In this document: piece by piece, positions 1 to 38,477 of the stretch
Position numbering within the stretch: the first letter of the stretch is position 1
Layout: every line of letters begins with the position of its first letter
Origin: Candidatus Omnitrophica bacterium 4484_213
GTDB lineage: Bacteria; Omnitrophota; 4484-213
Reading direction: 5' to 3'
Assembly (NCBI GenBank): GCA_002085025.1
Contig: MZGK01000001.1
Coordinates: 1 to 38,477, forward strand
Length of the DNA: 38,477 bases
Translations under genes and position numbers: made by a program
Notes under the pieces: generated by a model
Database searches by the model: none
Seen by the model: only the letters and a program-made list of their open reading frames with translations
What the model was told of the DNA's origin: nothing

Positions 1-436
1 GCGTCGCTTCGTCACCCTTGCGGGCATTGCGAAAGATTCTCGACTGCAGCCTCCCGTAGGAGTCTGGGCAGTGTCTCAGTCCCAGTGTGGCTGACCATCC
101 TCTCAGACCAGCTACCCATCATCGCCTTGGTAGGCCATTACCCTACCAACAAGCTAATAGGAAATGAGCCCCTCTTTGAGCGATAGCATCCCGATTGCTC
201 GGAATTAAGCCACCTTTCATCACCTGACGATATGCCAAGGGACAATATTTGGTATTAGCCCCGATTTCTCGGAGTTATTCCAAACTCAAAGGCAGGTTAC
301 TCATTCATTACTCACCCTTTTGCCACTACCCAGCACTAATTTTCTTGCGAAAATTAGTGCTGGACCGTACGACTTGCATGCCTAATCCACGCCGCCAGCG
401 TTCGTTCTGAGCCAGGATCAAACTCTCAAAATTGTT
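1..436 (-). rRNA. rrs: 16S ribosomal RNA, 5' portion (gene runs off the left window edge)
   Basis: Reverse complement contains the 16S 5' signatures GAGAGTTTGATCCTGGCTCAGAACGAACGCTGGCGGCGTG, GCATGCAAGTCG, GGTGAGTAAT and ACTGAGACACTGCCCAGACTCCTACGGGAGGCTGCAGTCGAGAATCTTTCGC. 5' end is approximate. Confidence 0.97.
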
Positions 437-548
437 GGCTTGTGCCTAATTCTCAAAGAACATGACCGCTTCGCTACGCTCAGCAGTTTAATTGCAACAA
501 TTAAAATGATTACGAAATTATCTATTAAAACTCGCTGCAATCACCTTG

Positions 549-577
549 ATGATAGCACAAAATATCCTATTTGTCAA
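549..577 (-). promoter_or_regulatory. sigma70-like rrn promoter (proximal)
   Basis: Minus strand TTGACA (572-577), 17-nt spacer, TATCAT (549-554), about 110 nt upstream of the 16S 5' end. Confidence 0.7.
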
Positions 578-615
578 GCCCTTTAGAAATTTTGTTATAA
601 TCTAATCTTCTTATA

Positions 616-644
616 TAGAATAAACGAAAAAACCGTTTTGTCAA
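616..644 (-). promoter_or_regulatory. possible second, upstream rrn promoter
   Basis: Minus strand TTGACA (639-644) followed at 16-18 nt by TATTCTATATAA; in tandem with the proximal promoter. Confidence 0.45.
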
Positions 645-689
645 CGAATTTCTAACGGAGTCAAGCCCTCTCAGAAAATTCTGAATCCT

Positions 690-1889
690 TCAGCAATATC
701 TCATTTTATAACGGCAAAATCTTCGTCCCACCTTTAAGATACCCTCTTTTTTAGATATCTCTAAATCTGTATCTTCGCATCTATGATTATCTATAAATAC
801 AGCACCACCTTTTATCAATCTCCGCGCTTCTCCACCGCTATTTGCAAGGTTGGTTAACTGCAAAAGCCGAACTATCCAAATCTTTTTCTGTTTTGTTTCT
901 TCAGGGGGAACTTCAACGCAAGGGATATCAACAGGTGCTCTTTTTTGCTTGAAAATAAGTTCAAACTCCTGAGCAACCTCCTCAGCTACTTTCTTATTAT
1001 AGTATTGACTAACAAACCTTTTTGCTAACTCTGATTTTTTTTCTTTAGAATTTATTTCGGAGAAGGAAAATTCCCAATTCAAGAGAGAAGCAAAGATATT
1101 CAAATACTCTGTAGCAACCTCATCGCTCAAGGACATCAACTTACCATAAATCTGATTAGCCGGTTCATTAATACCAATAGTATTATTAAAACTCTTGCTC
1201 ATCTTGCGCACACCATCAGTACCTACTAATAAAGGTAGAGTAATAATTATCTGGGACCTCTTACCGTAATCTCGCTGGAGTTCTCTTGCCAATAAAAGAT
1301 TAAATTTCTGGTCGGTCCCACCGATCTCCAAATCGCTATCTAAAACTACAGAATCATAAGCTTGAAGCAAGGGATAAAAAAATTCCATAATACTAATGTC
1401 TATATTTTTATCAAACCTTTCTTTAAAATCAGCTCTTGCTAGGGTTTGGGCTACGGTAGAATAAGAAGAAAGCCGAAGAAAATCCTTTAGATGCATTTTG
1501 TTAAACCACTCACTGTTGAATACTACCTCTGTTCTTTGCTCATCTAAAATCCTGAATATCTGACTACAATATGTCCTGGCGTTTTGTCGAACTTCTTTTT
1601 CAGAGAGTTGCTTTCGTTTCTTCAGAGTTCCGCTGGGATCGCCAATCTGGGCCGTAAAATCGCCAATGACAAAGATAATCTGGTGTCCTAAATCCTGGAG
1701 TTGGCTTAGTTTGTGTAAAGGAACAGTATGACCTAAATGAATATCAGGAGCAGAAGGGTCAACCCCATACTTGATGCGCAGAGGCCTATTTTCTCTCCGC
1801 GCTTCTTTTAAACGAGTTCGCAAATCTCCGTCAGAAATTATCTCGCTAATCCCCTTCTTAAAAATTTTTATCTCTTCCTGAAGACTCAT
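690..1889 (-). CDS. tyrS: Tyrosyl-tRNA synthetase
   Basis: Class I aaRS: YGVDPSAPDIHLGHTVPLHKL, GGTDQKFNLLLAR, MSKSFNNTIG; C-terminal S4-like domain. The ORF extends to 1958, but that extension is repeat-derived; likely start MSLQEEIKIF at 1889. Confidence 0.95.
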   Translation of the reverse strand: MSLQEEIKIFKKGISEIISDGDLRTRLKEARRENRPLRIKYGVDPSAPDIHLGHTVPLHKLSQLQDLGHQIIFVIGDFTAQIGDPSGTLKKRKQLSEKEVRQNARTYCSQIFRILDEQRTEVVFNSEWFNKMHLKDFLRLSSYSTVAQTLARADFKERFDKNIDISIMEFFYPLLQAYDSVVLDSDLEIGGTDQKFNLLLARELQRDYGKRSQIIITLPLLVGTDGVRKMSKSFNNTIGINEPANQIYGKLMSLSDEVATEYLNIFASLLNWEFSFSEINSKEKKSELAKRFVSQYYNKKVAEEVAQEFELIFKQKRAPVDIPCVEVPPEETKQKKIWIVRLLQLTNLANSGGEARRLIKGGAVFIDNHRCEDTDLEISKKEGILKVGRRFCRYKMRYC

Positions 1890-3273
1890 TTTTAGGCTGT
1901 AGGTTTCCGGTTTTTTTGTTTTTGACTTCTGGCTTGGAGTTTGTGGATTGTGACTCATCTTTTTTAAGTTGCTTCAATCCCAGTCGAATCTTTCTCTTCT
2001 CCGGCTCTACCGAGAGAACAACAGCTTCTACTTCTTGCCCCTTTTTTAAAACATCCTGGGGGTGAGATATCCTCTCATAGGAGATATCTGAAACATGAAT
2101 TAAACCGTCAATCCCTGGTTCTAACTCTAAAAATGCCCCATAATCGGTGAGATTGTGTATCTTTCTTTTCACCTTTGAACCTACAGGATATTTATCAGCA
2201 ATCTTTATCCAAGGGTCTTCCTCCAATTGCTTTATCCCTAAACCAAGGCGATAGTTCTGCTTATCTAAATTCAAAATTACTGCTTCTACAAGGTCACCAA
2301 TAGCGAACATTTCCTCTAAATGGCTGATTCTTCTTGTCCAGGAGACCTCAGAGATATGCACCAGCCCCTCTACGCCCTTTTCTAATTCCAAAAATATTCC
2401 ATACGGCTTGATATTGGTCACCTTCCCCTTCACCTTTGTTCCTACAGGATATTTCTTATCTATTTCCTCCCAGGGGCTGGGAGTCTTCTGTTTTAATCCC
2501 AAAGAAACCCTTCCCTTTTGTTTATCCACGTTTAAGACCACCACTTCCACTTCATCGCCTACAGCAAGCATCTCTGAGGGGTGGGAAATTCTCCCCCAGG
2601 TTATATCGGTGATATGCAACAAACCATCTATGCCGCCTAAATCTATAAATGCCCCAAAATCAGTGATACTTTTGATTACCCCCTTTACTTTCTCTCCTTT
2701 TTTTAACTCATTCAACAATTTTGCTCTTTTGCTTCTCTTCTCTTCCTGAGCTACTCCCTGTTGAGAAAGGATAATATTTCCTTCTTTATCCATCTGAACA
2801 ATTTTAAACTTCTGTCTTTGCTTTATTAATTGAGTAGGGTTACGAAAGTACTTCGGAGAGAGCAAAGGGGAGGGAATAAAGGCCTCTACACCCACATCTA
2901 CAATCAATCCTCCGCGGATTGCCCGAATCGCCTCGCCTTCAATCAAGTCACCCACTTTATACTTTTTGGTAATCTCCCGCCAATTCTTGAACCTCTCCGC
3001 TTCTTTCTTGGAAAGAACTACACAACCTTCTCTATCCTGTTTACATTGCAAAAAGAGCTCTACCTCATCGCCAAGCTTCAATTCTTCGGGATGAGAAAAC
3101 TCCTCCTTAGAAATCACCCCTTCAGATTTATAGCCGATATCCACAAATATCTCCTCGGGGGTAATTTTAACTATCTTCCCTCGCACAAGTTCCCTCTCTT
3201 TTATCCTATCCCATTTCTGTTCCTCTTCTTCTAATAACTTTTCAAAATTCATCTCTTCAATTTCGCTCATCAT
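1858..3273 (-). CDS. rpsA: 30S ribosomal protein S1 (five S1 domains recognised)
   Basis: Repeated S1/OB motifs: GVIKSITDFGAFIDLGGIDGLLHITDITWGRISHP, GKVTNIKPYGIFLELEKGVEGLVHISEVSW and others. Confidence 0.95.
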   Translation of the reverse strand: MMSEIEEMNFEKLLEEEEQKWDRIKERELVRGKIVKITPEEIFVDIGYKSEGVISKEEFSHPEELKLGDEVELFLQCKQDREGCVVLSKKEAERFKNWREITKKYKVGDLIEGEAIRAIRGGLIVDVGVEAFIPSPLLSPKYFRNPTQLIKQRQKFKIVQMDKEGNIILSQQGVAQEEKRSKRAKLLNELKKGEKVKGVIKSITDFGAFIDLGGIDGLLHITDITWGRISHPSEMLAVGDEVEVVVLNVDKQKGRVSLGLKQKTPSPWEEIDKKYPVGTKVKGKVTNIKPYGIFLELEKGVEGLVHISEVSWTRRISHLEEMFAIGDLVEAVILNLDKQNYRLGLGIKQLEEDPWIKIADKYPVGSKVKRKIHNLTDYGAFLELEPGIDGLIHVSDISYERISHPQDVLKKGQEVEAVVLSVEPEKRKIRLGLKQLKKDESQSTNSKPEVKNKKTGNLQPKNESSGRDKNF

Positions 3274-3323
3274 TATAACCTTACCCTGTTAAATAATCCC
3301 GATTTATCGGGATTGTCACAAAG

Positions 3324-3387
3324 CAGCATTTAACAGGATTAACCTCCTTTTAAAACAGCATTTAACAGGATTAACCTCCTTTTAAAA
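3324..3387. repeat. Perfect tandem duplication, 32-bp unit x2
   Basis: cagcatttaacaggattaacctccttttaaaa occurs twice head-to-tail (3324-3355, 3356-3387). Confidence 0.97.
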
Positions 3388-3443
3388 ATGACTTTTGGAA
3401 AATTTTATCTTCCTTTCGGGAAACCAATCTATTAATATTTTCT

Positions 3444-4049
3444 CTATGCTTTATAATTATCCAGAGAGAAATAGTGAGAGCAAACAAAAATTATCCAGAG
3501 AGAAATAGTGAGAGCAAACAAAATTAGGGCTAAAAAATGGGGATTTGCCGGGTAGAATAAGATAATAAACACGGGAAGAAACAAACTTGCACAAATCGAG
3601 GCTAAGGAAACATAACCAAATAAAAAAAAGAAAAGTAGCCAGACAGTAAAAGCAGAAAATGCAGCCAAGGGTACTATTCCCAACAAGACACCCACGCTTG
3701 TAGCCACCCCTTTCCCACCCTTAAATTTCAGAAACAGAGAATAAATGTGTCCGGCAACTACCCCGCATCCGGATGAAATTCTGAAAAATAATAAATTTAT
3801 CGGATTTGAGGAGTAATAATAAAAAAGATAGGCAATAAAAAGAACCGCAGTCAATCCTTTTATTAAATCAATAACAAGAACAATTAACCCTGCTTTTTTA
3901 CCCAAAACCCTCAGGGTATTTGTTGCCCCGATATTTTTGCTCCCGTAGTTGCGAATATCTATTCCCTTACTTATCCTGCCATAAACATAAGCAGTGGGAA
4001 AAGAGCCCAACAAATAAGAGATAAGGAAAGAGAGAAAAAGATAAAGCAC
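3444..4049 (-). CDS. plsY: Acyl-phosphate glycerol-3-phosphate acyltransferase PlsY
   Basis: SYLLGSFPTAYVYGR, DIRNYGSKNIGATNTLRVLGKKAG, KFKGGKGVATSVGVLLG; multi-TM. Confidence 0.95.
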   Translation of the reverse strand: MLYLFLSFLISYLLGSFPTAYVYGRISKGIDIRNYGSKNIGATNTLRVLGKKAGLIVLVIDLIKGLTAVLFIAYLFYYYSSNPINLLFFRISSGCGVVAGHIYSLFLKFKGGKGVATSVGVLLGIVPLAAFSAFTVWLLFFFLFGYVSLASICASLFLPVFIILFYPANPHFLALILFALTISLWIIFVCSHYFSLDNYKA

Positions 4050-4058
4050 GATAAACCC

Positions 4059-4135
4059 AACGAATTACGAATACCTTAGAATTTACGAATAAAAAGGCAT
4101 ATTATTTGTATATTCGGAATAGATTAGTTATTCAT
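4059..4135. repeat. A+T-rich ACGAAT palindromic repeat, copy A
   Basis: gaattacgaataccttagaatttacgaataaaaaggcatattatttgtatattcggaatagattag; near-match to the reverse complement of 29784-29868. Confidence 0.75.
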
Positions 4136-4963
4136 AGATAAATTCTTAATAACCTCATTTATTTCCTTTACTGCTGGCAGTAATCTCTCCAACTCTACAA
4201 AGTCAATCATATTAGGCCCGTCGCATAACGCTTTGTCTGGTACAGGATGAACCTCTAAAAATAAACCGTCACAGCCCATCGCCACTGCTGCGCGAGCCAA
4301 ACTAGAGACAAATCTCCTTTCTCCGCCAGAGGTCTTTCCTCCCTCACCAGGCAATTGTACACTATGTGTAGCATCATAGATTACAGGATAGCCGAATTCG
4401 CGCATTATTGGAAGGGCTCTTAAGTCACTAACCAAATTATGATAACCAAATGATGTCCCCCTCTCCGTAATTAAAATATTTCTATTATTGGTGCTTTCTA
4501 TCTTTTTAACGATGTTTAGGACATCCTGAGGGGCAAGAAACTGCCCCTTTTTTACATTCACTACCTTCCCTGTCCTTCCAGCAGCCAAGACTAAATCTGT
4601 CTGGCGACAGAGAAAAGCGGGAATTTGAATAACATCCAAAACCTCTTGCGCCTCTTCAACTTCAGCAACCGAATGCACATCGCTTAAAACTGGTAGTTCA
4701 AATCTCTGCTTAATTTCAGAGAGTATCCTTAGGCCCTCTTTTATTCCCGGCCCGCGATAAGAATCAAGCGAACTTCTGTTTGCCTTGTCATAACTGGATT
4801 TAAAGATAAAAAGAATACCATTTTGCTGACAAATTTCTTTTATTCTTTCAGCAGTCTCAAAGCAATCTTCTCTCTTTTCAATCACGCACGGCCCACCAAT
4901 GAGAACCAACGGATTATTGCCGCCAATCACCAAGTTGTTTATTTTAACTTCTTTTGTTTGCAT
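4124..4963 (-). CDS. kdsA: 3-deoxy-8-phosphooctulonate synthase
   Basis: LIGGPCVIE, FKSSYDKANRSS, GRTGKVVNVKKGQFLAP, DATHSVQLPG: KdsA/DAHP superfamily. Confidence 0.95.
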   Translation of the reverse strand: MQTKEVKINNLVIGGNNPLVLIGGPCVIEKREDCFETAERIKEICQQNGILFIFKSSYDKANRSSLDSYRGPGIKEGLRILSEIKQRFELPVLSDVHSVAEVEEAQEVLDVIQIPAFLCRQTDLVLAAGRTGKVVNVKKGQFLAPQDVLNIVKKIESTNNRNILITERGTSFGYHNLVSDLRALPIMREFGYPVIYDATHSVQLPGEGGKTSGGERRFVSSLARAAVAMGCDGLFLEVHPVPDKALCDGPNMIDFVELERLLPAVKEINEVIKNLSMNN

Positions 4964-5086
4964 AGAGTATACAAAAATGACGAATTAGCAAATAACGAAT
5001 AACAAATAAAAGAAATGATGAATTACCTAATGAGAAATGACAAATTTTCGTCATTTGCATTTAGTCATTTGAGCATTTTTAGTTCC

Positions 5087-5605
5087 TCATTCAGATTGCG
5101 TCATTCGGACATTTTTAGCCACCTTCACCATTGCTGCCCTAATTAACTTCCCTCTAAACCTATACCCTGGCTGTATTTCTTCAATCACTGTATCCTCTGA
5201 ATGCTCATTAGATTCCTCCTGCATTACCGCATGATGAATACGGGGGTCAAATTTTTCTCCCTTGGTTTTTATTCTCTCTAAGCCCTCTTTTTCCAGGATG
5301 TTCCTAAATTGGTTATAGATTATCTCAATTCCCTCCGCCACTTTCTTATCGTGTCCGCCCAGACTCTTCAGAGCGTGTCCAAAGTTATCTAATACCACGA
5401 GAAGCTCTCTAATCAACTCATAGTTGGCGTATTTTGCAAACTCTGCTTTTTCCCTCTCTAATCGCTTACGACTATTCTCAAACTCTGCCCGCAGTCTCAA
5501 CAGTGAATCAGTGCACTCGGCCAACTTTTTTGATAGAGAAACTCTCTTTTTTCTCTTAATATCCTTCTTCTTTTCTTCAATTATCTTTTTTTCCTTTTCA
5601 CTCAT
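5087..5605 (-). CDS. grpE: Nucleotide exchange factor GrpE
   Basis: RAEFENSRKRLEREK, ELLVVLDNFGHALKS, GYRFRGKLIRAAMVKVAK. Confidence 0.92.
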   Translation of the reverse strand: MSEKEKKIIEEKKKDIKRKKRVSLSKKLAECTDSLLRLRAEFENSRKRLEREKAEFAKYANYELIRELLVVLDNFGHALKSLGGHDKKVAEGIEIIYNQFRNILEKEGLERIKTKGEKFDPRIHHAVMQEESNEHSEDTVIEEIQPGYRFRGKLIRAAMVKVAKNVRMTQSE

Positions 5606-5859
5606 AGCAGCAATTATTTTAACACACTTGTTTATTTATGTCAATTTTCCTCGCTACTCGCCATCCGCATTATGCTATGGATTATCTGCTACTCTGTCCG
5701 TCCGCTTGGTCTCCGGCGCATCATCATATTTTTCTTTACCCATTTTGGCATTCTTTTCTCAATATTGCCTTGGCTTGCTAAAAAAGTTAGACATATGTTT
5801 GCGCACATCGTTCACCGCCTTAAACCTCTCCACTAAGCGTATCTTAATCCCAGAGGTGC

Positions 5860-6810
5860 GCTAAAGGACTTCAGAAAGAAAAATATTTCTTCCTCTCGCA
5901 CCCATATCTCCTCAGGGATAATCTTTGTTTTTTCCATTGTTTTTAAAAACTGCTCACAGAGCTCTAGGCGGTATTTATGAGGAGTGGTTGCCCGTTGAGG
6001 ATAAAATATGAGTTGCTGTCTATAAATAATAACGCCAAAGGGAAATATGGCCGTTTACCTTTTTGGCAATGTATGCCGGGGCGTAAAAGAAATCTACCTC
6101 CTAAACCCGCCTTTGACGAGATGATTATTTTATTATAGCTTGCAGGCGTTGTTCATCAGTAGTTCTCGCCATTATCACTATTCTTTTCAAGGGAGCAGGT
6201 TTACACCAGGTATCCTTCCATCCTTGCGCGGCGCCTGATTTCTTCTGAACCCTTACAAAAAAACTTTGTGATTGAAGTGCCTCAAAAAGATTGGGGTCCT
6301 TTTTAAACCGCAGAGAAACATCCTTTGCCTGCTCGAGGCAAATCTTCAGGAACTTGGCTTCATCATTGTTTAAATACCATGGATAATACCCTGGCTGGTA
6401 ACTTCTGAAAAGTGGCCAGGCATCTTTGCCCTTGAATCTAAGCTCTAATTTTTTTATTATCTCTAAATCCGCTTTTTGTAAATCCTTTTTTTCTTCAAAT
6501 GAAACGAGCAGGCACCTCTGGCTATGCAACAAGTCATTGCCTTCAGACTCAGCATTACCTTCCTGCGTCCTCAAATAACCCTCCAGGCCTCTGTTCCCAA
6601 GTAAACGGCAAGGCCAAAAACTTCGCCACCTCTGCCTAAAACACAGCAGTAGCCAATCTCACCATCTCGCGGATTTTGAACACCAAACAAATTTGAATCC
6701 CACATCCAATTCCAGGGTGTTATCTCTTTAAATCCTATTGCTGATTCGTATAACCCCTTCCACTTCTCTAAAGAAGGGGAACTTTCGATATCCTTGATAG
6801 CCATAATCAC
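5860..6810 (-). pseudogene. Frameshifted remnant of a conserved hypothetical protein (DUF6930/DUF7309-like)
   Basis: Consecutive fragments in different frames: MAIKDIESSPSLEKWKGLYESAIGFKEITPWNWMWDSNLFGVQNPRDGEIGYCCVLGRGGEVFGLAVYLGTE (6571-6810), RTQEGNAESEGNDLL...RLQAIIK (6125-6574), and FYAPAYIAKKVNGHISLWRYY / YRLELCEQFLKTMEKTKIIPEEIWVREEEIFFFLKSF in about 5870-6120. Family name is from memory of motifs. Confidence 0.6.
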
Positions 6811-7167
6811 TCCTTCCGCTCTTCTTCACCTATCGCGCCTTTTTCTTTCGCTTCCCAAAAGCCTCTTTTACCTCCTTCAACTTACATTCTTTCTTTTTTT
6901 AATCAGTTTACTCCTCAAGATCTCTTCTTCTGTCAGTCTTAACGAATTCTCTCATCGATGCACACTTTCCAACCTCTGAAATTTTAGGGATCTCAAAATA
7001 AGATCTGATTTAACTTTTTGTTGATTCAGCAATGATAAATCTACCCAAAAGCCTCGGCTATTTTTATTTTGTCTTCAGGCGGTTAATCAATTTGGTATAC
7101 ATAATTCCATTTCACATATATCTTTGGAGTTGTCAAGTAAAATATGCCTCCTTTCACTCGGCATATG

Positions 7168-7361
7168 ATTACGGCGATTAAATGCCGATTACACAGATTA
7201 ACCCCGTTAGAAATATTGCAGATATAGCAATTTACAAATGTAGCGAATAAATTTCTACGAGTTAAGTTTCTACGACTTTAGGAATTTCTAACAGGGTTAA
7301 GTTCTCGTTGCAAAATCGCTGTAATCTGGTTTCAATCTGTGTAATCAGTAGCGAATTGAAA
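7168..7361. repeat. Nested palindromic intergenic element (GATTACACAGATT arms outside TTAACCCyGTTAGAAAT arms)
   Basis: 7198-7214 ttaaccccgttagaaat versus 7284-7300 atttctaacagggttaa (16/17 inverted); outer arms gattacacagatt (7188-) versus aatctgtgtaatc (7335-). Confidence 0.8.
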
Positions 7362-7392
7362 ATCCGACACAATAAATTATGAAGTTCATCCA

Positions 7393-8349
7393 TCATTTTT
7401 GTGAACAGTTGAGATTATAGCAGGGCAAGGGGCAACCAACATTCTTTTGAATTACTCTCCAATTTTTTCGCTGGCTATAAGGACCGGTTATTTGCGAGGA
7501 TGTTGGTCCAAACAAAGCGATTACTGGAGAGCCCAAAGCCACAGCAATGTGCATTGGTCCAGAATCGTTAGCAATTACTAAGTTTGCTTTTTTAAATAAT
7601 GCCCCTAATTGCTTTAGGGTTGTCTTTCCGGCAGCTAAAATAGGTTTAGCCTGCATCAAAGAGGAAATCCTTTCCGCTAATTCTCTATCCTCCTCGCTAC
7701 CGCTGATTATTATCTTTGCCTTATACTCTTGGATAAGTTTATCCCCCAAAAGAGCAAAACTTTTCGCGGGCCATCTCTTTAATTCCCAGTTCCCGCCGGG
7801 ATTCAGAATAACCAAAAAGTCCTTCTTATCTATTCTGTTCTTGTTTAGAAAATCATCTGCCCATTGCTCATCTTCCAGGGAGATAAAAAAATGATAATCC
7901 TTCTCTTTCTTTATCCCTAAAAAATAAGCGAGACCTAAAAAATGCTCGGCCCGGTGCCTATCTCCTATAGGGAGGTCAACCTTTTTATTCAGGAATATTG
8001 ACTTTCTGTTTTTTTTATACCCCACCCGCAAAGGGATACCGGCTAAAAACAGAAACAGAGAACGACTAAAAGAAGGAGTAAGCAAAAAAGCAACATCAAA
8101 CCTCTTTCTTCTCAATAAAAAAACAAGTTTAAAACCTCTTAAAAAATTCTTTAATCCCTTTGTCCGGGGTTGGAAAATAAGCTCATCAATATCTGGATTT
8201 CTTTCTAAAATTTCCTTACAGCAGGAAACAATCAAAGAGCAAATAGATGCCCGGGGAAATCTATCCTTTAATGCCCGAACAAGAGCCGTAGAAAACAAAA
8301 CATCCCCCCGCCAGTTGGGATGAATAATAAGGATCTTCCTAATTTCCAT
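7393..8349 (-). CDS. Glycosyltransferase family 9 / ADP-heptose:LPS heptosyltransferase
   Basis: MEIRKILIIHPNWRGDVLFSTALVRALKDRFP..., NPGGNWELKRWP, LVIANDSGPMHIAVALGSPVIALFGPTSS. The ORF's N-terminal 82 aa belong to the upstream GT4 gene. Confidence 0.9.
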   Translation of the reverse strand: MEIRKILIIHPNWRGDVLFSTALVRALKDRFPRASICSLIVSCCKEILERNPDIDELIFQPRTKGLKNFLRGFKLVFLLRRKRFDVAFLLTPSFSRSLFLFLAGIPLRVGYKKNRKSIFLNKKVDLPIGDRHRAEHFLGLAYFLGIKKEKDYHFFISLEDEQWADDFLNKNRIDKKDFLVILNPGGNWELKRWPAKSFALLGDKLIQEYKAKIIISGSEEDRELAERISSLMQAKPILAAGKTTLKQLGALFKKANLVIANDSGPMHIAVALGSPVIALFGPTSSQITGPYSQRKNWRVIQKNVGCPLPCYNLNCSQK

Positions 8350-9343
8350 AGTTATATTTTTCAACCTTTTTGTCCTGACCGTTTCCCTTGCCTTTTTACC
8401 CATCTCTCTGGCTTTTTCTTTGTTATCTAAAAGTTCAATAATTGCCTTGCTTAACTCCCGGGCATCACCAGGAGAAACAAGCAATCCATTTTCTTCTTTC
8501 TGAATAACATCCAGGATCCCTCCCACTTCTGAGCCAATTACCGGCTTAGCCATTGCCATTGCCTCCAAGAGCGAAAGACCTAAACGTATTGGCAATCGTG
8601 CCTAAAAAAAAGACACTATTAACAATACCTAACTCTTTAGTTAAATTTTTTAATTCCTGCTTGATTTTACCCTCACCGACAATAATCAATTGAGCATTGG
8701 GTTTAGTTTTCAGGACATGAGACATCGCCATAATTAGATACTTTATTCCCTTCACCGGAGAGAGACGCCCCATAAAACCAATGACATCTACCTCTTCTTT
8801 TAATCCATATTTTCTTCGCCCTACTCGAAAATCGGGCAGAGATAAATCATCTTTAATCCGGACGCCATTAGGGATTAAAACGATCTTAAAGGGTTCTGTT
8901 TTGAAATCCCTTATCAAATGTTCTTTTACCGGCTGGCTAATGGCAATCACTCTTTCTCCCCAACAAGGAAACAATCTCCTTCCTAAGCGGGGTTTAAAAA
9001 AGCCGTGTGATGTGCTTAAATAAGGAATACCGCTGACCTTAGAGAGATAAAAAGCAAGCACTTGGCTAACCCGCGTCTGAGCGTGAATTATTTCTATCTT
9101 TCTTTGTCTCACTAATTTTATCAATTCAGGAAAAGCAAGAAATATCTTCGGGCTGAGTTCACTTTTTGTTTTAATATTCAGAGGGAAGAAAGATACTCTT
9201 TTATCTAAGGTGGAGATAAAATCTCCGGGCGAGGAGGCAATAACTACATTGTGTCCTTTTTGAATGAGTCCACGAGAAAGATTGACTAAATACTTACTAA
9301 TCCCGCCAACATTAAAATGTGTGGTTAACAAAAGAATATTCAT
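8350..9343 (-). pseudogene. GT4-family glycosyltransferase, disrupted by an internal deletion plus frameshift near 8590-8605
   Basis: N part (8546-9343): MNILLLTTHFNVGGISKYLVNLSRGL...VIGFMGRLSPVKGIKYLI...FFLGTIANT. C part in another frame: RLGLSLLEAMAMAKPVIGSEVGGILDVI. Confidence 0.8.
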
Positions 9344-10088
9344 CTATACTGCCAATATCAAACCATCTTCCGCGGGTAATAAAACCATAAACCGTATCGT
9401 TTTGAGAAAGCCATTTGATATAGCCTCCTGAACTGTCCGCTGACCTCTTGTCTTCTTTTAAATATTGGTTAATTAAAGAAATCTTCTGGGCAGGAAAGAA
9501 ATAGATACAGGTGGAAATTAAAGCGCCCTCTGGCTGGCGGGCCTGCCCGCCGTAGTCCGCCTCAGGCGGACGAAGGCGGGGCTTTTCTTGAAAATCTATA
9601 ATTTTATTACGGCTATCTAATTTTACTATACCAAACCTTTTTAGCGCCTGTTTATCTTTGGCTCTGTTAACAATAATAGAATTGGCCGGGCTCTTTCTTC
9701 GGGCAAATTTTAAAAAGGGCCCGAGAGAGAAAGAAAAAAGGTTGTCAGCACCGATTACTAATAAATCATCTCTTATCCTTTTTCTCTGGATAACAAAATC
9801 AATATCTCCGACCGCTCCCAAGCGGTCTTCGAGAGATGTGGAATCGTTATGCAATAATTTAATCTTCTTCTTGTAGAAAGAACCATATTTCCTAAACCAC
9901 TCCTGAAACTGAGGAAAAAATTTCTTATTAGAGATAATAAAAATCTCATCTACTATGAGCAGATAAAGTTTCTTCAAAATGTATTCTAAAATCGGCTTAT
10001 CTTTAACTAACAATAAAGCCTTTGGTTTTTCTTTGGTTAAAGGATAAAGGCGCGTTCCATAGCCGGCAGCTAAGATTATAACTTTCAT
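9312..10088 (-). CDS. Sugar-1-phosphate nucleotidyltransferase
   Basis: MKVIILAAGYGTRLYPLTKEKPKALLLVKDKPILEYIL, VIGADNLFSF, GRWFDIGSIDEY. Confidence 0.9.
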   Translation of the reverse strand: MKVIILAAGYGTRLYPLTKEKPKALLLVKDKPILEYILKKLYLLIVDEIFIISNKKFFPQFQEWFRKYGSFYKKKIKLLHNDSTSLEDRLGAVGDIDFVIQRKRIRDDLLVIGADNLFSFSLGPFLKFARRKSPANSIIVNRAKDKQALKRFGIVKLDSRNKIIDFQEKPRLRPPEADYGGQARQPEGALISTCIYFFPAQKISLINQYLKEDKRSADSSGGYIKWLSQNDTVYGFITRGRWFDIGSIDEYSFVNHTF

Positions 10089-11512
10089 GTTCTATAAGCA
10101 ATTTTCTTCCCTTCTCCAAGGAGCCTCTCTGCCTCTTTTTCGCTTCCTGCCTCAGCATAGATTCTCAAGATTGGCTCTGTGCCTGAAAGCCGCAATAGAA
10201 GCCAGGAACCATCACTGCAGATAAGTTTTACACCATCATATTTCTTAATCTCTACTACTCTCTTACCGATTAATCTCGAGGGTGGATTTTTTTTCAAATT
10301 CGCCATCAGTCCTTTCTTTTTTTCTTCGGGATAATGAATATCAATCCGGTCGTAGCGAAATCTGCCAAATTCTTTCTCTATATCCTTAATAATCCCTAAA
10401 ATTCCCCTCTTTTCGGCACAAAGCACTTCAGTGAGCAAAAGCGCTGAAAGAATCCCATCGCGTTCAAAGAGATAATTCTTATAGCCAATCCCCCCGGATT
10501 CTTCTCCGCCGATTAAGATATCTTCTTTACGCATCAAAGCGCAAATGTGCTTAAAACCAATAGGCGTTTCCCACAATTTTAAATTGTATCTCTGAGTAAT
10601 CTTATCAATTAAGGAAGAAGAAGAGATGGTCTTTACCACCCCGCCCCTCCATCTTCTATACTTCAAGAAATGGAGCAGGGTTAAAGAGAGAATCAGAGAG
10701 GGGGTAATGAATTTTCCATCCGGACGCAGAGCACCGATGCGGTCGGCGTCTCCGTCGGTTATCACTGCTAAATCATAGTCGCCATTCTTCAGGAGCCTTG
10801 CGGCTTCTTTCAAATTTTTGGGAATCGGCTCAGGATTTATTCTCGGGAATAAAGGATTTTGCTCACTATGGATAGTAGTTACTTTGATATTTGTCTCCTT
10901 TAATAAATCCTCGATTATGCCATTGCCGGTGCCGAACATTGAGTCTACTAGAACCTTCCACTTTTTCTTACTTGATCTTAGCAATCTGAAATCAATATAA
11001 GATTTGATAGATTTTTTATAATCGGGCAAAAAGTTGGCAACCTCTAAATTCTTTGATTCCTTGCATTCTTCCCAGCTCAAAATTTTGGGCCTATTTTTCC
11101 CCAGCAAATTCTCTATCTCTTCGGTAACATCTGATTCTACCGAACCGCCAAAATCGCCCTTTATCTTTATTCCATTAAAATAATAAGGATTATGGCTGGC
11201 GGTAATCATAATCCCCGCTCTCGCCTTCTTAGTTACAATCGCCCGGCTCAAAGTAGGAGTAGGACAGTATTGATTACTTAAAATAACCTTTATATCATTG
11301 GCAACTAAAACACGGCTCACAGTCTGGGCAAACTCACGCGATAAAAAACGGGTATCATAACCAACGATAACTTGCGGGGAGCGGGGAGCGGGGAGCGGGG
11401 AGCGGGTAAAATAATCTGCAATTGCCTGAGCAACAAGCTCTACATTCTCAAAAGTAAAATCTCTGCTAATCTCTCCTCGCCAGCCATCAGTGCCAAACTT
11501 TATTGCCTTCAT
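10085..11512 (-). CDS. Phosphoglucomutase/phosphomannomutase family protein
   Basis: FGTDGWRGEISRDFT, GIMITASHNPYYFNGIKIK, ITDGDADRIGA, IGGEESGGIGYKNYLFERDGI, RLSGTEPILRIYAEA. Confidence 0.95.
   Translation of the reverse strand: MKAIKFGTDGWRGEISRDFTFENVELVAQAIADYFTRSPLPAPRSPQVIVGYDTRFLSREFAQTVSRVLVANDIKVILSNQYCPTPTLSRAIVTKKARAGIMITASHNPYYFNGIKIKGDFGGSVESDVTEEIENLLGKNRPKILSWEECKESKNLEVANFLPDYKKSIKSYIDFRLLRSSKKKWKVLVDSMFGTGNGIIEDLLKETNIKVTTIHSEQNPLFPRINPEPIPKNLKEAARLLKNGDYDLAVITDGDADRIGALRPDGKFITPSLILSLTLLHFLKYRRWRGGVVKTISSSSLIDKITQRYNLKLWETPIGFKHICALMRKEDILIGGEESGGIGYKNYLFERDGILSALLLTEVLCAEKRGILGIIKDIEKEFGRFRYDRIDIHYPEEKKKGLMANLKKNPPSRLIGKRVVEIKKYDGVKLICSDGSWLLLRLSGTEPILRIYAEAGSEKEAERLLGEGKKIAYRT
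11374..11408. repeat. Heptamer tandem repeat (gcgggga)x4 + gcgggta inside the phosphohexomutase CDS
   Basis: Read directly; encodes RSPLPAPRSP in YFTRSPLPAPRSPQVIVGYDTR. Confidence 0.97.
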
Positions 11513-12155
11513 CTTTCATCTCCTTGATTATCACCTGGGGCTCTTTTCCTTCTCGGCAGGCCTCCGAAAAGATAGCCGAAGCGGCTACTAATATATTCGC
11601 CCCTGCCTGAATAACATCCCTGTAATTTTCTCTATTAATCCCCCCATCTACCTCGATATCCCCTTTCCACTCCCTTCTCAGTTGTTTAATCTTGGGAATA
11701 ACCTCTTCTCTGAATCTCTGCCCGGCAAACCCCGGCTGAACACTCATGAGCAAAACGAAATCAACCTCTGAAATTATGTCTTCTACTGCCGAGAGAGGCG
11801 TCTGAGGATTTAAGGCAATACCTGCCCTTGCTCTCAAAGATTTAATCTGTCCAATAATCTCTAAGCTTTTCTCTTTAGCCGCCTCGATGTGAACACTGAC
11901 TAAATCAGCACCGGCAGAGATAAAATCAGAGATAAACTTTGTCGGCTCCTCAATCATCAGATGCACATCCAGAGGAATAGCCGCTTCTTTCTTTACCGTC
12001 TTCACCACCAGAGGCCCAAAGGTAATATTGGGTACAAAATGCCCATCCATCACATCAATATGCACCAAATCAGCATTACTAATTTTTCTTAACTCACCTC
12101 TCAAATCGGCAAAGTTAGCCGATAAAATACTGGGAGCAATTTTAAACTTGGGCAT
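11487..12155 (-). CDS. rpe: Ribulose-phosphate 3-epimerase
   Basis: IAPSILSANFADL, VHIDVMDGHFVPNITFGP, LLMSVQPGFAGQ, EVDGGIN. Confidence 0.97.
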   Translation of the reverse strand: MPKFKIAPSILSANFADLRGELRKISNADLVHIDVMDGHFVPNITFGPLVVKTVKKEAAIPLDVHLMIEEPTKFISDFISAGADLVSVHIEAAKEKSLEIIGQIKSLRARAGIALNPQTPLSAVEDIISEVDFVLLMSVQPGFAGQRFREEVIPKIKQLRREWKGDIEVDGGINRENYRDVIQAGANILVAASAIFSEACREGKEPQVIIKEMKDEGNKVWH

Positions 12156-12160
12156 AGTTC

Positions 12161-12250
12161 CACGCTGCAGGCTTCAGGCTACAAGCTTCAGGCTTTTTTA
12201 TTTCTAACCTGGAGCCTGTGGCCTGTGGCTTGCAGCCTATTAGTTTGTGG
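12161..12250. repeat. Bipartite degenerate heptamer element (CAGGCTT-type, T-tract, GTGGCCT-type)
   Basis: caggctt caggcta caagctt caggctt - tttttatttctaacct - ggagcct gtggcct gtggctt gcagcct; between the M16 peptidase and rpe genes. Confidence 0.9.
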
Positions 12251-12267
12251 TTCACAAACTGTAGAAA

Positions 12268-13530
12268 TTAAAAAAGATTGGTTTTGATTCTCTCTATGCT
12301 TTTTTCTTGTATATCCCCAATCACCGCTAAATTCAATTTTTCCCTTTTAAAAATCTGTCTGCTTACTTCCTTCAAATCCCTGCTGTCAATCCTATCAATC
12401 TGCTTTAAAATTTCCTCGGGAGAAAACAATCTGTCTAAACTGCTTAATTCTTCACCCATTGCTAACATATAATTATTGGTGCTCTCCAGCCCGAGCAACA
12501 ACTGCCCGCGGAAGAATTCCTTTGCTCGCTCGATTTCCTCTTCTTCTGCTACTTCTTCTTTTATCCTTTCTAACTCATCTTTAATCACCTTGAGCGTTCC
12601 TTCTAAATTTTTATTCTCCACCCCGGCGCTAATAGAAAAAAGCCCGCTGTCCTGGAACTCCTGGGTCTGCGAACCAATCTCATAAGCCAAACCTCTCTTC
12701 TCGCGGACCTCCTGATAGAGGCGCGAACTCATATTTGCCCCCAAAATTATATCCAAAATCTTCAAAACATAACGCTGAGGATGGCTGCGTGGAAAAGAGG
12801 GAAAACCTAAGCAAAGATGGCTCTGGGCGGTCTGTTTAGAAAAAAAATTAAACTGTGATTTCTTTTGCTCATCTAGTGCAGGTAAAAAACTCTCCTTATC
12901 TTTATTCTGTAAATTGGAAAAGACCTCCTGGCATTGCTCAACTATATCCTTATGCTCAATATTTCCAGCGGCGGCAATAACGATGTTCTGAGGAAAATAA
13001 TGTCTCTTATGATATTGCAAAATTTTTTCTTTATCAATTTTTTGAACGCTCTCAATACTGCCGGCTAAAAACCTCCCCAGGGGATGATTGGGCCAGAGGA
13101 GTTGACTCAGCAAGAAGTGAACATAATGCATCGGCAAATCCAGATACATCTTTATCTCTTCGCAGATAACAATCTTCTCGCGTTGAATATCCTCTTCTTT
13201 TAACAAAGGCTCTAATACCATATCGCTTAAAACATCTAATCCGCGCCGAAAGTATCTATAAGGAATCTTGGTTAAAAAAGTAGTGAACTCCTCTCCCGTA
13301 AAGGCATTGAGGTTTCCACCCACTCCTTCAATTGCTTGCTTTATCTGTGTGCAAGTTCTCTTCTTTGTGCCTTTGAATACAATGTGCTCAATAAAATGAC
13401 TTATCCCACTCTCTTCCTCTTTTTCATACCTCCCACCTACACTTACCCAAAGGCCTAAACTTACCGAATTCCGAGCAGGCATAAAATGACTGACTATCCT
13501 TAAACCGTTATCTAATTTTGTTTGTTTCAT
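12268..13530 (-). CDS. M16-family zinc peptidase (processing peptidase-like)
   Basis: GISHFIEHIVFKGTKKR (inverted zinc motif HFIEH), SSRLYQEVREKRGLAYEIGS. Confidence 0.95.
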   Translation of the reverse strand: MKQTKLDNGLRIVSHFMPARNSVSLGLWVSVGGRYEKEEESGISHFIEHIVFKGTKKRTCTQIKQAIEGVGGNLNAFTGEEFTTFLTKIPYRYFRRGLDVLSDMVLEPLLKEEDIQREKIVICEEIKMYLDLPMHYVHFLLSQLLWPNHPLGRFLAGSIESVQKIDKEKILQYHKRHYFPQNIVIAAAGNIEHKDIVEQCQEVFSNLQNKDKESFLPALDEQKKSQFNFFSKQTAQSHLCLGFPSFPRSHPQRYVLKILDIILGANMSSRLYQEVREKRGLAYEIGSQTQEFQDSGLFSISAGVENKNLEGTLKVIKDELERIKEEVAEEEEIERAKEFFRGQLLLGLESTNNYMLAMGEELSSLDRLFSPEEILKQIDRIDSRDLKEVSRQIFKREKLNLAVIGDIQEKSIERIKTNLF

Positions 13531-13985
13531 TTATCACTCCTATGGGATCTATCTAAAGGCTCAATAGAGCGTCCATCAATAACTGCTTCAAAAATGTTAT
13601 TTCCTAAATCCGTTGCATTTGCATAAATTTTTATTCTTTGGAATAGCTTAACTTTAACTGGAGTCGTTCCTATCGCAATACCGGCTTCTGTCCCATATTG
13701 GACAAACACTATTTTTGTAATATCCCCTACTTTCAATCCCGAACTTGTTTTTTGAACTTCTTTTATTTTTAAATTAAAGTATTTTAATTTGTCTGTATCT
13801 TGATGCGGATAAACCCAATTCGCGGGGGCATTATAAATACCCAAAACAGTGCCGACCAAAATCTCTTTTGCTTTTGAATTTCTTTCTTCAATTACTTTCA
13901 TTGGCAACTCTGCTAATGCTGAATTATTCCAGAAAACAAATCCTGCAATTAGAGCGCCAAGCAAAATTTTAATTTTTAAACCCAC
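13527..13985 (-). CDS. Hypothetical secreted protein
   Basis: N-terminal signal-like MGLKIKILLGALIAGFVFWNNSALA; no family recognised. Confidence 0.6.
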   Translation of the reverse strand: MGLKIKILLGALIAGFVFWNNSALAELPMKVIEERNSKAKEILVGTVLGIYNAPANWVYPHQDTDKLKYFNLKIKEVQKTSSGLKVGDITKIVFVQYGTEAGIAIGTTPVKVKLFQRIKIYANATDLGNNIFEAVIDGRSIEPLDRSHRSDK

Positions 13986-14059
13986 AACAAATCCCTTCTA
14001 CAAACCATTTCTCCTGACTGATTTTTCTCATCTTTTTAGCCTGTGGCTTATTTTTCTTC

Positions 14060-14114
14060 ACCCTGTTAAATCCGCCTTTGGCGGAATTCGCCGAGGCGAA
14101 TTATTTAACAGGGT
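14060..14114. repeat. CCCTGTTAAAT-ended hairpin element
   Basis: accctgttaaat (14060-14071) and atttaacagggt (14103-14114): perfect 12-bp inverted repeat, with inner ccgcctttggcgg and ttcgccgaggcgaa palindromes. Confidence 0.9.
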
Positions 14115-14610
14115 AAATTCCCACATAAGGCAGATTTCTGAATTTCTCTTCGTAATCCAATCCGTATCCGACAACGAATTTATCGGGAACCTCAAATCCT
14201 AAATAATCTATCTTTACTTTTTGCTTACGGCGAGCAGGTTTATTGAGCAGAGAACAAAGTTTTAAACTCCTTGGCTTTTGTTTTTTTATTTCCTCTTTTA
14301 TTGAATTGATTGTTAAGCCGGTGTCTATAATATCCTCTACCAGCAAAACATCTCTCTTTTTAAGAGAGGGTAAAAAGTCAATCCTTATCTTTCCTGAACT
14401 TTTGTCTCCGGCATAACTTCTCACCTTTAAAAAGTCGCATTCTGCCGGTATCTCCAGGGTCCGCATTAAGTCGGCAAGAAAAACAAACGAACCTTTTAAG
14501 ATCCCCAACAACAATAGATCTTTATTTCTGCAGTCCCAGGAAATTTCCTCCGCCAATTCTTTTACTTTTCTCTTTATTCTTCTTTCGGAGATTAAACTTT
14601 GAATCTTCAC
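14101..14610 (-). CDS. hpt: Hypoxanthine phosphoribosyltransferase
   Basis: LLLGILKGSFVFLADLMR, VLLVEDIIDTGLTI, DKFVVGYGLDYEEKFRNLPYVG. Confidence 0.95.
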   Translation of the reverse strand: MKIQSLISERRIKRKVKELAEEISWDCRNKDLLLLGILKGSFVFLADLMRTLEIPAECDFLKVRSYAGDKSSGKIRIDFLPSLKKRDVLLVEDIIDTGLTINSIKEEIKKQKPRSLKLCSLLNKPARRKQKVKIDYLGFEVPDKFVVGYGLDYEEKFRNLPYVGIYPVK

Positions 14611-15075
14611 TGTTCTAATTCCTCTGCTTTCCTCACCGCCGTCCTAATCGCCTCAGCAAAAATCTGAGCCATTTTCCTCTTTTGGAATACTCTAAAAGCG
14701 GCTTCTGTGGTGCCGCCTTTAGAAGTTACTTTCTTTCGTAACTCTTCGGCATCTCTGCCTTGAGCAAGCATCCTTAAAGAACCCAGTCCTGTTTGAATAG
14801 CTAATCTTTCCGATATTTTCTTTTCTAATCCTGAAGAAACTCCTGCCTTGATTAACTGCTCAACAATATAGAAAAAATAAGCCGGACCGCTCCCGCTTAA
14901 AGCAGTAATTAGATTCAAATATTTTTCTTCTATCTCTATCATCTCTCCCATTGACACCACCCTGCTTACCTCGGGGCCCTATGCGAGAGTTACTTCTAAC
15001 GGGGCCCACTTTTGATTTGAAAAAACTTTCAATGAAGGATGTAGAAATCCCGGCGGCAATGGAGATGAATAATGG

Positions 15076-15103
15076 GCAGTAGGGAGTAGGGAGTAGGCAG
15101 TAG
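15076..15103. repeat. Heptamer repeat gcagtag ggagtag ggagtag gcagtag inside proC
   Basis: Read directly; encodes YCLLPTPYCPL. Confidence 0.95.
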
Positions 15104-15261
15104 GCAATTTCACTCAAAACTTCCTCCATGTCTTGCGGTTTTATTGCCAGAATAACTACATCAGAATTCTTTGCTAATTTAATGTTGCTCTTAATTACAG
15201 AAATATGACATCTTTTTCTAATATAATCCCTTCTTTTTTTACTCTTATCAGAAGCAATTAA

Positions 15262-15296
15262 GCTTTGCTCTCTGCTTTTTGCCCTTTGCCCTTTTA
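15262..15296. repeat. Heptamer repeat gctttgc tctctgc tttttgc cctttgc inside proC
   Basis: Read directly; encodes KGQRAKSREQS just after the Rossmann GxGxxG. Confidence 0.93.
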
Positions 15297-15338
15297 TAAT
15301 TGCCTCTCCCATATTTCCACAGCCAATAATTCCGATTT

Positions 15339-15578
15339 TCATAGAACCCCTTGTTTAGTGAAAATGTTTTTTACTGCGGGAGAAACTTGCGCTCCCTTGC
15401 TTAACCAATAAACTGCCCTTTCCTTATCTACCTTTGCTAAAGGTGGGTTGTGTAGAACATTATACTCCCCGATTCTTTCAATAAACTTTCCATCGCGGGG
15501 TGCCAGCGAATCACAAACCACAATGCGATAAAAAGGGTTTTTCTTTTTTCCTATCCGCGTAAGACGAATTTTTAGCAT
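15339..15578 (-). CDS. rpsP: 30S ribosomal protein S16
   Basis: LKIRLTRIGKKKNPFYRIVVCDSLAPRDGKFIERIGEYNV. Confidence 0.97.
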   Translation of the reverse strand: MLKIRLTRIGKKKNPFYRIVVCDSLAPRDGKFIERIGEYNVLHNPPLAKVDKERAVYWLSKGAQVSPAVKNIFTKQGVL

Positions 15579-15654
15579 ATCTTACTCCTCCTCGATGACA
15601 CCACGACTTAGGCAACTGCCTGCCCCCTGGCTCGCCGAAGGCGATAGTATCGGG

Positions 15655-15856
15655 GCAAGGAAACTAAATCGTATGGTTGCATTGAATCCCCACACCAATT
15701 TCTGTTTTGTTTAAATATCTTAGAAAATTGGTGAGGGGGTAGGTTCAACTAAACAATTTAGCTTTGGCTTTCACCCTCTTAAATAATTTTACCAAAGGCG
15801 AAATTCCCACTTTGCGGGATTTAACAGGGTGGACCTCGCTAAATTGTAGTTTCATT
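15655..15856. repeat. Nested palindromic intergenic element with CCCTnTTAAAT inner arms
   Basis: caccctcttaaat (15772-15784) / atttaacagggtg (15819-15831); outer acaatttagc / gctaaattgt; a further ccccacaccaattt / aaattggtgagggg hairpin. Confidence 0.8.
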
Positions 15857-16649
15857 CATAACTATGTTCCTCAGCGGGAAATTTATTTGCCATAACCTCT
15901 TCTTTATAATCCCTTAGCGCCTTTAAAATTATCTCTGAAAGGTTGGTATATTTCTTTACAAACTTAGGAGTCCATTCATTAAATCCTAATAAATCCTGAG
16001 TAACTAATACCTGGCCATCGCAATATTTTCCGGCTCCAATACCAATAGTAGGAATTTTTAACTTCTCAGTAATCAATTTCGCTAACTCTCTGGGGATGCA
16101 TTCCAGAACTATACTAAATGCACCGGCTTGCTGTAATAAAAAAGCATCTTCAGAAATTTTCTCGGCACTTTCTTTGCCCCTTCCCTGTATTTTAAATCCA
16201 CCAAACTCAGAAATCCTTTGAGGAGTCAGCCCCAAATGCCCGATCACCGGAATCCCGCGTTTTGTTAGCCCCTCTATTATATCTCTAATCTCTCTTCCTC
16301 CTTCCATTTTTACGGCTTCGCAGCCGGCTTTCATAAATTTTGTCGCATTTTTTATTGCCTGAGGAAAGGTATTATAAGAACCGAAGGGCATATCCCCTGC
16401 TAACAAAGAGAATCTTGTTGCTCTCCTCACTGCTTTAATATGATGCAACATCTCGCTCATTGTTACTGGAATCGTAGACTCATAACCCAAGCTTACCATT
16501 CCCAAAGAATCTCCTACTAAAATTATATCAACGCCCACTTCATCAATTAACTTCGCTAATGGATAACCATAAGCGGTGAGCATTGTGATTTTTTTATTTT
16601 CCTTTTTTCTGCTTTTGATTATCGGAACGGTGATTTTTTGGTTTTGCAT
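15852..16649 (-). CDS. panB: 3-methyl-2-oxobutanoate hydroxymethyltransferase
   Basis: KKITMLTAYGYPLAKLIDEVGVDIILVGDSLGMV, HIKAVRRA, GHLGLTPQ, IGIGAGKYCDGQVLV. The upstream extension to 16724 is probably not translated. Confidence 0.95.
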   Translation of the reverse strand: MQNQKITVPIIKSRKKENKKITMLTAYGYPLAKLIDEVGVDIILVGDSLGMVSLGYESTIPVTMSEMLHHIKAVRRATRFSLLAGDMPFGSYNTFPQAIKNATKFMKAGCEAVKMEGGREIRDIIEGLTKRGIPVIGHLGLTPQRISEFGGFKIQGRGKESAEKISEDAFLLQQAGAFSIVLECIPRELAKLITEKLKIPTIGIGAGKYCDGQVLVTQDLLGFNEWTPKFVKKYTNLSEIILKALRDYKEEVMANKFPAEEHSYE

Positions 16650-16789
16650 TTTGTTTTGCATTTCCAAATTTTTCGAAGAAAAATTTGATCCTGAGAACAC
16701 GACCTCTGGAAGTGTCCGAAGCACATCTCAGGTTCTTCGGAAGCTCTCTTTAGTCGCTTCCTCAAAATCAATTTTTGCGGAGTAAAAAT

Positions 16790-16876
16790 TGGTGCCGGAG
16801 GTCGGATTCGAACCGACATGTCCTTGCGGACGCGGGATTTTGAGTCCCGTGCGTCTACCAATTTCACCACTCCGGC
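16790..16876 (-). tRNA. tRNA-Leu (anticodon CAA), CCA encoded
   Basis: Minus strand GCCGGAGTGGTGAAATTGGTAGACGCACGGGACTCAAAATCCCGCGTCCGCAAGGACATGTCGGTTCGAATCCGACCTCCGGCACCA; long variable arm. Confidence 0.97.
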
Positions 16877-17021
16877 AAAATTTTTTTAGAAAAAAATTTA
16901 AAAATACTTGAGGCTGTTAGAAAATGCTTGACAAGAATATAAAAATGTGTTAAAAAGTTACCAGTTAGGCAATCCTTGAAAATTTTTTGTGATAAAGTTC
17001 CTAACGGGATTAGCATCTTTT

Positions 17022-17050
17022 ATTTTATGGTATAAAAAATTTTTTGTCAA
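17022..17050 (-). promoter_or_regulatory. sigma70-like promoter upstream of tRNA-Leu
   Basis: Minus strand TTGACA (17045-17050), 17-nt spacer, TAAAAT (17022-17027). Confidence 0.65.
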
Positions 17051-17251
17051 CGCAGAAAATTATTTTAGTGAAATGAACGAAACAAATTTCTTAACTATCC
17101 TGCTCCATTCTCTTCGCTCATTTCGCAGGCTCTCGCCTCTGGCGAGAAAGGAAAATGGGTAACGAAGGTTTGTTTCCGCAAACCTTCTATCCTCAGTTCC
17201 CCTTCGGGGAACTTCGGCTCTCGTTTCGCGAGGAAGGAAAGGAGGTGAAAA

Positions 17252-17332
17252 ATGGCAAAGAAAAAAGCCACGAAGAAAAAAGCAACAAAGAAAAAGACCA
17301 CAAAGAAAAAGGGAACAAAGAAAAAAAAGTAA
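17252..17332 (+). CDS. 26-aa lysine-repeat peptide MAKKKATKKKATKKKTTKKKGTKKKK (histone H1-tail-like)
   Basis: Not in the ORF track (below its length cut). ATG preceded by SD ggaggtgaaaa; followed by a hairpin+T-tract terminator; plus strand unlike the surrounding genes. Confidence 0.75.
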   Translation: MAKKKATKKKATKKKTTKKKGTKKKK

Positions 17333-17370
17333 ATCCATTCCAGTAAGATTAAACCAGTAAGATTAAAAAA

Positions 17371-17402
17371 GAATCCCGCAACTCTGCGGGGTTCTTTTTT
17401 TA
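17371..17402 (+). terminator. Rho-independent terminator after the lysine-repeat peptide
   Basis: gaatcccgca-actc-tgcggggttc followed by ttttttt: 10-bp stem (one G-T pair), 4-nt loop. Confidence 0.9.
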
Positions 17403-17572
17403 TAGGGGAGAATTTAGGCTCAAATTATATTTATCCTTCGGTCAACCCTTGATATCGCCTTCGGCGAAAAGGAAAATGGAGCAGCGAAAGTTTGCTTTCG
17501 CAAACCTTTATATCCTCCTCGCTTGCTCGCTTTGCTCGCGTACTCGTCGGCTCTCGCTTCGCGAAAAAGGAA

Positions 17573-17647
17573 TGGTGGAGCTGGTGGGATTTGAACCCAC
17601 GACCTACTGGCTGCCAGCCAGGCGCGCTCCCACTGCGCTACAGCCCC
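17573..17647 (-). tRNA. tRNA-Ala (anticodon GGC), CCA encoded
   Basis: Minus strand GGGGCTGTAGCGCAGTGGGAGCGCGCCTGGCTGGCAGCCAGTAGGTCGTGGGTTCAAATCCCACCAGCTCCACCA; anticodon loop CTGGCAG. Confidence 0.93.
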
Positions 17648-17714
17648 AAATTCACTGAAGGCGTTGATCCTGAGTCCCGAAAGCTTTCGGGGCGAAGGAC
17701 CTTCTCAATAAATG

Positions 17715-18029
17715 TTATCTAAAAATTATCACCAACAAGACTAAAATAATTACCGCTGAAAAAATATACAAATTATTGAAATACCAAAAATCGGCAAGCC
17801 TCTCTGAAAGTGCTGATTTCTCAGGAGGCTGATCTAACCAATATGTCTTTCTTATTTTTCTTTCTAAATGACTCCTTAAAACATCGAGGTCCTCTTTTTT
17901 AAATCTTAAATAAGTGCCTCCTATTCTATAGGGAATAATTTTTTTCTGGCGAATCAGTTTTTTTAACTCCTGTTTGGTTATTCCTAAATATTCTAAAGAT
18001 TGATTAAAGCTCAATAACCCGCTGGGCAT
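17715..18029 (-). CDS. Excisionase/MerR-type HTH protein with a C-terminal transmembrane anchor
   Basis: LSFNQSLEYLGITKQELKKLIRQKKIIPYRIGGTYLRFKKEDLDVL (HTH_17-like); C-terminal LYIFSAVIILVLLVIIFR hydrophobic helix. Confidence 0.8.
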   Translation of the reverse strand: MPSGLLSFNQSLEYLGITKQELKKLIRQKKIIPYRIGGTYLRFKKEDLDVLRSHLERKIRKTYWLDQPPEKSALSERLADFWYFNNLYIFSAVIILVLLVIIFR

Positions 18030-18066
18030 CTTAATTCAACTTTGGCTAAGCCAAAGTTGAGAAACA

Positions 18067-18179
18067 CCAAATCCCAAGCACCAAATTACAATACCAAAAC
18101 AACTCCTTAAAAGCATTCTTTTGTCATTCTTTGTTTGGGTCATTGGGATTTCGGTCATTGTGATTTGTTTGGGATTTGG
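18067..18179. repeat. Long imperfect hairpin repeat (CCAAATCCCAA ... TTGGGATTTGG)
   Basis: 18067-18095 ccaaatcccaagcaccaaattacaatacc versus the reverse complement of 18153-18179, ccaaatcccaaacaaatcacaatgacc. Confidence 0.85.
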
Positions 18180-18220
18180 ATATTGGAATTTCTCATTCAG
18201 CACTGTAAGTGCTGGATGAC

Positions 18221-18760
18221 TTATACCCCTGCTTTCTCCTCGCTTACCCATTTATCAATTCTCTCTTTCTCAAATACCCATTCGCCATTCTTCCTTACTG
18301 CCGGAATCTTTTTGTTCACCGCCCATTTTTCGACTACATTCAGGTCTAACTCTAAATATTCAGCCAACTCCTTTAAACTCATTAGTTTCTCATTTTTAAA
18401 AGTTTCCTTTTCTGGAAAATCAAACAACATCTGACATCTGCCCTGGAGAATTCCACCCTCATCAATAGAGACAACAGGCGTCTGCACATCGCCGTTTACC
18501 TGTCCCGAGGATAAAATTTTAAGCTTCTTACTTGCCTTCACATTGCCGGTGAGCTTTCCGGCAACACTAATCTCTTCTCCGTTAATCCCGGCATTGACTA
18601 CTGCCTTTTCGCCAATAACCAATCTTCCTTTGGTAGTTAGATTCCCTTTAAACTCTCCATTGATACGCAAGTTCACAGGGTCATTGAAAGAAAGATTACC
18701 CTCCATATTGGCAGTGATGTCCAAAAATCTTTCCTCTTCTTCTTTCTCTCTCTTTCTCAT
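18221..18760 (-). CDS. Bactofilin (polymer-forming cytoskeletal protein) fused to an excisionase/MerR-type HTH domain
   Basis: Bactofilin beta-helix repeats NLRINGEFKGNLTTKGRLVIGEKAVVNAGINGEEISVAGKLTGNVKASKKLKILSSGQVNGDVQTPVVSIDEGGILQG, then MSLKELAEYLELDLNVVEKWAVNKKIPAVRKNGEWVFEKERIDKWV. Confidence 0.87.
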   Translation of the reverse strand: MRKREKEEEERFLDITANMEGNLSFNDPVNLRINGEFKGNLTTKGRLVIGEKAVVNAGINGEEISVAGKLTGNVKASKKLKILSSGQVNGDVQTPVVSIDEGGILQGRCQMLFDFPEKETFKNEKLMSLKELAEYLELDLNVVEKWAVNKKIPAVRKNGEWVFEKERIDKWVSEEKAGV

Positions 18761-18849
18761 TTTTAATAAGCACGCAACTTACGGAACGCAGTGTCCGCCA
18801 GAGGCGGATCACCCTTCGGCTGAAATATAAATTGCTGTGCACAGTAAGG

Positions 18850-18928
18850 CCCAGCACTAATTTTCTGCTGTGCCTTAAACCATCTGGTTTAGGGCTGCGG
18901 TTAAGCATCTTGAAAAATTAGTGCTGGG
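18850..18928. repeat. CCCAGCACTAATTTT ... AAAATTAGTGCTGGG inverted repeat
   Basis: 18850-18866 cccagcactaattttct (identical to 329-345 in 16S) and 18914-18928 aaaattagtgctggg. Confidence 0.9.
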
Positions 18929-19031
18929 TAAATTCAGCTCTGCCTGCCGCAGGCAGGGATTTTCCATCGAATTTTAACTTGTGCCCGCTGGGCCAAAGGT
19001 TATCGCGGTAATCGGCTCTTAATCGCTGCAA

Positions 19032-20945
19032 TCAAACATCCTTCTTTTTAGAGGATGTTTCCTCATCCACTACCTCGGCATCAACAACATTTTCCTTCTT
19101 CCCGGATTTATCTTCGCTTTGCTGAGTAGTAGATTGCTGAGAAGCTTTCTTATACAACTCCTCAGCTAACTTGTGCGAAGCCTGAGTAAGCTCTTCAGTG
19201 GTTTTATTTATCTTATCTATATCATCGCTTTTGAGAGCCTCCCTTGCCTTTTTTATTGCCGTTTCTATCTTTTCCTTATCGGCCGGAGAAACCTTATCCC
19301 CTGCTTCCTTAAGGGACTTTTCACTTGTATAAATCAAACTATCCAGGCGATTTCTTGCCTCAATTAAGCCTTTTTTCTTCTCATCCTCCGCAGCGTGGGC
19401 CTCGGCTTCCTTCTTCATTCTCTCTATCTCTTCTTTAGATAACCCGCTGGAGGATTCGATGCGAATCTTTTGCTCCTTGCCGGTACCCAAATCCTTTGCC
19501 GAAACATGCATAATCCCATTGGCATCGATATCAAAACTCACCTCAATCTGGGGAATCCCGCGGGGAGCGGGGGGAATACCAATCAGGTCAAATCTACCCA
19601 GGGTGCGATTATCAGCGGCCATCGGGCGCTCCCCCTGCAAGACATGGATAGAAACAGCGGTCTGGTTATCAGCGGCGGTAGAGAATATCTGGGTTTTCTT
19701 GGTGGGGATGGTGGTATTTTTTTCTATTAATTTAGTAAACACTCCACCTAGGGTCTCTATGCCTAAAGAGAGAGGTGTAACATCAAGCAAAAGTACATCC
19801 TTAACCCCGGCGTCTCCGGCAAGAACTCCGCCCTGAATAGCCGCCCCTACGGCTACTACCTCATCGGGATTCACTCCCTTATGCGGCTCTTTATGGAAGA
19901 GCCTTTTGGCTACCTCCTGAACCGCCGGCATTCTGGTCTGTCCGCCTACTAAGATTACCTCATTAATATCATCAGCAGAAAGTTTGGCATCGGCTAATGC
20001 CTGCTTGCACGGTTCCACTGTTCTTTCAATCAAATCGCTGACTAACTGCTCTAATTTTGCCCGCGTTAATGTAAGCGTTAGATGCTTAGGCCCGCTGCTA
20101 TCGGCAGTAATAAAGGGAAGGTTGATATCGGTCTGCATTGTAGTAGAGAGTTCGCATTTTGCTTTCTCAGCCGCTTCTTTCAAGCGCTGCAAAGCCATTT
20201 TATCTTCGCGTAAATCTATCCCCTCCTGCTTTTTAAATTCCTCAGCCAACCAATCGATAACCATCTGGTCGAAGTTATCACCACCTAAATGGGTATCCCC
20301 ATTTGTTGCCTTTACCTCAAAAACACCCTCGCCAATCTCTAAAATAGAAATATCAAACGTTCCGCCGCCTAAATCAAATACGGCAATCTTCTCGTTCTTC
20401 TTTTTATCCAAACCATAGGCCAAAGAAGCCGCCGTAGGTTCGTTGATAATTCGCAAAACCTCAAGCCCTGCAATCTCGCCAGCGTCCTTGGTGGCTTGAC
20501 GTTGACTATCATTAAAATATGCCGGCACTGTAATTACTGCCTTGGTTACTTTGCTGCCTAAGTAACTCTCAGCGGTCTCTTTCATCTTCTGGAGGATAAA
20601 GGCGGAAATCTCGGGAGGGGTATATTCCTTATCCCTCGCCTTTACCTTTACATTCCCTTTATTGTCTTCAACAATCTTATAAGGAACTATCTTCTCCTCT
20701 TCGGCCACCTCCCTGTGTCTTCTGCCCATAAACCTTTTGATAGAAAAGACCGTATTTTCGGAGTTGGTAATTGCCTGCCTCTTGGCAATCTGGCCAACTA
20801 ATATCTCTCCTGTTTTAGGAAAAGCCACTACCGAAGGGGTTGTGCGTAAACCCTCGGCATTGGGAATTACCACTGGCTTTCCTCCCTCTAAAACCGCAAC
20901 ACAAGAATTTGTTGTCCCTAAATCAATACCGATTACCTTACTCAT
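19032..20945 (-). CDS. dnaK: Molecular chaperone DnaK (Hsp70)
   Basis: [93 protein letters not shown]. Start at 20945 preferred over 20975. Confidence 0.99.
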
Positions 20946-21089
20946 TTTTTGATTCCCTCCTTTCCTTTCTCGCAAAGCGAGCCCTGAACCGTTCTGGTGC
21001 AGGGCGAGAGCCGAAGCCCGGCGAAGCCTTAGCGTAGACGGGCTGAGGATAGTCCCGACGAAGTCGGGACGCTTTTATTTCCGAAGATT

Positions 21090-21116
21090 CTGTCCGAAGC
21101 GAAACTTCGGACAGTG
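21090..21116. repeat. Hairpin ctgtccgaagcgaaacttcggacag
   Basis: Perfect palindrome; same 23-nt core on the opposite strand at about 26228-26251. Confidence 0.9.
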
Positions 21117-21120
21117 TTTT

Positions 21121-21957
21121 TCAATTATCACTCTGTAGACCATTTCGCCTGCATAAAATTTCTTCCACTTTCCTCAAATCCTCCTCTGTATCCACGCTTA
21201 TGGAATCATTCTCGGCAAGAACTGCTTTTATTTTGTAACCATTTTCTAAGATGCGCAATTGCTCTAACCTTTCGGCTTTTTCTAATTTAGAATAAGGAAG
21301 CTGATTGAATAAAAGCAGGAAATCCTTTCTGTAAGCATAAACGCCGATGTGTTTGTAGAAGCTCTCAGAAGTCCCCCGATGTCCAGCGGGGGCAACCATC
21401 CCCCGGATACCAACCCGACGTTCATCGGGGGCTACGGGGCTGGCTGGCGGATTACTTCCAAGGGGGTAAAAATAAGGAATCTCTGCCCGGGAAAAATAAA
21501 GGGCAAAATTATCTTTGTCAATAACTACTTTTACAATATTAGAGTCTTTTAATTCTTGTTTATCCTGAATAGGATAAATCAAGGTGGCTACTTCAACACT
21601 ATTATTATAGAAAGCAGACACCAAATTGTCAAGAGAAAGAGGACTGATTAGCGGCTCATCCCCCTGAATATTTACAATTATATCTGCGTCTAAAGAAGCG
21701 GCTACTTCTGCGGCTCGCTCAGTACCATTTTTATGCTCTTTAGAAGTCAAAACTGCTTTTCCACCAAAATTTTGAACTACATCTACTATTTTTTGCTCAT
21801 CAGCGGCGACAAGCAAGTCCTCTAAATAGCGAGATTCCTTTGCCTCCTCATAGACCCACTGAATCAGCGGTTTACCCAAAAGATTGGCGATTATTTTTTC
21901 AGGAAACCTTGTTGATTTTAACCGTGCCGGAATTATGCCAATGGCTTTCATACTCAA
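21121..21957 (-). CDS. kdsB: 3-deoxy-manno-octulosonate cytidylyltransferase
   Basis: GIIPARLKSTRFPEKIIANLLGKPLIQWV, VNIQGDEPLISP, FYKHIGVYAYRKDFLL; contains a repeat-derived insertion. Confidence 0.95.
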   Translation of the reverse strand: MSMKAIGIIPARLKSTRFPEKIIANLLGKPLIQWVYEEAKESRYLEDLLVAADEQKIVDVVQNFGGKAVLTSKEHKNGTERAAEVAASLDADIIVNIQGDEPLISPLSLDNLVSAFYNNSVEVATLIYPIQDKQELKDSNIVKVVIDKDNFALYFSRAEIPYFYPLGSNPPASPVAPDERRVGIRGMVAPAGHRGTSESFYKHIGVYAYRKDFLLLFNQLPYSKLEKAERLEQLRILENGYKIKAVLAENDSISVDTEEDLRKVEEILCRRNGLQSDN

Positions 21958-21974
21958 GCCTCAGGCTGCAGGCT

Positions 21975-23024
21975 TCAAGCTTCAGATTCTTTATTTTCTG
22001 ACTTGTAGCCTATTTTCTCTTTCAGTTCCTCCTGCGTCACTGCGGAAATTCCTACTTTGCCTACTACAATACCGGCAGCATAATTAGAGATATGTGCCGC
22101 CTCTTGCATTGTCGCTCCGGCGCAAAGAGCCAGAGAAAAAACTGCAATTACTGTATCGCCAGCTCCGGAGACATCAAAAACATCTTGAGCAACGGTAGGA
22201 ATACGGGCAATCTTCCCTTTCTCAAACAAACACATCCCCTTTTCTCCCAAAGTAATCAGTACTGCCTTGCATTTCAATCTTTGGAGAAGTTTTTTCCCAA
22301 TGTCTTCTAAATTATCCTTTCTTAAGCGAGGACACAAACTCTGGACTGCCTTTAGCGCCTCCTGATAATTAGGAGTAATCGCACTGACCCCCTCGTAATA
22401 GGAAAAATGCTCCTCTTTAGGGTCAACTGTAATCATTTTGTCATATAATCTGCTTAATTTGATTACCTCCTCCAAAAGAGCAGGGACAACCACTCCTTTA
22501 CCATAGTCCTCAATTAAAACCAGGTCTACCTCACGAATCTTTTTCTTAATATAGTCCAAAAATTGGCAAAAATCATTCTGGCTAAGAGGAGTAGTTTTTT
22601 CTTCGTCAACCCGCACAACCTGCTGATGGCGGGCAATTATCCGCGTCTTAAGGGTCGTTGGCCTTTCTTTATCAATCACTACTCCTCCGATCTCAATCTT
22701 CCTTTTTTTTAACTCCCTAAGTAAAATCTGACCATAACTGTCCTTGCCAACCACCCCACAGGGATAAACCTTTGCTCCCAGGGAATGGATATTGTTCACC
22801 ACATTCAGCGCCCCTCCGAGCATAAATGTCTTTTTCTCCACAAAAACCACCGGGATAGGGGCTTCTGGTGAGATGCGCGAGACATCTCCCCAAATAAACT
22901 GGTCAAGAATAAAATCACCGATTACTAAAATCTTCGCTTTCGGGAAATGCTCTACTAATGAGGTTAGTAGCGAAGCAGAAAATTTTGCTTTGTTGGGCTG
23001 AATTGTCAATTTTGCATTTTGCAT
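21975..23024 (-). CDS. rfaE1: D-glycero-beta-D-manno-heptose-7-phosphate kinase (PfkB family, RfaE domain I)
   Basis: ILVIGDFILDQFIWGDVSRISPEAPIPVVFVEKKTFMLGGALNVVNNIHSLGA, DVSGAGDTVIAVFSLAL. Confidence 0.93.
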   Translation of the reverse strand: MQNAKLTIQPNKAKFSASLLTSLVEHFPKAKILVIGDFILDQFIWGDVSRISPEAPIPVVFVEKKTFMLGGALNVVNNIHSLGAKVYPCGVVGKDSYGQILLRELKKRKIEIGGVVIDKERPTTLKTRIIARHQQVVRVDEEKTTPLSQNDFCQFLDYIKKKIREVDLVLIEDYGKGVVVPALLEEVIKLSRLYDKMITVDPKEEHFSYYEGVSAITPNYQEALKAVQSLCPRLRKDNLEDIGKKLLQRLKCKAVLITLGEKGMCLFEKGKIARIPTVAQDVFDVSGAGDTVIAVFSLALCAGATMQEAAHISNYAAGIVVGKVGISAVTQEELKEKIGYKSENKESEA

Positions 23025-23077
23025 TTTTTATCCTGTTAATAGCGGCTTCATCGCTCCCTCGAGGCAATGTCGGAGAT

Positions 23078-24131
23078 TTAACAGGGTGAATTTCTCAATA
23101 GTTCTCTTGCCGCCTCTAATACCTCTTCTGGTTTAACCGAATTCATAGAGGAACCATTTTTTATTACTCTGCTTTTCTTGCCCAAAGGCTTAAATCTCTG
23201 GACATCTGTAGGTCCAAAAATTCCAATAGTAGGAGTTCTTAATAAGCTTGCTATCTGCATCGGGGCGCTGTCGTTACCGATAAAAAGAGCGCATATCTTC
23301 AACAACACAGCCAGTTCTTTTAAATCTATCTCGCCATCTAATCGCAAAGGCTCCTCTGCAGTTAAAGAAATAACCTCATTAATAACTCCCTTTTCTTCCT
23401 CACCGCCGACTAAAATTACCTTTCCTTGCTCTGTCAACTTATCGACTAAACAGGCAAAGTTCTCTGGGCCCCATCTTTTTTTCTTGTCTCTTGCCCGGGG
23501 GCTAAAACAATCAGTTTGTCTTCTGGGTAAATCCCCTTGTCTGCGAGCAACTCATCTATTCTTCTCTCCTCAACAGAGCTAATTCCCAAGGGATTGCCAA
23601 AAGAAAAATTAGTAACCCCTGTTAGAAAAGGCGGGGCTTTAACCCCGTCCTTTCTTAATAAGCCCCGCACCAAGAATTGGTGCGGGGTAAACATCCTTTC
23701 CCCGCCCACGGAGGGGTAGGGCTTTCTAACGGGGTAAAATCTACGCCACTGAGTTTCAACTTACAGAGATGAAAATCCCTTTTGTGCCTGATTTGTTCAG
23801 GTACTCTAAACAACAAAGGAGTGTGGTACCTTGCCCCGATAAGCAGAGGAAAAAGGCTATGTCGGAGGTCAACTATCAAATCATATTTTTCCTTTCTCAA
23901 CTTTAAAACCAATTTAATCTTCTCCGACAAAATAATTCTCTTGTCGTAAATAATCGTTTGACGAAAATAAGGAATTTTCCTAAAGAGTCCTTGCGCCCGC
24001 GGGCCTACCAGAACATCCAATTGGGCAGAAGGGAATCTCTCTTTTAATACCAAAGCCACGGGAAGCGTTAAAACCGCATCTCCGATGTTGGTGAGAGTGG
24101 TTAAAAGAATTTTGCGAATGTTCTTTAACAT
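23078..24131 (-). pseudogene. Second GT9 heptosyltransferase, split into three ORFs by an inserted palindromic element and a separate 1-nt frameshift
   Basis: MLKNIRKILLTTLTNIGDAVLTLPVALVLKERFPSAQLDVLVG (23655-24131); VTNFSFGNPLGISSVEERRID...LIVLAPG (23446-23709); GKVILVGGEEE...LFIGNDSAPMQIASLLRTPTIGIFGPTDVQRFKPLG (23078-23437). Confidence 0.87.
23613..23736. mobile_element. About 124-bp MITE-like palindromic element inserted in the heptosyltransferase gene
   Basis: Ends taacccctgttagaaa (23613-23628) / tttctaacggggta (23723-23736); internal hairpins ggcggggctttaaccccgtc and gccccgcaccaagaattggtgcggggt. Confidence 0.7.
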
Positions 24132-24164
24132 TGTTTATCTTAAGGCTCGGGTTGTGTCGCTAAA

Positions 24165-24290
24165 AGGGTTAGTAAGGGCAATAAGGGATAGAAAGGGTTA
24201 GAATAAAAGAGAATGGAGAAAGCAGTAAGGTAAATTCTAGCCCCCTTTGCTAACCCCTGCTACCCCTTACTAACCCTCACTATCCCTAAA
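24165..24290. repeat. Decamer-period (AGGGNTAGNA) inverted-repeat element, copy 1
   Basis: agggttagta agggcaataa gggatagaaa gggttag ... ctaacccctg ctacccctta ctaaccctca ctatccct. Confidence 0.9.
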
Positions 24291-25940
24291 GACTGCCCCC
24301 TTTCCTGCCGAGCTCACCCTTTGGGCATAGCGATAAAGATAACCCTGTTTTATCTTTGCTGGGGGACGCTTCCATTTTCTTAAGCGCTCTTCTATTTCCT
24401 GCGGCGAAAGCTCCAGAGTCAACTTTTTATTGGGAATGTCAATCTCGATAATATCGCCATTCCGAACAATGGCAATCGGACCACCTTCAGCGGCCTCCGG
24501 AGAGATATGCCCAATAGAGGCTCCGCGTGTTCCTCCGGAGAACCTTCCATCAGTCAGCAAAGCAACATCTTTGTCTAATCCAATACCAGCAATAGCCGAT
24601 GTTGGCGAAAGCATCTCCTGCATTCCCGGACCACCTTTGGGTCCCTCATAGCGGATAACCACTACATCGCCTTTGTTAATCCTTCTATTTATGATTGCCT
24701 TCATTGCTTCCTCTTCGCTGTCAAAAACTCGGGCTTCCCCTCTATGCCTAAGCATTGTTTTATCCACTGCGGATTGCTTTACTACCGCTCCCTCAGGGGC
24801 TAAGTTCCCTCGCAAAATAGCAATCCCGCCTTCTCGGCTATAAGGATTGCTTATCGGACGGATGACTTCTCTATCCAATATTCTTTTGTTCTTTATATTC
24901 TCACCAACTCTTTTACCTGTTACTGTAATTAGATTCTTCCTCACCAATCCTTTTTTGCTCAATTCTGCCATTACTGCCGGAATTCCGCCGGCGCGGTCTA
25001 AATCCTCTAAGTGGTGTTTTCCAGCCGGGGAAAGGCGACAAAGATTAGGGGTCTTTTTACTCACCTTATTAAAGAGTTCCAAATCCAATTTAATCCCGGC
25101 TTCGTTGGCAATTGCTGGCAGATGCAAAACAGTATTGGTTGAACTACCCAGAGCCATCTCTACAGTTAGAGCATTCTCAAATGCGGGAAGTGTCCCAATA
25201 TCGCGCGGCTTTATATTTTCTGCCACGAGTTCCATTATCTTCATCCCGGCCATCTTTGCTAATCTCATCCTCTTAGCGCTGACCGCCGGAATAGTCCCAT
25301 TACCGGGCAGAGCCATCCCCAAGGCCTCGCTCAAGCAGTTCATTGAGTTAGCGGTGAACATCCCCGAGCAAGAACCCGCGCCAGGACAGCCTTCATCTTC
25401 TAACTCCTTTAATTCCTTTTTATTGATTTTGTTAGCCGCAAGTTTCCCCACTCCTTCAAATACAGAGATGAGGTCTATACTTTGGCCATGTAAAAAACCA
25501 GCAAGCATTGGTCCACCGCTGATTATTATTGCCGGGATATTTATTCGCAAGGCAGCCATCAGCATCCCGGGAACAATCTTATCGCAATTAGTTACTAAAA
25601 CCAAGCCGTCAAAGGGGCAGGCCTTTGCCACTGTCTCGATAGAATCGGCAATCAGCTCGCGCGAAGGCAGAGAGTATTTCATCCCCAAGTGATTCATTGC
25701 AATCCCGTCGCAGACACCGATAACTGGAAACTCCATCGGTGTACCCCCCGCCATACGCACTCCATCCTTTGCCGCCTGGGTAATCCTATCTAAATGGATA
25801 TGCCCGGGAATCAGTTCATTGGCTGAATTCACTACTCCGATAATCGGCCGGTTTAATTCCTCATCTGTATAACCCATTGCCTTAAACAAAGAGCGATGCG
25901 GTGCTCTTTTTATCCCCTTTTTCATCAAATCCGAACGCAT
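24270..25940 (-). CDS. ilvD: Dihydroxy-acid dehydratase
   Basis: [94 protein letters not shown]. Confidence 0.97.
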
Positions 25941-26387
25941 AATTGCCTCCTTACTTGCTTCGCAATACTTCGTTGCCTTACTCGCCAAATCCTTATAGGG
26001 GCAATTCCTTATAAGAACGATAGAGAAACTGTTCTTGATAATACCTGCTAGAGAAGTTGCCCCTAATTATACTTGCAGGCGAGAGCCAAAGCCCCGAAGT
26101 TTCGGGGCTGAAGATAAAAGCATAATTAGCAGAAATTCTTTAGCTTGCAACCTGTAACTTGTAATCTATTGTCAACTACACAACTTGGGCACCTTGCTTG
26201 CAAAAATTAATATTCTTTGTCCGAAGTGTCCGAAGTTTCGCTTCGGACAACTTCCGATATCTTCCGATATTTCACGCGTCTCTTGAACCAATTTATCGGC
26301 AAATTCCACAAGAGCGGTATCAGTATCAGAGAAATGCTTTATTTTCATAATTTATCATCCTTGGCAAGAACTCTTTATTCTGTTGCT

Positions 26388-26861
26388 CTATTGCTCTTTT
26401 TTAAACCACGCTTTTACTGTAGGGCGAGTAAAATAATAGATAAAACATATATAGATACAAATAGTAAGAAAAGTCGTTATCTTAAAAGAACCCATTATAA
26501 AATTTGATAGATATTTTGTTCCGTTCATTCTGATAAATTCAAAAATACCATATGCTTTTGGCAACAAAACCATTGTTAACCAAAATATATTTAAGATAAC
26601 AATCAATTTTCTTCCCCATTCTTTGGTTTTTAATACTGATATACCGGCTATTATCCCTGGAACATAAAAAATGAATGTTTGAAGAGCAGATCTATAAACT
26701 GTATTTCTATTCATAAAAGGAGTAAGGCGAAAGAAATCTTCTTGGGTAACACTTAAAGAAAGAATAACGCCAATAGAACACAATAAAAGGATAAGTCCAT
26801 CCATTACAATCTCAGACCAACCTAATATAGTTACGCCAACAGGTCTTTTATTCATCATCAT
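26388..26861 (-). CDS. Hypothetical membrane protein (about 4 TM)
   Basis: Multiple hydrophobic segments (DGLILLLCSIGVILSL, LQTFIFYVPGIIAGISVL, LIVILNIFWLTMVLL, ITTFLTICIYICFIYYF). Confidence 0.7.
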   Translation of the reverse strand: MMMNKRPVGVTILGWSEIVMDGLILLLCSIGVILSLSVTQEDFFRLTPFMNRNTVYRSALQTFIFYVPGIIAGISVLKTKEWGRKLIVILNIFWLTMVLLPKAYGIFEFIRMNGTKYLSNFIMGSFKITTFLTICIYICFIYYFTRPTVKAWFKKEQ

Positions 26862-29763
26862 TTTCTCTTTTAGTTTGTAGCTTGCAGCGTGTGGCGTGCA
26901 TCACTCCCACGCACCTCTCACATAAATCCGGATACCTCTTATCTTTGCCCACACTCTCGGAATAATTCCAGCAGCGAGCGCACTTATTGCCCCTCGCATG
27001 TTCAACAGCAACTTCTAAATCCTTCTCTCCTTCTTTGACTTCTACTTGAGAAACAACAAAGATAGAGGGTAAATCCTTTTTGCTTTCTAATAAAAAATTT
27101 TTCAAGTTTTCATTCCCCACTTTTAAAACAACCTTTGCCTCGAGGGGGCTACCGATTTCCTTTTCAAACCTCTTTTCTTCCAATCTCTCACAAACCTTGT
27201 TTCTAATCTCAAAGAGTCTATCCCATTTCCCTTTTAATTGTTTATCTACCTTCTTTTCTAACTTGGGCCAGGAACAAAGATGCACGCTTTCTTCTTTTAT
27301 CCCCGGAATATACTTCCAAACCTCCTCAGCAGTAAAACATAAAATAGGAGCAATTATCTTAGTTAAGGTCAATAAAATTTGATAAAGCACGGTCTGCGCG
27401 GCACGTCGTTCTGATGAATCCTTAGCAAAGGTATACAAACGGTCCTTGAGAATATCCAGATAGAGGGCACTCATTTTTATCGCACAGAAATTCTGAAGCA
27501 ATTGGCAGACCTTGTAAAACTGAAATTCCTCATAAGCGGCTGTAACCTCTCTCAGCAAAATCTCGCTCTCTCCCAGTGCCCATTTATCTATTTCCATCAG
27601 TTTACTATATTCTATTCTATTTTTTTGATGATCAAAATCAAATAGATTAGATAGTAGAAAACGCAGCGTATTTCGAATCCGTCGATAGGATTGAACCGTA
27701 GTATCCAAGATAGAAGAAGAAAGTTTGATATCCTCATTGTAGTCGGCTGAAGCTACCCATAAACGCAAAATATCTGCTCCATTCTCTTGGATTATCTCCT
27801 GAGGAGAAATAACATTGCCCAGGGATTTGGACATCTTCTTTCCTTCACCATCAACTACAAATCCGTGAGTAAGCACTGCCTTAAAAGGCGAACTACCCTT
27901 GAGGGCTACACCGGTTAATAAAGAAGATTGAAACCAACCCCGATGTTGGTCGCTGCCTTCTAAATATAAATCAGCGGGATAAGTTAAATCTCCTGAGTCC
28001 TCTAAAACTGCATAGTGGCTTATCCCGGAGTCAAACCAGACATCTAAAATATCCTCCCCTTTGATAAACCCCCTTAGAGAACCCTTTGCTCGCTCTGCAA
28101 CACTGCGAACACTGCCCTTACTTTGTTTCATAGGTTTCTCTAACGGGATAAACTGCTTGCCGCCGCACTCCTTACAGGTTATATCCCGAGGCAGAATTTC
28201 CTCAACAGAGCGATTGAACCAACCCTCAATTCCCTCTTTTTTTACTAACTCCTCTACACTATCTAAAACCTCCTCATTGACTAACTCCCTCCCACAGTTG
28301 GCACAATAAAATACAGGAATAGGCACGCCCCAGTATCTCTGCCGCGACAGACACCAATCAGGCCTGAAGAGAAGCATATTTGCCATTCTCTTCTTTCCCC
28401 AAGCGGGAATCCAATCTATTTGATTATTAGTAAAACTTATAGATTTTTCTCTCAGATTAAAATGGTCAACCTTCATAAACCACTGCTTAGTTGCCCGAAA
28501 GATAACCTCTTTTTTGCACCGCCAGCAATGAGGATAGGAATGCTCAATCTCTTCTTCAACCGGCAAAAGCATCTCTTCTCGTTGGAGTTTTTTAACTATC
28601 TCTTTGTTAGCAGAAAAAACATCCATCCCTTTAAAAAATTGGACATCATCGGCGAACCTTCCTTTTTCATCCACTGGACTGATAATCGGCAGTTTATACT
28701 TCAGGCCTACTTCATAATCCTCTATACCGTGTCCGGGAGCAATGTGCACACAACCCGTTCCCTGCTTCAAATCTACAAAATCAGCCAACACCACCTTTGA
28801 GTCTCTCTCTATCCAAGGATGTCGGCACTCTAATCCCTTGAGTTCTTCACCCTTTAGGGTTTTGATAATCTCATAATCCTTTATCCCCGCCTTCTGCATT
28901 ACTTGCCCCACCAAAGCCTTAGCAATAATCAAAACCTCTTCTTGGTTTACGCTTTGCTCTTTGCGCTTTGCAGTTTTTACAAAGGCATATTCTGCCTGTG
29001 GGTGAAGAGCCACAGCCACATTTGCCGGTAGTGTCCAGGGAGTAGTAGTCCAAACAACAAAAGAGGGAAAGGGGTAGAGGGGAAGGGGTAGAGGGGAAGG
29101 GGTAGAGGCTTGTAGCTTAAACTTCACATAGACAGACGGTGAGGAAGCATCCTTATATTCCACCTCTGCCTCGGCTAAAGCGGTTTGACAATTCGGACAC
29201 CAATAAACAGGTTTCAGTTCCCGATAGATATAGCCTCGCTTAAATAATCTATTAAACGCCTGGATAATTTTAAATTCGTATCCCTTATCCATTGTAAGAT
29301 AAGAATTCTCCCAATCAGCGAATACTCCCAATCGCTTAAATTCTTCTTTTTGAATTCGGACAAACCTTTGGGCATAGTCCTTTGCCTTTACGCGGAAATC
29401 ATGCTGACTAATCTGGTCTTTGTCTATTTTTAGTTGCTTGAATAATTGATGCTCTACGGGTAAACCATGACAATCCCAGCCGATAATAAAAGGCGTATCA
29501 AAACCACGCATTGTCTTGTATTTTAGAATAATATCCTTTAAAATCTTATTCAAAGAATGACCAATATGAATATGGCCGTTGGCATAGGGAGGTCCATCGT
29601 GCAAGACATACTTAGGTTTGCCTTTTTGTTTTTTTCTGAGCAAACCATAGATATCTTTATTCTGCCACTCTTTTTCAATTTCTGGTTCCTTTTGCGAAAG
29701 ATTGCCCCGCATTGGGAATTTTGTTTGCGGTAAATTTAATGTTTCTTTGTAGTCCATATTCAA
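26848..29763 (-). CDS. ileS: Isoleucyl-tRNA synthetase
   Basis: DGPPYANGHIHIGHSLNKILKDII, GWDCHGLPVE, VWTTTPWTLPANVAVALHP, DVWFDSGISH, GKKMSKSLGN, C-terminal CARCWNY Zn motif. Confidence 0.98.
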   Translation of the reverse strand: MNMDYKETLNLPQTKFPMRGNLSQKEPEIEKEWQNKDIYGLLRKKQKGKPKYVLHDGPPYANGHIHIGHSLNKILKDIILKYKTMRGFDTPFIIGWDCHGLPVEHQLFKQLKIDKDQISQHDFRVKAKDYAQRFVRIQKEEFKRLGVFADWENSYLTMDKGYEFKIIQAFNRLFKRGYIYRELKPVYWCPNCQTALAEAEVEYKDASSPSVYVKFKLQASTPSPLPLPLYPFPSFVVWTTTPWTLPANVAVALHPQAEYAFVKTAKRKEQSVNQEEVLIIAKALVGQVMQKAGIKDYEIIKTLKGEELKGLECRHPWIERDSKVVLADFVDLKQGTGCVHIAPGHGIEDYEVGLKYKLPIISPVDEKGRFADDVQFFKGMDVFSANKEIVKKLQREEMLLPVEEEIEHSYPHCWRCKKEVIFRATKQWFMKVDHFNLREKSISFTNNQIDWIPAWGKKRMANMLLFRPDWCLSRQRYWGVPIPVFYCANCGRELVNEEVLDSVEELVKKEGIEGWFNRSVEEILPRDITCKECGGKQFIPLEKPMKQSKGSVRSVAERAKGSLRGFIKGEDILDVWFDSGISHYAVLEDSGDLTYPADLYLEGSDQHRGWFQSSLLTGVALKGSSPFKAVLTHGFVVDGEGKKMSKSLGNVISPQEIIQENGADILRLWVASADYNEDIKLSSSILDTTVQSYRRIRNTLRFLLSNLFDFDHQKNRIEYSKLMEIDKWALGESEILLREVTAAYEEFQFYKVCQLLQNFCAIKMSALYLDILKDRLYTFAKDSSERRAAQTVLYQILLTLTKIIAPILCFTAEEVWKYIPGIKEESVHLCSWPKLEKKVDKQLKGKWDRLFEIRNKVCERLEEKRFEKEIGSPLEAKVVLKVGNENLKNFLLESKKDLPSIFVVSQVEVKEGEKDLEVAVEHARGNKCARCWNYSESVGKDKRYPDLCERCVGVMHATRCKLQTKRENDDE
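28951..28978. repeat. Heptamer repeat gctttgc tctttgc gctttgc agttttt inside ileS
   Basis: Read directly; encodes KTAKRKEQS. Confidence 0.9.
29070..29118. repeat. 7/14-bp-period repeat aggggta gagggga (x2.5) then gaggctt gtagctt inside ileS
   Basis: Read directly; encodes QASTPSPLPLPLYPFP immediately before VVWTTTPWTLP. Confidence 0.95.
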
Positions 29764-29783
29764 CGCTTCACGCTACAGCCATC

Positions 29784-29868
29784 AACGAATTTACTAATCT
29801 ATACGAATATACGAATAATTCAAATGCCTCTTATTCGTATATTCGTAAGAGATTCGTAATTCGTAGAT
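29784..29868. repeat. A+T-rich ACGAAT palindromic repeat, copy B
   Basis: acgaatatacgaataa (29803-29818) and ttattcgtatattcgt (29831-29846): perfect 16-bp inverted repeat with extended imperfect flanks. Confidence 0.92.
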
Positions 29869-29893
29869 ATACCTTCTGCTTCAACGTGTATCT

Positions 29894-30982
29894 TTACAAG
29901 AATTTTTTCATTCCTCTTCTTTTACTTATTTCTTTAACCAAGAGTTTTACATCCTGGGTTCTATCCTGCGGACAGACCAAAGTGGCATCCTTTGTTTGGA
30001 TAACTACCAGATTGGACAAACCCAAAACGGCAGTTAATCTCTCTTTGTCTCCGATAATTACGGAATTATAGGTATCTATATGGACAGATTTGCCTCGGCA
30101 GACATTGCCTTTTTCATCCTTTTTATGAAACTCCCAAAACGCCCGCCAGGAACCTAAATCTGTCCAACCAAAGTCTCCTTCTATCAAAAAAACATTTCTT
30201 GCTTTCTCCATAACTCCATAATCAATAGAGATGCTCTTTAAGCCTTTATAGACCTCTTTTATCACCTCTTTCCTTTGTTTTGTTTTCAAGCAATCTTCGA
30301 TCTTCATTAAGCCAGAATAAAGCTGGGGCAGATGTTCTTTTATCGCCTCCAAGATAACCGAAGCCCTCCAAACAAATATTCCGCTATTCCAGAAATAATT
30401 TCCACTTCGTAAAAACTTTTCGGCATCTTCTTTCTTCGGCTTCTCCACAAATCTTTCTACCTGAAAAACTTTCTTTTCCCTTTTTGCCCTATGCCCTATG
30501 CCCTTTGCCCTTTGCACTTTTATATACCCATATCCTGTCGCCGGATAACTCGGTTTTATACCAATAGTCACTAAAGCGTTCTCCTTGCGGGCTATGCTTG
30601 CGGCTAAGGAAAGGACCTTACGAAATTTTGTTTTTTTTCTAATGATATGGTCAGCCGGAAGGCAAACCATTATCCCATCGGGATTCTCTTTCTTAATCAA
30701 AACCGCTCCTAAACCAATAGCCGTGGCGGTATTCCGAGATAAGGGTTCAGCAATAATCTTCTTTCTCTCCAAAAGAACTAATTTTTTCAGAGTAGGAACC
30801 TGCTCTTTATTTGTAATTACAAAAATTCTCTTCTTATCAATAAACGGTTTTAACCTCTCGAGAGTATCCTCAATCATTGTTTTGCGAGTAGCCACCGAAA
30901 GCATCTGCTTAGGGTTTTTTATCCGGCTCTTTGGCCAGAACCGTTTCCCTTTTCCTCCGGCTATTATTAGACAGTATAACAT
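29894..30982 (-). CDS. manC: Mannose-1-phosphate guanylyltransferase
   Basis: LIIAGGKGKRFWPKSRIKNPKQML, LPADHII, RFVEKPKKEDAEKFL, WNSGIFVWRAS, DFGWTDLGSW. Confidence 0.93.
   Translation of the reverse strand: MLYCLIIAGGKGKRFWPKSRIKNPKQMLSVATRKTMIEDTLERLKPFIDKKRIFVITNKEQVPTLKKLVLLERKKIIAEPLSRNTATAIGLGAVLIKKENPDGIMVCLPADHIIRKKTKFRKVLSLAASIARKENALVTIGIKPSYPATGYGYIKVQRAKGIGHRAKREKKVFQVERFVEKPKKEDAEKFLRSGNYFWNSGIFVWRASVILEAIKEHLPQLYSGLMKIEDCLKTKQRKEVIKEVYKGLKSISIDYGVMEKARNVFLIEGDFGWTDLGSWRAFWEFHKKDEKGNVCRGKSVHIDTYNSVIIGDKERLTAVLGLSNLVVIQTKDATLVCPQDRTQDVKLLVKEISKRRGMKKFL
30481..30522. repeat. Heptamer repeat tttttgc cctatgc cctatgc cctttgc cctttgc acttttа-type inside manC
   Basis: Read directly; encodes KVQRAKGIGHRAKREKK. 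Confidence 0.95.
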
Positions 30983-31017
30983 AACTATTAAGTCACCCAG
31001 ACGCCAGTGAGGAGAAA

Positions 31018-31118
31018 AAGGGTTAGCATGGTTAACAAGGGGTAGTAAGGTTTAGAAAGGGAATGGGAAACTCCCCTACTACCCCTTGTTAACCCTTGCT
31101 ATCCCTTTCTAACCCCTG
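31018..31118. repeat. Decamer-period (AGGGNTAGNA) inverted-repeat element, copy 2
   Basis: agggttagca tggttaacaa ggggtagtaa gg (31019-31050) versus the reverse complement of 31073-31106, agggatagcaagggttaacaaggggtagtagggg. Confidence 0.92.
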
Positions 31119-31142
31119 TGGTTTTCTGGGGCTGGGGGACTA

Positions 31143-31442
31143 TTAATCGTTATCTATAATCTTAGGAACCTTAAAGAAGTTCCCCTCTCTCTCCGGAGCA
31201 TTCTTTAGCACTTCTTGAGGAGGTAATGATTTCTTGACTTTGTCCTCGCGGAAAACATTCTGCTTCCTCCCCTTTCCAAAAAGAGAGCCAATCTTAACAT
31301 CATCGGTCCGCAGATCCTTTAATTTATTGACATAGTCCAATATCTTGCTCAGCTGTCCGGCAATCTCTTTTTTCTCATCTTCTCTTAATTTTATCCGGGC
31401 TAATTCTTCAATATGGTTGATATCATCGGTTTTTAAACTCAT
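31143..31442 (-). CDS. gatC: Asp-tRNA(Asn)/Glu-tRNA(Gln) amidotransferase subunit C
   Basis: MSLKTDDINHIEELARIKLREDEKKEIAGQLSKILDYVNKLKDLRTDDV. Confidence 0.92.
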   Translation of the reverse strand: MSLKTDDINHIEELARIKLREDEKKEIAGQLSKILDYVNKLKDLRTDDVKIGSLFGKGRKQNVFREDKVKKSLPPQEVLKNAPEREGNFFKVPKIIDND

Positions 31443-32286
31443 GGTTCCTCTCTGGAGACAACCTAATCTCTGCAAAATTTTTGCTTAGTTTAATAAACTC
31501 TTCCAAAGTAAGTGTTTCTCCGCGTCGCTTAAAATCTACATTCGTATCTCTAAGGAGCTTTTTGCCCAAATCCTTACTCAAAGAAAAATTACTTGTCAAA
31601 CAATTAAGAATAGTTTTTCTCCGCTGGCTAAAGGCGGCTTCAATTATCTTAAAAAAGACCTCTCCGTCTTGAACAAAATACTTTTTTTCTTTATAAACAT
31701 CTAATCGGGCCAGACAAGAATCTACCTTTGGAACAGGAAAAAAGGACTTTGCCGAGATTTTAAAGACTACTCTGGGCTGGCTAAAAAATTTTGCCTTTAC
31801 AGAGAGAATGCTATAATTCTTGTTACCAGGTTTGGCTGTGAGGCGCTCGCCTACCTCCTTCTGCACCGTAATCAGAATAAAATCAACCACTCCTTTTTGC
31901 TTAAATAAATGGAAAATTATTGGTGTAGTGATGTAGTAGGGAAGATTGCCGATTACCTTTGTTTCCTTTGCGAGCTTTAAATCTCTAAAATCAACCTTCA
32001 AGATATCCTTGTTTATAATCTCTAAATTAGGAAAATCTCCAAATCTATCCTTTAATATTTCAACTAACCGCTTATCTTTTTCAATGGCAATTACCCGTTT
32101 TGCCTTCTTTAAAATCTCCTCGCTCAAGACCCCAAATCCTGGACCAATCTCAATGATTGTATCATCCCTCTGCAAATCAGCGGCTTTTATTATCTTGCGT
32201 CTAATATTCTCATCAATCAAAAAATTCTGCCCCCAACGTTTCTTGGGATGGAAGTTATGCTTTTCAAAAAGGGCTTGAAGGTTCAT
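31423..32286 (-). CDS. rsmA: 16S rRNA (adenine(1518)-N6/adenine(1519)-N6)-dimethyltransferase
   Basis: KKRWGQNFLIDENIRRKII, IIEIGPGFGVLSEEIL, VIGNLPYYITTPIIFHLF. Confidence 0.96.
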   Translation of the reverse strand: MNLQALFEKHNFHPKKRWGQNFLIDENIRRKIIKAADLQRDDTIIEIGPGFGVLSEEILKKAKRVIAIEKDKRLVEILKDRFGDFPNLEIINKDILKVDFRDLKLAKETKVIGNLPYYITTPIIFHLFKQKGVVDFILITVQKEVGERLTAKPGNKNYSILSVKAKFFSQPRVVFKISAKSFFPVPKVDSCLARLDVYKEKKYFVQDGEVFFKIIEAAFSQRRKTILNCLTSNFSLSKDLGKKLLRDTNVDFKRRGETLTLEEFIKLSKNFAEIRLSPERNHEFKNR

Positions 32287-33335
32287 TGAGATAAAAACTC
32301 TGCCATCTTTATCGCCTCAACCATTGAGCCGGGATTGGCAATCCCTTTTCCGGCAATGTCAAAAGCAGTGCCGTGGTCCGGAGAGGTGCGGATTATTGGC
32401 AGCCCCAGGGTTATATTCACTCCCTTATCAAAGGCAAGCATCTTAAAAGGAACAAGCCCCTGGTCGTGATACATCGCTATTACCACCTCATATTTTTTAG
32501 AATATGCCTGATGAAAAAGCACATCTGCCGGCAAAGGACCTTCAATTTTCATTCCCTCTTGCCTTGCCTTTTTTACTGCTTTTTCTATCTCCTTTTCCTC
32601 ACTGCCAAAGAGCCCCTTTTCTCCGGCGTGCGGATTAAAACCGGCAACGCCAATCCTTGCTTTCTTTCTGAAATATTTTTTAAAAAAGTCATTGCTCAAT
32701 TTTATCGTTTTATAAACCCTTTGCTTAGTTAATAAAGAACTTACTTCTCTGAGTGGCAGATGAGTAGTCACTAAAACTACATTGAAAAAAGAACTACCAA
32801 ACATCATCGCAACATCTTTTACTTCGGTTAATTCTGCCAGCAATTGCGTGTGACCGGGATAATCATAGCCGGCTAAATTCATCGCCTCTTTGTTAACAGG
32901 AGCAGTTACTAAGGCGTCTATTTTTTTCTTCTGGGCAAGCTGGACACCCTTCTCAATATATTCAACAGCCGCCCTACCTAATTCTCTGTCTACCCTCCCT
33001 GCTCTGAATTTATAATTTATATTAGAAAGGTCTAAAATGTTTGCTTGTTTTGGTAAAGGAATATTTAACTTATGAGAATTATTCTCGATTACTTTTTTAT
33101 CGCCAATAATTAGAAATCTCGCACCTAGTTTTTTAACTTCTTTGTCGTCTAATGCCTTTAAAATTACCTCTGGTCCAATACCGGCTGCATCGCCCAATGT
33201 AATTCCAATCTTACAGGCTACACCTGCCCGCCATCTGGCAGGCGGGGGCTTCAAGCTTCCGGTTTCAGGTTTTTTCTTGTGGCTTGTAGCCTGTGGCTTG
33301 TAGCCTGTGGCTTTACTTAATCTCAATGTAGGCAT
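32283..33335 (-). CDS. pdxA: 4-hydroxythreonine-4-phosphate dehydrogenase (PdxA family)
   Basis: KIGITLGDAAGIGPEVILKAL, TAPVNKEAMNLAGYDYPGHTQLLAELT, MYHDQGLVPFKMLAFDKGVNITLGLPIIRTSPDHGTAFDIAGKG. N-terminal about 37 aa are repeat-encoded. Confidence 0.94.
   Translation of the reverse strand: MPTLRLSKATGYKPQATSHKKKPETGSLKPPPARWRAGVACKIGITLGDAAGIGPEVILKALDDKEVKKLGARFLIIGDKKVIENNSHKLNIPLPKQANILDLSNINYKFRAGRVDRELGRAAVEYIEKGVQLAQKKKIDALVTAPVNKEAMNLAGYDYPGHTQLLAELTEVKDVAMMFGSSFFNVVLVTTHLPLREVSSLLTKQRVYKTIKLSNDFFKKYFRKKARIGVAGFNPHAGEKGLFGSEEKEIEKAVKKARQEGMKIEGPLPADVLFHQAYSKKYEVVIAMYHDQGLVPFKMLAFDKGVNITLGLPIIRTSPDHGTAFDIAGKGIANPGSMVEAIKMAEFLSQ
33246..33316. repeat. Bipartite degenerate heptamer element, cleanest copy
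   Basis: gggcttc aagcttc cggtttc aggtttt ... cttgtgg cttgtag cctgtgg cttgtag cctgtgg cttta. Confidence 0.95.
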
Positions 33336-34194
33336 CTTTTTTCAATTCTTGCATCCATTTATTAAACTCCTCTGCGCTTTTTTTCTGCCATAAGATATTT
33401 TCAATCTTATCCCTAACCTTTGGAAAACTGCTTATCTCTTTTTGTTGTTTCCCCTCCACCTTAAAAATACAATAACCAAGTTCTGTTTTTATCAGCCCCG
33501 AGAACTCTCCGATTTTTAGACTAAAGATAACACTATCAATTTGAGGAACCATCTCTCCTCTTGCTACAAATTTTACCTCTCCGTCCCTAAACTCATCTCC
33601 TGCTCTTAATTTATTCAATGTCTCTATGGCTTTATCCTTCGATTCGAAAGAGAGCATTCTTATCTTGACTCTTTCTGGTTGAGTAAAATCATCAATGTGT
33701 TCCTCGTAATAAGAGGCTATCTCTTCGGGCGTAATATCTACTTTTCTAACAAGATAATCTTGAATTGTCTTCCTAATCATAATCTGTTCTTTATATCTTT
33801 CTCTCAATTTCTGAATATTAAGATTTTCTTGCCTTAAGGTCTTAGTAAACTCTTCTAAGGAAGAAAATCTCTTTCTTGCTTTAGCGATTTCTTTTTCTAT
33901 CTCCTCCTCACTTGCCTTAATCCCTCTCTTCTCTGCCTCCTCAAGAATAAGTTTATTCTCGATCATCTGCTCTAAAATATTCTCTTTTGCCCTCTTGAGT
34001 TTTTTATCCAAATCTTTATTTTGATAAACCGCCTTGTATTGTTCATACAAAGGCAGGAGATTATAATCCAATTCCTGCTGAGTAATCACCTCGTTATTTA
34101 CTACGGCAACAATCTTATTTACCTCTTCGGCACTTACAAAAAAGGCAGAAAAGAAAAAAACAAAAAGCAAAAAATGCAAAAACCCCTTTGTCAT
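33313..34194 (-). CDS. SurA-like periplasmic peptidyl-prolyl isomerase/chaperone
   Basis: Signal peptide; VNKIVAVVNNEVITQQELDYNL, MIENKLILEEAEKRGI, ITPEEIASYYEEHIDDFTQPERVKIRML. Confidence 0.88.
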   Translation of the reverse strand: MTKGFLHFLLFVFFFSAFFVSAEEVNKIVAVVNNEVITQQELDYNLLPLYEQYKAVYQNKDLDKKLKRAKENILEQMIENKLILEEAEKRGIKASEEEIEKEIAKARKRFSSLEEFTKTLRQENLNIQKLRERYKEQIMIRKTIQDYLVRKVDITPEEIASYYEEHIDDFTQPERVKIRMLSFESKDKAIETLNKLRAGDEFRDGEVKFVARGEMVPQIDSVIFSLKIGEFSGLIKTELGYCIFKVEGKQQKEISSFPKVRDKIENILWQKKSAEEFNKWMQELKKDAYIEIK

Positions 34195-34195
34195 T

Positions 34196-34630
34196 TTATC
34201 TCCAGAGCCTTCTTATCGCTGATTTCGCCCTCTCGTTTTTCGGGTCTATGCTCAATATCTTCCTCCATTCTCTCTCTGCTTTATCAAAATCTCCCTTTTG
34301 ATAATAATCCCAACCTGTTTGATAAAGTCTGTTAATGACCTCGCTATATTCCTCCACTGTTGGAAACTTTCCTCTTTCTAATCCTTGCCATATTTGGTCC
34401 CAATTAGCAATCTTTGCCCAAATAGCGGAAAGAAACTTCTTTATTTCCTCAATATCTTTTCCCCATTCCGAGGGTTCCTCCTTGCCCGAAAAGAAGTCCT
34501 CAACAATCTGATGAAAACCCCACCTCTCTGCTTCTCTAACCTTGTTCGTCTGGGGTCTGCCTATCGATGCAAAAGAAACAATAAAAAAAGAAACAAGTAA
34601 CACTATCAAAATTGGCTTATTTCTTTTCAT
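34196..34630 (-). CDS. Hypothetical exported protein with a C-terminal TPR-like repeat
   Basis: Signal-like MKRNKPILIVLLVSFFIVSFASIG; GWDYYQKGDFDKAEREWRKILSIDPKNERAKSAI. Confidence 0.65.
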   Translation of the reverse strand: MKRNKPILIVLLVSFFIVSFASIGRPQTNKVREAERWGFHQIVEDFFSGKEEPSEWGKDIEEIKKFLSAIWAKIANWDQIWQGLERGKFPTVEEYSEVINRLYQTGWDYYQKGDFDKAEREWRKILSIDPKNERAKSAIRRLWR

Positions 34631-35525
34631 CCTTTCCTCCATTAAAACCTGAAGAAAAAATAGTCTCAATTCTTTCTTCTTGCTTAACTACTATCGTCCC
34701 TTCCGCATCCTTTAAGCCCTCAATCAACCTCAACCCTTTATCTTTGCCCAAAACAAATACAGCGGTAGCTAAAATATCGCTTTTTAAACAACTATTTGAA
34801 ATAATTGTGCTGCTTAAGATATTATCTTCGGCTACTTGTTTACTTTGAGGATTGATAATGTGCTTTCTAAGATAATTTCCAGAGGTAGCAATCGCTTTAT
34901 TTCTTAATTTTAAAACCCGCAATATCTTATTTCTTCCTTGCGGATGTTGAATGCCAATTTTCCACTCTCTTCCTGAGGCTATTATATCTCCGCCGGCATT
35001 TATTAAGAAAGAACTAACTCCTGACTCTCTCAATCCCTTAGCAACCTGGTCAACAATATACCCCTTTGCACAGCCCCCTAAATCTATTTTTAGACCTTCT
35101 CTGCTAAAAAAAATTGTTCTTTTCTTCTCGTTTAAGCCAATATCTTTATAACTCGCCTCTTTATTCGGAGAGTTTATAGTGGGGTCAAATGCCCCATCAG
35201 TGAGCTCGGAGAATTCGACTGCTTTTTTAATAACAAAAAATAAATCCTCACTTACACCTACTGACTGCTGAGCAGCATCTTTATTCAGTCGGGAAAGTTC
35301 ACTCTTCGGATTATGAAAGTCAAAGATCTTTTCTAGCCTATCTATCTCGGCAAATGCTAAATTTATCTTTCTTTGAAGCTCTTCTCTATCTTGCCCAACT
35401 GCTTTGATTTCAACGGTGGTACCTAAAAGAATGCGTTTGTCTTGAACCGACGAGAGAGAACAAGCGGAAGGCAGAAGAGAGAACAGTAAGCAGTAGGCAG
35501 TAAGCAGTAGGCAAAATTTCTTCAT
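34617..35525 (-). CDS. apbE: FAD:protein FMN transferase (ApbE family lipoprotein)
   Basis: LLGTTVEIKA, SELSRLNKDA, LTDGAFDPTINS, LKIDLGGCAKGYIVDQVAKGLRESGVSSFLINAGGDIIASG, HIINPQSKQVA. Confidence 0.94.
   Translation of the reverse strand: MKKFCLLLTAYCLLFSLLPSACSLSSVQDKRILLGTTVEIKAVGQDREELQRKINLAFAEIDRLEKIFDFHNPKSELSRLNKDAAQQSVGVSEDLFFVIKKAVEFSELTDGAFDPTINSPNKEASYKDIGLNEKKRTIFFSREGLKIDLGGCAKGYIVDQVAKGLRESGVSSFLINAGGDIIASGREWKIGIQHPQGRNKILRVLKLRNKAIATSGNYLRKHIINPQSKQVAEDNILSSTIISNSCLKSDILATAVFVLGKDKGLRLIEGLKDAEGTIVVKQEERIETIFSSGFNGGKDEKK
35483..35510. repeat. Heptamer repeat acagtaa gcagtag gcagtaa gcagtag inside the apbE signal peptide
   Basis: Read directly; encodes CLLLTAYCLLF. Confidence 0.95.
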
Positions 35526-36479
35526 TTAGATATTCAATTTTCTAATTCCATCTCTTACTTTCTCAGCCGATTTCTGGAGCAATCTCTTTTCCTCCTTATT
35601 CAACTTTAACTCAATAATTTCTTCTACACCATCTCTGCCGAGCTTGACCGGTACCCCTAAACAAACATCTTTTAAATTATACTCTCCATCTAAATAAGCA
35701 GAAGCAGCGAGTACCCTCTTTTCATCATTAATTATCGCTTTCAGCATCAAAAAGATAGCCGCCGAGGGAGCATAATAGGCACTGCTTGCTAAATAAGAAA
35801 CAATCTCGGATCCCCTGCTGCGCACTTTTTTTGTTAATTCTTCAATCTTTTTTTGACTTAATAACTGCCTGAGAGGAACCCCGCAAATCGTAGAATATCT
35901 CACCAGGGGAAGCATTAAATCCCCGTGCATCCCTAAAACCATTGCTTGGATATTTTGTCGAGAGACACCCAGCTCCTCAGCGATAAGAGCAGAAAATCGC
36001 CCGGCATCGAGGACCCCGGACATCCCCATAATTCTCTGGCGGGAAATCTTGCTCAATTTATAGACAAAATAAGTGAGTACATCTAAGGGATTAGTAACTA
36101 CAATAATTATCGCTTTTGGGTTATATTTCTTTATTCTAGGGATAATGCTTTGGATGATCTCTTTGTTCTTAATTAATAAATCTTCTCTGCTCATCCCCGC
36201 CTGGCGGGAAAATCCAGCCGTAAGGACAACTATATCCGAATCTTCAATCTCTGAATAATCCTTGCAATAATTGATTTTTCCGCCACAATTCAAGGTCGCC
36301 AAACTGTCTCTTAAATCTAGAACCTTGCCTTGAGCAAGATCTTTATTTATGTCTAAAAGAAAAACCTCTCCTAAATTATCCTCGACAACCCGCATTGCCA
36401 ATGTCGCCCCTACTTTCCCTGCACCGATAATAGCGATTTTTAATTTTTCATTGCTAATTGCTAATTTTGCATTTCGCAT
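35526..36479 (-). CDS. mdh: Malate dehydrogenase (LDH/MDH family)
   Basis: IAIIGAGKVGATLAMRVVE, VVLTAGFSRQAGMSREDLL, VTNPLDVLTYFVYKLS, GMHGDLMLPLVRYSTI. Confidence 0.92.
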   Translation of the reverse strand: MRNAKLAISNEKLKIAIIGAGKVGATLAMRVVEDNLGEVFLLDINKDLAQGKVLDLRDSLATLNCGGKINYCKDYSEIEDSDIVVLTAGFSRQAGMSREDLLIKNKEIIQSIIPRIKKYNPKAIIIVVTNPLDVLTYFVYKLSKISRQRIMGMSGVLDAGRFSALIAEELGVSRQNIQAMVLGMHGDLMLPLVRYSTICGVPLRQLLSQKKIEELTKKVRSRGSEIVSYLASSAYYAPSAAIFLMLKAIINDEKRVLAASAYLDGEYNLKDVCLGVPVKLGRDGVEEIIELKLNKEEKRLLQKSAEKVRDGIRKLNI

Positions 36480-37528
36480 TGTTTTATTATCTCCTCTCCC
36501 ATTTCTTTTGTCCCGGCAGAGCCTCCTAAGTCATAAGTAACTACCTTGCCTTCTCTGATTACCTCTTGAATTGCCTTTTCTAATCTCTCTGCGGCGGCAT
36601 TTTCTTTTAAATGACGCAACATTAGAACAACTGAAAGGAGCATCGCCGTAGGATTCACTTTATTCTTTCCTTTATATTTGGGGGCACTCCCGTGCGTGGG
36701 CTCAAACAGAGCAATATCATCGCCAATGTTCGCCCCTGGACTCATTCCCAAGCCACCGACCAAACCAGCGCACAAATCAGAGATAATATCGCCATAAAGA
36801 TTTGGGAGAACCAAAACATCATATCTCTCTGGCTTCAAAATCAATTGCATGCACATATTGTCTACAATTCTGTCTTCAAATTCAATCTCGGGATACTCTC
36901 GGCTTATCTCTCTGCCCATCCCTAAAAATAGACCATCTGTGTATTTCATTATGTTTGCCTTATGCACGGCAGTAATCTTTCTTCTCCCGTTCTTTTTCGC
37001 ATATTCAAAGGCAAAGCGGAAAATCCTCTCAGAGGCACATCTTGAAATGGGTTTTATAGAAATGGCTGAATCCGGAGAAACTTCACTTCCTTTAAGGCGT
37101 TGAATATCGGCAATTATTTTTCTGGTATCTTCCTCGCCCTGTTTAAACTCAATCCCGGCATATAGGTCCTCGCTATTCTCACGGATAACAACTAAGTCTA
37201 TATCTCTGTATCTTGATTTTGTTCCCGCAAATGACTTATAGGGACGCAGACAGGCATAGAGGCCTAATTCCTGGCGCATCTGGACATTTACTGAACGAAA
37301 CCCCCCTCCTACAGGAGTGGTAATCGGCCCCTTGATGGCTACTTTATTTTTCCTTATCGATTGAATTGTGGAATCAGGCAGAGGGGTATCAAATCTCTTT
37401 ACTGCCTCTTCGCCGGCAATTACTTCCTCCCATTCAACCTGAACGCCCATAGCCGCAAGGCATCTCTTAGCCAAATTGCTTATCTCCGGACCAATCCCGT
37501 CACCGGGGATAAAGGTAATCTTGTGCAT
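36461..37528 (-). CDS. NAD-type isocitrate/3-isopropylmalate dehydrogenase (isocitrate-like)
   Basis: [91 protein letters not shown]. Confidence 0.9.
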   Translation of the reverse strand: MHKITFIPGDGIGPEISNLAKRCLAAMGVQVEWEEVIAGEEAVKRFDTPLPDSTIQSIRKNKVAIKGPITTPVGGGFRSVNVQMRQELGLYACLRPYKSFAGTKSRYRDIDLVVIRENSEDLYAGIEFKQGEEDTRKIIADIQRLKGSEVSPDSAISIKPISRCASERIFRFAFEYAKKNGRRKITAVHKANIMKYTDGLFLGMGREISREYPEIEFEDRIVDNMCMQLILKPERYDVLVLPNLYGDIISDLCAGLVGGLGMSPGANIGDDIALFEPTHGSAPKYKGKNKVNPTAMLLSVVLMLRHLKENAAAERLEKAIQEVIREGKVVTYDLGGSAGTKEMGEEIIKQCEMQN

Positions 37529-37988
37529 ACTTCATCCCTCCCCCTGCTCTTAAAATTTCTTTCATCAAAGAAGGAAGTGAAAAAATCATCTGCTTATCTT
37601 CCATCTTTAAAATCCCTCTATCTAAGTCCATCTCTAAAAAATCATTTTCCTTGATTTCTTCAGTATCACAGATAATCAGCGGCAAACCAATATTAAAAGA
37701 ATTACGATAAAAAATACGGGCAAAACTATTGGCAATTACCGCTTTAACCCCGGCGGATTTTATTACCAAAGGAGCCTGCTCACGCGAAGAACCGCAACCA
37801 AAATTCCTGCCAGCAACGATAAATATCTCCTTTCCCTTAATTTCGTCATAAAAATTAGGACGAATATCCTCCATAATGTGTCGGCTAAGTTCCTTTATAT
37901 CCGTAATTGAGAATTTGTATCTCCCGGAGATAATCAGATCCGTATTTACATCATCCCCAAATTTTTTGGCGTAACCGATAAGTTTCAT
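37500..37988 (-). CDS. leuD: 3-isopropylmalate dehydratase small subunit (LeuD/aconitase swivel domain)
   Basis: [63 protein letters not shown]. Confidence 0.92.
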
Positions 37989-37989
37989 A

Positions 37990-38052
37990 ATTCAGGTTTC
38001 AGGCTTTTTTGTTTTTTGGCTTGTAGCTTGTAGCTTGTGGCTTGTAGTTTAT
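37990..38052. repeat. Bipartite degenerate heptamer element
   Basis: ttcaggt ttcaggc - ttttttgtttttt - ggcttgt agcttgt agcttgt ggcttgt agtttat; between pilT and leuD. Confidence 0.95.
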
Positions 38053-38477
38053 AAGTCCCTAAACTCCTCGGGATTCTTAACCTTGGACATCGCTACCTCA
38101 TAACTAATAATTCCCTTTTTATAAAGTTCCTTTAAGGACTTATCCATACTCTTCATTCCCAATTTTGAACCGGTTTGGATAACTGTAGGAATTTGCTCGG
38201 TCTTATGCTCGCGAATCAAATTCCCTACGGCCGGTGTATTAATCAAAATCTCTGTAGCCACTACCCGACCTTCACCATTAAGCCGCGGTAATAACTGCTG
38301 GGAAATTATTCCCTTTAAACTTCCGGCTAATTGCACCTTTATGGTTTGCTGCTGGTAAGGAGGGAAAACATCAATTATTCGGTCGATGGTCTGCGCTGCA
38401 TCCGGGGTATGCAAGGTTGCCAGAACTAGATGTCCGGTCTCAGCGGCGGTCAGGGCTAAGGAAATTGTCTCCAAATC
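38049..38477 (-). CDS. pilT: Type IV pilus retraction ATPase PilT, C-terminal part (5' end beyond the window)
   Basis: METISLALTAAETGHLVLATLHTPDAAQTIDRIIDVFPPYQQQTIKVQLAGSLKGIISQQLLPR. Confidence 0.93.
   Translation of the reverse strand, partial: DLETISLALTAAETGHLVLATLHTPDAAQTIDRIIDVFPPYQQQTIKVQLAGSLKGIISQQLLPRLNGEGRVVATEILINTPAVGNLIREHKTEQIPTVIQTGSKLGMKSMDKSLKELYKKGIISYEVAMSKVKNPEEFRDL

Follow-up and report, generated by a model that had tools for sequence, protein, structure and literature searches.

A bactofilin–HTH_17 fusion and a neighbouring HTH_17 membrane protein: a conserved two-gene module of Omnitrophota

Bactofilins are filament builders in bacteria, and growth of the cell wall, positioning of the chromosome and motility are all organised by them; to our knowledge, the way in which they attach to the membrane is understood in few species. 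Omnitrophota is an uncultured phylum with almost no pure cultures, and many of its members are ultra-small. In the stretch of DNA analysed here (hereinafter the window; 38,477 nucleotides from Candidatus Omnitrophica bacterium 4484_213, contig MZGK01000001.1), a gene for a bactofilin that is followed by a helix-turn-helix (HTH) domain, here called bac, lies beside a gene for a small membrane protein with an HTH of the same class, here called tm. The question raised by this locus is what an HTH does at the end of a bactofilin, that is, whether it is a "DNA-reading head", as the original prediction put it, or has been turned to another use at the membrane. The analysis below indicates that bac and tm are a conserved, undescribed two-gene module of Omnitrophota, conceivably a membrane tether of some kind; judging from the sequences, a scaffold of filament and membrane is more plausible than a DNA reader.

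Table 1. Features of the bac–tm locus (positions in the window; residues in the respective protein).
Feature	Position	Strand	Length or residues	Basis or remark
bac, bactofilin–HTH_17 fusion gene	18221..18760	(-)	179 aa	ORF, Pfam, AlphaFold2, phylum survey
Bactofilin beta-helix domain of bac	18431..18715	(-)	aa 16-110	PF04519; alignment to 2n3d and 6ria; fold match 6rib, 2n3d
Disordered linker of bac, between beta-helix and wHTH	18392..18421	(-)	aa 114-123	pLDDT <50
C-terminal HTH_17/MerR-like winged HTH (wHTH) of bac	18239..18385	(-)	aa 126-174	PF12728; charge comparison; fold matches BldC, RdfS, RacA
Intergenic spacer with inverted repeats	18030..18220	(.)		Lineage-specific, outside the conserved module
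tm, HTH_17–TM gene	17715..18029	(-)	104 aa	ORF, Pfam, synteny, survey
HTH_17 wHTH of tm	17883..18017	(-)	aa 5-49	Basic wing, R42 invariant; fold matches RacA, Xis, BldC, CbpM, DafA
Juxtamembrane motif DFWYFNNLYI of tm	17763..17792	(-)	aa 80-89	Family consensus DFxYFNDFYI
C-terminal transmembrane (TM) helix of tm	17721..17774	(-)	aa 86-103	AlphaFold2 helix pLDDT 94; hydropathy

Domain order and fold of the two proteins

bac is a single open reading frame, and tm is the next gene 3′ of it in the direction of transcription, on the same strand. In the Pfam search, the N-terminal part of bac matched PF04519 (Bactofilin) with 88.3 bits (cut-off 27.9) and its C-terminal part matched PF12728 (HTH_17) with 37.0 bits, and tm matched HTH_17 with 33.4 bits (cut-off 27.0 in both cases), so that all three matches lie above the curated cut-offs. 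The domain order read in the original prediction, i.e., a bactofilin followed by an HTH in the one gene, and the same HTH class followed by a C-terminal TM helix in the other, was thereby borne out, and AlphaFold2 agrees for both proteins, together with hydropathy for tm. Both proteins also match the NCBIfam profile 'excise' (TIGR01764), below its curated cut-off. MADS1, an HTH protein of methylation-associated anti-phage defence (NF047737), was considered and rejected, the scores being 44 and 19.6 bits against a cut-off of 80.

The AlphaFold2 models were built on 81-sequence alignments. The bac model consists of a beta-helix (aa 13-106, pLDDT 89-98) and a wHTH (aa 126-177, pLDDT mostly 85-90), and the linker between them is shorter in some families. 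The tm model consists of a wHTH, a long helix, and then the juxtamembrane segment and C-terminal TM helix, after which the chain ends. Strong hydrophobicity of this C-terminal stretch is shared by 160 of 162 homologues, and D80, F81, Y88 and I89 are nearly invariant in the family. According to Foldseek, the beta-helix of bac matches the bactofilin of T. thermophilus and BacA of Caulobacter (TM-score by target length 0.84 against 2n3d, and 0.72 against 6rib; E-values only 0.004-0.1), and the best match of tm is RacA bound to DNA (5i44), followed by phage Xis and BldC, with CbpM and DafA (3ucs, 9dvi) also among the matches. The E-values are modest (best 0.004), which is to be expected for such small domains.

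In the alignment to 2n3d and 6ria, L105 of bac falls on the polymerisation residues F130 of BacA and F105 of the T. thermophilus bactofilin, and this column is L, F, I, M or V in 162 of 162 sequences. Since the polymer-interface position is hydrophobic throughout, filament formation is likely. That is to say, bac shares with these two bactofilins the PF04519 profile, the beta-helix fold and the hydrophobic interface residue, and is a bactofilin by all three, but in a new domain arrangement: it differs from them in its C-terminal wHTH and dedicated TM partner gene, and in an N-terminal targeting motif that mostly lacks the hydrophobic residue. No publication treating bactofilin together with Omnitrophota was found in the literature searched, bactofilins go unmentioned in the principal genome survey of Omnitrophota, and by title and abstract none of the papers on bactofilin and helix-turn-helix in that literature is about a bactofilin–HTH_17 fusion.

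Distribution and gene order in Omnitrophota

For the presence counts, 384 Omnitrophota genomes were evenly drawn, and the fusion was counted at E≤1e-25 over its full length; 259 of these genomes were classed as good (≥90% complete and ≤5% contaminated). Full-length bac was found in 326 genomes (226 of the good ones), nearly always as a single copy, and tm in 342 (236 of the good ones). When the lists were compared by hand, both genes were present in 321 genomes, bac only in 5 (in two of which it lies at a contig edge), tm only in 21 and neither in 37, which gives a Fisher p of 4e-31, uncorrected for phylogeny. The best 80 of 265 relatives in the genome scan were all Candidatus Omnitrophota, including Ca. 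Velamenicoccus archaeovorus. On plasmids no match spanned 80% of the query bac, and a full fusion is therefore absent from them. Since the bactofilin profile search in 58 relatives returned one clear bactofilin without HTH, the fused form is practically the only bactofilin of the phylum. That one is a second bactofilin, a 157-aa frame, in G056, the source genome of L044 (contig C43:7143-7496). MreB was present in 31 of 32 Omnitrophota genomes tested, with or without bac, so that bac does not stand in for an absent MreB.

In all 248 fusion loci (162 distinct pairs), tm directly follows bac on the same strand as the next conserved gene. The median gap is 26 bp, and the two genes often lie less than about 20 bp apart; they overlap in 12% of the loci, and in two of the 248 by about 100 bp. 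With a fusion spread across the phylum (326/384) and tm behind bac every time (248/248), chance is excluded for the observation. The two results that the original prediction had named as speaking against it were a lack of HTH_17 matches and a pair not conserved in relatives; matches were found in both proteins and the pair is conserved, and its suggestion of an undescribed system holds as well, in that no description of this conserved module of a bactofilin and a membrane HTH protein was found in the literature searched. The gap of 191 bp in the window is wider than typical. Partial copies of this spacer, 71-97% identical, occur on several other contigs of the window's genome, and it resembles a dispersed palindromic element.

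The wider surroundings differ between families. In many of them, gatC-gatA-gatB, an S41 protease with a PDZ domain, a divergent polysaccharide deacetylase, tsaD and mgtC are located upstream of the pair, and a larB-like gene downstream; in other families, acpS, a YdjC-like gene and surE lie downstream, and in the window's family dnaK lies upstream. Since bac and tm are kept together while these wider neighbours differ, the pair is a stable unit. It occupies conserved housekeeping neighbourhoods, and the idea of a mobile-element excisionase was rejected on this ground. The dnaK gene of the window (19032-20975(-)) adjoins the pair upstream, an arrangement seen among the loci examined only in the window's family; for this reason a chaperone link, to which this neighbour and the CbpM/DafA fold matches might point, was set aside as probably a coincidence. 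Two other genes in the window are broken. A pyrroline-5-carboxylate-reductase-like gene, named from its sequence (14607-15342(-)), is split into the overlapping frames 14860-15342 and 14607-14960, by a frameshift or an assembly error; a glycosyltransferase-9/heptosyltransferase-like gene, named from its sequence and the cluster it forms with intact relatives (23078-24131(-)), lies in three frames, as a pseudogene or through indel errors.

In some lineages tm occurs without bac. It has kept its position in the chromosome, and its wing is intact, in family f5, genus g9 (G010, G022, G080, G346) and in G250, and in a more diverged form in family f14 (G030, G158), in G162 and probably in G132. The diverged copy of G012 lacks the basic residues of the wing, and G081 has a 64-aa version in which the HTH is gone and just the DFxYFxxYYI-TM part is left. 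Among the loci, L294, L296, L298, L302, L304, L305, L326 and L327 carry tm at the ancestral place (tsaD-[mgtC]-tm-larB or polA) with bac gone, and the wing is intact in several. At L312:1495-1689(-), beside a plsX-like gene (named from sequence), there is a 64-aa ORF with the motif DFFYFYDYYI and a TM helix but no HTH, possibly a minimal form of tm. The most durable element of the module is thus the membrane motif, rather than the bactofilin, and since tm survives without bac, it must have a role beyond anchoring bac.

Charge and recognition surface of the two HTH domains

To weigh DNA binding, 162 bac HTHs and 162 tm HTHs were set against 40 stand-alone HTH_17 proteins from Omnitrophota, whose DNA binding is assumed from family membership; these controls are a conservative contrast because they were chosen for their resemblance to the bac HTH. 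The mean net charge of the domain is +3.7 in the controls (sd 1.9, none negative), -3.0 in bac (sd 1.7, 92% negative) and +1.0 in tm (sd 2.2). The T-I/V-Y-R/K recognition motif of the controls is absent from the bac HTH, which instead carries conserved acids at five positions of the turn, the recognition helix and the wing, with the signature YLEV(D/E). Position 137 is E in 94% of the bac family, where 60% of the controls have K or R; position 139 is D or E in 97%; the position of K145 is acidic in 81% (R or K in 60% of the controls), and that of K157, in the wing, in 85% (V or I in the controls). The usual DNA-binding signature has thus been lost across the family, and since the domain is acidic, its motif gone and its acids conserved, the comparison argues that the bac HTH is, by family, mostly a protein-binding module. 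On this point the original prediction of a DNA-reading head is not supported for the family. The window's own copy is an outlier, about neutral in this genus (net +1) and with K at two of the five acid positions, and the argument against DNA binding is therefore weaker for the window species.

The HTH of tm is different. Its wing is basic, with R42 in 162 of 162 sequences and K or R at position 44 in 95%, and the domain reaches net +6 in the window genus; its recognition helix starts with acids, with E where the controls have T or a neutral residue, and has neither a conserved R, K or Y nor the control motif. These features bear on the main rival to the adaptor model set out below, namely a tether between DNA and the membrane, in which one or both HTHs would bind DNA and the filament together with tm would fasten the chromosome to the membrane, in the manner of RacA and DivIVA in Bacillus. 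The basic wing fits such a tether, as do the scores of both HTHs above the HTH_17 cut-off and the leading fold matches of tm. A Myxococcus bactofilin, moreover, relies on PadC, a DNA-associated adaptor, to position ParABS (PMC5703909), and an HTH of tm that stays intact where bac is lost is what would be expected if its partner were something other than bac. Against the tether stand the acidic bac HTH without its recognition motif, the atypical recognition helix of tm, and the loss of the wing basics in one divergent lineage (G012) and of the whole HTH in another (G081). Overall, a DNA tether appears unlikely, though it deserves to be kept in sight. Among known systems, RacA-DivIVA is alike in linking a MerR-type wHTH to a membrane-associated structure (5i44; PMC6593407), but RacA binds DNA, which the sequences disfavour for bac; BacNOP-PadC of Myxococcus is alike in tying a bactofilin scaffold to a protein with a possible HTH, but PadC, which is ParB-like, is a protein of its own, held by a disordered tail of BacP (PMC5703909).

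A proposed filament coupled to the membrane

The preferred reading is the adaptor model, i.e., a phylum-specific scaffold made up of a bactofilin polymer, wHTH docking heads and an HTH-TM membrane adaptor, in which polymerisation, interaction and docking are deduced from sequence, models and analogy; a probability of roughly 0.48, a little short of even, is given to it. The bactofilin domain of bac would build a filament at the inner face of the cytoplasmic membrane, and its C-terminal wHTH would be a repurposed DNA-binding fold acting as a protein-docking head. tm would be a membrane-resident adaptor whose cytosolic wHTH couples the filament to the membrane, directly or via a shared client, and its conserved DFxYFNDFYI-TM segment may bind some membrane target that is linked to the filament in this way. 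A role in cell-wall or division patterning is conceivable for the whole. The model draws on the adjacency and co-occurrence of bac and tm, on the hydrophobic interface position, on the acidic bac HTH without the control motif, on the fused form as almost the sole bactofilin of the phylum, and on the targeting peptide and the precedents described next.

The usual membrane targeting of bactofilins relies on an N-terminal MFSKKKK-like peptide, a motif that is not universal among them (PMC12448750). In bac, position 2 is F in 4 of 162 sequences and hydrophobic in 26%, with a mean of 3.2 basic residues in positions 2-8. The most straightforward candidate for the missing anchor is tm, a dedicated membrane protein that is encoded by the adjacent gene and carries a domain of like fold. 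Such a pair might work like RodZ with MreB, or as PbpC does for BacA: this client sits in the membrane, binds the bactofilin by its cytosolic part and can take over from the membrane-targeting peptide (PMC12448750). PbpC is a cell-wall synthase that binds through a short peptide, while tm has no enzyme domain. RodZ has a layout like that of tm: it is membrane-bound, carries an HTH and attaches to the MreB polymer of the cytoskeleton via its cytosolic domain (PMC6052060). RodZ has a large periplasmic domain, whereas tm is an HTH_17 protein with nothing after the TM helix, so that its domain content sets tm apart from RodZ. The HTH of RodZ, moreover, belongs to HTH_25, another family than that of tm. 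The reuse of a MerR-type wHTH for protein binding is known from CbpM, which, like DafA, shares the wHTH of MerR fold with the present proteins (3ucs, 9dvi; PMC4063869); both act on chaperone systems and, unlike tm, have no TM helix.

Several observations weigh against the adaptor. The N-terminal basic stretch of bac could bind membranes by itself, and the persistence of tm with an intact HTH in lineages without bac counts against a simple anchor. Direct coupling analysis of 162 concatenated pairs (Neff 133), a depth too low for the purpose, gave inter-protein couplings among the top 60 no more often than chance. The charge compensation between bac and tm is weak (rho 0.17, p 0.03, uncorrected for phylogeny), and tm is more positive than bac in 93% of true pairs against 90% of shuffled ones, within the shuffled range and hence not pair-specific.

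These results also bear on two further explanations. The two proteins might be independent, their adjacency being an old gene order that has been little rearranged, with bac on the membrane via its own basic N-terminus. The negative coupling analysis and the survival of tm without bac agree with this, and the neighbours tsaD, mgtC and larB are likewise conserved in many families; yet the pair stays together whether dnaK or gatCAB-ctpA-tsaD-mgtC comes before it or acpS after it, tm is present in 321 of the 326 genomes with bac, and the two proteins share a domain type, which makes independence quite improbable. Least probable of all is that tm is a membrane-bound one-component regulator, i.e., a transcription factor set at the membrane with bac as its spatial modulator or antagonist, for although tm is kept at the same locus without bac, and an acidic bac HTH beside a more basic one could be a decoy, tm has no sensory domain and an atypical recognition helix, the housekeeping neighbourhood with its changing partners offers no obvious regulon, and the charge contrast is not specific to true pairs.

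If the adaptor model is right, a bolder claim may follow from it, namely that the pair embodies a new coupling principle, in which wHTHs have been turned from DNA readers into a docking pair between a bactofilin filament and a minimal TM protein, and an uncultured phylum has retained them as core machinery; this is doubtful at present. In its stronger version, the HTH of tm would still bind DNA, so that the same surface could be held by the filament or by the chromosome.

In summary, most of Omnitrophota appears to have swapped the usual bactofilin for a form in which a DNA-binding fold is reused and which has a membrane partner of its own. The bac–tm pair offers a definite and testable example of a wHTH domain that may have been turned into a cytoskeletal connector, and it is one of the few candidate handles on the cell organisation of this phylum.
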